Below, piece by piece: positions 1 to 64,000 of a stretch of DNA of 64,000 nt. How positions within the stretch are numbered: the first letter of the stretch is position 1; each line of letters begins with the position of its first letter. Under the pieces are notes generated by a model. The model was not told where the DNA came from and did not search any database. It saw only the letters and a list, made by a program, of their open reading frames with translations. This DNA is from an uncultured Gammaproteobacteria bacterium (GTDB lineage Bacteria; Pseudomonadota; Gammaproteobacteria; Arenicellales; JAANXG01): contig CAMYKK010000009.1 in assembly GCA_947258975.1 (NCBI GenBank), forward strand, positions 1 through 64,000, read 5' to 3'. The position numbers and the translations under genes were made by a program.

Positions 1-99
1 GCCGGTGTACGGTCAGTTAAACTAAAAGGCGGACTAAGCATGTAGATCCGGTGTGCGGAGGGCTTGCGGACGCGGGTTCGATTCCCGCCGCCTCCACCA
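1..99 (+). ncRNA. ssrA: tmRNA (ssrA), 3' part; cut by window start
   Basis: The end of transfer-messenger RNA, which rescues stalled ribosomes by acting as alanyl-tRNA and then as mRNA for a degradation tag. The visible part holds the conserved CTAAGCATGTAG stretch (about 34-45), the T-arm GCGGGTTCGATTCCCGC and an encoded CCA at 97-99. The layout matches the 3' end of gammaproteobacterial one-piece tmRNA such as that of E. coli. The tag reading frame and 5' half lie outside the window. A terminator follows about 22 bases later. Confidence 0.9.
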
Positions 100-121
100 T
101 CAGCACTTCCAGCAGCATCCC

Positions 122-147
122 AAAGCCCGCAGAAATGCGGGCTTTTT
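122..147 (+). terminator. Intrinsic terminator of tmRNA
   Basis: A nine-base stem, AAAGCCCGC at 122-130 and GCGGGCTTT at 137-145, closes over AGAAAT and ends in a run of five T. It lies just behind the tmRNA CCA end and fits as the terminator of ssrA. Confidence 0.85.
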
Positions 148-178
148 CATTGGGTTGGCGTTCATTGGCGTCCGGGGG

Positions 179-332
179 CTTCCGTTTGCGCCAACGAGAC
201 AACATGAACGGATGGATGTAAAGGGAAGCAGCAACGTCCTGCACCGCCACCCCCGGCACATGACTCAGGCAAACCGCCGTCGCCTTGAAGGCGTCACTGT
301 ATTTATAAGCCGTTCTTAGCCCGTCTTGGCAC
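179..332 (-). pseudogene. Fragment of IS3-family transposase OrfA
   Basis: The minus strand encodes SDAFKATAVCLSH followed by PGVAVQDVAASL and YIHPFMLSRWRK. This is the helix-turn-helix N-terminus of IS3-family OrfA proteins, whose usual wording is close to IHPFMLSRWRK. The presumed start, GTG at 332 reading VPRRAKN, is one base out of frame with the helix-turn-helix part. The match stops after RWRK and the frame then runs into the tmRNA terminator. No OrfB or clear IS ends are visible, so this is a dead remnant just downstream of tmRNA, a common insertion site. Confidence 0.5.
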
Positions 333-524
333 TTTCCGACACTCCTGAAGGGTTAGTCCAGGGTGTCCACTAAACCGTAGGAACTATCTATTGTCCGGCT
401 TGCGCCTTGTTATCAGAAAATGTCAGAAACACGATAAACCTTATCAATACACCCATAAACCTTCTCAGGGTGAGGAAAATTGACAGCCAAAGCGCAAACT
501 AGATACTGTGCGTGGTTACACCTT

Positions 525-554
525 GAGCAGCCGAAGCGCTGCTCGCGGTTTTTT
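525..554 (+). terminator. Hairpin with T run upstream of lipoprotein gene
   Basis: GAGCAG at 525-530 pairs with CTGCTC at 539-544 and is followed by GCGG and six T. It could stop read-through from the tmRNA side before the next gene. The rest of 333-600 shows no gene; the promoter of the gene at 601 must lie here but I cannot fix it. Confidence 0.45.
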
Positions 555-600
555 ATAAAAATAATAAGCCAATACATCAACGACCCTTCGGAGGATTGAT

Positions 601-990
601 ATGAATAAAGTTTTCGTTGCTCTCACTGCTACCGCGTTGCTCGGCCTCGCCGGCTGCGCCGGCATGGAGTCAAAAGAAGAGATGAAATCAATGCCAAAGG
701 CGGCGATGGCGCCCAAGGCGGATACGGCCAGCGCGGACAAGGCGATCGCCATGGCGGAAAAAGAACTGGCAGCGGTTAAAAAAGCCGGCCACGAATGGCA
801 ACTCATCGATAAGGCGACCGGCGGCAGCTCGGCGCCGTTGAGCAAGCTGTTGGACGCCGGGAAAAAAGCGCGCGCCAACGGCGACAGCGCAGAAGCCATA
901 CGGATCGCGAACCGCGTCGCCGGGCACGCCAAGTTGGGTCAGCAACAGGCGCAGGAACAAGAGAAGGCCGGGCCCTATTATCCGAAGTAA
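601..990 (+). CDS. Small lipoprotein, SoxXA-binding protein-like
   Basis: A 129-residue exported lipoprotein. Residues 1-19 form a signal peptide ending in the lipobox LAGC, so the mature protein starts at Cys19. The rest is rich in Ala and Lys and mostly helical, with a short EW motif after residue 65 and paired helices (LLDAGKKARANGDSAEAI, then IANRVAGHA). This resembles the small SoxXA-binding proteins of sulfur oxidisers, which carry a W..T/K..L..A..A..GD pattern, but similarity is weak at this size. No sox gene is nearby. The start is firm: GGAGG lies five bases upstream of the ATG. A strong terminator follows, so it is probably a single-gene transcript. It could also be a generic helical lipoprotein. 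Confidence 0.6.
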   Translation: MNKVFVALTATALLGLAGCAGMESKEEMKSMPKAAMAPKADTASADKAIAMAEKELAAVKKAGHEWQLIDKATGGSSAPLSKLLDAGKKARANGDSAEAIRIANRVAGHAKLGQQQAQEQEKAGPYYPK

Positions 991-1010
991 ACGATTTACC
1001 AGCACCGGAA

Positions 1011-1038
1011 AAGCCGGGCGTGTGCCCGGCTTTTTTTT
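1011..1038 (+). terminator. Intrinsic terminator after lipoprotein gene
   Basis: GCCGGGC at 1013-1019 pairs with GCCCGGC at 1024-1030 over a four-base loop and is followed by eight T. This is a textbook terminator 20 bases after the stop codon. Confidence 0.9.
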
Positions 1039-1107
1039 GCCTTCGTACTGTTGTACCGGCTTCGAATGTGACAGGATGGTGCGTGGGAACACGCCGCGGC
1101 CGGCAAA

Positions 1108-1231
1108 GTGCGCCACGTCTTCCCGCCCCTATTCATATGTTAATCTCGGAGGCCCGAAGCGCATCGTCCTGGGAATGACCAACTATTATCCGTCACGGGG
1201 TCGGCCAAAAATAGGGGCGGGACCATCCCGG
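1108..1231. repeat. TIR element copy 1
   Basis: One of six related intergenic elements in this window. Its internal arms are perfect inverted repeats of 13 bases: TCCCGCCCCTATT at 1121-1133 and AATAGGGGCGGGA at 1210-1222. The right arm matches the best copy (11535-11663) at 20 of 24 positions. A palindromic TTGCGCTGCACGCAA follows at 1259-1273, like the one beside the best copy. It lies upstream of xseA. I see nothing else in 1039-1404. Confidence 0.65.
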
Positions 1232-1404
1232 CGCCGGCGCGGCCGCGAGCCGCTGACATTGCGCTGCACGCAACGGAAACACAGGACTCCGACTCAGGCA
1301 ATCCGAGCCCCCTTGTCATCGCTCCAGCGCGGCGTACAGCAGTGTGATCCGGTGGCCACGTTTCCGCACCTTCAGGCGCAATATACGCGATAGACGAAAG
1401 GCTG

Positions 1405-2766
1405 ATGCGCGAATTACCTAAAGCCTTTACACCCAAGGCCCCGGAAGTATATACCGTCTCGCAACTGAACCAGCAGGTGAAACGGCTCTTGGAAGACTGT
1501 TATCCCGAGATCTGGGTGGAGGGTGAAGTATCCAACGTTTCCACACCGGCATCCGGCCACTGTTACTTTTCACTCAAGGACCAGCATGCCCATATCCGTT
1601 GCGCCCTGTTTCGCTCTCGCAGACAACTGATGGGCTATGAACCCGTTGACGGCAATCAGGTCCTGGCGCGCGCTCGGGTCACCCTCTACGAGACCCGGGG
1701 CGATTTTCAACTCGTCATTCAACACATCGAAGACGCCGGCGAGGGTGTCTTGCGCCGCGCCTTCGAGGCGTTGAAACATAAGCTGGGGAAACGAGGCCTG
1801 TTTGATGCGCAACACAAGCACGCCCTGCCCCCGATGCCCACCCGGGTTGGCATCGTCACATCCCCAAGTGGCGCCGCGCTGCGCGACGTTCTGAGTACGT
1901 TCCGGCGGAGGTTTCCGGCCGTGCCGCTGCTGATTTATCCGACCAGTGTGCAAGGCGCAAACGCGGCAGCCGAAATCGCGGCGGCCGTGCGTCTGGCAGC
2001 TGCACGCAACGAGTGCGACGTACTGATCTTGGCGCGCGGCGGCGGATCATTAGAGGACTTGTGGTCCTTCAACGAAGAGCGCGTCGCCAACGCGATATTC
2101 GAGTGCCCCATTCCAATTGTCTCCGGCGTCGGACACGAAACCGACTTCACGATAGCCGACTTTGTCGCCGATCATCGCGCGGCCACACCCAGCGCGGCCG
2201 CCGAGCTCGTCAGTCCCGACGCCAGGGAGTTGACTAGAACCGTCACCCGGCTTGGACAGGCTTTGACGCGTCAGATACAGCGCCGGTTGGAACAAGCCTC
2301 GCAGCGCGTCGATTGGATCGCAAGGCGTATCGTCCATCCACAACTGCGATTGATCAATGCCCGACAGCGCCTGCATGGGTCCTGCCGCCGGCTGACCGTC
2401 ACCATGGACAGTCGAGTCCAACAACGGCGCAGAACACTGATGCAGATGGGCGCCCGATTATTACAGAAAAATCCCGCCGTTCAGCTGCGCATGTCCCGCA
2501 CCCAGGGTCACACATGGTCAGCACGTATGCACAGTGCGGCCAAGCTGCACCTCGAGCGGCACCGCCACCGTCTCTCGGCGGCTGCGGGAAGGTTGCACGG
2601 CGTTAGTCCGCTGGCGACCCTAGAGCGCGGCTACGCCCTGGTTACCGATGCCGACCGCGACCGCGTGATTACCGAGACCAGTGGTTTAAAGGTTCGTGAC
2701 CGCGTTCACGTACGGCTTGCCCGTGGTCAGCTCGAATGTATCATTGATGAGATTGTGGAACCTTAG
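1405..2766 (+). CDS. xseA: Exodeoxyribonuclease VII large subunit
   Basis: The catalytic large subunit of exonuclease VII, which degrades single-stranded DNA from both ends and acts in the cytoplasm with several XseB subunits. At 453 residues it has normal length. The N-terminal OB-fold spans roughly 15-110, the signature GIVTSPSGAALRD lies at 149-161, GGGSLEDLW at 212-220 and GVGHETD at 241-247. A long helical segment and the family C-terminus (LERGYALV) follow. The start ATG has GAAAGG five bases upstream. xseB is not in the window. The next gene begins about ten bases after the stop, suggesting co-transcription. Confidence 0.96.
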   Translation: MRELPKAFTPKAPEVYTVSQLNQQVKRLLEDCYPEIWVEGEVSNVSTPASGHCYFSLKDQHAHIRCALFRSRRQLMGYEPVDGNQVLARARVTLYETRGDFQLVIQHIEDAGEGVLRRAFEALKHKLGKRGLFDAQHKHALPPMPTRVGIVTSPSGAALRDVLSTFRRRFPAVPLLIYPTSVQGANAAAEIAAAVRLAAARNECDVLILARGGGSLEDLWSFNEERVANAIFECPIPIVSGVGHETDFTIADFVADHRAATPSAAAELVSPDARELTRTVTRLGQALTRQIQRRLEQASQRVDWIARRIVHPQLRLINARQRLHGSCRRLTVTMDSRVQQRRRTLMQMGARLLQKNPAVQLRMSRTQGHTWSARMHSAAKLHLERHRHRLSAAAGRLHGVSPLATLERGYALVTDADRDRVITETSGLKVRDRVHVRLARGQLECIIDEIVEP

Positions 2767-2776
2767 TGGACCAACC

Positions 2777-3604
2777 GTGGGGATTAATATACGAACCTGG
2801 ATATTGATCATTGGGTTCTTCTCCGTACACGCGCATGCCCAAAGCGTGCTGGACCTTCATCACCCGATACCTGGTGGCAGCGTCGCTCTAATCCTGGGTT
2901 CAAGCGGGACGCCGCGACCCATCGCCAAGTTTGGTGGACGGCAGGTTCTGGTCACCCGACACGATAACAACTGGGTTGCCCTATTAGGGCTTCCTCTTGA
3001 CACCGTACCGGGCCGCTATATCGTCTCCGTCACCGACAACGACGAAGCCGAGATTCGGGATTTTGTGGTCAAACCCCACCGTTACCGTGTGAAACAGGTT
3101 GCGCAACAAAGACGGCGCCGGGAATCTTCCACCAACCCCATGCACCCTCCGTTGGCTGATCTCGAAGCCATGCTCTTGCCGATGACTTCCCAATGGAGCG
3201 AAGGTCCGGGCGTCGAATTTCCGTTACGAGCCCCCGTAAATGGACGCCAAATAAACGAGTTTGGATCGCGTCAGGTCAAGGGGGGTATATTGAGCAAACC
3301 TGTTGACTATGCAGAATTCGAGACCCAGACCGACGCACACGTGCGCTCACCGGCTCGCGGCCGTGTGCATGAGCTGATCAATTTTGACGATTCCGGGGAG
3401 ATCGTGTTCATCGACCATGGAATGGGATTGTTGAGTTTCATCGGTCCGCTGCCACGTGTACGAGTCAAGGTCGGCGAAACTGTTGCCAAGAGTACGGTCC
3501 TGGGGGTGCTCCCACAAAGCGGCGCAAGTTCATTCAGGGTGGGTTGGCTGGTATCGCTGAATCAAGCGTTTATAAACCCAATGCTGCTCGTTGAGCGGCG
3601 TTGA
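2777..3604 (+). CDS. Degenerate M23/LytM-fold exported protein
   Basis: About 275 residues. An N-terminal hydrophobic stretch ending AHAQS looks like a signal peptide. Next comes the beta domain (PGGSVALILGSS..., GLPLDTVPGRY) that precedes M23 peptidases in many gammaproteobacteria, then a LytM-like core (RSPARGRVHEL, IVFIDHGMGLLSF, VKVGETVAKSTVLG). The zinc-ligand histidines expected in M23 enzymes are absent: the HxxxD site reads SKPVDY, the YAHL site reads LSFIGPL and the HLHFE site reads SFRVGW. By analogy with EnvC and NlpD it may regulate peptidoglycan hydrolases rather than cut; that is inference. The start is GTG at 2777; an ATG at 2747 overlapping xseA is possible. Confidence 0.75.
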   Translation: MGINIRTWILIIGFFSVHAHAQSVLDLHHPIPGGSVALILGSSGTPRPIAKFGGRQVLVTRHDNNWVALLGLPLDTVPGRYIVSVTDNDEAEIRDFVVKPHRYRVKQVAQQRRRRESSTNPMHPPLADLEAMLLPMTSQWSEGPGVEFPLRAPVNGRQINEFGSRQVKGGILSKPVDYAEFETQTDAHVRSPARGRVHELINFDDSGEIVFIDHGMGLLSFIGPLPRVRVKVGETVAKSTVLGVLPQSGASSFRVGWLVSLNQAFINPMLLVERR

Positions 3605-3613
3605 AAAGCCCAG

Positions 3614-3660
3614 AACCAGGTTCCCGGTACCACACCGCCGCCCGCTGGGCGCGCCTGGTT
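3614..3660. other. Convergent-gene hairpin
   Basis: AACCAGG at 3614-3620 is repeated inverted as CCTGGTT at 3654-3660. Between them CGCCC at 3639-3643 pairs with GGGCG at 3647-3651. The structure lies between converging genes and could act as a bidirectional terminator, although no T run follows. Confidence 0.35.
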
Positions 3661-3727
3661 AGAAATGCGAGTTAAGATACTGACACGACGCCAGCGGCTC
3701 CGGCGAACACAATCGTTTTCGCTGTCT

Positions 3728-4549
3728 TCACGTCTGACGGCTGCTTTGCACGGAATTCGGGTTGTGTGTCGCCGCAACGATCAGGCTATAACCGGAAGTA
3801 AAGAACAAGAGCCGGTCGAGCTGAGCCAAACACCACACGAACGGATAAATGATCGAGAAAACCTTGAATTTTTTTTCATGTGTCTTCATGTCGTCCGCCG
3901 TCACTACTACACCCTTTCGGCTTGATCGGCCGCGACTCAATCGATCGAACATCAAACTGACGGCTACATCGTATAATTCCACGAAAAAACGGCTATAGGT
4001 CTGATACTCCGTGACAACGAAATTCGGGGACAACAACTGCGTCAGGGCATCCAGGGTATAGCCGGGACGGACATGGCCATGCTTGTCATCGGTTAAACCT
4101 ACCGCGAGCCGCAGCCGCCTAATGGGCGAGCGGGGCCTATCGTGTGGCACATTCACCACGAGACAGGCATTGTCCTTCATAATACGATGCAATTCGGTTA
4201 TGAATCGTTTATCGGAGTGGATGTGTTCCAAAAAATCGATGATCACTACAAGATCGAAATGGTGATCGGGAAATTCAGTTTGTGCACCGTCTATGTGATA
4301 AACATTCTCTCCCACCATATCTCGGATAGACGCCACTACGTTTAACTCGAGATCGGCGCTGTACCACTCCCCGCCACGCTGACGCAACAGATAGCTCAAT
4401 ACCCCGTTATCCGCCCCAATATCCAGGCAAACCTTACCGTCAGTTTCGGAAAGATAATCGGTGATCGCGCGAAATTTTGCCTTTTTTAAGATGGATTTCT
4501 CGTAAAGCTTGAGCAGTATCTCCCGTCCTGGGCCGGCCGCCATGGTCAT
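3728..4549 (-). CDS. SAM-dependent class I methyltransferase
   Basis: A 273-residue protein with a Rossmann methyltransferase core. Motif I is VCLDIGADNGVLSYLL (about 40-55), the acidic ribose-binding end of strand 2 is in YSADLEL, and the post-motif is FDLVVIIDFLEHI followed by LHRIMKDNACLVVNVP. The C-terminal third ends in a hydrophobic stretch (FSIIYPFVWCLAQL, LLFFTSGYSLIVAA) that may touch the membrane. The substrate cannot be read from sequence. It is the last gene of a minus-strand group with a GlpD-like enzyme and a GT4 glycosyltransferase, which hints at lipid or envelope glycan work. A gap of 360 bases separates it from glpD, so it may have its own promoter. Confidence 0.75.
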   Translation of the reverse strand: MTMAAGPGREILLKLYEKSILKKAKFRAITDYLSETDGKVCLDIGADNGVLSYLLRQRGGEWYSADLELNVVASIRDMVGENVYHIDGAQTEFPDHHFDLVVIIDFLEHIHSDKRFITELHRIMKDNACLVVNVPHDRPRSPIRRLRLAVGLTDDKHGHVRPGYTLDALTQLLSPNFVVTEYQTYSRFFVELYDVAVSLMFDRLSRGRSSRKGVVVTADDMKTHEKKFKVFSIIYPFVWCLAQLDRLLFFTSGYSLIVAATHNPNSVQSSRQT

Positions 4550-4909
4550 GATTCGCCGCCGTGCTCTGCATCTCTTCGCTCGCGGTTACATCGTGCGGGC
4601 ACGCGGACTGCGATGGTGAACTCGGATTCCACTTGCGTCGCCGCCGCGTCGGCGCTCACGGCCATCGAACAGACGGACGAATCCGTCTCCGATTCCCGAT
4701 CACATCTGTTCAACATAGTTTACCCATACACAAAGGATGTCCTTGCCTATCTTTAGACAGGGGCCTGTCTGATCGCGCGCGATTCTGCCAGTTTTGTATA
4801 AACCGAACAAGTCGCAAGACTGACGTCATTGTTTGAGAGTGGGACGTAACATTCGTGGATCCAGGCTGCACAGGTAAACGAGGCGGGTCGCCTCGGCGCA
4901 ACATAGGGG
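4550..4909. other. Gene-free gap with weak terminator of glpD
   Basis: No convincing coding frame. CGAGGCG at 4879-4885 pairs with CGCCTCG at 4889-4895 over three bases; read on the minus strand this hairpin lies just after the glpD stop and is followed by GTTTACC, a weak terminator. A second palindrome, AGACAGG at 4755-4761 and CCTGTCT at 4764-4770, could be an operator for the methyltransferase gene, but nothing identifies a regulator. Confidence 0.4.
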
Positions 4910-6538
4910 CTAGTCCTTTACGATACAGTCATAGCTCGCGGCAATACTTTCCATCTCGCGTACCAGACGGGCATCGTCCCACCGATAGTGGGATGCCATC
5001 ATACCCATACAGTAGTCCAAGGCTTCCTGTGGTGGGCGACCGAGATGACCCAGACCGGTGCGCCGCAGAATCACGTCACTGAGCGTGAATGCCTTTTCCG
5101 ACGTCATCGCATAGTGTATTTCTGCGGCCAACGTATCCTCCGAACCGGGAATTATCTCTCTCAACGCATGACATCGCCCCATGAGCGCAACAACGTCATC
5201 GATATGCGTGCCGTAATGACACGCCAACCGGTATATAGCGGATGCGGATAGCTGATCACCGTATTGGCGTGTCTTACCATCTAGGAACTCCGCGAAATCA
5301 TCGATCTCCCCGCCGGAAAGACGGGCGGCAAGTGTTTCCCTTCGCGGTTGATGATCGAGCTTGCTACAGATCAATGAAACAGACTGCTCCGCCACCAGAC
5401 GAGCGGTTGTGTACTTGACGCTGACAATGCTGACTAATCCTTCCACACCTTGTTCCAGCTTTGCATCGATGATGCTGGAGCGTTCCAACAGTTTCCCCGT
5501 TTTAGATCTACGCGAGACGGTGGCGGGCAATCGGCCGATGTGTACGTGACGCACATCTGATTCCTCGAAGTCAAAATCACGAAACCGGCCGCGGACGTCG
5601 CGTACACATTGGTGCAACTCACCCCGGGTAATCGCGTGTCCGAGATCGCGCCGATCGGGGAAATACCACGTTCCAACGATTGTCGATTGCCCCAAGGGAG
5701 TAAAGAACAACAAGCGATCATCCACACGGCCTTGCGTTCGATCACTGCGGATGCTCAGACCTACCGCGTAGTCACTGATGCGACCCGGAAGAATCAGATT
5801 AACTGCACGGATAAACCTGGGCGCTGCTGTGTACGTCGGGATTGATTCGAACGGCGCCTCAAAAATGTCCGCGCCGGTTGCATTGACCAATACAGAACAG
5901 CGAAATCGATGCGATTCGCCAGTGAGGCGATTTTCGGTGAGCGCTGCCGCAACCCGGCCTCCCCTGATATCCAGGGCGTTGACTTTCGCATAGTTGAAAA
6001 CATCCGCACCCTGTTCCTTGGCGGTCATGACATAACTCAGTGTAAATCGTTCGCTGTTGTATACCTGCGCGTCATACCAGATTGCGCCACCGGTCATGTC
6101 GCGAGTCAGGTTAACTGGAATCAACGTTTGCAAGTGCTCCCGCGTGATCAACGCCGATTTCTCATCTAGTGCTTGTTGGCCATTGCGGCTGATCAGGCGC
6201 TCGTAGAGGGATAATCCGCAGCACAGGGCTATACGGCTTTTACGCAGCCCGCGATAGGTCGGCATCACGCAAGGGAGCGTCCGAATCAAATGCGGCGCCA
6301 GACGCCGCAGGAACTGCTGCTCTTGGGCAGACTGCCGACTTCGCACCCAATCCAGGTGTTGCAGGTAGCGAAGTCCGCCGTGAATAATCTTCAGGCTGTT
6401 CGCAGACGCTCCGCTTCCGAAATCATCCTGCTCGAGCAACGCGGTAGATATCCCGCGGCGCGTCAATTCCCAGGCCAACGCAGCACCGTGTATTCCCGCC
6501 CCCACGATAACAACGTCATAGTGGTCACGAATCTTCAC
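4910..6538 (-). CDS. glpD: FAD-dependent glycerol-3-phosphate dehydrogenase
   Basis: Aerobic, membrane-associated glycerol-3-phosphate dehydrogenase family, oxidising sn-glycerol 3-phosphate to dihydroxyacetone phosphate with electrons passed to quinone. 542 residues. The FAD-binding GxGxxG is in VVIVGAGIHGAALAWEL near the N-terminus, followed by the GlpD signature SLKIIHGGLRYLQ. The C-terminal helical domain holds IYRLACHYG, EIHYAMTSEKAFTLSDVI and RTGLGHLG. The start GTG at 6538 is chosen because it follows the upstream gene by 16 bases, has AAAGGAA upstream and puts the FAD motif at the usual distance. Neither a glycerol kinase nor glpF is nearby; the neighbours are a glycosyltransferase and a methyltransferase, so a role in recycling or oxidising lipid-derived glycerol phosphate is possible. 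Confidence 0.85.
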   Translation of the reverse strand: MKIRDHYDVVIVGAGIHGAALAWELTRRGISTALLEQDDFGSGASANSLKIIHGGLRYLQHLDWVRSRQSAQEQQFLRRLAPHLIRTLPCVMPTYRGLRKSRIALCCGLSLYERLISRNGQQALDEKSALITREHLQTLIPVNLTRDMTGGAIWYDAQVYNSERFTLSYVMTAKEQGADVFNYAKVNALDIRGGRVAAALTENRLTGESHRFRCSVLVNATGADIFEAPFESIPTYTAAPRFIRAVNLILPGRISDYAVGLSIRSDRTQGRVDDRLLFFTPLGQSTIVGTWYFPDRRDLGHAITRGELHQCVRDVRGRFRDFDFEESDVRHVHIGRLPATVSRRSKTGKLLERSSIIDAKLEQGVEGLVSIVSVKYTTARLVAEQSVSLICSKLDHQPRRETLAARLSGGEIDDFAEFLDGKTRQYGDQLSASAIYRLACHYGTHIDDVVALMGRCHALREIIPGSEDTLAAEIHYAMTSEKAFTLSDVILRRTGLGHLGRPPQEALDYCMGMMASHYRWDDARLVREMESIAASYDCIVKD

Positions 6539-6554
6539 GCTGATCGAGTTCCTT

Positions 6555-7730
6555 TCATACCGTGCCTGCGGGGCTCTTGGATACGGGTGGATACAATTGC
6601 CGGACACTAGCAACGAAACGCTCATAGCTATGCTCGCGTTCTGCATAGGCCGCCGCCCGCTGCCCTAGCTGATGGCGCAGATGGGCATCTTCAAGCAACA
6701 CCGCCATCGCCTGGGCGAACGCTCCCGGCTCCGGTGCGGCAAGACCGGAAATTTCATCGTTTAATATTTGCGTATGCGTCTCCAGGTCAGTGGCGACAAT
6801 TGGCGTTCCCGAATGTAGATAGGAGTAGATTTTCATTGGTGTATTCGTACCGTGTATTCGTGGTGATACCAGAAGATCTGCCTGCTTCATATAGTGACCG
6901 ATGTGGTCAACGGGTCTTGGCCCAATCAGATGTACCCGTCTCTCCAATTCCAACTCCAGCGCGCAGACCCGGTAATGCTCAATATCCCGCCATACCCCAC
7001 CGATCAAAACTAAATGGACACCTCTGTTGGACCGGCAAAGCACCTTGAATGACGACAATAAGAGGTCGATGCCCTGATACGGCTCCAGATTACCGATATA
7101 CATAACGATCTCACCGTCCGTGATCTGCAACTCCTGACGCAAATCATCTCCCTGTTCACTGCCATCATCCGCCTTGACCAGCGATACATCCTTGATGAGC
7201 ACAACGCCCCCATCGCGATAACGACCCACTGCTGCTGCTAGATCATCACACATCGGCGCCACCATCTTTGCACGTTTAATAGGGAACGACTCCATCCAGT
7301 TCATCGGTTTAGCAACGAAAGACAATATGGGAAAACGTGCGATGAGTTGCGCAGACATGAGCGAATCCATGTCATATACGAAAGGTATCTTGAAAAAGCG
7401 ACTAAATAAGAGCGCCATGAATGATGACTCTTCCACCGCGTGAATGAGATCATAACGACGTCGTCGTAGTAATTTGAATGCAGAAAACATTAAAAACAGA
7501 TCGCAATATAGCTTCTTACCAGAGAAGCCCGGCCGTATGTTCTTCACCTCGATCCATGGCTTTATTCTATGGATCGCGACATTGCCGTAGGTGCGCTCTC
7601 TGCCTTCATGAAACGTCACTACGTCAACCTGATGGCCATCCCGAGACAAAACTTCCAATAACATATCCACCGCAATAGGCGTGCCTCGTTCCTGATAAAA
7701 TGGATGCGGCGCGAGCAGCAGAATATTCAT
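6555..7730 (-). CDS. GT4-family glycosyltransferase
   Basis: A 391-residue GT-B glycosyltransferase. The N-terminal domain begins MNILLLAPHPFYQERGTPIA, typical of family 4 acceptor-binding domains. The C-terminal nucleotide-sugar domain has VMYIGNLEPYQGIDLLL, LIGPRPVDHIGHYM and the donor-site segment NTPMKIYSYLHSGTPIVATD. Such enzymes usually add hexose to lipid carriers or surface glycans on the cytoplasmic face; donor and acceptor are unknown. The start ATG at 7730 is chosen by homology, since the frame stays open upstream but reads unrelated residues. Its stop lies 16 bases before glpD, so the two genes are probably co-transcribed. Confidence 0.85.
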   Translation of the reverse strand: MNILLLAPHPFYQERGTPIAVDMLLEVLSRDGHQVDVVTFHEGRERTYGNVAIHRIKPWIEVKNIRPGFSGKKLYCDLFLMFSAFKLLRRRRYDLIHAVEESSFMALLFSRFFKIPFVYDMDSLMSAQLIARFPILSFVAKPMNWMESFPIKRAKMVAPMCDDLAAAVGRYRDGGVVLIKDVSLVKADDGSEQGDDLRQELQITDGEIVMYIGNLEPYQGIDLLLSSFKVLCRSNRGVHLVLIGGVWRDIEHYRVCALELELERRVHLIGPRPVDHIGHYMKQADLLVSPRIHGTNTPMKIYSYLHSGTPIVATDLETHTQILNDEISGLAAPEPGAFAQAMAVLLEDAHLRHQLGQRAAAYAEREHSYERFVASVRQLYPPVSKSPAGTV

Positions 7731-7905
7731 GGGAAATGATGAACAGAGAGCGGTCAGCCCGAATTTCGCCGCAAGGATCGCGGGTGATGGCGCAGGGACT
7801 TGCTCTGCACGCAGTCGCAGGGTCGGGCGGTTGCCACCGCAGGGGAGCGACATGTACAGCCGATGCTGGACGATGCGTGTCGCAGACGCCCAGATGTTGA
7901 AGGTC

Positions 7906-7990
7906 GCACCAACGCCGGGTTAGTCCCGCCGCTATTCTTGCTAAGAAGCCTGGAACGCCGAATATTCTCGTTGCCGGGACCAAGCGCTGT
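7906..7990. repeat. TIR element copy 2
   Basis: GCACCAA at 7906 and GTCCCGCCGCTATTCTTG further in align with the left arm of the best copy (26 of 38 positions over 7923-7960). The right part, GCCGGGACCAAGCGC at 7973-7987, is only partly recognisable. The element lies in the 531-base gap 7731-8261 between divergent genes. The rest of that gap shows no coding frame I can support; it must hold the promoters of both flanking genes. Confidence 0.5.
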
Positions 7991-8261
7991 AGGCATCTCC
8001 AATTTTGCACCATGAATAAGGGAGAGACGGCTTGGTGCATCACTCGAGCCACTATTGGTTGATGTGAGACGCTCGCCCAAGCAGCCTCGTTGTTTTAAAA
8101 TGATATCCAACGAATCCACACCCCTATATCCAGAAAACATGTTCGCCGCCAACAAGGTCGCCAGAACACCAAAACGCATCACACCGCATTGTACGGATGG
8201 AACACGCATACCACGCAGTTCTGACAGCGGGTGCCGTGTTCTACTCCAGGAATTCGCCTAG

Positions 8262-8837
8262 ATGGCTTCTCCGGTAGCTCATAGTCTGGCGGGCGCCGTC
8301 ATCTACTTTGCCTTTTCCCGTAAACGCACGTTTAACGCAAAAGAATTCGGGTTGGTTATTCTGGCCGCCAACCTGGCGGATTTCGATCTATTAGCGGGTC
8401 TTCTCGTCAGCGACGTGGATGCATTTCACCGCACCGCCACGCACTCTGTACCGGGGACCGTTTTCATCGCGTTGATCTTAAGTGCCTGCTTGTGGATCAA
8501 GGACGAAACCAATGTTCCTAGGCTGTACACCATGACCCTACTGGCCCTGGCATCCCAATTAATTATCGACTGGCTAAGCTACGATGACAGCATACCCCGG
8601 GGCATCCCGTTGCTCTGGCCATGGTCGCTCGAGCATTACATGTCTGACACACAGCTGTTTCTGCATGTACGGCGCGACAACCTGCTGACCATGCCGGTTA
8701 TTCTGCACAATCTTAAGGCTATCAGCGGCGAGATGCTAATCCTCGGTCCGGTCGCACTCATCGGCTGGTGGGTGGCTGAAATCAAGTGTCCACGTAAGCA
8801 GGAATACCGGCGCGCAAGAGAAGCCTCTAAACATTAA
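8262..8837 (+). CDS. Membrane-bound metal-dependent hydrolase family (DUF457)
   Basis: A 191-residue integral membrane protein of the YdjM/DUF457 family (LexA-binding, inner-membrane-associated putative hydrolase). Family features: MASPVAHSLAGAVIYFA at the N-terminus, ANLADFDLL, HRTATHSVPG and DWLSYDDSIPRGIPLLWPW. The conserved His and Asp residues are thought to bind metal. Hydrophobic segments suggest four or five membrane passes. The biochemical function of the family is not established; members often lie near surface-polysaccharide genes, as here beside a GT4 enzyme. The last 11 bases overlap the convergent gene that follows. Confidence 0.8.
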   Translation: MASPVAHSLAGAVIYFAFSRKRTFNAKEFGLVILAANLADFDLLAGLLVSDVDAFHRTATHSVPGTVFIALILSACLWIKDETNVPRLYTMTLLALASQLIIDWLSYDDSIPRGIPLLWPWSLEHYMSDTQLFLHVRRDNLLTMPVILHNLKAISGEMLILGPVALIGWWVAEIKCPRKQEYRRAREASKH

Positions 8838-10014
8838 GGCGTGTCGTTAAATCGGCCTCCGCCGCCACTTTTGCAACTAACAACTCTTCGCCGACATGCT
8901 CCCAAGGCGAACTCTCCAACGACACTTCTTCCGACACCCTCCGCGAAAACCTATCAAATGAGTAATCGCTGTATTCATGGATAAGATTTGCAGTCACCTC
9001 GAGAAAGGGGATTAATCCTTCGTACTTTCTGAGTTTTTCTCTTTTTGACCGCAAGTCTTCGTCTTCGGTTTTCGACTCGAAATACTCTTCGGTATTGGTG
9101 GTAATCGTTTCCACTGCTTTATTAAAGTTGTCAAAATCTAAAACGAACATGCCATATGCCCGCTGATACAACTTGAAGTAATCGACGATAAAAAGTTTAA
9201 TCTGCTCGAGACGCGGATGATATTTGAGTGCACGGGTAAACCGCATAAATATGTCGTCTACCTGCTCCTTAGTCGCGGCGCTGTGTTCACGCTTCTCACG
9301 CTTTTCCCGCATGTCCGGGTTCATCGCCATCTGGCACATAAATTTTATTTCCATTAACAAGACATCGATCTGTTTCGCTTCCAGCCTGGACTCTCGTTGT
9401 GAGGCGGCAAGTTGCTCCTTTGCGCTGGCGAAATCAAAATTACCCAGAACTTCCTGCTTTATAGATTCTTCGACTTCACCGCCTGTTCGCATCGCGAGTT
9501 TCCCAGACAAACGATCTTTCAATCTCCGACTTGCATCTTGTGCAATTCGAAACTCATGAGTCCGTGTGGCCTCATCCTCACGTAACTCCAAGTAATGCAA
9601 CATGACCTGATTAAAGCGCAGAAGCTTTTGCTGAAACAAATGTGTAAACGAGAGGAACGGCGCGAAGAAATCCGAGTTCTCCTGCGGCGTTAACTGCAGC
9701 TTCGCAACATACTGTTTGAGATAATTGATTTTTTTGCTGATTATTTCGACGCTCGTCGAAATGCTGGTACTGATTTTCGAGATCGCGCTAAAGGCTTCAT
9801 GCAGCTCCTTATTGACTTTCAAGATCTCCACCAGCTTTCGAAGCATGGTCTCTTCACCGCTGGTGCGAATAAACAACGCCTGCAGACTGCGGCGCGCGTC
9901 GTTTAACTGCGCCTGAGTCATGAGTGCGTTTTGCTCAATAAAAGACAACGCTGTCATGACGACCAGCATTTCCTTTTGTTTGGACAGTAGATTGTGTTCG
10001 GATCTGTTATTCAC
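8827..10014 (-). CDS. Unrecognised coiled-coil protein
   Basis: 395 residues, function unknown. The protein is strongly helical, charged and cysteine-poor, with heptad-like stretches (IISKKINYLKQYVAKLQL, REKREKREHSAATKEQ, LRSKREKLRKYEGLI). There is no signal peptide and no clear membrane segment, so it is likely cytosolic and possibly oligomeric. I recognise no enzymatic motif. The stretch is visibly richer in A and T than its neighbours, which suggests acquisition by transfer. It starts at a GTG and converges on the DUF457 gene with an 11-base overlap. About 175 bases without a gene separate it from der and probably hold its promoter. Confidence 0.75.
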   Translation of the reverse strand: MNNRSEHNLLSKQKEMLVVMTALSFIEQNALMTQAQLNDARRSLQALFIRTSGEETMLRKLVEILKVNKELHEAFSAISKISTSISTSVEIISKKINYLKQYVAKLQLTPQENSDFFAPFLSFTHLFQQKLLRFNQVMLHYLELREDEATRTHEFRIAQDASRRLKDRLSGKLAMRTGGEVEESIKQEVLGNFDFASAKEQLAASQRESRLEAKQIDVLLMEIKFMCQMAMNPDMREKREKREHSAATKEQVDDIFMRFTRALKYHPRLEQIKLFIVDYFKLYQRAYGMFVLDFDNFNKAVETITTNTEEYFESKTEDEDLRSKREKLRKYEGLIPFLEVTANLIHEYSDYSFDRFSRRVSEEVSLESSPWEHVGEELLVAKVAAEADLTTRLNV

Positions 10015-10189
10015 TACTACCTACATTTGGGCGACAAGTGCACAGCCATGAATCAGCCTGAACCCCATCCCCACGCAAGACTATGCCCAAAATTATAGCA
10101 CCGAGCCCAGCGCCGCGTTCACGTCAGGGGGTTGTTGTCGTCTCATTGCTGTGTCTCTATCAAATATGACCTTGTTAAATATAGCATTT

Positions 10190-11506
10190 TCATTTGCGGT
10201 AGGGGTTTTTGGCGCCCCTCAACGCTATTTTCACGGGGGTTCCGGCCAGCTTAAAATGGCGGCGAATCCGTTTCGACAAATAACGCCGGTACGAATCGGG
10301 AATTTCTCCCGTCAAATTACCGTGTATTAACACCAGTGGTGGGTTCTTTCCCCCTTGGTGGGCGTATTTTAATTTAATCCTGCGATTTCTCACAATCGGT
10401 GGCGGCACCGACGTCGTCGCCTCATGCAGGATTCGATTAAGTTGCGGGGTGGGTAAACTCGCCATTGCCGAATCATACGCGGCACAGATCGCAGGCATGA
10501 CTGCACCGACCCCCCCTCCGTACTTGGCGGAAACGTACAGCGGCTCTATGACGTCCAGAAATGACAGTTTTCGCGTCACATCCAAACGCACCCGGCGGCG
10601 TTGCTCGGCATCCAGGTGGTCCCACTTATTGATCACCAATACCATTGAACGGCCGCTTGCCCAGACCAGACCCGCTAATCGGGCGTCCTGCTCGACAATA
10701 CCTTGTTGCGCATCCAACACCAACACCACGACATGTACCTGATCCAGTGTTCGCAGCGCCTTGATCGCGGAGAACTGTTCCACGCGCTCAATAATCCGCG
10801 ACCGGCGACGGAGACCAGCTGTGTCAACCAGCATGTACTCTCTGCCTGCGAACTGAAACGGCACCCTTACGCTGTCGCGGGTCGTACCCGGTTCATCGAA
10901 CACCACCAACCTTGTCTCACCTAACAACACATTGGCCAACGTCGACTTACCCACATTAGGCCGACCCATGATCGCGAAATGTGGAATTTCCGGAATCGCG
11001 TCGTCCGATCCGGTACCGGGAACCTGATCAATAATTGTGCCGACTAATTGTTTGACACCGGTCCCCTCTCGCGCGGAAATGGCGTATGGTTTTCCAAGAC
11101 CCAGAGAAAAGAACTCCGACGCCGCCAAGTCCATATCAATCCCTTCCGTTTTATTTACCGCAACGTACAGCGGCGTCTGTTGAATGCGAAGATGTGCGGC
11201 AATTTCCCGATCCGCCGCATTGGGACCGTCACGTCCATCGACCAGAAAAATAATTGCATCGGCCTCGGCCACTGCCAGATCGACCTGTTCCTGCAATAAA
11301 CGTTGTAGCGCATCGTCATCCGCAGTCATACCGCCGGTATCGATGACCCAATAATCTTGGTCCCCGGCCCTGCCGACGCCGATAAGCCGGTCCCGTGTGA
11401 CCCCCGGTTGGTCGTCAATCAAGGCATCACGGCTACGTGTTAATCGATTGTACAGCGTTGACTTGCCGACATTGGGTCGTCCAATAATGGCGATAACCGG
11501 TCTCAT
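10190..11506 (-). CDS. der: Ribosome biogenesis GTPase Der (EngA)
   Basis: An essential GTPase with two tandem G domains, acting in 50S ribosomal subunit maturation. 438 residues from the ATG at 11506. The first P-loop is GRPNVGKS near the N-terminus with VIDTGG as G3; the second is in HFAIMGRPNVGKSTLANVLL with LVDTAGLRRRSRI and VINKWD as G3 and G4. A KH-like C-terminal domain follows, ending GAKNPYRK. It is last in the hisS-yfgM-bamB-der order known from many gammaproteobacteria. The 240-base gap after bamB contains a repeat element, so der may have a separate promoter. Weak GGCGGCGA precedes the start. Confidence 0.96.
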   Translation of the reverse strand: MRPVIAIIGRPNVGKSTLYNRLTRSRDALIDDQPGVTRDRLIGVGRAGDQDYWVIDTGGMTADDDALQRLLQEQVDLAVAEADAIIFLVDGRDGPNAADREIAAHLRIQQTPLYVAVNKTEGIDMDLAASEFFSLGLGKPYAISAREGTGVKQLVGTIIDQVPGTGSDDAIPEIPHFAIMGRPNVGKSTLANVLLGETRLVVFDEPGTTRDSVRVPFQFAGREYMLVDTAGLRRRSRIIERVEQFSAIKALRTLDQVHVVVLVLDAQQGIVEQDARLAGLVWASGRSMVLVINKWDHLDAEQRRRVRLDVTRKLSFLDVIEPLYVSAKYGGGVGAVMPAICAAYDSAMASLPTPQLNRILHEATTSVPPPIVRNRRIKLKYAHQGGKNPPLVLIHGNLTGEIPDSYRRYLSKRIRRHFKLAGTPVKIALRGAKNPYRK

Positions 11507-11534
11507 GAATCGCCGCCGGAGCTGCTCCCGTATG

Positions 11535-11663
11535 TTGCACCAAGACGTCCCGCTTCCATTATTGCCAAACAATCTGGGAGGTCGAGTGTTGCCATATCAT
11601 AGAACAAGCGTTACGGGTTTTTCGGATGTCGACCAATAATAGAAGCGGGACCCCTTGGTGCAA
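11535..11663. repeat. TIR element, best-preserved copy (3)
   Basis: A 129-base element with 30-base inverted ends. The left arm runs 11535-11564, starting TTGCACCAAG and ending CATTATTG; the right arm runs 11634-11663. Comparing left arm with the reverse complement of the right gives 27 of 30 identical. A small palindrome, TTGCGTTTCACGCAA, lies just outside at 11673-11687. The element sits between bamB and der, 29 bases upstream of the der start codon. It has no coding capacity. Structure and size fit a non-autonomous transposable element (MITE) or a folded intergenic repeat. Confidence 0.8.
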
Positions 11664-11746
11664 GATTCAGGCTTGCGTTTCACGCAACAGAATCTGGGGT
11701 CCTGGCACCATATGCGGGCGAATAACGCGTGAGTCGAGTGGGAATT

Positions 11747-12898
11747 TTAGTTGTTTATGGTAAGAGAGGTTAAGGTCCCTCCCTGGGTCAACACCAGAAG
11801 TTGCGAACCTTGCGGGATCGGCGCACCGATAACTGCGCCATTTTTGAGTCTGGATCGCCCGACCATTTGCCCGTCTGATTTACGCAAAACGTGAAGGTAC
11901 CCCTCCTTATCGCCGACAAACACATGGCCTCCCATGGACGTCGGGGGGCTGAGCCGTCGTCGTTTCAAGCCCTCCTGCCTCCAAACTGTTTTGCCTGTCA
12001 GTCGGTCCAACGCGAAAACGGTATCCTGCTCGTCGGTTACGTAGATATTGGCATCGTCGACCGACAGGTCATTATAGGTCGACACATCACGCGCCCACAG
12101 AATCCGCCGGCTGCCCAAGGCCAGCGCAGTGACCCGGCCCTGATAAGCAGCGACATAAATCACACTGCCGGCCAACACCGGGCGCGCATCGATATCGACC
12201 AAACGTTCGACCTCGTTGCGGCCACGAGGTTGCGCCACATTTACGTCCCAGATGATGCGGCCGGTCGCCACTTCCGCGGCGACGATCTTGCCGCTGGCAA
12301 ACCCCAACACGACGACTTGCTTATACAGCGACGGCGTGCCGGCGCCACGCAGCGACAGACTCGGCACGGAGCGACGAAACGTCCACTGGGACGCCCCATC
12401 CACGGTCGACAGTCCATAGATACGCCCATCTCCAGCACGCGCCACAACGATGCCTTTCGACGTTACCGGCGGCGTCAAAACCTCACTGGAAACCCTGCTA
12501 TTCCATAGTTCATTGCCATCACGCGCGTCCAATGCGTGCACCACCCCCTTCGAGGTCCCGACCAGCACCAAACCATCTCCCGCACCAACGCCCCCGGAGA
12601 TCACGGCGTCCAACTTCTTCGCCCACCTGCGTTTTCCATCGGACAAACCGGCGGCGGTGATGCGACCCTCGGGGTCTGCCATATATACTTGCTCGGCATC
12701 GACAGTGGGCGTCAGGTGCCGACCCCCTTCGTCAAGGGCCGCGCCAATGTCGACAGACCAATCCCGATCCAGCGTTATTGACGTCTCGATTGCCGGTAAT
12801 GGCGCTGCTTGCGGTTCCTTGGCACCGCCTCCCCGCTTGAACACCGATCCACAAGCAACCAGCGATGCAAGCATCAACAGTATCATTACGCGTTTCAT
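11747..12898 (-). CDS. bamB: Outer membrane assembly lipoprotein BamB
   Basis: A periplasmic lipoprotein of the BAM complex, which inserts beta-barrel proteins in the outer membrane; BamB binds BamA. 383 residues with signal peptide MKRVMILLMLASLVAC ending in a lipobox (Cys16) and an eight-bladed propeller of PQQ-like repeats (DARDGNELWNSRV, DGASQWTFRRS, ATGRIIWDVNV, LTGKTVWRQEG). The start overlaps the stop of yfgM by ATGA, so translation is probably coupled. Confidence 0.95.
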   Translation of the reverse strand: MKRVMILLMLASLVACGSVFKRGGGAKEPQAAPLPAIETSITLDRDWSVDIGAALDEGGRHLTPTVDAEQVYMADPEGRITAAGLSDGKRRWAKKLDAVISGGVGAGDGLVLVGTSKGVVHALDARDGNELWNSRVSSEVLTPPVTSKGIVVARAGDGRIYGLSTVDGASQWTFRRSVPSLSLRGAGTPSLYKQVVVLGFASGKIVAAEVATGRIIWDVNVAQPRGRNEVERLVDIDARPVLAGSVIYVAAYQGRVTALALGSRRILWARDVSTYNDLSVDDANIYVTDEQDTVFALDRLTGKTVWRQEGLKRRRLSPPTSMGGHVFVGDKEGYLHVLRKSDGQMVGRSRLKNGAVIGAPIPQGSQLLVLTQGGTLTSLTINN

Positions 12899-13539
12899 TG
12901 GACCCCGTCTATCACTGCGTTGTCAGCCTTCATTTTCAATATGTCGCCGTATGAGGATCCTTCAGGAAGCGCCTGGGACGCAGCGAGGTATGCGTCCCGT
13001 GCCTGGTCCGCCTCGCCCTGCGCCATGTGGAGATCCCCCCATAGTTCCTTGTACTCCGATTCAAATCCTCCGAAGTCGTCTACGGAGATCAATGCACGGA
13101 TCTGAGCATACTGTGTCTCCGCTAACAAAATGCGCGCCAAGCGCAACCTTGCGGCATGGATAGTCCCGGATTCAGTCGAATTCTGCATGGCCCAGCGCAG
13201 CTGCGACTTGGCACTGGTCGTGTCATTTTTGTCAAAACTAATCTTGGCGAGTAGTAACGCCGCTTTCCCCGCATAGGGCGTCGACGCGTAGCCGCCCATA
13301 ATCTTTCCGCCCATGGTTTCCGACGCGGCCAGATCCTGCCGACGATAGCTACCGAGCATCCCTTCAAAGAGCGCTGATGCGGTCTCACCTTGGGAAGTCT
13401 TGTAGTCACGCCAAAAATTGACACCAACAATCACCCCGATACCGACAATGGCGCCAACGATTACCGATACGCCGTTTTCTTTCCACCAAGCCTTGAGCCG
13501 TTCCGCCTGTTCATCATCGCTTAAGTGAAGATCAACCAT
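12895..13539 (-). CDS. yfgM: YfgM-type periplasmic TPR protein
   Basis: A 214-residue inner-membrane-anchored protein with a periplasmic TPR-like domain. YfgM associates with PpiD and the Sec translocon and helps hand over outer membrane proteins. A short cytosolic N-terminus (MVDLHLSDDEQAERLKAWW) precedes one membrane helix (VSVIVGAIVGIGVIVGVNF, about 24-42), then helical repeats. The ATG at 13539 is chosen because it gives the family start and overlaps the hisS stop within ATGGTTGA. The end overlaps bamB by four bases. Confidence 0.9.
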   Translation of the reverse strand: MVDLHLSDDEQAERLKAWWKENGVSVIVGAIVGIGVIVGVNFWRDYKTSQGETASALFEGMLGSYRRQDLAASETMGGKIMGGYASTPYAGKAALLLAKISFDKNDTTSAKSQLRWAMQNSTESGTIHAARLRLARILLAETQYAQIRALISVDDFGGFESEYKELWGDLHMAQGEADQARDAYLAASQALPEGSSYGDILKMKADNAVIDGVQ

Positions 13540-14836
13540 TGAATTCAACACCTCGCGACGGACTATTTTCTTCATCTCCACAGCGATCAATGACGTCGTG
13601 AACTGCGTCAATCAAACGTTCTTTCGCCACCGACACCTGCTCACGGCTGCTCCGCAACGGCTTTACCACAAAAGTCCCGGATTTCAATTCGTCTTCTCCC
13701 ACTAATATCGCCACCTGGGCGTTACTCTTATCGGCTCGTTTCATCTGACTTTTTATACCGCTTTCGCCGCAATGACTGATGACCTTCAATCCTGCATCTC
13801 GCAATTTTTCTCCGATTACAAGGCCGGTGGGTTTGGCAATAGCGCCCATTATGACCAGGTAGACATCTACGCCACCTTGATTTGTCCGCAATGCCAACAA
13901 TTCAATCAAACGCTCGAGACCCAACGCGAAACCAATGGCCGGGGTTGGCTTTCCACCCAATTCCTCCACCAATCCATCGTATCGCCCCCCGGCGCAAACC
14001 GTACCCTGGGCCCCTAAACCGCTGCTCGACCATTCGAAAACAGTCCGCCAGTAATAGTCCAAACCGCGAACCAGGCGTGAATTTACACGGTATTGTATGC
14101 TGGCCGCGGACAAATGTTCCTGTAATCCTTCGAAATGTGTGCGTGAGTAAGCATCCAGGCTGTCCAGGATGTTTGGGGCCTCAGCGATAATTGTCTTGGT
14201 GCACTCGTCTTTGCTATCCAAAACCCGCAGTGGGTTGGTTTTCAGCCGTTGTTGACTGTCCGGGTCAAGTTGAGATTCGTAGCGCGACAAAAATTCAACC
14301 AATTTCTGACGATATCGCTGCCGAGTTTCATGATTTCCAAGGGAGTTGATCTCCAGATCAATCTCCTTTACCCCGAGCTCACGCCAAATTCTGGATACCA
14401 ATGCGATCATCTCTGCGTCAATATCCGGTCCTTCCCAGCCGACCGCCTCTGCGCCAATCTGATGAAATTGCCGGTGCCGGCCACGCTGTGGCCGCTCGTG
14501 CCGAAACATCGGGCCCAAATAGTACAACCGTTGTTGCTGATTGTGGAAAAGCCCGTGTTGAATACCCGCGCGCACGCAACCGGCCGTCCCCTCGGGCCGC
14601 AAAGTGATGCTGTCCCCGTCCCGGTCAGTGAAGGTATACATCTCCTTGCCGACGATATCGGTTTGCGTGCCAATGGACCGCGCGAACAATTCAGTTTTTT
14701 CGATCAACGGTAAGCGAATTTCGCGATATCCGTAGCTCTCCAACACTCTCTGCATGACGGCCTCGGAATGCTGCCAGGAGGTCACGTCGCCGGGCAGTAT
14801 ATCTTTCATGCCCTTGATTGATTGAAGTTTATTCAT
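13532..14836 (-). CDS. hisS: Histidyl-tRNA synthetase
   Basis: Class II aminoacyl-tRNA synthetase charging tRNA-His in the cytosol. 434 residues, normal length. Start MNKLQSIKGMKDILPG, motif 2 around FRHERPQRGRHRQFHQIG, the histidine-specific LVRGLDYY and GGRYDGLVEELGG, and a C-terminal anticodon-binding domain. An in-frame TTG 15 bases upstream is an alternative start; the ATG fits homologues better. In related genomes ispG lies immediately upstream, but here a gene-free gap of about 300 bases does. Confidence 0.96.
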   Translation of the reverse strand: MNKLQSIKGMKDILPGDVTSWQHSEAVMQRVLESYGYREIRLPLIEKTELFARSIGTQTDIVGKEMYTFTDRDGDSITLRPEGTAGCVRAGIQHGLFHNQQQRLYYLGPMFRHERPQRGRHRQFHQIGAEAVGWEGPDIDAEMIALVSRIWRELGVKEIDLEINSLGNHETRQRYRQKLVEFLSRYESQLDPDSQQRLKTNPLRVLDSKDECTKTIIAEAPNILDSLDAYSRTHFEGLQEHLSAASIQYRVNSRLVRGLDYYWRTVFEWSSSGLGAQGTVCAGGRYDGLVEELGGKPTPAIGFALGLERLIELLALRTNQGGVDVYLVIMGAIAKPTGLVIGEKLRDAGLKVISHCGESGIKSQMKRADKSNAQVAILVGEDELKSGTFVVKPLRSSREQVSVAKERLIDAVHDVIDRCGDEENSPSRGVEFNG

Positions 14837-15137
14837 CGGACTGTTAGCCAAACCTCCGGTTGAACCAGCGATTCGGGATGAAGTCGACGGGACCGGTCGG
14901 CTGGCCGATGCGCTGGGACCATGAAAAATCGGCGTTCGAGCATTTGACCGTCACGGCGTTTTTTCTGCTGAATGCAACGCAAGCACAAACATCGGACACC
15001 GATCCAGCGCCGGGATTGGCCTGAAGCCGAGGACCAGTCATGGTATCGCACATCCGCCGCGTGTTTCATGTCGAACTAGCGCCTAGATCCTCTTGTCGCT
15101 GCCGTGATGCACCACACACACTGACTGCTTACGATGC
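14837..15137. other. Gene-free gap where ispG is usually found
   Basis: This 301-base stretch separates rodZ from hisS. Frames are open in places but give no IspG-like peptide (no iron-sulfur cysteine motif such as ACPTC or CVVNGPGE) and no other recognisable protein. It presumably holds the promoter of hisS-yfgM-bamB, which I cannot place. Confidence 0.6.
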
Positions 15138-16109
15138 TTAGAAACCGCCCGCATCGTCGATAACAAATCGCGCATAGAGTCCGGTCTGATAGGGGGTAAT
15201 ATCAAACTGTCTACCATTGTATTCCATACGTACACCGCCGGCGTTGCCGAGAAATATGCTGAACGGCGGCGTACCCTCTACCTCAACCTCTCGTCCAGCA
15301 TGGAAACTTCGATGGAGCAAACGCTTGTTGTTCGCATCCCGGATCTCCGCCCAAGAAGCCTGGGAAAATTTCAATGCTATCTTGCCGACATTCATTGCCG
15401 GTACACTTGGCGATTGTCTGGAGGTAGTCGCCGTAACCGCTTGCGGCGTGGCGTTTTCACGCTCCGGTCGTCCATCTTGCGCATCGGTTACAGACGGCGT
15501 CGTTCGCAACTCCGTGTCCGCGGTGCTTGCTGCGGTCGGCTTGGATGCCCGCGGCTCCGGTTGACTGAAACCCGTTTCACTCGGTGTGGTTATGATCTGC
15601 ACCGGCTTTTCTTCCTGCAATGGGGCATTGCCCGAGGTCCTGTTTCCGTCCATCTTCTCCGCAACCAAATCAGGAAGTTCGGCGAGAAAGTCTTTCTCAA
15701 AATCGAACCCGCTTTGCGATCTCCACCACACGGTTACGAGGCCGATCAACAGTATCCCAAGACCATAACTCATGAACCGCACCCAACGGTCGCTGCTGCG
15801 GGCCTGTCGCTGCACTGGCCTCGCGATAGCGTGCATCGTTCGTAATACCGGCTCCGGTTGTAAAGGGGGCAACACCGAGTCTTCGTCAATGTTGACCAAC
15901 CGTGCATAACTGCGCAAATAGCCGCGAACGTAAGTAGCTCCGGGCAGCTCGGTGTAATCGTCTTGCTCCAACGCCTTGATCTGCGAGACGGACAATCGTA
16001 GTTCACCGGCCACATCATCGGTGGAAAGCCCGAGCCCTTCTCGTGCTTTCCTCAATCTCGTGCCGGAAGAAAGTGGCTCGGGAATTGATACCTTGTCTTC
16101 CGCGATCAT
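15138..16109 (-). CDS. rodZ: Cell-shape protein RodZ-like, HTH plus DUF4115
   Basis: A 323-residue bitopic membrane protein. The N-terminal Cro-type helix-turn-helix (about 15-80: LRKAREGLGLSTDDVAGELR, YVRGYLRSYARL) contacts MreB in known RodZ. A membrane helix lies at FMSYGLGILLIGLVTVWW (about 112-129). A low-complexity Thr/Ser/Pro linker leads to the C-terminal beta domain DUF4115 (ALKFSQASWAEIRDANNK, PFSIFLGNAGGVRMEYNG). Together they organise the elongation machinery. The start overlaps the pilF stop by ATGA. Confidence 0.92.
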   Translation of the reverse strand: MIAEDKVSIPEPLSSGTRLRKAREGLGLSTDDVAGELRLSVSQIKALEQDDYTELPGATYVRGYLRSYARLVNIDEDSVLPPLQPEPVLRTMHAIARPVQRQARSSDRWVRFMSYGLGILLIGLVTVWWRSQSGFDFEKDFLAELPDLVAEKMDGNRTSGNAPLQEEKPVQIITTPSETGFSQPEPRASKPTAASTADTELRTTPSVTDAQDGRPERENATPQAVTATTSRQSPSVPAMNVGKIALKFSQASWAEIRDANNKRLLHRSFHAGREVEVEGTPPFSIFLGNAGGVRMEYNGRQFDITPYQTGLYARFVIDDAGGF

Positions 16110-16864
16110 TTTCGGGTCCGGGTCAGTTTTTCTAATTCCTGGGCCGCTTTCGAGCGCGCAAACTTGCCGCGGAGCAGCGAAGCATATTCCTCCGCAACTT
16201 CCGGGGCCTTCAGTTGATGCTCGATTTTATAGGCAAGGAGAAGGCTTTGGGGAGTCTTGGGAGCTATCGCAAAATAGCGCTCAATGTATCCACGCGCCGA
16301 AAGATAATTCCTGCGGCGAAAATTAATATCGGCCATATGGTACAGGCCTAACGACAGCCTGGGATTGATCCGCAATGCCTTACGAAAATATGGCTCCGCG
16401 GCTTGCGCATTACCATACGTGATCAGGCATTCGCCGGCGCGAAGGTTCGACATGTCCGGTTGCTGATAAAGTGGATTGGACAACGCGCTTTCATACTGTG
16501 CGAGCGCCTCTTGCACGCGGCCACGTCGGCACAGGAACGTACCGAAATCATGGGCCGCTTGCGAATTCTCCGCATCCGAGCGCACCGCTACGCGAAAATG
16601 TCGTTCCGCATCCTCATTATTACCTAAGCGCTCTTGCAGCGCCGCCATTGCGTGATTCGCCGCAGAGTGATCGGGGTCTATTTCCAGCGCGTGTTCTAAT
16701 TCCTCACGTGCCACCTCGAGTTGATTACGCTGCATATAACTTACGGCGAGCTGAGTTCTGACATCCGCCCGCTTGGCGGGATCCGCCGTCTTGCCTATCT
16801 GCTGATTGGAAGCGCATGCGCTCAGACCGAGCGCAATTATCCCCGTCAGGATCTTCCTCATCAT
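16106..16864 (-). CDS. pilF: Type IV pilus biogenesis lipoprotein PilF/PilW
   Basis: A 252-residue outer membrane lipoprotein with TPR repeats; PilF is the pilotin that places the PilQ secretin. Signal peptide [17 protein letters not shown] ends in a lipobox. TPRs are visible in [37 protein letters not shown] and [17 protein letters not shown]. The start at 16864 overlaps the rlmN stop by ATGA and has GGTGGAG upstream. It belongs to a conserved ndk-rlmN-pilF-rodZ operon. No other pilus genes are in the window. Confidence 0.92.
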
Positions 16865-17970
16865 GCCGTCAACTCCACCGTGTGCCGATAGCGCCGCCAG
16901 CGCGTGGAACGATGGGTGCGATCGTGAAATTTTCCCGCTAGCTGTCCGCACGCGGCAGCGATGTCTTCACCCCGCGTCTTGCGCGTAATGGTCATAATCC
17001 CGGCAGCCAGCATCTGGTCGCGGAATCGATCAATCGTTGCGGTGTCGGAACGCTGGAAAGCGAATCCGGGGACCGCGTTGTAAGGAATAAGGTTCACCTT
17101 CGCCGGTACCCCCCGCAGAACCTCAATCAGTTCATGGGCACAGGATTTCGAATCGTTCAGGCCGGCTAGCATCACGTACTCAAAGGTGATGCGGCTACGC
17201 GATTCTCCCGAAACATAGCGGCGGCAGGCGTCAAGGAGGGCCGCAACGGGATACTTACGATTGAGCGGAACCAGCTTATTGCGGAGCTCATCGTTAGGGG
17301 CATGGAGCGAAATTGCCAAACTTACCGGACACATGAGTTTCAGCGCATCTATTTTCGGCACCACTCCTGCCGTACTCACCGTTACCCGTCTTCGCGAAAG
17401 ACCGTACGTGAAATCATCTAGCAATATGTTCAACGTGGTCACTACATTGTCGAAATTCAGCATCGGCTCACCCATTCCCATAAAAACGACATTGGTGATC
17501 ACCCGATTCTCTTTCTCGACGCACCCCAGCATTCTATGGGCAAGCCATATCTGGCCGATGATTTCCGCGCTGGTGAGGTTGCGGTTGTATCCATGCGCCC
17601 CCGTCGAACAGAAGGTACAATTCAGTGCACAACCCACCTGCGATGATATACATAAGGTGCCACGCTCGGACTCTGGTATGAAGACCATCTCGATACCGTT
17701 ATCATCGTCCAGTCGCAGCAACCATTTACGGGTACCGTCGGCAGACACCTGTTCGCTGACAACCGAAGGTGCTTCGAGACAAGTCATGTCCTGCAGCTTT
17801 GCTCTGAGCGGCTTGCTCAAATTAGTCATCGAAGCGAATTCAGTCTCACCCTGCTGATGAACCCACTGTAGGACTTGATCTGCGCGATACGGCCGTTCCC
17901 CCAGGGCGTCGAAAAATTGTCGCAGAGCAACGCGATCAAATCCAAACAGATTTGCCGGACGTTTGAACAT
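16861..17970 (-). CDS. rlmN: Dual-specificity 23S rRNA/tRNA adenine-C2 methyltransferase
   Basis: Radical SAM enzyme that methylates C2 of A2503 in 23S rRNA and A37 in some tRNAs. 369 residues. The cluster-binding motif is CALNCTFC with Cys114, Cys118 and Cys121; the accessory catalytic Cys near the C-terminus is Cys341 ([11 protein letters not shown]). The N-terminal accessory domain reads [13 protein letters not shown]. The ATG at 17970 overlaps the ndk stop as TGATG; a TTG further up is unlikely. Confidence 0.96.
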
Positions 17971-18401
17971 CAGCGTGTTCGCGCACAAATCTCTTCTTGT
18001 TTAAAGAAATACTCGATTTCCTGCGCAGCGGTTTCCGGGCCGTCGGAACCGTGAACTGCATTCTCATCCACCGTGGTCGCAAATTCTGCCCGTATGGTTC
18101 CGGGCGCCGCCTTGGCAGGATCCGTTGCCCCCATCAATTCGCGATTCTTTGCGATCGCACTCTCACCCTCGAGGACCTGAATCATGATCGGGCCTGATTG
18201 CATAAATCGAACGAGGTCATTGAAAAATGGCCGCTCCCTATGCACCGCGTAGAATCCTTCGGCCTGATTCTTCGTGAGGTGCATCATCTTTGCAGCAACA
18301 ATCCGCAATCCCGCTTCCTCGAAACGCCGGTAGATTTCACCGATGATGTTGTTTGCAACTGCATCCGGTTTGATTATAGATAAGGTATATTCAGTTGCCA
18401 T
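17970..18401 (-). CDS. ndk: Nucleoside diphosphate kinase
   Basis: Transfers the gamma phosphate between nucleoside triphosphates and diphosphates through a phosphohistidine. 143 residues, the usual length. Catalytic His117 lies in [18 protein letters not shown] at the N-terminus and [15 protein letters not shown] are family hallmarks. First gene of the ndk-rlmN-pilF-rodZ operon. Confidence 0.97.
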
Positions 18402-18437
18402 GCATAGTCTCCAAGACTGGATGATCCAATATAAAGC

Positions 18438-18454
18438 ATCGCGCGTTGCGCGAT
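18438..18454 (-). terminator. Hairpin between mtaB and ndk
   Basis: ATCGCG at 18438-18443 pairs with CGCGAT at 18449-18454. Read on the minus strand it lies 40 bases after the mtaB stop and is followed by GCTTTATATT. It may terminate mtaB, while the TTATAT behind it could be part of the ndk promoter. Confidence 0.35.
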
Positions 18455-18493
18455 TCGGAGGTAATTCGGAAATAGGGGCGCGTAGTGTACCGT

Positions 18494-19864
18494 TTACGCC
18501 ATAGGGCGGGCAATTAGCCCGTCCCCATGGATGCCCTCATAACGCACTTGCCGCCAACAACCAAGCTCATGTGCGCCAGCCGGTGTGTAGACGGTCAGGT
18601 AATCTGCGGCACGGGCCCGCCGGTAGCCGGCCGGAGGTTTGCCGCCGCCTTCCATCAACACCCGATGGACTTCACCCACGCGCCCGCGCAAAAGCCGCGC
18701 TCTGATCAGAGTGGCCTTGTGCTGCAGACGTTTGGCCCGTTGCCTGCGTATCACGGGCGGTACGTGCCACCGTGACGGGATGCGCGCCGCCGGTGTTCCG
18801 GCGCGTTCCGAATAGCAGAACACGTGGGGAAATGCGATCTCAAGATCGCGGACCATTGCCTCGGTATCCCGGAATTGGTCCTCGGTCTCGGTAGGAAAAC
18901 CAACCATAATGTCCGCGCTCAAAACCAGGCCGGGGACGCGCCGCCTCAATGTCCTGATCCGGTCATAAACGAGATCTGCAGTGTAGCGGCGTTTCATGCG
19001 TTTCAAAATCATGGTGCTGCCGCTCTGCAGCGATATGTGCAGATGGCGGCAAAGTCGTGGGTCATTCTCCAGCAAGTCAATTAGCGCGTCGTCGAGATGC
19101 GCCGGATCGATGGAGCTGAGCCGGATTCTAAAGTCTCCTTCCGTACGCAGCAAATCCACGAGCAGGCCGGCAAGACCGTGCTGACTTCCGTTATCTTTCA
19201 GGTCATCGCCATAGGCGCCAAGATCAATGCCGCAAATGACTATCTCCTTGTAGCCAGTCAACACTAAGCGTTGGAGTTGACGCGCGACAAGATGTGGGTG
19301 CAACGAACGGCTGGGTCCGCGTGCGCGATGGATGATGCAGAAAGTACAGCCTTGACTGCAGCCTTGCTGCACTTGGACGAAAGCGCGCGTGTGGCCGTGC
19401 ATATCGGATACGAGCGCGTCCGGCAAACTCACCTGTTGATCCAAATCGCCAACCATGATCTTTGAGAGACGGCCGTGTTCAAGGTCCGCCAACAGCCGAT
19501 GAATATCCAACTTGCGGTCGTTACCCAACACCAAATCCACGCCCGGAATATGCGCGCACGCCTGCGGATTCAATTGGGCGTAACAACCAGTGACCACAAC
19601 CAGCGCGTCGGGATTGCGGCGGATGGCCCGCCGCACCTCCTGCCGCGCCTGCCGATCCGCCTCGCCGGTTACAGTGCAGGTATTGATAATGTAAAGATCG
19701 GCGGATTCCTGCTTCCCGACCGCTTCCCAACCGTCGGCGCACAGCGTATGGCGGATGAATTCCGATTCAAATGTATTGACTTTGCAGCCCAAGGTCGTGA
19801 CACCGAAACGCTTTCCAGGTCTCTTAAGGGATGATCCGCAGGAAGATTCAGCACCCGATGCCAT
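18494..19864 (-). CDS. mtaB: tRNA ms2t6A methylthiotransferase MtaB
   Basis: A radical SAM methylthiotransferase converting t6A37 to ms2t6A in tRNA. 456 residues. The N-terminal UPF0004 domain has its cluster cysteines at Cys27 (TLGCKVN), Cys63 (NTCTVTG) and Cys94 (TGCYAQ). The radical SAM motif is CSQGCTFC with Cys169, Cys173 and Cys176, and a TRAM-like domain ends the protein. TLGCKVN and CTVTGEAD distinguish MtaB from MiaB and RimO. In E. coli-like genomes this position is filled by hscB-hscA-fdx-iscX. It needs two Fe-S clusters itself, so cluster assembly must exist elsewhere. Confidence 0.92.
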
Positions 19865-20148
19865 AGTTCATGAAGTGTATAATGTTTATATTCCAACGCC
19901 CAGATCAGCGAACACGACGCGTCCGCCCGGTCGGGCTACGCCCTGCTTGTCGAACGACGGCGAGTGGAGGGCCTGGCTCCACGAGATGCGCGTTGACAGG
20001 CGACACCGCGCGTGATCCGTCTGTATCTTGCCGGCGTCCGGACTGTTCGCATCGTGGAATCAGCTTGCAAGACCGGTGTTGCGGAATAGCGCAACTACTG
20101 ACAATCGCGTTGACTCTCTTTCGACCCCGCGTGGCCAGGGTATGCGAA
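19865..20148. other. Gap between iscA and mtaB
   Basis: 284 bases with no recognisable gene, hairpin terminator or RNA. It is where hscB, hscA and fdx would follow iscA in the common gammaproteobacterial order. No fragment of those genes could be recognised. Confidence 0.5.
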
Positions 20149-20472
20149 CTAAGTGCTGAAGCTCTCGCCGCAACCACATGTACCCTTGACCTTGGGATTT
20201 CGGAATCGGAAGGTCTCGCTCAATCCGTCTTTTGTGAAATCGATCTCGGTACCGTCAACAAAACCCAGGCTCTCCTTGTCGACGATTATCTTCACCCCAT
20301 GGCTTTCGAATACGTGATCATCTGATTTGATTTCATCGGCATAGTTGACGACGTAAGCGTGTCCGGAGCAACCGGTGGTCTTGACACCAAAGCGTAGACC
20401 TTCTCCGTGCCCCCGGGATTGCAGGTAGTTGCGGACACGATCAGCAGCGTTTTCAGTTAGGGTGACTGGCAT
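20149..20472 (-). CDS. iscA: Iron-sulfur carrier protein IscA
   Basis: A-type carrier passing Fe-S clusters to apo-proteins. 107 residues, the same length as E. coli IscA, with cluster cysteines Cys35 (TTGCSGHAY), Cys99 and Cys101 (TCGCGESF). It follows iscR by only 13 bases, so it should be under IscR control. The scaffold gene iscU and the desulfurase gene iscS normally between iscR and iscA are absent. Confidence 0.93.
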   Translation of the reverse strand: MPVTLTENAADRVRNYLQSRGHGEGLRFGVKTTGCSGHAYVVNYADEIKSDDHVFESHGVKIIVDKESLGFVDGTEIDFTKDGLSETFRFRNPKVKGTCGCGESFST

Positions 20473-20485
20473 CTATCTTTAACCT

Positions 20486-20944
20486 TTAGTGAGGAGGCTG
20501 AATTTCTACTCTTCCCCCTTGCCTCATGGAGACTTCTCTGACATGGGGTTGGTTGACAAGATTTCCAAGACTGATACTAGTTAGAAAACTCCGTATCTGA
20601 ACGCTCAATTCCTGCCATAGGAAATGAGTCAGGCACGGATTATCATCGTGGCAGTTTTTCAACCCGCCGCATTGCGTCGCATCGATGTGTTCCTCAATCG
20701 CGTCGATAATCTGCGCCACCGAGATCTCGTAGGGGGAACGCTTGAGGCTATAACCGCCGCCCGGACCGCGCGTGCTGGCCACAAGACCCCGACGCCGGAG
20801 TTGAGCAAACAATTGTTCCAGATATGAGAGAGATATGCCCTGTCGCATCGATATTTCCGACAGCGCAACCGCACCTCGATCATAGTGTATCGCTAAATCC
20901 AACATGGCAGTTACTGCGTAACGGCCCTTGGTCGTCAGTCTCAT
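20486..20944 (-). CDS. iscR: Fe-S cluster-sensing regulator IscR
   Basis: Rrf2-family repressor that senses cellular iron-sulfur status by carrying a [2Fe-2S] cluster. 152 residues from the ATG at 20944, which has GGGAG seven bases upstream. Winged helix: MRLTTKGRYAVTAMLDLA and GISLSYLEQLF. Cluster cysteines Cys92, Cys98 and Cys104 are in the exact spacing and numbering of E. coli IscR. A near-consensus type 1 IscR site lies in its own promoter, so autorepression is expected. Confidence 0.95.
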   Translation of the reverse strand: MRLTTKGRYAVTAMLDLAIHYDRGAVALSEISMRQGISLSYLEQLFAQLRRRGLVASTRGPGGGYSLKRSPYEISVAQIIDAIEEHIDATQCGGLKNCHDDNPCLTHFLWQELSVQIRSFLTSISLGNLVNQPHVREVSMRQGGRVEIQPPH

Positions 20945-20978
20945 TACACGCTCCCGTAGACCAGCCACAAGGGCGCGA

Positions 20979-21011
20979 ATTATCTCTTAGTTGACTAATT
21001 TGATCAACTAT
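20979..21011 (-). promoter_or_regulatory. iscR promoter with type 1 IscR operator
   Basis: On the minus strand TTGATC (21002-21007) and GATAAT (20979-20984) form a -35/-10 pair with a 17-base spacer. The same stretch, 20987-21011, reads ATAGTTGATC then AAATTAGTCAACTAA, matching the known type 1 IscR consensus ATASYYGACTRWWWYAGTCRRSTAT except for a swapped CT and the last base. The operator covers the -35 and spacer and overlaps the last eight bases of cysE, so repression by holo-IscR is the natural reading. Confidence 0.85.
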
Positions 21012-21807
21012 TGTTCTCCGCCGCCGGGATGTTGCGGCTCGTTGCGGAATCCGCCGCGGCGCCATCTCCGAGGTGCTCCACCTCGATCTCTGGCATGCCA
21101 AGCTCTCCAACGTCGACCCCGGACTGTGCGAGCTTCTCCAGAATGAATATCAATTTTTCATCGGTTACGTGCAGATGATCGAGGATGCAATCCACCGCGT
21201 GCGCGACCGGGTCACTCATTTGACGTGTCAGACCGTAGGCGTCAAATCCGATGCGCTTTGCCATCTGTGCACGCTTTGCATGCGTCTCATCGGCCCGCGG
21301 TTTGACGGCGTGGCCAGGAATACCGATCACCGTTGCCCCCGCGGCTACATCTTTCACAACCACCGAGTTGGAACCGATACGCACGCCATCGCCAATGACA
21401 ATCGGACCCAACACCTTGGCGCCCGCACCGACCACGACATTGTTTCCCAGCGTCGGATGACGTTTGATCTTTTCCCATGACGTGCCCCCCAGGGTGACCC
21501 CTTGGTAGATGGTACAGTCGTCACCGATCACGGATGTTTCGCCGACCACCACCCCCATCCCGTGGTCGATAAAGAAGCGGCGGCCAATCTTGGCGCCGGG
21601 GTGAATCTCGATTCCGGTCAACCAGCGAATCAAATGGGATATAAACCGCGCGAGCCAGTACCATTTCTTATTCCATAACCAGTGAGTTAGACGATGGCCA
21701 ACGACCGCGTGGAGTCCCGGGTACGCAGTTAACACTTCCATGGTCGAGCGCGCCGCCGGATCACGCTCAAATACGTATTGAATCTCTTCTTTCAGTCTTG
21801 TGAGCAT
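21004..21807 (-). CDS. cysE: Serine O-acetyltransferase
   Basis: Acetylates serine to O-acetylserine, the first committed step of cysteine synthesis. 267 residues. A helical N-terminal region ([20 protein letters not shown]) precedes a left-handed beta-helix of hexapeptide repeats with [28 protein letters not shown] and [19 protein letters not shown]. The catalytic His is in DHGMGVV. It lies between trmJ and iscR; cysteine is the sulfur source for Fe-S assembly, which fits. The end overlaps the iscR promoter. Confidence 0.95.
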
Positions 21808-21861
21808 TTTAGTTTCCAGACTCGCAATTGCGGTTTATGAGGCCAGTGGTACCGGTGTTTG

Positions 21862-22614
21862 TCAATTCTTTTTGGCGACGTGCTGTTGAACAGCACTCAA
21901 GATTCCGCGCAAGATTTGCAGTTCCTCGTCGCTTAGACGTGCCTTATTGAACAAGCGAACAAGTTTTCGCATCAGGATCACCGGTGGCCTGGTAAGGGGG
22001 AAATCCAGCTCCAGCAATACCTGTTCGAGATGTTCGTAAAATCGCTGCATACCCTCCTGGTCGGCATATTGGGACATGGCCGGCATTGCGCTTGGTATTA
22101 ATGCATTAGTCTTTAGAAATATCTCATAGGCCATGATCTGCGCTGCACTCGCCAGGTTTAAGGACGAATAGTCAGGATGAGTCGGGATGCGTACCAGGTA
22201 GTGACATCGCTCCACTTCCGGATTCGCCAAGCCGCTTCGTTCTTGACCGAAAACCAGTGCAACACACCCATGGCGGCTCTCCCGCCCAAGCTTCTCCGCC
22301 GCTTGTTGCGGCGTCAATCGGGGCCACTCTACGGAGCGTTTCCGTGCGGTGGTACCAATGATCAAGTGACAATCTTTTATTGCGGCGTCGAGGTCTGCAT
22401 AGACATGAGCCTCATGCAATATATCCTCGGCGCCGGCGGCGCGACGTGTTGCTTCGTGGTTGGGCAGATGTACCAATGGGGCAACCAAAGTCAGCCTGCT
22501 CAATCCCATGGTCTTCATCGCCCGTGCCACGCCTCCGACATTGCCTGGATGTGTCGGGCGCATGAGCACAAATCGAATCCGCCCATGTTTTAATTCAGAT
22601 TCGCTTTCTTTCAC
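21862..22614 (-). CDS. trmJ: tRNA Cm32/Um32 2'-O-methyltransferase TrmJ
   Basis: SPOUT-class methyltransferase modifying position 32 of certain tRNAs, cytosolic, dimeric with a trefoil knot. About 250 residues. Family motifs: MRPTHPGNVGGVARAMKTMG, LVFGQERSGL (SAM-binding knot) and YSSLNLASAAQIMAYEI. The start could be GTG at 22614 or TTG at 22626; neither has a clear ribosome site. It is divergent from suhB as in E. coli. Confidence 0.92.
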   Translation of the reverse strand: MKESESELKHGRIRFVLMRPTHPGNVGGVARAMKTMGLSRLTLVAPLVHLPNHEATRRAAGAEDILHEAHVYADLDAAIKDCHLIIGTTARKRSVEWPRLTPQQAAEKLGRESRHGCVALVFGQERSGLANPEVERCHYLVRIPTHPDYSSLNLASAAQIMAYEIFLKTNALIPSAMPAMSQYADQEGMQRFYEHLEQVLLELDFPLTRPPVILMRKLVRLFNKARLSDEELQILRGILSAVQQHVAKKN

Positions 22615-22684
22615 GGGTACGCGCAACTACAATTCGGCGCCCGAGCTTTGCTTGGACAAATGCCTGCAACCCTAGGAAATCGCC

Positions 22685-23467
22685 ATGCACCCCTTGCTTA
22701 ATACAGCAGTCAAAGCGGCACGACATGCCGGTAACTTAATTGTACGTTATATTGATCAGATCGACCGAATCGATATTGAGAAAAAGGGCCGCAACGATTT
22801 CGTCACCGAGGTAGACCGCGCTGCGGAAAGTGCAATCATCGACGTCATTCAAAAAGCATATCCCAAACACGCCATCCTCGCCGAGGAAAGCGGCTCTAAA
22901 CCAGGTCACGACTTCGAATGGATCATAGATCCGCTGGACGGAACCACCAATTTCGTGCATGGCCATCCCCAGTTTTCAGTTTCCATCGCGGTTCGCAGAG
23001 CGTTGCAGCTCGAGCACGCCGTGGTGTTCGATCCGTTGCGCAATGAGTTGTTTACCGCTTCCCGAGGCGGCGGCGCACATCTTGACGACAGGCGCATGCG
23101 GGTAAGCCGGGTCTTGCACCTACCAGACGCGCTGATCGGAACCGGTTTCCCATTCAAGGCCCTGAATCACCTGGACGACTGGATACGCACGTTCCGCGAA
23201 GTTCTGCTTCGCAGTAGCGGTATCCGCCGCGCGGGTTCCGCGGCACTGGATCTTGCATATGTGGCATGTGGCCGATTTGACGGATTCTGGGAAATCGGAT
23301 TGAGTCCGTGGGATATGGCAGCCGGATGCCTGCTCATTCAAGAATCCGGGGGATTGATCAGCGATCCGCATGGTCAACAAGAGCATCTTTCCAGCGGAAA
23401 TATCGTCGCTGGAAACCCGCAGATTCACCCACAGTTGCTAAAGCTGGTCCGCTCCGCGACCCATTAA
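22685..23467 (+). CDS. suhB: Inositol-1-monophosphatase SuhB
   Basis: Mg-dependent phosphatase fold; in bacteria it also joins NusB/NusE antitermination on rRNA operons. 260 residues. Metal-binding motifs: EES at 68-70, DPLDGTTNF at 82-90 and WDMAAG in the C-terminal half. The stop is two bases before mutS, so they are probably translated together. Confidence 0.94.
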
Positions 23468-23469
23468 CT

Positions 23470-26046
23470 ATGTGCCCGGAACAGCAACACACGCCGATGA
23501 TGCAGCAATATCTGCAGATCAAGGCAAAGCATCCAGATAATATGCTGTTGTATCGCATGGGAGATTTTTACGAGCTGTTCTTCCATGACGCCGAACTCGC
23601 CGCCAAGCTCCTCGGTATCACGTTGACTCAACGTGGCAAATCAGCGGGCAAACCAATTCCCATGGCGGGAGTCCCGGTACACAGTGTCGATCAATACTTG
23701 GTCAAATTGATAAGACTGGGCCGTACAGTGGCGATTTGTGAACAGGTAGGAGTCCCCGATAAAACCAAAGGACCAGTCAAACGCGAAGTGGTGCGCGTCG
23801 TCACACCAGGTACGTTATCTGACGAGGCCCTGCTCGAGGACCGCCACGAAAATTTGTTGGCGGCGGTGTTCACACACGACTCCGGATGTGCCGTCGCAAC
23901 GTTAGAAATTTCGAGCGGTCGGTTCGAGGCACATGAGATCACGGATATCGAAACTCCCGCCGGCGACCTTGAACGTCTGAACCCGGCTGAGGTCATCATT
24001 GCCGAATCCAATGCCGACGCCTTACCCAAGTCCCCTGACTTTTTGGTGCGGATCGTGCCGGACTGGTATTTTGATCTCGATCTGGCCACCCGCTTGCTCA
24101 CGGCGCAATTCAGCACCAAAGACCTGGCATCGTTCGGGGCGGACGGCCATCCAAGTGCGGTGATCGCGGCAGGTGCAGTGCTACAATACGCAAAGGATGC
24201 GGAGTACTCATCGCTGCCTCATGTGTTGGACTTCCGAATCGAACGCACGAGTGAACATATATTGATCGATTCGACTAGCCGTAGGAATCTGGAGATCGAA
24301 ACCAACCTGCTAGGCGGTCGGGACAACACATTGATATCCCTAATAGACCACTGCGCCACGCCGATGGGTGCACGGCTATTACGACGCTGGCTTCACCAGC
24401 CACTACGCGATCAACCGCGCGTCAAGCAACGATTACATGCCGTCGCATGTTTGTTGGAGGACCGTAGTTCCCAGTTACGTATGCTGCTCACTGAGGCGGG
24501 GGATATGGAACGCATCCTGGCCCGCATTGCGTTGCTTAGCGCGCGGCCCGGAGATCTAGTGCGATTACGCCTGGCATTGGCAGCGCTTCCATCGATCATC
24601 GAGATCGCTCGTGGCTATGATTCCGCGATGATCCGCGACATCCGCGATGCGCTGGGCCCGTTCCCGGATACCCACACCCTGCTAAAGCGCGCCATCCGCG
24701 AACAACCAGCATCCATCATACGCGATGGCGGCGTAATTCGTTCCGGCTACGATCCGCAGTTGGACGAACTGCAACAATTGAGTCGAGACACCAGTGAATA
24801 TTTGATGCGGCTGGAAAAACGTGAACGGGACGAAACCGGCATCAATAATTTACGTGTGCAATATAATCGAGTTCACGGCTTTTACATCGAAATCACCAAG
24901 TCACAAACTGATGCCGCACCGGAACATTATATTCGCCGTCAAACATTGAAGAACGCCGAACGCTATATCACAGCCGAATTAAAACAATTTGAAGACAAAG
25001 TCTTGAGCGCCAAGGAAAAGGCATTGTCACGGGAAAAATGGCTTTACCAGAACCTCCTCGAACGGCTGGCAAGTGAGTTGGTGCCGTTGCAATCTTGCGC
25101 GCGCGCCTTATCTAGACTCGACGTGCTCGACAATTTTGCCGAACGCGCCACCGCTTTAAATCTCTCCTCGCCCGTACTGGCAAACGAGCCCGGTCTCAAC
25201 GTCACCGCAGGACGACATCTTATTGTAGAGCAGAATCAGAGCCATCCGTTCGTCGCCAACGACATCTCCCTGCACGACACACAAAGAATGTTGATCATCA
25301 CGGGCCCGAATATGGGCGGAAAAAGCACTTACATGAGGCAAACGGCATTGATAACGATCATGGCTTACTGCGGGAGTTATGTGCCTGCCGACCGAGCCGT
25401 TATAGGCCCCGTCGACCAGGTCTTTACCCGCATTGGCGCCTCCGACGATCTCGCCGGTGGCCGTTCTACATTCATGGTCGAGATGACGGAAATGGCGCGA
25501 ATCCTGCGCCAAGCAACTGACAACAGCTTGGTGCTCGTTGATGAGATCGGCCGCGGCACCAGCACCTTCGACGGCCTTTCCCTCGCCTGGGCGTGTGCTG
25601 TCGATTTGGCGCAACGGGTGCGGGCTTTTACCCTGTATTCCACGCATTACTTTGAAGTCACCCAGCTCGCCGACCGACTCACCGCCGTCAACAACATCCA
25701 TCTTGATGCCGTGGAGCACCGGGAACAGGTCGTATTTCTTTACTCGGTAAAGCCGGGGCCGACGAATCAATCCTACGGGATTCAAGTGGCTCGGCTTGCC
25801 GGCGTCCCACACGACGTGCTTACCGTTGCGCGGGATAAATTAACGGAACTGGAAATTCATTATCGCGACCTTGCCCCTGAACGCGACTCGATGCACGCAT
25901 CTCAGCTTGGTATTTTCGACAAATCAGTGGCACCGGTACATCCGGTGACGGAGAAGTTACGCGCTGTCAAAGTCGACGAATTGACGCCGCGGCAAGCATT
26001 AGACCTGTTGTATGAATTGACCGATTCACTACGCGCGGACAGTTGA
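23470..26046 (+). CDS. mutS: DNA mismatch repair protein MutS
   Basis: Recognises base mismatches and recruits MutL. 858 residues, normal length. The mismatch-reading Phe33-x-Glu35 is in MGDFYELF. Connector, core and clamp domains follow, then the ATPase with Walker [10 protein letters not shown] (about 611-619), YVPADRA and Walker [17 protein letters not shown]. The C-terminus ([16 protein letters not shown]) is the tetramerisation tail. The ATG at 23470 is chosen because upstream residues overlap suhB in another frame and do not fit the family; there is no strong ribosome site, consistent with coupling to suhB. Confidence 0.96.
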
Positions 26047-26054
26047 CCCGAATG

Positions 26055-26180
26055 TTGCACCAAGGCACCCCGCCTCAATACCTGCCCACCAGCCTGAAGA
26101 ATCGAATGGCGCCAATTCCTGGGCAACACGCTGCGGGTCTTTCCGGTGCGGACCGTGAATCTAGGCGGGACCATCCGGGC
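26055..26180. repeat. TIR element copy 4
   Basis: Begins TTGCACCAAG nine bases after the mutS stop; the left arm matches the best copy at 24 of 32 positions. The right arm around 26157-26172 (AATCTAGGCGGGACC) shares the GCGGGACC core. It fills most of the space between mutS and the convergent gene ending at 26233. Confidence 0.6.
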
Positions 26181-26232
26181 CCTGGCTCGGTCGCGAACGC
26201 CTGTACTTGCGCTTCACTCCACCCATAGCCTG

Positions 26233-27924
26233 CTACGGGTTTCGTTCCAGCGCGGCGTTCCTACCAACCGACTCTGCGGCTACACGAAGTGCGGCTCCCT
26301 TCGCCGTCATGCGGGATCCTTCGTGCAGCATACGGGCTGAGTCGCCTCGACGCAGTTGATGACATAGGGTGCTCATCCTGCGCGCGTCGTCGTGAATCAC
26401 CCAGGGTGATACACCAGCCGCTGCCGCTCCAGCGGCACATTCTGCAGCCGCCGGGTCATCGGGTGGCACACGCCTCCCGGTCGGCAACGCGACATAACGA
26501 ATACCATGGTGGCGCAGAAACCCGCCGGGAAAGGACCAGCTGGAAAGCAGGTTCGAGTACACATCTGCGGTGCGTTGCTGGAAGTCCGAAACCAGCAACC
26601 GGCACTCGGCGGGAACGGGGCGTGGGGCACCCTGCTCCATGATGTGCACCACGCGTACGGCGTAGCCATCCTTGTCGATCCCGCGGGTGCGCCAATAGTC
26701 GTCGATTCCACCCACCAGAGCCAAGTCGGACCGTTGCGCTTGCACCCTCATGCCAGCATCAAAACGGGTGACTGGTACCAGCGCTACCAGGGTCAGCGTG
26801 ACAACGATCCAGCTGACCGCCGCCGTCCGAGTCCAAGTGCCGCGATCTCTATCCGCCAACAGGACAACAAAGGCTAAACACGCGCCTACCAGTACCGGCC
26901 CGGCCACGCGCCAACCGGACGGTGTGACATTCAGCACCAGCAGAAATCCTGCGGCGCATCCGGTAAGTACACCCGGGAGCACGAGCGCAAGCAGCAGGCG
27001 TGGCCAGTTCCATCCTTTCACAACACCGAGGACAACGGAAAGGACGCCTAGAATTAAGTAAGGCCCCTCCCATTTGGAAAACGCAAGCTCGCGGCCAAGA
27101 TAATAGCCCAGCGCGGGCTGTGTGACATTGGCGAGCATGTTGCTTACCCCATGCCATTTTTCCGCGAGATGAGTGGGATCGAAAATTGACGCAGCTGATG
27201 ACAAACCACGCCCCGCGAACGTGGACACCTGGAGTACCTGAGTGGTGAATAGCATGAAGACCGCGTAGATCCCGATCGACGCGACAACCGGGACCCCGCG
27301 TAGATAAAGTTCCCGGCGTGACATCGAGTCATATTGCAGGTAACGAACGCTCCAGTTTGCGATGAACAACATGACTGGAACGGTCGCATATATCTGGTAA
27401 CCGGCGATCCCGAGTGCCATGAGCAGCGCACCGAGCACCCCCCGGGAACGACCGGGTCGATCCCGCACCAGCCGATAACCCAAAAGCTGCAAGGCGAGGC
27501 CACCGCTGACGGTAAAGATCGAATTCCACAGCGTGATCCCGTTGGCGATGGGGTGAATAACGAGCATCAGGGACAGGCCGAGCGCACCGACGGCGCCGAT
27601 CCCCCAGTCCCTTAGCAGTCCGTAAAACAACCACGCCGCCAGCGACGCGTACAATCCGGCGATCCACTTGGGGACGACGGTCAGCAACAGGTCCGGTCCG
27701 ATCAGTGATTGCCACAGGGTCATATCCACGAGGAAAAGCAAGCGATGTGTGACAATGTTTCCAGTCTGACCGAGGACGAAATCGTCGCGCATGAGCACGT
27801 TCTCGGCGACGGCGTCATGGCGCACCCACCACCAGCACAACCACAACGCCGCAAAGATCAGACTACCGGTAAGTAGCCGCCCCACGCGGCCGGGGCCCCG
27901 GTTATGGCACCCCCCCTCCCCCAT
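26233..27924 (-). CDS. Polytopic membrane protein, GtrII-like glucosyltransferase family
   Basis: About 563 residues from the ATG at 27924 (a GTG at 27996 is also possible). Ten or so hydrophobic segments, for example LTGSLIFAALWLCWWW, AGLYASLAAWLFYGLL, VGALGLSLMLVIH and LLLALVLPGVLTG. An early acidic loop, RDDF in VLMRDDFVLGQTGN, precedes the second helix, and a non-membrane C-terminal part follows. This resembles GtrII-type glucosyltransferases, which decorate O-antigen from a lipid-linked glucose donor; the assignment is tentative and no gtrA/gtrB partner is near. The region looks richer in GC than its surroundings. The last 40 residues are unconvincing and may be read-through into intergenic sequence. 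Confidence 0.65.
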   Translation of the reverse strand: MGEGGCHNRGPGRVGRLLTGSLIFAALWLCWWWVRHDAVAENVLMRDDFVLGQTGNIVTHRLLFLVDMTLWQSLIGPDLLLTVVPKWIAGLYASLAAWLFYGLLRDWGIGAVGALGLSLMLVIHPIANGITLWNSIFTVSGGLALQLLGYRLVRDRPGRSRGVLGALLMALGIAGYQIYATVPVMLFIANWSVRYLQYDSMSRRELYLRGVPVVASIGIYAVFMLFTTQVLQVSTFAGRGLSSAASIFDPTHLAEKWHGVSNMLANVTQPALGYYLGRELAFSKWEGPYLILGVLSVVLGVVKGWNWPRLLLALVLPGVLTGCAAGFLLVLNVTPSGWRVAGPVLVGACLAFVVLLADRDRGTWTRTAAVSWIVVTLTLVALVPVTRFDAGMRVQAQRSDLALVGGIDDYWRTRGIDKDGYAVRVVHIMEQGAPRPVPAECRLLVSDFQQRTADVYSNLLSSWSFPGGFLRHHGIRYVALPTGRRVPPDDPAAAECAAGAAAAGVSPWVIHDDARRMSTLCHQLRRGDSARMLHEGSRMTAKGAALRVAAESVGRNAALERNP

Positions 27925-28315
27925 CGTGTCGCGTCGTCTACGCGACGGCTGGCGGATTCCGGGAACGCCCGGACCTGAGCCGCTACACAGACTCACGTCG
28001 CAACACGCGACTGCCGGCGACGGGATCGACCATCTTCACGATTCGCAAGCCGCAATCGGTGCCGGACTCAGGATCGCGCGCACGTCGAGGTCTGTTCGAA
28101 CAAGGGATGGCAAACGCTTTGTGCTGCAACGCTATGAGATGACTGCTACGATCGGTTGGTGGTGATGATCCCCCCCTGCGGGACTGAGATCAAGCCATTT
28201 TGCGTCTATCCCGGATACTGCACCAAGGATTCCGGAAGCTGGCGAACGGACTTGCGCTGCGCGTAGTCCCAGGTTCAAGCGACTGAACGCCGCGCTGGTG
28301 AAATCTTCGGGTCAA
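27925..28315. other. Gene-free gap with possible half repeat
   Basis: About 390 bases without a gene I can support. TGCACCAAGG at 28217-28226 equals the outer end of the TIR elements, and TTGCGCTGCGCGTAG follows about 26 bases later, similar to the palindrome beside copies 1 and 3. Arms are incomplete, so this is at most a fragment. Confidence 0.35.
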
Positions 28316-30022
28316 TCAGTCACGCGGCGGCGGAGCTAGCAATAGTTGCGCGAATGATGTAGTGCGTTCCATCAGACGCAGGGGAGTCGCGGCACGGGGG
28401 ACACCGTCCACATCGACGACGAAAAGTTTTTCTCCGGGTTGATTTATACCGCGAGACACGATCAAGGAAGTCGGCGATTTGAGGGCCTGATTACCCGGCA
28501 ACATCAGGCCTTCGAAGTACATGCTGTGAGATTCCCGTTTTATCGCTACTGCCCGAGCCTCGGGTCCCAGCATTTCGATGCCCAAATCCATGCCCGCATC
28601 GCTTAGACAGCGTAGCCACCGGACGACGCCGACACGCCACCTTTTGTCAATCGGCTCCTGGATGGCAATCACGTCACCAACATGCACCTGCAAAGATGAA
28701 GGTCTGGTTACATGCAAACACATGCCGGATGCGCTCTCGTTCTTCGTCCGGCAGGCATGAATCTGATGCACGACGCGGCTCTGCCACGAGTTGGACTCTG
28801 TACGATCTACACCAGTGTCATTTGCAGGCGCCCCGAGGTCGAGTTCACTCAAATCGATATATCGCTCGGCATCGTCATTGGATGACGGTGAACCGGTATC
28901 GGATTGCTCATCAGATTCGGGATTGCGGACGTCGGGGCCCGCTGCCAGCCGTTTTTCTCCGTTCATATAATAGTGGATGGAACTCACACCACAACAAAGC
29001 GAAATCTGCACGTCCTTCTCTATACGCAGGGATCGTCGTTTCGATTTTACACCGGTCAAAAAGCGTCCCACCCGCCTAAGCAGATCTACGTCATTCGCGT
29101 CAACCCCGATCTTCACCATGGTGCTTGACAGCGAGCCCAGCGCCAAATCGTGCTTTAAATTGCGCAGCACACTGTGAACCTCGCGCAGCACATCAAGGGC
29201 ATTCAGTAACCTTAGATGGTCAGTCGCCTCCACGGGTTGTGTCTTGATAGCCGGAACGGGCGGAGAATCTGAGTTCACACTGATGATGAAGCGGCCAGTA
29301 GGATCTTTTTTTACAACTTCGGAACTGATCTGCGCACTGCTCTGCCAATGAAGGAAAAGCTTGTACATTTTTATGCATTCATCTTGTAACAGCCCATAGG
29401 GATGGCACGCCCCAAGCAAACAAATCTGTTGATAGCTGTCGGTAATCGTGCACAGTCCATCCGGCGAGTTGGAATCAGGCGCGGCTATGGGGAAATTCAG
29501 CAACCGATGATTTTCTGCATAAAGATAGATGTGATGCAGTTCCCTCCATACACCCGCGGGGCAGGTCGCGTATGTTTGATAGGCGTTTACCAACACCTGC
29601 CCCAAAAAGTGGGTCGCCCTCTGTAACGCCAGCACCAGGTCCGCCTTATTCGACTTGCCCTTGTCGCTGATGTCGTTGGCAACAATCTTATAGCCGTTGG
29701 CCACCTCGGTCAGCAGCTTTGCCACCAGGGAATACAATTCGAGACTTCGTCCCGATAGTGGATAGGACAAGGTCGCAGAATCCTGCCGCAATACCTCAGC
29801 GGCGGCGATTACGGGCTCCCGATACAGCTCCATGATGCTGAGCCGGTTTTCCGCGTCCAAGGAGGTGCGATTTTGGCCGAACAACGCCTGCAAAAGCCGC
29901 TCGGCACTGTCACGTGCACTGGCCCTGGGCAGGGACGCCAGCCAATGCTCAACTCGGCGTGGACGGACTTCAGCGGCTAATGGTCTTCTTGCTCGAATTT
30001 TCGGTACCGAAACCGCAAGCAC
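28316..30022 (-). CDS. PilZ-family protein of unknown role
   Basis: 568 residues, cytosolic. The N-terminal half (VEHWLASLPRASARDSAERL, then LSIMELYREPV, LTEVANGYKIV) matches a family found in beta- and gammaproteobacteria whose C-terminus is annotated as PilZ, a cyclic-di-GMP-binding barrel. Here the C-terminal part reads VGDVIAIQEPIDKRWRVGVV, then LGIEMLGPEA. The RxxxR plus (D/N)xSxxG pair of classic PilZ is not evident, so nucleotide binding is unproven. An acidic linker (ESDEQSDTGSPSSNDDAE) joins the parts. The start is a GTG; the frame stays open about 100 bases further up but has no ATG, GTG or TTG there. It is divergent from fdxA. Confidence 0.65.
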   Translation of the reverse strand: MLAVSVPKIRARRPLAAEVRPRRVEHWLASLPRASARDSAERLLQALFGQNRTSLDAENRLSIMELYREPVIAAAEVLRQDSATLSYPLSGRSLELYSLVAKLLTEVANGYKIVANDISDKGKSNKADLVLALQRATHFLGQVLVNAYQTYATCPAGVWRELHHIYLYAENHRLLNFPIAAPDSNSPDGLCTITDSYQQICLLGACHPYGLLQDECIKMYKLFLHWQSSAQISSEVVKKDPTGRFIISVNSDSPPVPAIKTQPVEATDHLRLLNALDVLREVHSVLRNLKHDLALGSLSSTMVKIGVDANDVDLLRRVGRFLTGVKSKRRSLRIEKDVQISLCCGVSSIHYYMNGEKRLAAGPDVRNPESDEQSDTGSPSSNDDAERYIDLSELDLGAPANDTGVDRTESNSWQSRVVHQIHACRTKNESASGMCLHVTRPSSLQVHVGDVIAIQEPIDKRWRVGVVRWLRCLSDAGMDLGIEMLGPEARAVAIKRESHSMYFEGLMLPGNQALKSPTSLIVSRGINQPGEKLFVVDVDGVPRAATPLRLMERTTSFAQLLLAPPPRD

Positions 30023-30218
30023 TGTGGACGTTTTTCGCCTATCGAGATAGATGCTTTCAATATCTGAGCATAGCAGAAGTTGATCGGTAATAGACCGCTC
30101 AACTGCGTAAAAATACAGTTAGTCGGAGATATTAGCGTTTACCCATTGGAACCGAAACCGTAAAATACCGCCGCTTTACCCATGCTGGTTGCGAATCACA
30201 CATCCCTGGAGTCTCACT

Positions 30219-30542
30219 ATGACCTATGTGGTCACGGAATCCTGTATAAAATGCAAGTACACTGACTGCGTGGAAGTCTGCCCGGTGGACTGCTTTCATG
30301 AAGGCCCAAACTTCTTGGTCATTGACCCCGAAGAATGCATCGACTGCAGTCTGTGCGAGCCGGAGTGCCCGATCGACGCCATCTACGCCGAAGATGACGT
30401 TCCCCAAGGACAAGACAAATTTCTGGAGTTGAATGCCGAGCTGTCCAAGGAGTGGCCGGTGTTAACGGAAAAGAAGCCGGCACCCCCCGATGCCGCTGAT
30501 TGGGAGAACGTCTCCGATAAACTGCAGTATCTTGATCGCTAG
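30219..30542 (+). CDS. fdxA: 7Fe-8S ferredoxin FdxA
   Basis: A soluble electron carrier with one [3Fe-4S] and one [4Fe-4S] cluster. 107 residues, nearly the same sequence as Azotobacter-type FdxA. Cysteines are at 9, 12, 17, 21 and 25 ([17 protein letters not shown]) and 40, 43, 46 and 50 ([12 protein letters not shown]). The long C-terminal tail ([15 protein letters not shown]) is typical. The ATG at 30219 has TGGAG eight bases upstream. A small stem (GACTTA/TAAGTC at 30553-30567) follows the stop without a T run. Confidence 0.94.
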
Positions 30543-30591
30543 CAGTCAGCCGGACTTAGGATAAGTCTACTGCGGCGGCGGGACAGGCGGG

Positions 30592-31077
30592 TCAGTCCCG
30601 AAAATTGACATATTGCACCGGCAATCCGAGCTGCGCATCACGCAACATGGCGATTACCGCCTGAAGATCATCACGCTTCTTACCCGACACCCTAACCTGT
30701 TGACCCTGGATCGCGGCCTGCACTTTGCATTTGTTCTGCTTTATCATCTTAACGATCTTTCTTGCGGATTCCGCATCGATGCCGTGGCGAATTAAGATAT
30801 CCTGCTTTGCTTTGCCGCTCGCGGTGGATTGGACCTCGTGTTCGGCTAGGCAATCCAAATCCACGTTGCGTTTCGCCATCCTGGCAAACAGGATATCCCG
30901 GGCCTGACCGAGTTTATATTCGTCATCCGCATACACGGTTAAATGTTCCTGATCCTGTTCCACGCGGGAGTCGCTGCCTTTGAAGTCATAACGATTGGTA
31001 ATTTCCCGGTTCGCCTGATCCACGGCATTACGCACTTCTTGCCAATCGACCTCGGACACCACATCAAATGACGGCAT
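30592..31077 (-). CDS. yajQ: YajQ family nucleotide-binding protein
   Basis: A 161-residue protein of the YajQ family; some members bind cyclic-di-GMP and act as transcription co-regulators, others were reported to bind nucleic acid. Family hallmarks: MPSFDVVSEVDWQEVRNAVD, ITNRYDFKGSDSRVE and the closing VQYVNFRD. The start ATG has a perfect GGAGGT upstream. It converges on fdxA. Confidence 0.94.
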   Translation of the reverse strand: MPSFDVVSEVDWQEVRNAVDQANREITNRYDFKGSDSRVEQDQEHLTVYADDEYKLGQARDILFARMAKRNVDLDCLAEHEVQSTASGKAKQDILIRHGIDAESARKIVKMIKQNKCKVQAAIQGQQVRVSGKKRDDLQAVIAMLRDAQLGLPVQYVNFRD

Positions 31078-31281
31078 CGATCTACCTCCACCCGTTAACC
31101 AACGAAACGCTGCGATCATAACAGCGTCCGCGCTTCGTCCAAAGGCCGTTGAGCGGCTGCTCTACGCAACCGTGGTGGACCAAGCCACCGTCCCCCCCGC
31201 CTTACCTGCCGAGCAGGCATCTAACCCGCATGGTGCGCCAAGGATCACGGAGTCAGGACCGGGGTCGTCCCGCACCGCTGC

Positions 31282-31383
31282 GTGCCAAGCAACAAAAGGC
31301 ATCGAATGCCTCTATTTCCTCGCGCAAAGGCTGGGGGTCTCACCAGTGTATACCCATACATAGGGGCGCCGCGCCGTGGTGCA
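31282..31383. repeat. TIR element copy 5, weak
   Basis: The left part (GTGCCAAGC at 31282, then CCTCTATTTCCTCGCG and CTGGGGGTCTC) and the right part (ACATAGGGGCGCC ... GTGGTGCA ending at 31382) follow the order and sense of the best copy but are more diverged. It lies in the 413-base gap 31078-31490, which otherwise holds no gene. GCGCCAAGGATCACGG at 31232 is another partial end. TATACT at 31425-31430 could be the -10 of the transglycosylase gene, but no good -35 is seen. Confidence 0.4.
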
Positions 31384-31490
31384 CTATCGGCGCTAACTGT
31401 CTCCCCATGCGGCGTTTTTGCGGTTATACTTATTCTCAATACCAGCTACAACAAAGGTTTTAATATCAATGACTTTCGCTTGTTTCCGTG

Positions 31491-32117
31491 ATGCGATTCT
31501 GGTTCTGGTCAACTAATTCAGCAGCTGTGGTCGGCGCCACCTTGTTTTACCTCAGCGTGGCCTGGGCAGCGAACATCTACGTTTATGAGCGCAGCGATGG
31601 CTCGCGGTTGATCACCGATCATCGTCATCTGGAGGCGGGGTATCGTCTCATCAAGAGTTATGGCGTTGATAACGACGGGTGGGCGACCAATCGTTCTCGT
31701 CGGTCGCGCCGGCTGCGGCCGATTCCTTCGCGCTTCGACCCGTTGATCCGTTATACCGCGTCACAATTTGGTGTCGATGCCGCCCTCGTCAAAGCCGTGG
31801 TACATGTTGAATCGGGATTTGATCCCCATGCGGTTTCTGCCAAGGGTGCCTCGGGGTTGATGCAATTGATGCCGCAAACCGCCAGCCGGTACGGTGTGCA
31901 GAAAGTCTTCGATCCACGCCAAAACATCACCGGGGGAGTGCGGTACTTACGCGATTTGCTCAGTGAGTTTTCAGGAAGCATGCAGTTAGCGTTGGCCGGC
32001 TACAACGCCGGAGAAAACGCGGTGCTTAGATACAATGGGGTCCCGCCGTATCCCGAAACCAGAGGCTATGTTGCCCGGGTGATGTCACTGTATCAGCATT
32101 ACCAAGTACGCCGCTAA
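31491..32117 (+). CDS. Lytic transglycosylase, SLT domain
   Basis: A periplasmic enzyme cleaving peptidoglycan glycan strands with formation of 1,6-anhydroMurNAc. 208 residues. N-terminal signal sequence ending near AWA-A, a short DUF4124-like segment (NIYVYERSDGSRLITDH), then the catalytic domain with the general acid Glu in HVESGFDPHAVS and the motifs GASGLMQLMPQTA and ALAGYNAGENAV. The ATG at 31491 is preferred over the GTG just before it. It converges on pgpA with a seven-base gap. Confidence 0.93.
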   Translation: MRFWFWSTNSAAVVGATLFYLSVAWAANIYVYERSDGSRLITDHRHLEAGYRLIKSYGVDNDGWATNRSRRSRRLRPIPSRFDPLIRYTASQFGVDAALVKAVVHVESGFDPHAVSAKGASGLMQLMPQTASRYGVQKVFDPRQNITGGVRYLRDLLSEFSGSMQLALAGYNAGENAVLRYNGVPPYPETRGYVARVMSLYQHYQVRR

Positions 32118-32124
32118 GTTTAGT

Positions 32125-32604
32125 TCACCATCCCAAAGCGATCCCCAGCTGTAACACCGCTGCGGTGTAAACTCCGGCCATAACGTCGTCGATCATCACT
32201 CCGAAACCGCCGGTGACATGACGGTCCAGCCAACCGATGGGCCAGGGTTTGAGAATGTCGAACGCGCGGAACAGCACGAACCCAGCGACGATTACCGGCC
32301 ATGTGATGGGCGCCCCGACCATAGCAAGCATATAGCCCACCACCTCATCCCAAACGATGACCGGGTGGTCGTGTACCCCAAGGTAGCGTGTAGTCTCGTC
32401 ACATACCCACACACCCAGCCCAAACAGACCCACGATCAGCATGACATAAACCCACAGCGGCAGCACCGCCGTGACGAATAGCAGAGGTACGGCCGTCAAC
32501 GTGCCGGCGGTACCAGGGGCGCGCGGTACCAGTCCGCTGCCGAAGCCGATTGCCACCAGCCGCAGCGGATGTTTCAGAAGTCCGCGCGCGTCTATCGCGG
32601 ACAT
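32125..32604 (-). CDS. pgpA: Phosphatidylglycerophosphatase A
   Basis: Dephosphorylates phosphatidylglycerophosphate to phosphatidylglycerol at the inner membrane. 159 residues. Motifs: GSGLVPRAPGTAGTL, VIVWDEVVGYML and FRAFDILKPWPIGWLD, then GGFGVMIDDVMAGVY; the conserved acidic residues bind metal. Several hydrophobic helices. The ATG at 32604 follows the thiL stop by seven bases. Last gene of the rib-nusB-thiL-pgpA run. Confidence 0.94.
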   Translation of the reverse strand: MSAIDARGLLKHPLRLVAIGFGSGLVPRAPGTAGTLTAVPLLFVTAVLPLWVYVMLIVGLFGLGVWVCDETTRYLGVHDHPVIVWDEVVGYMLAMVGAPITWPVIVAGFVLFRAFDILKPWPIGWLDRHVTGGFGVMIDDVMAGVYTAAVLQLGIALGW

Positions 32605-32611
32605 AGGATTT

Positions 32612-33571
32612 TTAGGTCCGGAAATGCGCGTAACCCGTGGTTTTGGGTGCAAACCTGTGGCCGTCTCTATCCACGAAGTGGATATCGGAGTCGGTGGTCA
32701 TGGTGCCAACCCGGGAAACTGCCACATTGCATTGCGCCGCAAGACACATGATCTCGCTGTGATGATCGGGCACTGCGGTGAAACACAACTCGTAGTCGTC
32801 GCCGGCGCTGAGAGCCGCCTCCCAGCCGATGTCTTCAAAGTGAGCCTGATAGACGGTTGACAGCGGCAGATGCGTCAGCAATAACTCCGCGCCTGCGTCA
32901 CTTCGCGCCGCGAGGTGTCCTAGATCGGCGGCCAATCCATCCGATATATCTATCGCGGCACTGGCCAGCGTTCGCAGCCGCTCACCCAATTCGACCCGGG
33001 GCCGAGGGTAATCAAAGGCCTCACGCACCGCCGCCGCTTGGTCCCGCGACAGGTCTAGTGCGCCATTGGCGTGCATCAAGGCCAATCCCGCATCGCCCAC
33101 ACTTCCAGTGACGTAGATATGGTCGCCCGGTTTCGCCCCGCTCCGCCGCATGGCCATCCCCCGCGGTACCCGTCCACTGAGTTGCACCATGACCGTTAAC
33201 GGACCTTGGGCGGTGTCACCGCCCACAAGGTCAACGCTGTGCTGTCGTGCCAATGCAAAAAAACCGGCGCCGAAACGCGCCAACCAGGATTCATCAAGCG
33301 CGGGCATCACCAAGCCCAACGTCGCCCATGCCGGCGTTGCCCCCATGGCCGCCAGATCACTCAAATTGACCGCAAGGGCTTTGTGGCCCACGGAGTGGGC
33401 GTCGGCGGATTCATGGAAGTGCACACCGGCAACCAACACGTCGACGGTAGTGACCAACTGGTGTCCCCCAGGGACGATCGTGATTGCCGCATCATCCCCA
33501 ATGCCTAAAGCCACATCCGATCGCGTCGCAGGCCGGTTAAAATATTTGTCGATGAGAGAGAATTCGTCCAA
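32612..33571 (-). CDS. thiL: Thiamine-monophosphate kinase
   Basis: Phosphorylates thiamine monophosphate to the active cofactor thiamine pyrophosphate. 319 residues. PurM-like ATP-binding motifs: DVALGIGDDAA near the N-terminus, VNLSDLAAMGATP, LVGGDTAQGP and DISDGLAADLGHLA. The start appears to be TTG at 33571 (DEFSLIDKYFNR), the only position that gives the family N-terminus; no ATG or GTG is in frame close by. About 185 bases with a repeat element separate it from nusB. Confidence 0.93.
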   Translation of the reverse strand: MDEFSLIDKYFNRPATRSDVALGIGDDAAITIVPGGHQLVTTVDVLVAGVHFHESADAHSVGHKALAVNLSDLAAMGATPAWATLGLVMPALDESWLARFGAGFFALARQHSVDLVGGDTAQGPLTVMVQLSGRVPRGMAMRRSGAKPGDHIYVTGSVGDAGLALMHANGALDLSRDQAAAVREAFDYPRPRVELGERLRTLASAAIDISDGLAADLGHLAARSDAGAELLLTHLPLSTVYQAHFEDIGWEAALSAGDDYELCFTAVPDHHSEIMCLAAQCNVAVSRVGTMTTDSDIHFVDRDGHRFAPKTTGYAHFRT

Positions 33572-33632
33572 ACGGCCGCTAGCCCGGATATGGCGCCAAG
33601 GATTCTGGTTGACGGCGACGGGGACGGGACGG

Positions 33633-33742
33633 CCCCACCCTTATTGTTGCCAAGATACCTGGAGGGTCGTTTTTAGTCATTTCTAAAACGCGTAGCTGCG
33701 GTCGTTTCCTATGCGCTATACGAATAGGAGCGGGGCGCCTGG
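33633..33742. repeat. TIR element copy 6
   Basis: The left arm, 33633-33669, aligns with 11548-11584 at 25 of 37 positions, mostly transitions, including the shared TTGCCAAGATACCTGG region. The right arm GAATAGGAGCGGGG at 33722-33735 pairs imperfectly with it. Upstream GCGCCAAGGATTCTGG at 33591 may be the outer end. It sits between nusB and thiL. Confidence 0.65.
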
Positions 33743-33756
33743 AAGCCCAATACGGG

Positions 33757-34236
33757 TTAATCTTTGAGTGCGGTCCCGGGTTCGTTCAACGCCTCCGTTG
33801 TTAACCCGGAGGGGCTTTGCTCCGGCCTTGGCCGTAGTCTTTCTGCTAACTTATCGAGTACACCATTTACGAATTTATAAGCGTATTCAGCGCTAAAAGT
33901 CTTCGCCAGCTCAACGGCTTCGTTGATGATGACTTTTGTCGGAATATCGTGTTGATACTCCAATTCGTAAGCGCCGATACGCAAGATGACGCGTTCGACC
34001 GGATCGACACTAGCGAATTCGCGATCAAGACAAGGCTGCAGATTTGCCACGATTTCCTGCCGGTACAGCGGAACGTCACGAACCAAGGTATGAAAATAAG
34101 CTCGATCGATACCTTCCAAGTCGTGCTGCTGAATGAAGTGCGCTTCAATGTCGTCAGGGTCTTGCTCGGTCAGGTCCCACTGGTAGAGCGCTTGTACTGC
34201 CGCCTGTCGCGCCGCATGTCGGCTACCGCCTGCCAT
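33757..34236 (-). CDS. nusB: Transcription antitermination factor NusB
   Basis: With NusE binds boxA RNA and promotes antitermination on rRNA operons. 159 residues, all helical: ARQAAVQALYQWDLTEQDPD at the N-terminus, then LRIGAYELEYQHDIPTKVII and NEAVELAKTFS, and FVNGVLDKLA. The start ATG has GGAGGA upstream. It follows ribH, the classical arrangement; its partner SuhB is also encoded in this window. Confidence 0.95.
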   Translation of the reverse strand: MAGGSRHAARQAAVQALYQWDLTEQDPDDIEAHFIQQHDLEGIDRAYFHTLVRDVPLYRQEIVANLQPCLDREFASVDPVERVILRIGAYELEYQHDIPTKVIINEAVELAKTFSAEYAYKFVNGVLDKLAERLRPRPEQSPSGLTTEALNEPGTALKD

Positions 34237-34273
34237 TTTCCTCCACCCGTGTCCGGATACGTGTTGACGATGT

Positions 34274-34750
34274 CTACTCCCTGAGTTGCTTCAAGACGTT
34301 CACCATCTCCAAAGCCGCGATCGCGGCATCTGCACCTTTGTTACCTGCCTTGGTTCCCGCGCGCTCAACCGCTTGCTCAATAGTATCTACGGTCAACACC
34401 CCGAAGCCAATCGGAATATCGCAATCCATGCTCACCTTTGCGATCCCTCTCGCGCACCCTCCGGCAACAAAGTCAAAATGTGGTGTCGCGCCGCGAATGA
34501 TCGCGCCCAACGCAACTAACGCATCGAAATTACCTGACTCAGCCAGCGTTTTTGCCGCGAGGGGGACTTCGTAGGCGCCGGGTACGCGTACGATGTGCAT
34601 GTTAGCACGATCCACGCCGTGCCGTTGCAAAGTATCGACCGCCGCTTCCAGCAGCCGTTCGCTGATGAAACCGTTAAACCGGCTGACTATTAATGCAAAC
34701 CGCGCATTGCGCGCAATCAATTCTCCCTCAATTAGCTTGATATCTTTCAT
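34274..34750 (-). CDS. ribH: 6,7-dimethyl-8-ribityllumazine synthase
   Basis: Condenses the ribityl-pyrimidine with dihydroxybutanone phosphate, the penultimate step to riboflavin. 158 residues. Motifs: [45 protein letters not shown] and IPIGFGVLT. Sixteen bases after ribBA in the riboflavin operon. Confidence 0.96.
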
Positions 34751-34766
34751 TTTCGATCCAACATGC

Positions 34767-35876
34767 TCAATTCGTCACATATTCCACGATTTCCAAATCG
34801 AACCCGGACAGGGCGTGGGCTCGTTTCGGCGCACCTAAGACACGCATCTTGCCAACCCCGAGGTCGGCGAGGATCTGGCTACCGACCCCCAACATCCTGA
34901 GATCTCCTCCGGATTCATGCCAGGGAAATTCTATGTCTTTTCCAGTCATACTGGAATGGTGCAGGCGTTTCACGATTTCTCTTCCCGGTTCCTTGTAACG
35001 CAGGATTACCAGTATCCCTGGACCTTCCTCACGGATACGGCGCAACGCCGACCGGATCGGCCACTTTATGGCTTGCCGGAGTTCGCGAAAAACATCAAAC
35101 AATCCCGACTCCACGTGCACCCGCACCAAGGTGGGGTTCTGATGGGAGATCTCGCCGTTTACCAGGGCGATGTGTGTCTCGTCTTCGATCATGTCATGGT
35201 AGGCGATAATCCGGAATTCGCCGTCCCCGGTGGCAATCTTGCTCTCCGCAATCCGTTCGACGGTAGGCTCATGCTTCATTCGATGCCGGATCAACGCGGC
35301 CACCGAGCTGATTTTGATCGCGTGACGGCGGCCGAAGTCGATGAGATCCGGCAACCGCGCCATCGTCCCATCCGGCTTGAGGATCTCGCAGATGACGCTC
35401 GCGGGCTCCAGCCCAGCCAGCCGTGCCAGATCGACGCCTGCCTCGGTATGGCCCGCGCGGGTCAGCACGCCGCCGGGTTGCCCCATCAGCGGGAAGATAT
35501 GACCCGGGGTGGTGATGTCGTTGGGCGTTGCGCCGGGTTTGACCGCGGAACGCACGGTGGCCGCGCGATCCGCCGCCGAAATTCCGGTCGTCACCCCTGT
35601 CGCCGCATCGATCGACACTGTGAAATTGGTTGAAAATCGGGAGTTGTTGGCCGCGACCATCAACGACAACCCCAGCTGCTTACACCGCTCTTCGGTCAGC
35701 GTGAGACAGATCAGTCCGCGCGCATGGCTGGCCATGAAATTAATAATATCCGGTGTCACCTTCTCTGCCGCGATAAGCAGGTCGCCCTCGTTCTCGCGTT
35801 CTTCATCGTCGGTCAAAATCACCAAGTTGCCGCGACGATAATCTTCTATGATCTCGTTGATATCACTTAATCCCAT
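34767..35876 (-). CDS. ribBA: DHBP synthase with degenerate GTP cyclohydrolase II domain
   Basis: 369 residues. Residues 1 to about 205 are 3,4-dihydroxy-2-butanone 4-phosphate synthase ([47 protein letters not shown]) and look active. The C-terminal half has the RibA fold but not the zinc-binding cysteines of GTP cyclohydrolase II: where C-x10-C-x-C is expected it reads [14 protein letters not shown]. Such RibB proteins with a dead RibA half are known in gammaproteobacteria, for example pseudomonads, so a separate ribA gene is expected elsewhere. Confidence 0.92.
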
Positions 35877-35884
35877 GGTCCTAT

Positions 35885-36556
35885 CTATTCCTGATCCCCG
35901 ACCCTCATAAAGCCGTATGTGGCGAGCATTTCTTTATCTAGCGTCGTCGTATCGACAGCGGTATTTTTCACCGCCAACAGACGTTCCACGTATCTCGCGA
36001 TCAAATCGACCTCGACATGCACCTGTTGGCCGACAGAAAATGCACCGAGCGTGGTTTCTTGTAAAGTGTGCGGCACTATATTCACGTTAAATACCTGTTC
36101 TTCCACGTTATTGACGGTCAAGCTTACACCGTCGATGCTAATCGATCCCTTTTCAGCGATAAATCGGGACAGGGCGGCCGATACGCGGAAGCGCATGCCC
36201 ACCGAACTTCCTGCTTCCTCGCGCTCGATGAGCTCTCCCAACCCGTCCACGTGTCCGGTTACGATGTGGCCCCCAAGGCGATCAGTGGGCAACAGCGCCA
36301 ACTCCAGATTTACCTTAGCGCCTTTGCTCAGCCAAGCAAACGTCGAGCGCGATACGGTCTCCGCGGAGATATCAAACTGTAAATGATTGCCCGCTAACGA
36401 TACGACAGTTAGACATACACCGTTAACCGACACACTATCTCCAATACGGATCGCAGCACGATCCAGTACGCCGGGGGCAACAACCAGCTTCATATCAGGA
36501 CCAAGACGATGTGCCGCCTGGACGGTGCCAATGGTTTGTACAATACCCGTGAACAT
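35885..36556 (-). CDS. ribE: Riboflavin synthase, alpha subunit
   Basis: Dismutates two lumazine molecules to riboflavin; a trimer of two-barrel subunits. 223 residues. It shows both lumazine-binding repeats: MFTGIVQTIGTV ... SVSVNGVCLTV and LGGHIVTGHVDGLG ... SISIDGVSLTVNN. Between ribD and ribBA. Confidence 0.95.
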   Translation of the reverse strand: MFTGIVQTIGTVQAAHRLGPDMKLVVAPGVLDRAAIRIGDSVSVNGVCLTVVSLAGNHLQFDISAETVSRSTFAWLSKGAKVNLELALLPTDRLGGHIVTGHVDGLGELIEREEAGSSVGMRFRVSAALSRFIAEKGSISIDGVSLTVNNVEEQVFNVNIVPHTLQETTLGAFSVGQQVHVEVDLIARYVERLLAVKNTAVDTTTLDKEMLATYGFMRVGDQE

Positions 36557-36575
36557 GATGGTTACGTCTCGAACA

Positions 36576-37661
36576 TCAAGGATACAAACTCAGCCGCAGA
36601 TCCGGACCAACGCGCCGCACATCTCCGATCGTGAACTCGACGCGGTCGCTCAACTGCTCGATTCCCGGCAGCCGGAACATCCCCCGCGCCACATCACCCA
36701 AGACATGCGGGGCCAGGTAGAGAATCAACTCATTGACCAGCGCCTGGCGAACCAAAGTTCCACTCAACGTGCGGCCCGCCTCGACAAGCAGCTCATTTAC
36801 ACCGCGTGCAGCGAGATCTGCCAATATCGCCTCGAGATCGACGCGGCCCTTCGGCGCAGGCAGATGCACCACATCGGCGCCTGCCTGCGTCAAGCGATCG
36901 GCCTGCGCACCATCCGCTAACGCGGTGTAGATCACCACCTCCCCCGGTTGTGTCAGCACCCGGGCATTTGCATCCATGGTCAGATGACTATCCACAATCA
37001 CCCGCAGTGGTTGCCGGTCGAAGCCCGCCAAGCGTACCGTGAGCGCCGGATCATCTGCGAGTATGGTGCCACTGCCGGCCAAGATGGCAGAGGTCTTGGC
37101 GCGTAGCCGTTGTACATCGGACCGTGATGCCGCACTCGTGATCCATTTGCTTTCTCCAGATGCCGTGGCAGTCCTGCCGTCCATACTCGCGGCCAATTTA
37201 AGCACCACCCAAGGCCTCTGGTGACGCATACGGTGAACGAATCCACGATTCAAACGCTCCGCTTGCTCATGCATAAGACCGACGTCGACTGCGATTCCCG
37301 CGTCACGCAGGCTGGCAATCCCGCCGTTGGAAACCTGTGGATTGGGGTCCTCCATCGCCGCCACCACCCGGGCGACACCGGCGTCGATGAGGGATGACGT
37401 GCAGGGCGGAGTAAGTCCCTGATGACAACAAGGCTCGAGATTTACATATACGGTCGCGCCGCGCGCACGCGCTCCCGCCTGACGTAACGCCAACACCTCG
37501 GCATGCGCCTCACCCGCTTTCTTATGCCAGGCCTCGGCAACGATCTCACCGTTATTAACAACAAGACATCCCACCCGCGGATTGGGATGCGTCGTACATA
37601 ATCCGCCTTCCGCCAGACGCAGCGTCCGCGACATAAACCGGTAGTCGTCACTTCTTGTCAT
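36576..37661 (-). CDS. ribD: Riboflavin biosynthesis deaminase/reductase RibD
   Basis: Bifunctional enzyme for the second and third steps of riboflavin synthesis. 361 residues. The N-terminal deaminase has zinc ligands in GEAHAEVLAL and LEPCCHQGLTPPC; the C-terminal reductase starts around RPWVVLKLAASMDGRTA. The ATG at 37661 overlaps nrdR by 14 bases, implying coupling. Confidence 0.96.
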   Translation of the reverse strand: MTRSDDYRFMSRTLRLAEGGLCTTHPNPRVGCLVVNNGEIVAEAWHKKAGEAHAEVLALRQAGARARGATVYVNLEPCCHQGLTPPCTSSLIDAGVARVVAAMEDPNPQVSNGGIASLRDAGIAVDVGLMHEQAERLNRGFVHRMRHQRPWVVLKLAASMDGRTATASGESKWITSAASRSDVQRLRAKTSAILAGSGTILADDPALTVRLAGFDRQPLRVIVDSHLTMDANARVLTQPGEVVIYTALADGAQADRLTQAGADVVHLPAPKGRVDLEAILADLAARGVNELLVEAGRTLSGTLVRQALVNELILYLAPHVLGDVARGMFRLPGIEQLSDRVEFTIGDVRRVGPDLRLSLYP

Positions 37662-38160
37662 TGTCGTTGGGCAGCAGCGACATCTGTCGTTTCTTTCCCG
37701 CCGCGTTCGGTTGTTCCTGAAGCCTCTTTACCTCTTTACTGAACTCATCGACGTCTTGAAACGACCGATACACCGATGCGAAACGTACGAACGCGACTTG
37801 ATCCAGGTCATTGAGCTCCTGCATTACCCATTCACCCAATTCACGGGAATCGATTTCACGATTACCGCTGGTCAACATCTTGTGTTGAATCCTGTGAATC
37901 GCACTTTCCACAGCCTCTGTATCTACCGGCCTTTTCTCCAGTGCACGTTGGATACCGGCACGCAATTTGTGCTCACTGAACGGTTCGCGCTTACGGTCCG
38001 ACTTGATAATCTGCGGCATGCGCAGGAAAGCTCGCTCCAAGGTCGTGAATCGTTCCCCGCAATTGCTGCATACACGGCGCCGACGGACCGCGTCACCGTC
38101 TTCGCCGAGCCGCGAATCAATTACTCGAGTTTCTTCCGATAGACAAAATGGACAACGCAT
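37648..38160 (-). CDS. nrdR: Transcriptional repressor NrdR
   Basis: Represses ribonucleotide reductase genes when dATP is bound. 170 residues. The N-terminal zinc ribbon has Cys3, Cys6, Cys31 and Cys34 (MRCPFC, CSNCGERFTT); the ATP-cone follows (IKSDRKREPFSEHKLRAGIQ). The C-terminus past residue 150 is longer than usual and charged. It heads the riboflavin operon, a common arrangement. The 107-base gap to glyA shows no hairpin terminator or riboswitch. Confidence 0.95.
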   Translation of the reverse strand: MRCPFCLSEETRVIDSRLGEDGDAVRRRRVCSNCGERFTTLERAFLRMPQIIKSDRKREPFSEHKLRAGIQRALEKRPVDTEAVESAIHRIQHKMLTSGNREIDSRELGEWVMQELNDLDQVAFVRFASVYRSFQDVDEFSKEVKRLQEQPNAAGKKRQMSLLPNDNDKK

Positions 38161-38267
38161 CGGTGCTCCCCAGGAACGGGTCCCGGCCCGGATGTACCAC
38201 CATGAACAGGGACGCGGCGCCTCAGTGCAATGTACTGGCTAGAATAGCCTGACGAGCCGGAGTAAGG

Positions 38268-39521
38268 CTACACATAGACCGGAAAAATTTGACACATGCG
38301 AAGCACTTCTTGTCTAACTTTATCGCGGACGGCCTGGTCATCAATGTGATCCAGAACGTCGCAAATCCATGCGCCCAGCCGTTTGATCTCCGTCTCCTTA
38401 AATCCACGCGTCGTAACTGCCGGAGTTCCCACACGTATACCGCTGGTGACAAATGGGGACTGTGGATCATTGGGAACCGCATTCTTGTTGACCGTGATGT
38501 TTGCGTCCCCCAACGCGGTTTCCGCGTCCCGGCCGGTAAGCTTCTTGCCGATCAGGTCGACCAAGAACAGGTGATTGTCAGTGCCTCCGGAGACCACTTT
38601 GTAACCGCGATCCATGATCGCCGTCGCCAACGTGCGGGCATTGGTGAGCACCTGCTGCTGATAATCCTTGAATTCCGGTTGCAACGCCTCCTTGAAAGCC
38701 ACCGCCTTGGCCGCTATGACATGCATCAGCGGCCCACCCTGGGATCCCGGAAACACCCGCGAGTTGAGCCGCTTTCCAAGGTCCGGATTATCCCTGGCCA
38801 GGATGACACCACCGCGCGGCCCACGTAAGGTCTTATGCGTGGTGCTGGTAGTCACATCCGCGATGTTGACTGGACTGGGATATAACCCCACGGCGATCAG
38901 ACCGGCAACGTGGGCAATGTCCGCCACCAGATAGGCGCCCACCTTATCGGCAATGTCCCGAAAGCGTTCCCAGTCCAGAACCCGCGAGAAGGCGCTGAAT
39001 CCGCTAACGATCATCCGCGGTTTATGTTTGAGCGCAAGCGCCTCAACCTGATCGTAGTCGATGTCTTCGGTATTGTAATCGAGCCCGTATTGCACGGCAT
39101 GGTACAGCCGACCGGAGAAATTTACTTTGGCGCCGTGAGTGAGGTGGCCGCCATCCGCCAGGCTCATACCGAGGATGGTGTCGCCCGCGTCCAGCAGAGC
39201 CATGTACGCCGCGGCGTTCGCTTGGGATCCTGAGTGCGGTTGCACATTGGCATACGGGGCATTGAAAAGTTCCTTGGCGCGCGCTATGGCGAGTTCCTCA
39301 GCCTGGTCCACGTACTGGCAGCCGCCGTAGTAACGCTTGCCCGGGTAACCTTCGGCATACTTGTTGGTCAGCACCGATCCTTGGGCCGCCAAAACCCGGG
39401 GACTGGCGTAATTCTCAGAGGCGATGAGTTCAATGTGCTCCTCTTGACGGCGTTGCTCTGCGGTAATCGCCGACCACAGTTCGTCATCGAATCCCGATAT
39501 CGTCATGTCTTGACTAAACAT
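38268..39521 (-). CDS. glyA: Serine hydroxymethyltransferase
   Basis: PLP enzyme interconverting serine and glycine with tetrahydrofolate. 417 residues. The PLP lysine is Lys230 in [15 protein letters not shown]; also [19 protein letters not shown] near the N-terminus and [14 protein letters not shown]. The start ATG at 39521 has GAGGAG six bases upstream. It precedes nrdR, as in many proteobacteria. Confidence 0.97.
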
Positions 39522-39551
39522 CAGCTCTCCTCACGCGTCCCAGTCATCGGC

Positions 39552-40565
39552 CTATGGCGCGACGCTTTCTTGATCTGCACCTTCTTTTTTCACCGCCATC
39601 ATGTCCTCGCGGGTGACACCCAAAGCCAGCACCACCGGGCTAGCGACGAAAATCGAGGAATAGGTGCCGACAACGACACCGATTATCAACGCGGTGGCGA
39701 AGCCATGAATCACCTCACCGCCCAATGCGAAGAGCGCGAGCAACACCAGTAAGGTAGTGAGCGACGTGAGCAGCGTGCGCGGAAGTGTCTGGTTAATAGA
39801 GCGATCCATAATCTCTGTTACATTTCCGCGCCGCATCTTTCTAAAGTTTTCTCTGACGCGGTCAAAAACAACGATGGTATCGTTCAGCGAATATCCAATC
39901 ACCGCCAGGAGCGCTGCCAGTACCGGCAACGAAAACTCGAGCTGCAGCAGCGAGAACAATCCGAGGGTAACCAATACATCGTGAATCAAGGCCGCCACGG
40001 AGCCGATGGCAAACCGCCATTCGAATCGCCACGCGACATACATCAGAATGCCGATCAGGGCGTAGATCATGGCGAGACCGCCCTTCTCGGTCAGTTCTTT
40101 TCCGACCTGCGGACCGACAAATTCAACCCTGCGCATCTGCACCCGGCAGTCACTCGCCGCATCGCCGGTGTCTGTGACGCACTGCTGAGCAGCTCCCTGG
40201 CTGCTCTGCGTCAAGGTTTCGTTATATGGTTTTCGCACCGCTTCCATCAACCCGCTGCTGAGTTTGGCGCCAGCGTCGTCATCGCGCACCGGTAATCGAA
40301 CCATGATGTCACGCGATGTACCGAAGTACTGCACCAGAGCATCATCAAATTCTGCCTGCCTCAACGTAGCACGCACCGCCTCAATCTTGATAGACTCATC
40401 AAAGGAGACTTCCACCAACGTCCCACCAGTGAAATCGATACCGAAATCCAACCCGCGAACGACCAACGACACAATTCCCACGACGATCGTCACCGCCGAC
40501 ACGATGAGGGCGACGCGGCGACGCGACATGAATTTAATATCGGTTTGTTTGCGAAGTATTTCCAT
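39552..40565 (-). CDS. secF: Protein translocase subunit SecF
   Basis: Inner membrane partner of SecD that uses the proton gradient to finish protein export. 337 residues, six membrane helices, RND-like. Motifs: GLDFGIDFTGGTLVEV after helix 1, VEFVGPQVGKEL, and the helix 4 stretch ALLAVIGYSLNDTIVVFDRV. The start overlaps the secD stop (TAATG). Confidence 0.96.
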   Translation of the reverse strand: MEILRKQTDIKFMSRRRVALIVSAVTIVVGIVSLVVRGLDFGIDFTGGTLVEVSFDESIKIEAVRATLRQAEFDDALVQYFGTSRDIMVRLPVRDDDAGAKLSSGLMEAVRKPYNETLTQSSQGAAQQCVTDTGDAASDCRVQMRRVEFVGPQVGKELTEKGGLAMIYALIGILMYVAWRFEWRFAIGSVAALIHDVLVTLGLFSLLQLEFSLPVLAALLAVIGYSLNDTIVVFDRVRENFRKMRRGNVTEIMDRSINQTLPRTLLTSLTTLLVLLALFALGGEVIHGFATALIIGVVVGTYSSIFVASPVVLALGVTREDMMAVKKEGADQESVAP

Positions 40566-42448
40566 TAGATTGACAACCTTTGCACCCGGCGGCCCCCGTA
40601 GATTAAATTGATCACCCCCCGTGTCCCCAGAATGGCCGTGAACATTGAGGTGATGATCCCGATACTCAAAGTTATCGCGAATCCTTTTATAGGACCGGTC
40701 CCAAAATTGAACAGTACGATCGCCGCGATCAATGTGGTGACGTTGGCATCCACGATAGTCGATAAAGCACGATCATAGCCCACATGGATACTCGACTGAG
40801 GCGTATTGCCATTGCGTATTTCTTCGCGGATGCGTTCAAATATCAATACATTGGCATCAACCGCCATACCCACTGTGAGCACGATCCCAGCCACCCCCGG
40901 CAGTGTCAGCGTCGCCTGGAACAAGGACAACACGGCCACGATCAATACCAGGTTGATCATCAACGCGCCACACGCTACGGCACCAAACAACCGATAGTAG
41001 ATCACCATGAAGATCAGCACTAATATGAATCCGACTAGAACCGACTTGAATCCTTTATCGATGTTATCCTTGCCGAGGCTGGGACCGACGGTTCGTTCCT
41101 CAATAATCTCAATCGGCGCAGCCAAGGCGCCGGCACGGAGTAACAGCGAGAGATCCTGAGCTTCCACAATGCTGTCCAGCCCCTCGATTTGAAAACGTTT
41201 GCCTAACTGATCGCGAATAACCGGAGCGGTAATTACCTCTTCGATCCTGCGCTTGACTTTAATTTCATTTCCCTGGTCATCCAACACCGGCCTGCGATCG
41301 GCGTCGCGTTTGGTTGCGGACTTTATCTCAATGTAAACCACCGCCATTCGCTTACCGATGTTCTTGCCGGTAATGCGCTGGTTGATCGCCGCACCGCGCG
41401 CATCGAGGGTTATGTAAACCACCGGACCACCGGTGCGGTTGTCGATGCCCGCAGCGGCATCGACTACGTTATCACCGGAATAGATCACCCGGTTTTGCAA
41501 TAGGATCTGGCCTCCGTTCCGATGTCGGAACAGCTTAGAGCCCGGGGGTACCGAGGTATTCTGTGCGCTTTGCAGGTCGTGCTCTTCGTCCACCATCATT
41601 ACTTCGAGGGTCGCGGTACGGCCAAGAATCTCTTTCGCCTTGGCCGTGTCTTGCACGCCCGGCATCTGCACCACTATTCTGCGGTCTCCCTGCTGTTGCA
41701 CGACCGGCTCCGCCACACCAAGTTCATCAACACGATTGCGCAGAGCGGTCATGTTCTGATCCAGCGCGAACTTCTTGATCTCTTCGAACTGCTGCGGTCG
41801 AATTTCCGCAAATAGTATTGGCTTGCCTTGCTGATCTTCATCCTTGAGTTGCAGTTCGGGTAGTTCGCGCTCAATGATACTGCGGCCCGAATCGCGCTGG
41901 TCGTTGTCGCGAAACTTGATTTCAACACCACCGCTTGGGACCCTGCGAACCGTGATATACCGCACCTTGGCCTCACGCAGACTGGAACGCAGATCGCCCA
42001 CATATCGGTCTTCCGCCCGCTTCAACGCGCCTTGGACATCCACTTCCATCAAAAAGTGTACGCCGCCGCGCAGATCCAGTCCCAGATACATCGGCGCACC
42101 ACCGATACTGGTCAGCCAATCCGGCGTCGCCGGCATCAAATTCAGGGCAACCGTGAAATTGTCGCCCAACTCGCGTTGCAGCAGATCTTTGGCTTTTAAT
42201 TGCGTCTCGGTATCAGCGAACCGTAATCGGGCACCGCCGGCGTCGAGACTCACTTTCTGCCAGCGAATACCGCCTTCATCGAGCGCCTTCTCCATACGGG
42301 CCAGGACCTGCTCGTCGACTTTGAACGAGCGAACACCGGTTACCTGCACACCGGGATCCTCGCCGTACAGGTTGGGCACGGCATACAGCAGTCCTGGAAG
42401 GATTACTGCGAGAATTATCAGGTATTTCCAAAACGGATATTGATTCAT
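40565..42448 (-). CDS. secD: Protein translocase subunit SecD
   Basis: Works with SecF and YajC on the periplasmic side of translocation. 627 residues from the ATG at 42448, giving MNQYPFWKYLIILAVILPG, which matches homologues; an upstream TTG is less likely. First helix, then the large periplasmic P1 domain with LGLDLRGGVHFLMEVDV and TALRNRVDELGVAEPVVQQQ, then five helices with LTVGMAVDANVLIFERIREE. Eight bases separate it from yajC. Confidence 0.96.
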   Translation of the reverse strand: MNQYPFWKYLIILAVILPGLLYAVPNLYGEDPGVQVTGVRSFKVDEQVLARMEKALDEGGIRWQKVSLDAGGARLRFADTETQLKAKDLLQRELGDNFTVALNLMPATPDWLTSIGGAPMYLGLDLRGGVHFLMEVDVQGALKRAEDRYVGDLRSSLREAKVRYITVRRVPSGGVEIKFRDNDQRDSGRSIIERELPELQLKDEDQQGKPILFAEIRPQQFEEIKKFALDQNMTALRNRVDELGVAEPVVQQQGDRRIVVQMPGVQDTAKAKEILGRTATLEVMMVDEEHDLQSAQNTSVPPGSKLFRHRNGGQILLQNRVIYSGDNVVDAAAGIDNRTGGPVVYITLDARGAAINQRITGKNIGKRMAVVYIEIKSATKRDADRRPVLDDQGNEIKVKRRIEEVITAPVIRDQLGKRFQIEGLDSIVEAQDLSLLLRAGALAAPIEIIEERTVGPSLGKDNIDKGFKSVLVGFILVLIFMVIYYRLFGAVACGALMINLVLIVAVLSLFQATLTLPGVAGIVLTVGMAVDANVLIFERIREEIRNGNTPQSSIHVGYDRALSTIVDANVTTLIAAIVLFNFGTGPIKGFAITLSIGIITSMFTAILGTRGVINLIYGGRRVQRLSI

Positions 42449-42456
42449 CAGCCTGA

Positions 42457-42786
42457 TCAAGCTTCCTTTATCGTTCCCTTGGGCATCATCGACTGGACCG
42501 AATGCCGCTGCACCTTGATTTCCACGCCATTGGCGATTTCCAAATTGATAAAATTCTCACCGACGTCGGTGATTTTGCCTAAGGCTCCGCCTGCAGTTAC
42601 TACTTCGTCACCCTTTTTCAGGCCGCCCACCATCGCCTTGTGCTGTTTCTGACGTTTTTGTTGTGGACGAATAAGCAGGAAATAGAACAGCACGAAAATC
42701 AGCACGATCGGCAGCAAACCAAGCAAGCCCCCAGTCGGGTCACCGCCCGCGGACTGTGCCCAGGCGTCTCGTATCAACAGGCTCAT
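42457..42786 (-). CDS. yajC: Preprotein translocase accessory protein YajC
   Basis: A 109-residue single-pass protein of the SecDF-YajC complex. Membrane helix LLGLLPIVLIFVLFYFLLI, then the hallmark RPQQKRQKQHKAM and KKGDEVVTAGGALGKITDVG. The ATG at 42786 is chosen by homology and AGAGGAT upstream. Confidence 0.95.
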   Translation of the reverse strand: MSLLIRDAWAQSAGGDPTGGLLGLLPIVLIFVLFYFLLIRPQQKRQKQHKAMVGGLKKGDEVVTAGGALGKITDVGENFINLEIANGVEIKVQRHSVQSMMPKGTIKEA

Positions 42787-42914
42787 GAGCGTGTATCCTC
42801 TTGGTAATGGAATATAATGCGCCGCTGCCAACAGCCACGGTCAGAGGTGGCGGGAGCCGGGCGGCGCGGCGCGGTATTATGCCACAGGGCACTGGAAAAA
42901 CGAGGGTTGAACCG

Positions 42915-45099
<2,185 letters not shown>

Positions 45100-45120
45100 T
45101 AATTCGTATCCGCGGGAATT

Positions 45121-45149
45121 TTGCCCGACGTTGCTAACCCCGTTATACT
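45121..45149 (+). promoter_or_regulatory. Promoter of tRNA-Leu
   Basis: TTGCCC at 45121-45126 and TATACT at 45144-45149 are separated by 17 bases, a good sigma-70 promoter. The tRNA begins 19 bases after the -10 box. Confidence 0.7.
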
Positions 45150-45150
45150 T

Positions 45151-46083
45151 TTATGCCTGCGAATTGTGCCGAGGTGGCGAAACTGGTAGACGCGCCAGAC
45201 TCAAAATCTGGTGGTGGCAACACCGTGTCGGTTCGAGTCCGACCCTCGGTACCACACGAACGAGACGCGCTGCGCCCAACCGCGCGGCTGCGAGAATAAC
45301 CAGTGACCTGTCTCCAGGACCGGGATCTCCCAGGTCTCCTTGCCTGCGTACGCTGAAATAATCCGGTGCAAACCCAAGATCAACCAGCTTCCGGTATCCG
45401 TCGGTCTCGATCGCCGATCTGTCAACCGCGGTTTGCTGCAGTTCGTCGTGAGCTTCGCGCAAAGTGCGATACAGTCCCGGCGCAATTTCCCTTTGTTGCG
45501 TGCTGAGATACCGGTTACGCGAACTCAATGCAAGGCCGTCTCGCTCGCGAACGGTATCCACACCAATTACATCGACCGGCATCGCCAGATCCGACACCAT
45601 GCGCCGTACGACGATCAGTTGTTGGTAGTCCTTCTTACCGAATACGGCGACGTCAGGCTGGACAATGTTGAACAAGCGATTCACCACCGTCGCGACTCCG
45701 ACGAAATGACCGGGCCGATGCTCACCGCATAGCGTTTCGCTGAGACCCGGCACCGCGACCTTGGTCTGGTCTTCGACACCCCCGGGGTACATCGTATGGT
45801 CATCGGGAACAAACAGGATATCGATGTTCGACTTTGCAAGCGCTGCCTTATCCGCCTCCAGGGTGCGCGGATAACCATTGAGATCTTCATGCTGACCGAA
45901 TTGCAGCGGATTGACATAGATACTGACCACCACTGCGCTCCCCGCCTCGCCCGCAACGCGCACCAAATCGAGATGGCCGGCGTGAAGATTTCCCATCGTT
46001 GGCACGAAGGCTACGACCTTGTCCTTGCGCCGCCGCAAGCGCATGGCCTCCCGCAGCGGCGCGACACCGTGAATCACGATCAT
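45151..46083 (-). CDS. panC: Pantothenate synthetase with antisense-tRNA tail
   Basis: Condenses pantoate and beta-alanine with ATP to pantothenate. 310 residues from the ATG at 46083; homologues are near 280. Motifs: FVPTMGNLHAGHLDLV (HxGH), SIYVNPLQFG, FGKKDYQQL and LSSRNRYL. The usual end after RLGAARLV has no stop here: the frame continues through the full antisense of tRNA-Leu (PRVGLEPTRCCHHQIL ...) to TGA or TAA-type stop at 45151-45153. About 30 C-terminal residues are therefore tRNA-derived. The start follows the kinase gene by two bases. panB is not adjacent. Confidence 0.9.
   Translation of the reverse strand: MIVIHGVAPLREAMRLRRRKDKVVAFVPTMGNLHAGHLDLVRVAGEAGSAVVVSIYVNPLQFGQHEDLNGYPRTLEADKAALAKSNIDILFVPDDHTMYPGGVEDQTKVAVPGLSETLCGEHRPGHFVGVATVVNRLFNIVQPDVAVFGKKDYQQLIVVRRMVSDLAMPVDVIGVDTVRERDGLALSSRNRYLSTQQREIAPGLYRTLREAHDELQQTAVDRSAIETDGYRKLVDLGFAPDYFSVRRQGDLGDPGPGDRSLVILAAARLGAARLVRVVPRVGLEPTRCCHHQILSLARLPVSPPRHNSQA
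45168..45254 (+). tRNA. tRNA-Leu (anticodon CAA)
   Basis: An 87-base tRNA with long variable arm. Acceptor stem GCCGAGG pairs with CCTCGGT (one G-T pair); discriminator A and encoded CCA at 45252-45254. The anticodon stem CCAGA/TCTGG encloses CTCAAAA, giving anticodon CAA at 45202-45204, which reads UUG codons. T-arm GTCGGTTCGAGTCCGAC. Its whole length is antisense to the open 3' end of panC, which is unusual. Confidence 0.95.
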
Positions 46084-46085
46084 TG

Positions 46086-46760
46086 TCAAACCGCAGCCAG
46101 CGGATTAAAAAAATGCCGGCCGCTTTTGGTTTTCTTGATATGTTGCAACAGTGTGTGAAAATCCCTGTCATTGTCTACGAAATTGATTTCCGCCGCGTTC
46201 ACGATCAACAATGGTGCAGCGTCATACTTATAGAAAAACGTCGTGTAAGAATCGACCAACTGCTGAAGATAGTCCCGGTCGATGCCGTGCTCATAATCGA
46301 CAGCCCGCCGGCGAATCCGCTCGGTAAGCACGTCTACCGGGGCTTGCAGGTAGATCACCAAATTCGGAATCGGCACCTCGGGTGAGAGCTGGCCATACAC
46401 CTGCTGATACAACCGGTGTTCGTCATCATCGAGAGTCACCTTGGCGAAAATTGCGTCCTTTTCCAACATAAAATCCGCCACTTTCACCGGATTGAACATA
46501 TCGCTTTGCTTCAATTCGCGCAGCTGACGGGTGCGCTGGAACAGGAAATACAGCTGCGTCGGCAACGCGTACTGTTTACGGGATTGGTAGAATCGCTCCA
46601 GAAATGGGTTTTCCTCCGGTTGCTCGAGGATAAGTTGACATTTAAACGCCTTTGCCAACCGGCGTGTGAGGCTGGTCTTGCCCACACCGACCGGTCCCTC
46701 GACTACCACGTAGCCGGGGGCTTTATTAGCGGACTGTGTGTTTTCGATCCGTTGCGACAC
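46086..46760 (-). CDS. Deoxynucleoside kinase family protein
   Basis: About 224 residues (GTG at 46760; TTG at 46778 possible). P-loop VVEGPVGVGKTSL near the N-terminus, the family segment RQLRELKQSDMFNPVKVADF, and a LID-like RIRRRAVDYEHGIDRDYL. Such enzymes phosphorylate deoxyadenosine, deoxycytidine or deoxyguanosine for salvage. In many gammaproteobacteria this gene stands next to panB-panC, often co-annotated with folK; here panB and folK are absent. The substrate cannot be told from sequence. Confidence 0.85.
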   Translation of the reverse strand: MSQRIENTQSANKAPGYVVVEGPVGVGKTSLTRRLAKAFKCQLILEQPEENPFLERFYQSRKQYALPTQLYFLFQRTRQLRELKQSDMFNPVKVADFMLEKDAIFAKVTLDDDEHRLYQQVYGQLSPEVPIPNLVIYLQAPVDVLTERIRRRAVDYEHGIDRDYLQQLVDSYTTFFYKYDAAPLLIVNAAEINFVDNDRDFHTLLQHIKKTKSGRHFFNPLAAV

Positions 46761-46881
46761 GTGAGCGCTTCGTACCAAGACCCAGTAATATGCCGGTTGA
46801 TCTTGTGGAAAAGCAACCGGCTAGCGAGCGCAATACTATATCAAGTATTATTGCCTAGTTTAGCGGTAGTGGTTCAGTTTG

Positions 46882-47616
46882 ATGTTTTTATCAGTAAAAC
46901 TCAGCGAGGCGCGGGTTCGCCACCGGCAAGTATCGGCAGATATTGTCACCAACTACGAGTCCCGGGCGCCGTTGGCCACGGATCAGGTCACGCCGTCTCA
47001 GCTGGCGGAGGCCATTGAGCAATTTTTTGCGGTTGCGATACGGATCGATCGGGAGCACGGAGAGACCGGCGCCGTTTTAAACGACGATGTGAGCCAGATC
47101 GGTGACTACGGGCTGCAGTTGTTGCATGATCTTGCCAATTGGGCGCACCAGCTTGCGCTAGAGGACGCACGGCATGAAATTGCGCTGGTGTCACTCGGCG
47201 CCGCAGATTGGGTGATTCGCCACCAGGGGGAGCTTAGGGCCCCAGAGCTTGTCGTGGACGCCCTCGCGAATTTGGCCAACACCACTCAGGATCCCGACGA
47301 ATTGAAGCAAATAGAACAATTCATGACCGCTGCCTTAAAGGCGCTGACAGCAGTTATCCAACTGGATCTTGAGAAAACGAATCCGGGCCGGCCGTGGCGA
47401 GTGCTGCATGTGAACCGCGCGATAGTCGCCACGCGAATCCAAGACCCCGATACAATGATTCGCGTTTTCGATGAACTCGAGCGGGCACTCCCGGAAGAAG
47501 CACCGCGGTTTTTTGCCGAAGGTATGGCGCAAATGAACAAACTCGACTACCCGCAACACGTGCGTGACGTTATGGAGAAATACCATGACGTATGGTGCGG
47601 GCGGACAATGCATTAA
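46882..47616 (+). CDS. Conserved hypothetical protein, helical
   Basis: 244 residues from the ATG at 46882. I do not recognise the family. It is predicted soluble, acidic and helical, with no signal peptide and no membrane segment: LSEARVRHRQVSADIVTNYE at the start, FFAVAIRIDREHG, and an end with RVFDELERALPEEAPRFFAE and VMEKYHDVWCG. It lies 17 bases upstream of yciB, so a shared transcript with yciB-yciI-bolA is likely, and it is divergent from the kinase gene. About 120 bases between them hold both promoters. Confidence 0.8.
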   Translation: MFLSVKLSEARVRHRQVSADIVTNYESRAPLATDQVTPSQLAEAIEQFFAVAIRIDREHGETGAVLNDDVSQIGDYGLQLLHDLANWAHQLALEDARHEIALVSLGAADWVIRHQGELRAPELVVDALANLANTTQDPDELKQIEQFMTAALKALTAVIQLDLEKTNPGRPWRVLHVNRAIVATRIQDPDTMIRVFDELERALPEEAPRFFAEGMAQMNKLDYPQHVRDVMEKYHDVWCGRTMH

Positions 47617-47632
47617 CGACCGCAACAAATCG

Positions 47633-48196
47633 ATGAAACTACTATTTGACCTACTTCCATTACTTGTCTTCTTTGGCGTATTTTCTGTCTATGACATATT
47701 CGTCGCCACCGGTGCGGCAATCGTCGCGTCGCTGATCCAGGTGGGCTGGCTCAAATTTGCAGGCCGCAAGATCGAAACCATGCACTGGATCACGCTCGGC
47801 GCCATCGTCGTGCTGGGCGGCGCTACGGTTTTGCTCCAAGACGATGCCTTTATACGTTGGAAGCCCACCGTCGTATATTGGTGTTTCGCAGCAATCTTGT
47901 TTACCACTCAGATACTTGGACGAAAAACCGCTATTGAATATGTGATGGGCAACCAATTGGAATTACCTCGCCAGAAATGGCGTGTCATGAACTTGAGTTT
48001 TGGCGTCTTCACCCTGGCTATGGGATTCCTGAACTTGTATGTCGCGTTTTACTACGGCGCCGATCTGGACCCCGACATACAGCGAAGGCACTGGGTCTAC
48101 TTCAAAGTCTTTGGCACCTTGATACTCACCTTCGTTTTCATTTTTCTAATCATGTTAGTCGTATCCAAAGACATCAAGGTCAAGGAGGGTCAATAG
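47633..48196 (+). CDS. yciB: Inner membrane-spanning protein YciB (septation protein A)
   Basis: A 187-residue protein with five membrane helices, linked to envelope integrity and septation. Hallmarks: MKLLFDLLPLLVFFGVFSVY, AAIVASLIQVGWLKF, HWITLGAIVVLGGATVLLQD and LPRQKWRVMNLSFGVF. The ATG at 47633 is chosen by homology. Confidence 0.94.
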   Translation: MKLLFDLLPLLVFFGVFSVYDIFVATGAAIVASLIQVGWLKFAGRKIETMHWITLGAIVVLGGATVLLQDDAFIRWKPTVVYWCFAAILFTTQILGRKTAIEYVMGNQLELPRQKWRVMNLSFGVFTLAMGFLNLYVAFYYGADLDPDIQRRHWVYFKVFGTLILTFVFIFLIMLVVSKDIKVKEGQ

Positions 48197-48202
48197 CAGG
48201 TG

Positions 48203-48499
48203 ATGTACTACGTCATTGTCGCGACCGACAAACCAAACAGCCTCGCTGACCGGCTGTCGGCACGTCCCAATCACATCGCCCGCCTGGAAGCCCTGCGCGA
48301 AGAGGGACGCTTGCTCACCGCGGGGCCGTGTCCTGCGCTCGATACCGAGGATCCGGGAGACGCAGGTTTTACCGGCAGCGTGATCATCGCCGAGTTCGAG
48401 TCGCTGGATGCCGCGCAGCGCTGGGCTGATGACGATCCCTATGTCCATGCCGGCGTGTACTTGGATGTGGCCGTGAAACCTTTCAAGAAAGTGTTCTGA
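48203..48499 (+). CDS. yciI: YciI-like protein
   Basis: 98 residues, ferredoxin-like fold of the YCII family. Features: [40 protein letters not shown], then [18 protein letters not shown] with the conserved Asp and His. No firm function is known. It starts six bases after yciB and overlaps bolA by TGATG; yciB-yciI-bolA is a recurrent cluster. Confidence 0.93.
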
Positions 48500-48771
48500 T
48501 GTCCCACGACCGTGTGGCGCTGATCAAGGATCGGTTGAACGCGGCCTTGGCACCGGAATCGCTGGAAGTAATCGACGAGAGCCACCTGCATGCAGGCCAT
48601 GCCGGTGCTCGAAGCGGCAAAGGCCACTTCTCGGTCACCATTGTCTGCGCCAAATTTTCGGGTCAAAACGCGGTGCAACGCCACCGAATGATCTATGCGG
48701 CCCTGGAAGATGCGATGCACGCGCATATTCACGCCTTGAGCATCGATGCGTACGCCCCGGATGAAATATGA
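48499..48771 (+). CDS. bolA: BolA family protein
   Basis: 90 residues of the BolA/IbaG family, which with monothiol glutaredoxins handles Fe-S clusters and also influences cell shape. Core: LEVIDESHLHAGHAG, then KGHFSVTIVCAKFSGQN and RHRMIYAALED, with the conserved HAGHAG histidines. Last gene of the yciB-yciI-bolA group. Confidence 0.93.
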   Translation: MSHDRVALIKDRLNAALAPESLEVIDESHLHAGHAGARSGKGHFSVTIVCAKFSGQNAVQRHRMIYAALEDAMHAHIHALSIDAYAPDEI

Positions 48772-48893
48772 TAGACAGGGTTCGTATGCTAAGTGTCGCC
48801 CGGCAAAGTGATTGACAATAACGGAAGTTTGGACGGCGTTCCCGGCGCGAAGAGCTGACAAGGCGAGTTTGCCGTTCCCCGATCGATCTCCAC

Positions 48894-50948
48894 TTACTTT
48901 CGTTTCAGGCCGAGCAGGACGTTGAGTGACGGCCGGTAGAGGGAGTGGAGGCGCCTCGTGGAATGGAAGCGCTTATTGATGAGGCGATCGGATTCTTCAA
49001 TATCGAAGTGATGAGCAACAACCTCGTCTCCAGTAAGTTTTTCCCGCAGTCCGAAACGGTCGTAATCGCGTCTTAGCGGTTCATCGCTGTGGACGAGCAA
49101 AAAATAATTGGGCACACGATTTCGCTCTTTTCTGAACACAGAATAGAGCTTCTGATACTTGAACAGGGCACCGCCATTGTTCACCAGCACCTGGGCGCCC
49201 AATTTTCCCACTTTGCGGTCCGCCCAGAAAACCAAAACGCCGCCCGGTCTGAGCAGCCCTTTGAGGCCGCGTAGATTCTCTGTGTAATACAGCTTTGCGG
49301 CCTTCTGTAGGTACCCCGGGTCGACCGGCAAAACGATGAGATCATAGGCACCCCGATCAAACACGTAGGGCGCGGATATGCCATCCATGCGATAAAAACG
49401 TACGCCTTTCCGGTCCAGGATCCGCCAATTTTCATTGGCCAAATATTGCATTAGTTGCTTTACGGTCGATCCGATGTCGATAACGTCGACTTCGTTATAA
49501 ACACGCGCCACGGTCCCGGCGGAGCGACCAGAACCGGCGCCGATGACCAGCGCACGGTCAATGCGGTGAACGTATGACATGCCAACGGCGCTGATTACCG
49601 ACTCGGTTTTCAGATCCAAGTTGATGGGTGAATATCCGTTTTGATACAAACGACGATGCCGGACCGGATTATTTCTATTTCTTTTCTCATAGGTGTAGAC
49701 GGCAGACATCTCGGCCGGACCCCGAAACACTTGATGTACCGCCACTAAGTTGTGCCCGGGATGAATGTGCTGGAAAAAATCCCGCTCGCCAAATACAGTA
49801 TTGGCGACACCCAACAGCATAAGCGGGGCCAGCATCCCGTAATGAAGCCGACGTTTCTTTGGGATAAGCAGAAAAAGCACGACCGCGCTGAAAAACAACG
49901 CCTGGGTCGGTAAAACAAACCGCAGGAGGATCGCGCCGGTAAACAAGAGCCCGATTGTATTGCCAATACTAATGGAAAGGATCACTGCGCCCGCCCGCGC
50001 CCGATCTTTCGCGATATGCTGCATGAATGCCGGGAACAAAGCACCGATCGGAATCGTCGCAGGCAGCAGAATTACGCCAAGTTCCATAACCACCCGTGGT
50101 CGCGACTCTGCGAGCGGCATCGCGAGCCAGAAGGTGCCCACGAGCGCGGAAATGAGCACCCCCACAGAACAGTACACGAGGCTGTTTCTGAACGAACACG
50201 GCCACCTTACCCAGATCAGCGCACCCACGGTCAGGCCCATGAGGAAATAGGCCACAACGATAGGCTGAATAAAAAAATACGGCTGGAACAATAATTCGGC
50301 AAACCACAACCAAATACCCTGCACACTGCCGGTCACGGCGCCGACAGCAATCAGAAGACCATGCAATCGTCCGATGCGCAGGGGCTTTAGATCACTGGAG
50401 ACATCCAGCAACATAAAGGCGATCAATAAATGAAATACGCCCAGAACAATCAAGGTCATTGGCATTCCCCACTCGGGATATAACCAGAACTCAACCGCCA
50501 ATATTCCGCTCAAGGCGCCAAAGGCATGGGTGAGATAGGGTGTTCCAGCCCGTCCAGTTCGTTCCACGATGATCGGAAACGTCACTCCCAAAAAAAAGGC
50601 CGGTAGTATGATGTACACAAAGCCAATCAGGGACGAAGACACGTTGATACCGATATACGGCGAAAGAATTGCAAGAGCCTTGGCGTTGACGTTCAAGATT
50701 TGCGGCAAATACAGGGCCCAGGCGCCGTGATAGACCGCCAGGAAGGCTTCGATACGCGATGGTCTTTTTACTTTGGCGGAGATCAGACTGCCCAGACCCA
50801 TACCCAGGATAAATCCGGCCACAACCGTGAACGCCACCAGCGGTGCCGATCCCACCGCGAAATCGAGAATTTTAAAATAAAGCGTCTCGCTGCCAAGGCC
50901 ACAGAATCCGACCAGAAAGGCAACCAGGAAGTACTTAGCAACCTTCAT
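48894..50948 (-). CDS. Membrane protein with spermidine synthase-like domain
   Basis: 684 residues. The N-terminal 400 or so form about 12 to 14 hydrophobic helices (FLVAFLVGFCGLGSETLYF at the start). The C-terminal part resembles polyamine synthases/methyltransferases: RALVIGAGSGRSAGTVARVY, VDVIDIGSTVK, YDLIVLPVDPGYLQKAAKLY and LLRPGGVLVFW. The acidic residue expected after strand 2 is in VIDIG. This fusion of a transporter-like region with a SpeE-like domain is a known family of unknown function; true polyamine synthesis is doubtful. It stands alone, convergent with bolA. Confidence 0.8.
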   Translation of the reverse strand: MKVAKYFLVAFLVGFCGLGSETLYFKILDFAVGSAPLVAFTVVAGFILGMGLGSLISAKVKRPSRIEAFLAVYHGAWALYLPQILNVNAKALAILSPYIGINVSSSLIGFVYIILPAFFLGVTFPIIVERTGRAGTPYLTHAFGALSGILAVEFWLYPEWGMPMTLIVLGVFHLLIAFMLLDVSSDLKPLRIGRLHGLLIAVGAVTGSVQGIWLWFAELLFQPYFFIQPIVVAYFLMGLTVGALIWVRWPCSFRNSLVYCSVGVLISALVGTFWLAMPLAESRPRVVMELGVILLPATIPIGALFPAFMQHIAKDRARAGAVILSISIGNTIGLLFTGAILLRFVLPTQALFFSAVVLFLLIPKKRRLHYGMLAPLMLLGVANTVFGERDFFQHIHPGHNLVAVHQVFRGPAEMSAVYTYEKRNRNNPVRHRRLYQNGYSPINLDLKTESVISAVGMSYVHRIDRALVIGAGSGRSAGTVARVYNEVDVIDIGSTVKQLMQYLANENWRILDRKGVRFYRMDGISAPYVFDRGAYDLIVLPVDPGYLQKAAKLYYTENLRGLKGLLRPGGVLVFWADRKVGKLGAQVLVNNGGALFKYQKLYSVFRKERNRVPNYFLLVHSDEPLRRDYDRFGLREKLTGDEVVAHHFDIEESDRLINKRFHSTRRLHSLYRPSLNVLLGLKRK

Positions 50949-51109
50949 CTATGGAAGGTGCATGCGAACGAGTGATCCGCTTATGATCGATGCCGCGACG
51001 CTAGAAGGTGAATTCCGGATCCCACCCGCGAATGGCAACGGCACCGCTACGACTCAGATCCAGCGATGGTGGACACTTCCCGCGCGGTACACGCCCAATT
51101 TGCGCAATT

Positions 51110-53779
51110 TCACGCCGCCCGTTGGCTGTCGGACACCAACTGGCGAAGCACAAAGTGCAGTATGCCGTCGTGCACGTAATAGTCCCACTCTTTCGGTGTA
51201 TCGATGCGCACCCGCGCGCCAAAAGTGCGGTGATCGCCGTCGTTCGCTGTGACAACCACGGTAACTTCCCGGGCGCCCACCTCAAGCCCCTCAATGTCGT
51301 AGCATTCCTCGCCGGTGAGGCCCAGGGTGGTCCGGTTGTCTCCGTCTTTGAATTGCAGCGGTAACACGCCCATGCCGATTAGATTGGAACGGTGAATACG
51401 TTCGAAGGATTCGACGATGACCGCCTTCACTCCCAACAAACGGGAGCCCTTTGCGGCCCAGTCGCGGGAAGAACCGGTACCATATTCCTTGCCGGCGATG
51501 ACAATGAGGGATGTGCCGGCAGCCTGATACCGCATTGCCGCATCGTATATCGTCATCTGATTACCACCTGGCTGGAAACGCGTCCAACCGCCCTCGGTGC
51601 CCGGCGCCAATTCGTTACGCAACCGGATGTTAGCGAAAGTACCGCGCATCATCACTTCGTGATTACCGCGTCGGGAACCGTAGGAATTGAAGTCTGCAGG
51701 CTTCACCCCCCGTTCGATCAAGTACTTCCCGGCCGGAGAATCCGCTTTTATTGCGCCGGCCGGCGAGATGTGATCGGTAGTAATGCTGTCACCGAGTTTG
51801 GCCAATACGCGCGCGCCCTTGATAACCGGAATACCCCCCGGCTGGCGCGTCATGCCGTCGAAGTAAGGCGCCTTTTGAATATAGGTGGATTCCGAGGTCC
51901 ACGCGTAGAGACTCGCCTCCGGTATGCGGATCTTTTGCCATCTTTTGTCGCCCTCTAATACGTCGGCGTACTTAGTTTGAAACATCTCACGGGTGATCGT
52001 TTTACTTACCGCATCGTTGATCTCTTCCTGCGACGGCCAGATGTCACGCAAGTACACATCGTTACCGGCTTGATCCTGGGCGATCGGCTCATTATAAACA
52101 TCAATGTTCATTGTGCCAGCGATGGCGTAGGCGACCACCAACGGCGGTGAGGCAAGAAAATTCATGCGTACTTCGGCATGCACCCGGCCTTCGAAATTCC
52201 GGTTGCCGGACAGTATTGAACAAGCAACCAGGTTGCCGTCACGAATAGCCGTGCTGATCGACTCCGGTAGCGGACCGGAATTACCGATGCAGGTTGTGCA
52301 CCCATAACCGACGACATCGAACCCCATTTTTGCCAGATACGGCATAAGCCCCGACGCTTCGAGATAAGCGCTCACCACCTGAGAACCCGGCGCCAGCGAG
52401 GTTTTCACCCACGGCTTGACTCCGATGCCCCTCTCCACGGCATGTTTTGCGAGCAGCGCTGCCCCCATAATAACGTCGGGATTGGACGTGTTGGTGCAAC
52501 TGGTTATCGCGGCAATGACCACGCCGCCGTCCCCGAGTTCGAATTCCTGGCCATCTTTGCTCACCCTCTGCGGCGGCGCGGGCTGGGGTTGCATATCGTG
52601 CATGTGTTCCGCGATTACCGCTTTGGCATTACGTAAGGAAATCCGGTCCTGGGGCCGCTTCGGTCCGGCTAAACTCGGTTCGACATCGGCCAAATCAAGT
52701 GCTAACACATATGAATACTCGGCGTGGGGCGCGCCGGTATCGCGGAACATGCCTTGTTTGCGCGCATAGGCCTCCACCAAAGCGATCTGTTCATCACTGC
52801 GCCCGGTCAATCGCAGATAATTTAACGTCTCGCCATCAATCGGAAACATGCCGCAGGTGGCGCCGTATTCCGGGGCCATGTTGGAGATAGTGGCCTGATC
52901 CGCCAATGACAGATTGTCTAATCCATCACCAAAAAACTCGACAAATTTGCCAACCACCCCCTTCTCGCGGAGCATCTGCACCACGGTGAGCACCAAATCG
53001 GTGGCCGTGGCACCTTCCGCCAACTGGCCGTCCAGTCTAAATCCCACGACTTGCGGAATCAGCATGGTGATGGGTTGACCCAGCATCGCGGCCTCCGCTT
53101 CGATACCGCCGACACCCCATCCCAACACCCCAACACCATTGATCATAGTGGTGTGGGAATCCGTGCCCACCAGAGTATCCGGATAAGCCTGTAATACCCC
53201 CTCCTTCGCGGCGCTGAACACCACCTGCGCCAGGTACTCCAGATTCACCTGATGCACAATCCCGGTGTCCGGCGGCACGACACGAAAGTTTGTGAACGCC
53301 CTCTGACCCCAGCGAAGAAACTGATAGCGCTCTTGATTGCGCTGATACTCCAGTGCCGCGTTCATATCGACGGCATCCTTGCTACCGTAATGATCCACCA
53401 TGACCGAGTGATCGATGACCAAATCCGCCGGGGACAATGGATTAATTTTATCTGGATCCCCGCCGAGTACCCGCATCGCATCACGCATCGTCGCCAGGTC
53501 CACCACCGCCGGCACGCCGGTGAAATCCTGCATCAGAACCCGCGCCGGTGTGAACGCGATCTCCGTACTGGGTTCCGCTTGCGGGTCCCAGTTTGCGAGC
53601 GCTTCGATGTTGTCCCGGGTCACGCTTCGCCCGTCTTCAAAACGCAGCAGATTTTCCAGCAGAATCTTCAATGAGTAAGGTAAACGGTCGAGACGCGAAC
53701 CCAAGGCATCCAAGGCATAGATCTGGTAATTCTTAGCGCCGACCTCCAGGGTGGTGCGGGCATTGAAACTGTTGTTCAT
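51110..53779 (-). CDS. acnA: Aconitate hydratase A
   Basis: Isomerises citrate to isocitrate in the TCA cycle; cytosolic, [4Fe-4S]. 889 residues, AcnA/IRP1 type. Cluster cysteines at about 427 ([10 protein letters not shown]), 493 and 496 ([10 protein letters not shown]). Substrate motifs include [32 protein letters not shown] and [16 protein letters not shown]. Preceded by a good promoter and divergent from prpE; the neighbouring propionyl-CoA synthetase could feed the methylcitrate cycle, but no prpBC is present. Confidence 0.97.
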
Positions 53780-53949
53780 GGTCGTCTGCTCTCCGAGTTG
53801 ATTCCCGCGACATAGATATTGGGGTGGGTACCGATATTACCCCGTCGCACGACAAGATGAACGATTGGGTTCCTGCTGCCTGGGAGTGCCGTCAGCAACT
53901 GGGCTTTGATTCGTGTTACTGACGGGCGTTTAAGGTAATATTTTCGGCG

Positions 53950-53979
53950 ATTATATTTGGTTATAATTGCCCTTGCCAA
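53950..53979 (-). promoter_or_regulatory. Promoter of acnA
   Basis: On the minus strand TTGGCA (53974-53979) and a perfect TATAAT (53950-53955) are 18 bases apart. On the plus strand two further TATAAT boxes (53962-53967 and 53993-53998) could serve prpE, but their -35 boxes are poor. Confidence 0.65.
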
Positions 53980-54075
53980 CTGTTTATACCGCTATAATCG
54001 CGTCTTATTAAGCTAGATAACCGGTCGCTCACGACCGTCGTACCCGAATAAGCTCAACCAAAACGAGGAGTGACG

Positions 54076-55974
54076 ATGGGAGACTATCAATCGATCTACA
54101 ACCGTTCCATCAACGACCCGGATGGATTTTGGGCCGAGGCAGCCGAAGACATCCATTGGTACCGCCGGTGGGACCGGGTATTGGACGATTCGAATCCGCC
54201 TTTTTACCAGTGGTTCACCGGTGGTCGTTTGAACACCTGTTACAACGCCATAGACGTGCATGTCGAGAACGGTGCCGGCGACCGGCTGGCGATAATCTAC
54301 GACAGTCCGGTAACCGACTCCGTACGCAAGATTTCCTATCTCGAGCTGCGTGACCTGGTGGCGCAATTTGCCGGCGCCTTGGCCGGCCAAGGCGTGCAAA
54401 AGGGAGATCGGGTGATCGTGTACATGCCTATGGTCCCCGAAGCCGCGATTGCGATGCTGGCATGTGCACGCATCGGCGCAATTCATTCCGTAGTATTCGG
54501 CGGCTTCGCCGCTAACGAACTTGCAACACGCATCGATGATGCCAAACCGAAGGTCATTGTCAGTGCGTCCTGCGGGATCGAACCCGGCCGTGTTGTCGAG
54601 TACAAGCCGCTGCTCGATGAAGCCATCGAGTTGGCGACCCACAAACCGGCGCACTGCATCATCCTGGCGCGGCCGCAAGCGACGGCAACCATGGTAGATG
54701 GACGCGACCTTGACTGGTCGGAGGCGGTGGCGGGTGCGGAGCCTGCAGACTGCGTCCCGGTGGAGGCAACCGATCCGTTATACATCCTCTACACCTCCGG
54801 TACGACCGGGCAACCCAAAGGAGTGGTTCGTGATCATGGCGGACACGCCGTCGCGTTGAAGTGGTCGATGAAAAACATCTACGATGTCGATGCCGGACAA
54901 GTCTACTGGGCGGCCTCTGACGTGGGTTGGGTCGTTGGTCATTCATACATCGTGTACGCCCCATTACTGCAGGGATGCACCACAATAATTTTCGAAGGCA
55001 AACCCGTGGGCACGCCTGATCCGGGCGCGTTCTGGCGAGTGATCGCCGAGCACGGGGTGGAGGTCATGTTTACGGCGCCCACGGCATTTCGCGCCATTAA
55101 AAAAGAAGACCCGCAAGGCGAATGCATCAAGAAGTACGATCTATCGAAGTTTCGAATTCTGTTTTTGGCCGGTGAGCGCTGCGACCCGGACACCCTGCAT
55201 TGGGCCGAGGACATGCTGAAGGTTCCGGTTATCGATCATTGGTGGCAGACGGAAACCGGCTGGGCTATAGCTGCTAACTGCATGGGTATCGAATTTGCCA
55301 CCGTGAAGCCGGGGTCACCCACGCGCGCGGTGCCTGGCTATGACGTTCAAGTGTTGGATGAAGCAGGCAATCAAGTCGCCGCCAACGACATGGGGTCCAT
55401 ATCCATCAAACTACCCTTACCCCCAGGGACCTTGCCAACCCTTTGGAATAATGACGCCCGTTACCAGGACTCTTATCTCAGCCGTTATCCTGGATACTAC
55501 TTGACGGGTGATGCCGGCTATAAAGACGAGAACGACTATCTGTGGATAATGAGCCGCATCGATGACGTGATCAACGTTGCCGGACATCGTCTGTCGACGG
55601 GCGCCATGGAAGAGGTATTGGCAAGTCATCCCGACGTTGCGGAATGCGCGGTAATCGGTGCCGCCGACTCATTGAAGGGTCAATTGCCGGTCGGCCTGGT
55701 GGTGTTGAAGGCGGGCGTCGATCGCAGTGACAGCGACATATTGTCGGAATTGGTGCGCCTTATGCGTGATCAGATCGGACCGGTCGCCGCTTTCAAACAG
55801 GCGGTGATAGTGCAACGACTGCCGAAGACACGATCGGGGAAGGTGTTGCGAGGAACGATGAGAAAAATCGCCGATGGCGAGCAATACAAACCGCCTGCGA
55901 CCATCGACGATCCGACAATCTTGGGAGAAATCACCGAAGCGCTAACCACACTCGGCTTCCCAAAGTCCGGTTGA
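54076..55974 (+). CDS. prpE: Propionyl-CoA synthetase (acyl-CoA synthetase, ACS type)
   Basis: Activates propionate (or acetate) to the CoA thioester through an acyl-adenylate. 632 residues from the ATG at 54076, which has GAGGAG six bases upstream. Adenylation motifs: ILYTSGTTGQPKGVVRDHGG, DHWWQTETGWAIA, YYLTGDAGYKDEND, and the C-terminal lysine in PKTRSGKVLRGTMRKI. The overall pattern (DIHWYRRWDRVLDDSNPPFY) is that of PrpE more than Acs. No prpBCD is in the window. Confidence 0.9.
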   Translation: MGDYQSIYNRSINDPDGFWAEAAEDIHWYRRWDRVLDDSNPPFYQWFTGGRLNTCYNAIDVHVENGAGDRLAIIYDSPVTDSVRKISYLELRDLVAQFAGALAGQGVQKGDRVIVYMPMVPEAAIAMLACARIGAIHSVVFGGFAANELATRIDDAKPKVIVSASCGIEPGRVVEYKPLLDEAIELATHKPAHCIILARPQATATMVDGRDLDWSEAVAGAEPADCVPVEATDPLYILYTSGTTGQPKGVVRDHGGHAVALKWSMKNIYDVDAGQVYWAASDVGWVVGHSYIVYAPLLQGCTTIIFEGKPVGTPDPGAFWRVIAEHGVEVMFTAPTAFRAIKKEDPQGECIKKYDLSKFRILFLAGERCDPDTLHWAEDMLKVPVIDHWWQTETGWAIAANCMGIEFATVKPGSPTRAVPGYDVQVLDEAGNQVAANDMGSISIKLPLPPGTLPTLWNNDARYQDSYLSRYPGYYLTGDAGYKDENDYLWIMSRIDDVINVAGHRLSTGAMEEVLASHPDVAECAVIGAADSLKGQLPVGLVVLKAGVDRSDSDILSELVRLMRDQIGPVAAFKQAVIVQRLPKTRSGKVLRGTMRKIADGEQYKPPATIDDPTILGEITEALTTLGFPKSG

Positions 55975-56829
55975 GCCCTCGACGCCTGGTGAGAAATGCG
56001 GATTATTAATTTTTGCGATGACGACGCAATGATCGGACAGCTGGACGCCGTGGCAATTGAAATTCGGCCGCACACAGACCCATTTCCCGTGCATTGAAGC
56101 GCGAGGGCGGGCGTGCAAGACCGAGCCAGAGGGTCGATGCCGTGGTGCGAAATGATGTTCAACACCTAACAGTCCCCAGCAACACCAGGGTTCACCGTCC
56201 GTGGTTCACCCTGGTCCCATCCTTGGTAAAAGCGGCGATCCCTGCCGCCGGCCTCCAAGCATTCGTGGCTTACATTACTGATTTCAAGGACCGATTTCTT
56301 CACCCATATGAGTGATTTTGAGAAATATTTCGATGCAGCGGAATGTCAGCCCCCACGCCGCAGTGCGGCGATAAAAATCGCCGACACCATGGCTGAAACA
56401 ACCCGTGCGATAACGGTTCCGTGGCTCCGGCCCCCATGTTCATCGGCCCGGCACGACATCCCCACGTTAGCCGAATGGCACTTACTTAAGGGACCACGAC
56501 ACGCTGAACCGAGTGACCATTCCCGGGACACGCCGTCAATACCTCCATGTAGGCTCGGCGCCAGCATCCTTGCTGGCGACGGTCCCGGAAATTCTCCCTC
56601 AATTCAGCACTTTTTAGTGGACTGCCCCTAATCGCAGGGTCGGGCGGCTGAATGCAGCGCGTTCGCGATCGCGCCAGTTGGGTTAGCCCGTAATACTCAC
56701 CATTGTCCGCACCGGTTGTTCAATGTGCGGGGAGGCGGCAACCCTATGCAAAAGAGACGCAGCTGATCTTGGATGGGGCGCCCGCAGGGCAGATCGAAGA
56801 CTGAATCGATGCGAAACATTGAAACGATA
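55975..56829. other. Gene-poor stretch with hairpin
   Basis: 855 bases with no supported gene. CGCCAGCA at 56559-56566 pairs perfectly with TGCTGGCG at 56571-56578 over TCCT. The flank CTCCATGTAGGCTCG reminds me of a short repeat common in other gammaproteobacteria, but only one copy is here. TTTTTAGTGGACTGCCCC at 56612 looks like an IS end without its IS. An open frame starting at 56308 (MSDFEKYFDAAECQPP) has no ribosome site and no coding character. Confidence 0.4.
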
Positions 56830-58164
56830 TCAATGTGAACCGGTGATCGGTCCAAATTTCGACGGCGCAACGTCGCTGGTCGCTCCGAGAAACGGCAAGC
56901 GCGTAAATTCACGCAACCGCAGCCGCTTGGCATCAGCTAAATTCCAACCGTTACTTTCCGCTGTCTGTGGAGTATTGAATGCGATCGCCCCCTGCTTTGT
57001 TAACAGTAGGTATTGCTTCACGTCATTGGGCAGCATCGCAACGGCGAGAGTTCTTTGCACTGGCGTCAACAATCGTTTCACTACCGGCGCAATAGCTTGC
57101 GCGATCACCTTATAGCCAGTATCAATGGGGTGTCCATTCGTATCTCGCGGGTAAATCTGTACTGGCTGCAGAGCCGCTTGTTGCAACGGTGTGACTACAT
57201 CCGTGTACGTCACGTTATGCAGCCGGGAAAAGCTTTCTGCCAAGCGTTCAATATTGGCGCGTTCGGTAAGCACTAAACGGTTATACAGTGGGTCGGGTTC
57301 GATCCCCTCCGCGAGAATCTTTTTTTCGTAAACCAATTCCTTGGTTGGAATAATGGTGAATACCAGCGTGACATCATATTGATCGCCCAGCTCGCTGATT
57401 TTCGTGCCCGCTTTCTCCATGATTGCCCAACCTTCGCGAACGACCGCAAAATCCACATCGTTGGATTGCAGTCTAAGGCTTGGGGTGAATACCGTAGTAG
57501 TGCCGTCGCTGAACGTTACCGGCCAACTTTCCTCGGGAGGTGCTGGGAATTTCACCGGCGGCGCGCGATCCGATTCGTCGAGCGCATGGGCGACTTTGAG
57601 CGGCGCCCACTTTTCTACTCCGTAGGCAAGCATATATGATTCCAACGGATCGTTTCCTCCGTAAAACGCCACCACCACGACCTGCGGGCGGAAGAACATA
57701 CTCTTGGCAAACATATCGAGATATTGCACCGCTCCCCATCCGCCGGTTGCCATGCTGTATACCGACACTTGACGGCCGAGCAGACTCTGTGCCCGACTGG
57801 GCCAGTTGTACTCCAACAGCACATTGTTCCCATACGTCTGACTGTCGCCCAAGATGACGACATCAGCGACGTTGGGTATTCGATGATTGCGAAAACCGAG
57901 TAGATCGTGTGGACCCACGGTAAAACTCCGTGGCAGAAAGGGTTTCGCCCTTACACGGATATAGGGATCTTTGAGAAGGAATTCTTGCGAATTGATCGTG
58001 CGAAATATGCCCTCATAAAAAGCAGGAAGCGTGTCGCTTACGCGCACACTTTGCAAGTCAATTGGAATACCCAACAACTGGGGAGCAAACCATCTCACAC
58101 TCACCAATACAATCATCGTGGTGACGGTCGCGATGCCCAACAGTACTGCCCATTCTTTTTTCAT
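56830..58164 (-). CDS. Membrane-anchored SGNH/GDSL hydrolase-like protein
   Basis: 444 residues from the ATG at 58164. One N-terminal membrane helix (AVLLGIATVTTMIVLVSVRW), so the rest probably faces the periplasm. SGNH blocks: VVILGDSQTYGNN (Ser nucleophile), YSMATGGWGAVQYLDM (Gly block), AFYGGNDPLES (Asn block) and DTNGHPIDTGYKVIAQ with the Asp and His of the catalytic pair. Such proteins often acetylate or deacetylate surface glycans, as AlgX/AlgJ do; the substrate is unknown. No acetyl-transporting MBOAT gene is near. Confidence 0.8.
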   Translation of the reverse strand: MKKEWAVLLGIATVTTMIVLVSVRWFAPQLLGIPIDLQSVRVSDTLPAFYEGIFRTINSQEFLLKDPYIRVRAKPFLPRSFTVGPHDLLGFRNHRIPNVADVVILGDSQTYGNNVLLEYNWPSRAQSLLGRQVSVYSMATGGWGAVQYLDMFAKSMFFRPQVVVVAFYGGNDPLESYMLAYGVEKWAPLKVAHALDESDRAPPVKFPAPPEESWPVTFSDGTTTVFTPSLRLQSNDVDFAVVREGWAIMEKAGTKISELGDQYDVTLVFTIIPTKELVYEKKILAEGIEPDPLYNRLVLTERANIERLAESFSRLHNVTYTDVVTPLQQAALQPVQIYPRDTNGHPIDTGYKVIAQAIAPVVKRLLTPVQRTLAVAMLPNDVKQYLLLTKQGAIAFNTPQTAESNGWNLADAKRLRLREFTRLPFLGATSDVAPSKFGPITGSH

Positions 58165-58408
58165 TAGATTCGTTCGCAAGGTACGTCCGTCATCAAATAA
58201 TTTTAAATATTCTTGGAAAATATCCAGCCTGTGTGAATTCTAGTTTAGCCGGGAAATAACAAAAATTGAGGTTCATCGGTAATTAAACCTCGGCACACCA
58301 AACCCGCGTTTCGGGAACATTGGATCCGTCCGCCGAAGAAGACTATTAACATTGACGGTTTCTACACGCGCAGCTCGCCACAAGACCTCAGCCACCGCTT
58401 AACACGCA

Positions 58409-59533
58409 CTATGCGGGATTTACCAAATCCTGGATGACAGCCATCAGGAACCGTGTTGCTTCGCCGCCGGTAACCACGCGGTGATCGAACGTCAACGACA
58501 GCGGCAAAATTCTGTGCACAACCGGCATCCCGTCCAAGGCGATTACGGCATCGCGTGCGCGACCGGCGCCCAGAATGGCGACCGTTGGCGGCATGAATAT
58601 CGGATCGGCATAGCGTCCACCAAGACTGCCGAAATTCGACAGCGTAAAGGTATTACCTCGCAGTTGCTCAGGCGGCACATCACGTCTTCGCACCGCGTCT
58701 TTCATGGCCTCTAGACCGCGCCGCAGGTCATCGGGATCGCGGTTGCCCACGTCGTGCAAAACCGGAACAAATAGTCCCTCATCGGTATCCACGGCGATAC
58801 CCAGATCTATCTTCGTCAACACCCGGCGGCCCACCGCATGGCTGTCATACCAGGCATTCAAAGCGGGTTCGACATTACACGCGGAGACGATGGCGCGAAT
58901 CAGGCGCATGGTCGTATCACCGTTTTTCCACGCATGGATATCCGCGTCGTCGGAAACCGTCACCGGCACCACCTCGGCGCGCGCCATCGACATATTTCGG
59001 GCCATAGCCCGCCGCGGTCCGCGCAGCGCCTCCATGGGCCCTACTTCCCTGAGGATCTTGGCAACGCGCTGCACATCCGCCGCAGTGATCGCCCCATCCT
59101 TGCCGCTTGGGGTTACCAAGGACAGATCGACGTCCAGTTTACGGGCCAGCGCACGCACCGCCGGTATCGCGCGAACGCCCATGGCCGCCTTACCTACTTG
59201 AATGGCCCGTTCCGTCACCACTTCGTCGCCGACGTCCACCTTGCCAACCACAGTACCTTTGTCCGTCGACGCCGCAAACACCCCTGCCTCCTCGTCGCCT
59301 TCGAATTCCACCAATGAATCCCCGGTAGCGATGATGTCACCAATCCCGCCATATAACTTGGTGATTGTCCCGCCATAGGGAGCCGGTATTTCTACCACCG
59401 CTTTGGCGGTCTCCATCGATACCAGCGGCTGATCTTTTTCGATCTCATCACCAATAGCGACATGCCATTTAACTATTTCCGCATCCGGTAGTCCTTCACC
59501 CAGATCCGGTAGCTTGAACGTATTCTTGGCCAT
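58409..59533 (-). CDS. pdhC: 2-oxo acid dehydrogenase E2, dihydrolipoyl acyltransferase
   Basis: Core acyltransferase of a 2-oxo acid dehydrogenase complex. 374 residues. One lipoyl domain with the modified Lys44 in SMETAKAVVEIPAP, a peripheral-subunit-binding domain (RAIPAVRALARKLDVDLSLV) and the catalytic domain with LTFDHRVVTGGEATRF. There is no GDVK-type succinyl signature, so pyruvate or branched-chain substrates are likely. The ATG overlaps the stop of the upstream gene (TGATG). No E3 gene follows; the complex must use a lipoamide dehydrogenase from elsewhere. Confidence 0.88.
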   Translation of the reverse strand: MAKNTFKLPDLGEGLPDAEIVKWHVAIGDEIEKDQPLVSMETAKAVVEIPAPYGGTITKLYGGIGDIIATGDSLVEFEGDEEAGVFAASTDKGTVVGKVDVGDEVVTERAIQVGKAAMGVRAIPAVRALARKLDVDLSLVTPSGKDGAITAADVQRVAKILREVGPMEALRGPRRAMARNMSMARAEVVPVTVSDDADIHAWKNGDTTMRLIRAIVSACNVEPALNAWYDSHAVGRRVLTKIDLGIAVDTDEGLFVPVLHDVGNRDPDDLRRGLEAMKDAVRRRDVPPEQLRGNTFTLSNFGSLGGRYADPIFMPPTVAILGAGRARDAVIALDGMPVVHRILPLSLTFDHRVVTGGEATRFLMAVIQDLVNPA

Positions 59534-60513
59534 CAACCGAACTCCAATACTTCTCTCACGGCGGCCGTGATCTGATCCACACCGGGCATGTAATACTCCT
59601 CGAGACGGTACAGCGGCATCACGGTGTCGTAACCCGCAACACGTTTCACGGGTGCGAGCAAACTAAGCAACCCATGTTCAGATAGCTGCGCGGCGATTTC
59701 GGCGCCGAACCCTGCGGTACGCGCCGCCTCGTGCACAATGACGCAACGACCCGTCTTGGACACCGAATCCAAGATCGTGTGCATGTCCAACGGCTTCAAA
59801 GTCGCCACGTCGATAACCTCCGCACTAATGCCGTCATTGGCTACTTGCTCGGCAGCTTGCTGGGTCTCATGCAACATCGCCCCCCACGATACCAATGTCA
59901 CATCGGATCCTTCGCGCAGCGTGTAGCAGGTGTCCAGCGGTAGTGTGTCTCCGTTATCGCCTACCTCCTGCTTGACCAACCGATAAATGCGTTTCGGTTC
60001 CAGAAAAACCACCGGATCCGGGTCGTTGATCGACGCCAGTAACAATCCGTACGCCTGCGCCGGTGACGATGGTATGACGACACGCAAACCGGGGATGTGG
60101 GCAAACATCGCCTCGTAGCTCTCAGAGTGATGTTCCGGCGCGTGGATACCGCCGCCATAGGGCGCTCGCAGAACCATCGGGCAGCTTAACCGGCCCCGGG
60201 TTCGATTACGCAAGCGTGATGCATGGTTAAGTATTTGATCAACGGCGGAATAGATAAAGCCCATAAACTGAATCTCAGCCACCGGACGTAAACCTTGCGA
60301 GGCCATACCCACCGCGACTCCAGCGATCAGCGTCTCGGCCAACGGCGTGTCCAGAACGCGCTCTGCACCGAAACGCTCCTGCAAACCCACAGTGGCCCTG
60401 AACACACCGCCATTAACACCGACATCCTCACCTAGAATCACCACGTTATCATCGGCAGCCAGCGCAAACGCCAACGCCTTGTTTACCGCCTCAATCAAGG
60501 TCAACTCTGGCAT
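59533..60513 (-). CDS. pdhB: 2-oxo acid dehydrogenase E1 beta subunit
   Basis: 326 residues, transketolase-like beta subunit forming an alpha2-beta2 E1. Features: ILGEDVGVNGGVFRAT, LAETLIAGVAVGMA, EIQFMGFIYSAVDQILNHAS, RAPYGGGIHAPEHHSE and a C-terminal domain with GRCVIVHEAARTAGFGAEIA. The start overlaps E1 alpha by 13 bases. Confidence 0.92.
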   Translation of the reverse strand: MPELTLIEAVNKALAFALAADDNVVILGEDVGVNGGVFRATVGLQERFGAERVLDTPLAETLIAGVAVGMASQGLRPVAEIQFMGFIYSAVDQILNHASRLRNRTRGRLSCPMVLRAPYGGGIHAPEHHSESYEAMFAHIPGLRVVIPSSPAQAYGLLLASINDPDPVVFLEPKRIYRLVKQEVGDNGDTLPLDTCYTLREGSDVTLVSWGAMLHETQQAAEQVANDGISAEVIDVATLKPLDMHTILDSVSKTGRCVIVHEAARTAGFGAEIAAQLSEHGLLSLLAPVKRVAGYDTVMPLYRLEEYYMPGVDQITAAVREVLEFG

Positions 60514-61616
60514 CTGTCTTTCAGCCTTCTCGACAAGTCTTCACGCTGTGACGTAAGCGCGGCGGGTAGATTCGCATATAAATATTCGAACATGCTCTCC
60601 GGCGCCGCAGGTGGTGTGTCGAGGTATGCATGGATCGCCTGTTCCACTTCCAGTTCACAGCTTTTGCGCAATTGCTCCTCCCGCCGCTGATCCCAACACT
60701 CCATGCCGATCAAATATTGGCGCAGCCTTTTTAACGGTTCGTTTTCCCAGTTTGCGCTCAGATCCTCATCGCCGCGATAACGGCTCGCATCATCTGCAGT
60801 CGTATGATCGGATAAACGATACGTAATCGCCTCGATCAAAGTCGGGCCGCCGCCATTGCGCGCCTTTTCCATGGCGGCGGAGAACCGGTCGAATACCGCA
60901 ATGATATCGTTACCATCGACTTGTTCTCCCGGAAATCCAGCGGCAATCGCTTTTTGAGCAAGAGTTTTACAATGCGTTTGCTCAGCAACCGATACCGAAA
61001 TCGCCCATTGATTGTTGTTAACGACGAAGACCAACGGCAAATTCCATGCGCCCGCGGCATTCGCTGATTCATAAAAATCACCTTTCGAGGTGGCGCCGTC
61101 GCCGAACATGGTTACCGCCACTCTGGGTTCGCGGCGGTATTTCATTGCCAACGCCACCCCCGCGGCTTGGGGAATTTGGCTGGCGATGGGCACACAGATC
61201 GGTAAATCCTCTCGTGGCCCGGCATAATCCATGCCACGTTCGTCGCCGCCCCAATACAATAACAACTCGGTCATAGTAACGCCGCGCAGCAGTTGCGCGC
61301 CGTATTCACGGTAGTAGGGAACGAGGACATCTTGTTGTTTCATCACCGCGCCAACGGCGACAAATACCGCCTCCTGCCCGAGAGAAGACGCATAGGTGCC
61401 AAGGTTGCCCGTTCGCTGCAGCGCGATCGCCTTCTGATCGAAGACCCTATTCAACACCATGGCACGATACAAAGAGATCAGTGCGTCAGGATCCTTGGCG
61501 ACATCCGGAAGCACACCCACCACCTGCCCATCTTTGTCGATGTAACGGGTGTAACGGATGTCGAAACTGGCTACAGTTTTACGTTTGTCCTCTTTGTTTC
61601 GTTTTGGTGCAGGCAT
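60501..61616 (-). CDS. pdhA: 2-oxo acid dehydrogenase E1 alpha subunit
   Basis: Thiamine-diphosphate subunit performing the decarboxylation. 371 residues from the ATG at 61616, which has AGAGGGG upstream. The ThDP motif is GDGATSKGDFYES ... FVVNNNQWAIS; the phosphorylation-loop-like segment YRLSDHTTADDASRYR is also present. Most gammaproteobacteria use a one-chain AceE for pyruvate, so this heteromeric set may serve pyruvate or branched-chain keto acids. First gene of the E1alpha-E1beta-E2 operon. Confidence 0.92.
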   Translation of the reverse strand: MPAPKRNKEDKRKTVASFDIRYTRYIDKDGQVVGVLPDVAKDPDALISLYRAMVLNRVFDQKAIALQRTGNLGTYASSLGQEAVFVAVGAVMKQQDVLVPYYREYGAQLLRGVTMTELLLYWGGDERGMDYAGPREDLPICVPIASQIPQAAGVALAMKYRREPRVAVTMFGDGATSKGDFYESANAAGAWNLPLVFVVNNNQWAISVSVAEQTHCKTLAQKAIAAGFPGEQVDGNDIIAVFDRFSAAMEKARNGGGPTLIEAITYRLSDHTTADDASRYRGDEDLSANWENEPLKRLRQYLIGMECWDQRREEQLRKSCELEVEQAIHAYLDTPPAAPESMFEYLYANLPAALTSQREDLSRRLKDRCQS

Positions 61617-61762
61617 GTTCCCCTCTATTGTGTCACTGATTGGCATCCACTCTCATACTCGCTTTGAGTATACCGCTCACGGCCCATGGCGCGAAGACAT
61701 CGTATAAGCGCATTCTATGAACCTGGACGCAGGCGGATTATGCAAACTTTCACGTTCTCGTA

Positions 61763-62130
61763 ATGTGTTTCACCATTGACGTGGGGCGATATACGGTGTT
61801 AGGAGGCATCACTCATCCAGGCTCTCTACAATCGTGTGAATTGTGTGGTCGCAAGGTGCCTCAACTCTCGACACATCACTTGATTCCGCGAACGCGCCAC
61901 AAGAATCGGAAAAACAAACGAACCTGCAACCGGTTCGTGAGCGGCCCATTCTGGTGTGCGTGCCCTGCCATAAGACTATTCACGCCGAGCTGTCCAACAA
62001 AGAGCTGGGACGTAACTACAATACGCGCGACGCACTGAAATGCCATCCGAAAATCAAGCGCTTCACACGGTGGATCATCAACAAACCATCCGCAATGCAC
62101 GTCGGAGTGCGCAAGAAAAACAAAAAGTGA
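61763..62130 (+). pseudogene. HNH endonuclease family gene, frameshifted
   Basis: Two overlapping frames together give one small HNH protein. The first supplies SCELCGRKVPQLSTHHLIPR and TRHKNRKNKR; the second supplies ILVCVPCHKTIHAELSNKEL, GRNYNTRDALKCHPKIKRF and a basic end (GVRKKNKK). CxxC, HH and CxxCH fit a zinc-supported HNH fold found as a lone small gene in many proteobacteria. The shift lies around 61910-61935 and corresponds to loss of one base (or a -1 shift) near AAAAACAAA. The gene is either recently broken, has a sequence error, or is read by frameshifting. It lies between divergent pdhA and convergent ligA. Confidence 0.7.
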
Positions 62131-62158
62131 TCACGCGGTTTCTGCCGGGACCGGTGCG

Positions 62159-64000
<1,842 letters not shown>

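Follow-up and report, generated by a model that had tools for sequence, protein, structure and literature searches.

The spacer between bamB and der in the 64,000-nt stretch of an uncultured gammaproteobacterial genome analyzed here (the window) carries two long inverted ends, and related sequences recur between other genes of the same stretch. What is this element, what moves it, and does its fold matter? The original prediction offered two descriptions, an ageing MITE family or a folded RNA or DNA element. The window copies are decayed members of a non-autonomous DNA transposon (MITE) family that extends across the Gammaproteobacteria and that, in the window's own bacterial family, is probably moved in trans by an IS1380-family transposase. 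In kind the element is an ordinary MITE; what is unusual is its breadth, its structural constraint, the exchange of its arms and its missing mobiliser.

The inverted ends at 11,535–11,663 agree at 27 of 30 positions on recount, as first described, and the repeat reaches further, to 38 nt with 84% complementarity (11,527–11,564 with 11,634–11,671). The 129-bp unit first taken for the whole element is instead a single hairpin arm together with an end sequence. The full copy occupies 11,527–11,718 on the forward strand. It consists of the left inverted end with the left side of the A-arm stem (11,527–11,564), the right side of that stem with an end-like sequence, CCTTGGTGCAA (11,634–11,671), and, by comparison with the consensus, an eroded B arm (CTTGCGTTTCACGCAAC) with the outer right inverted end (11,672–11,718), whose remnant reads CACCATATGCGGG. 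Its neighbors lie on the reverse strand, with the start of der at 11,506 and the stop of bamB at 11,747. Relatives preserve both states of this site. In one genome (G002, locus L126) it is empty and reads ATCTTTAATCTCCGG, while in another (G005, L125) an intact insertion lies between TTAG and TTAG, reading ATCGTTAG / CCCGTATATTGC..ATGCGGG / TTAG / GCTCCGG. It is scarcely credible that such sequences are immobile regulatory palindromes or terminators of the host that recur through their usefulness. Their intergenic position and stable hairpins close to stop codons would suit that role, but they come and go at orthologous sites such as the empty bamB–der site, are bounded by target duplications, occur in scattered families only and have a stem with no T-run behind it.

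A full-length consensus of ~269 nt emerges from profile searches iterated over the window and about 400 kb of its genome; full-length elements span about 240–300 bp. The consensus runs from a left end (CCCGnATATTGCACCAAGG) through a left arm that varies and a right arm (B) that is conserved to the inverted right end. Two kinds of left arm occur, type A (CGCCCCGCCCCTATTC..GAATAGGGGCGGGA) and type 2 (GGCGGCGAAAAG..TTTGT..), whereas the B arm begins with CTATCCCGG and ends with CCGGGAT. Shortened forms keep a single arm only. The inverted ends, ~20 bp long, start with CCCGnAT and read CCCGnATATTGCACCAAGG; a second subfamily has CCCGnATTTCTCACCAGG instead. The element carries no conserved gene, its longest open reading frame ranging from 16 to 83 aa across 25 elements with no shared length.

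Iterative nhmmer searches identify all five of the further places in the window as family members, so that six copies stand; their boundaries had been drawn too narrowly. Copies 1 (1,100–1,390, forward strand, model positions 3–269, ends decayed), 2 (7,758–8,048, reverse strand, positions 5–268) and 4 (26,047–26,336, forward strand) are full-length elements with both A and B arms, the last matching the B-arm covariance model R1 at 50.6 bits (E 5.6e-10). Copies 5 (31,225–31,392) and 6 (33,583–33,756) are A-arm elements on the reverse strand. Copy 5 lies between direct CTAA repeats at 31,221–31,224 and 31,393–31,396, and copy 6 between CTAG and TTAA. The palindrome TTGCG..CACGCAA, reported to follow copies 1 and 3, is there, and it belongs to the element, being what is left of the second arm (CTTGCGCTTCACTCAA). 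Decayed pieces extend the list: a short remnant that keeps both outer ends (28,210–28,311, reverse strand; CTAT followed by CCCGGATACTGCACC .. TTCGGG), two B-arm halves on the reverse strand (14,860–15,021, E 5e-21, model positions 123–258; 56,017–56,131, E 8e-11) and a degenerate remnant at about 4,845–4,905 that the first list lacked. A 587-aa open frame on the reverse strand (26,233–27,996), with no Pfam match, enters copy 4 with its 3' end.

Genome-wide, the family stands far above its control: in its own genome (5.49 Mb), ATTGCACCAAGG occurs 146 times with at most one mismatch, against 13 for the reversed control, and R1 matches 58 B arms. Same-genus relatives hold 20–140 R1 matches per genome, and the family's other genera 0–70; the relatives that public records name are MAGs of uncultured Gammaproteobacteria (FCS_M_Gamma_073/074). 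Across the class, 39 of the 369 Gammaproteobacteria genomes sampled, in 33 of 272 genera, have R1 matches (E <= 1e-4), and blastn recovers B arms at 72–81% identity in other families, together with whole elements and ends. In a complete 3.0-Mb genome from one such family (G162), end sequences number 393, with 0 in the control; its copies, about 200, have perfect target duplications and are mostly 80–96% identical (loci L246–L254 and L280–L319). These end counts, together with the empty site, rule out chance palindromes. Comparable bacterial repeats are for the most part known from a single genus. An ageing MITE family is the right description for the window's genome, and the analysis found target duplications, a vacant site and transposases whose ends match; ageing does not hold everywhere, since relatives and unrelated genomes carry copies ~88–97% identical with intact duplications. 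In three contigs of G002 (C205, C345 and C350), the end sequences all lie at position 102–121 from the contig ends, a constant distance that suggests assembly breaks within repeated elements.

The search for a described counterpart, in Rfam, in plasmid, phage and viral collections and in the searchable literature, returned none, in agreement with the original prediction. Rfam 15 gave no match, either for the window at gathering thresholds or for 14 loci at E <= 5, and the plasmid, phage and viral collections yielded no carriage of the element. One locus, L034 (16,261–16,521, reverse strand), gave a weak match to the Rfam family asponA at 32 bits, far below gathering, and is possibly antisense to a ponA-like gene.

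How the element inserts is recorded in its flanks. CTAG..CTAG brackets many copies, and the target duplication is a direct 4-bp YTAR, mostly CTAG. Because CTAG is palindromic, the informative cases for a direct duplication are the others: TTAG..TTAG, CTAA..CTAA, CTAT..CTAT and CAAG..CAAG all occur, and in G162 10 of 15 non-CTAG flank pairs are identical. These duplications, with the empty and filled states of the bamB–der site, establish target duplication and bear on a REPIN-like element, for which a RAYT (HUH) transposase would mobilise single-stranded DNA and recognize the tetranucleotide CTAG. A tetranucleotide beside folded inverted ends, an intergenic location and many copies are all in keeping with such an element, as is the likeness of REPINs and BIMEs (PMC3116915), which are also short, folded, mobile and have coordinated end variants. 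It would require insertion without duplication, however, and is contradicted by the direct non-palindromic duplications and the empty and filled site; a 4-bp duplication and IS1380-like ends set the element apart, making this explanation very improbable.

Which enzyme, then, recognizes these ends? A best-match scan for ends, which could have missed some, was applied to 30 DDE transposase loci in ten genomes. Three of the 30 have element-like ends in the right orientation, 1.62–1.75 kb apart, and all three belong to the IS1380 family (NF033539, E about 1e-120; loci L178 in the own genome, L183 and L163; the other genomes are G001 and G006). The own-genome insertion sequence reads CCTGGATTTCTCACCG..CGGTGAGAAATCCAGG between CTAG and CTAG, and its ends match those of the MITE inexactly, at 13 of 15 positions; the right end of the G006 insertion sequence agrees with element L099 of the own genome at 15 of 15 positions. 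Both MITE end variants, TATTGCACC and TTTCTCACC, have an IS1380 counterpart. The likeness is confined to the outer ~14–16 bp. Since matching ends and CTAG-type flanks occur together in this genome and its relatives, IS1380-family insertion sequences are, on this sequence evidence, the likely mobilisers of the element in the window's bacterial family. In work on piggyBac, which targets TTAA and often has ends that start with CCC, IS1380 is taken as the prokaryotic outgroup (PMC10813416), and YTAR with CCCG ends fits that pattern; target length differs within IS1380, being 5 bp for IS1247 (PMC3281130). With this element, the bacterial transposons of piggyBac type (IS1380) gain a large set of candidate passengers.

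The mobiliser could instead be an IS5-type or unrecognized enzyme, the IS1380-like ends reflecting shared ancestry or coincidence. IS5-type transposases also favor YTAR, and genomes with many young copies lack IS1380: its transposase was not detectable in 14 of 15 other-family genomes that carry the element, G162 included. The 13 PF01609 transposase loci of G162 showed no matching ends in the scan, which could have missed them; a partner transposase of this genome would be predicted to have CCCGGATATTGCACC ends. A larger autonomous copy suspected there, from an end pair 1.67 kb apart (1,018,225–1,019,890), turned out to be two decayed elements around host genes. Against another mobiliser, each end variant has its IS1380 counterpart and all three insertion sequences matched in ends, orientation, spacing and flanks in the window's family are IS1380, so that a different enzyme seems rather unlikely. 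The element shares with IS1380 insertion sequences, bacterial piggyBac relatives, the ends CC(C/T)GnAT(A/T)T..CAC and the short CTAG/TTAG-type duplication, yet it has no transposase, only its outer 14–16 bp are common to both, and several genomes hold it without the insertion sequence. Also weighing against the IS1380 reading is the class-wide conservation of the structured interior, which one would not look for in a simple deletion derivative.

The structure of that interior was derived from 25 full-length elements, drawn from the window's family and about ten other families. They share a 22-bp terminal stem, a left arm and, on the right, a long hairpin; the terminal inverted repeats measure 20–22 bp, with 92% of their cells paired. 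The RNAalifold score is −144.9, against a mean of −24 for column shuffles. Of the cells, 89.4% pair, against 77.8% when shuffled and at most 38% when slid, and 45 of 67 pairs change on both sides, with 173 double-change cells against 42.8; these shuffles ignore kinship. Because the structure came from the same 25 sequences, it was tested again on 33 sequences outside the model, aligned without structure and found through the model or its first searches, a mild bias. There, 84% of cells are paired against 64.6%, 38 of 42 pairs show two-sided change, and double-change cells number 280 against 86.6, again with shuffles that ignore kinship. The A arm shows compensatory pairing likewise. The arms thus covary, which makes "folded RNA/DNA element" right as a description. 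An old question can now be tested, namely whether the folding of MITEs is a by-product of inverted ends or is itself selected: here is a family found in many Gammaproteobacteria families, at ~200 copies in a 3-Mb genome, with its fold kept through compensatory mutation.

The compensatory changes may reflect a folded RNA, a folded DNA or repair templated by the hairpin. Such constraint invites a view of the element as, above all, a mobile gene for a structured RNA, its arms transcribed as non-coding RNA for host or element and its ends merely spreading that gene. Covariation across many genera speaks for it, as do the conserved unpaired stretches CTTCACTCAA, TTTCGCTCCA, TTTGT and GCCTATCC. Among 15 closely similar copies in G162, paired sites show private changes at half the rate of unpaired sites (12 against 26 per 1000, from small numbers), and RNAalifold is lower for the reverse strand (−164 against −145). 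The strand of a putative RNA, as read from G.U against A.C cells, is contradictory, 34 to 61 in one count and 81 to 48 in the other. This inconsistency weighs against an RNA gene, as do the absence of one arm from many copies, the lack of an Rfam match and the wholesale replacement of an A arm at an orthologous site, and we consider the RNA gene unlikely.

That replacement also bears on how a MITE could keep its fold. One insertion, orthologous between G005 (L066) and G002 (L090), has flanks with 95% and 91% identity and a B arm with 97.9%, yet its A arm is just 58.9% identical, and each version is properly paired. At another (L067/L080), the A arm is 94.3% identical. A divergent A arm amid near-identical B arm and flanks indicates that whole arms are replaceable, like cassettes, at L066/L090 probably via conversion from another copy. 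In the window's family, an IS1380-family DDE transposase would act in trans on the ends and insert the element at YTAR. In the least certain steps of the scheme, a folded form, whether extruded or single-stranded DNA or a transcript, would help propagation, so that the fold is kept, and whole-arm exchange among copies might contribute to its maintenance. Tentatively, and as a possibility short of an expectation, these elements could be a class-wide set of mobile structured nucleic acids: two-armed folded RNAs or single-stranded DNAs selected for shape, carried by IS1380 (piggyBac-like) ends from one YTAR site to another, with exchangeable arms, and able to multiply even where the genome has lost the transposase.

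Known bacterial MITEs (reviewed in PMC10969869; Coxiella QMITEs, PMC5896051) are likewise short, geneless, multi-copy, intergenic and folded, with inverted ends and target duplication. The present element differs in that its interior pairing covaries class-wide and its hairpin arms are exchangeable; the review mentions neither IS1380 nor covariation. Enterobacteria harbor a further parallel. ERIC, or IRU, sequences are widespread, folded, MITE-like intergenic repeats of ~127 bp whose structure is said to be conserved. Compared by length, duplication and number of arms, ERIC has a TA duplication and one arm, in contrast to 240–300 bp, a 4-bp duplication and two arms here.

The target motif also shows how insertions can survive at gene ends. 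Whichever strand is read, the duplicated YTAR supplies a stop codon, TAA or TAG; an insertion exactly at a gene end would therefore leave the gene intact, and copies that land at stop codons or between convergent genes could persist. In the window, the TTGA flank of copy 4 includes the stop codon of mutS, whose reading frame ends at 26,046, and the TTAA flank of copy 6 includes that of nusB (33,757–34,236, reverse strand). Among 139 element sides in mixed loci, 41 have a YTAR that coincides exactly with the stop of an open frame at least 90 codons long, compared with 8.4% of the control YTAR sites, a 3.5-fold excess; in G162 the figures are 27 of 100 against 18.4%, or 1.5-fold. A special preference for stop codons was rejected, given the modest enrichment in G162 and the gene interiors among the control sites. 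With intragenic sites in the controls, survival of harmless insertions, as selection removes those inside genes, may be enough to explain the excess. At five loci (L144, L145, L188, L200 and L206), the element lies between convergent genes that both stop in the duplicated CTAG or TTAG.
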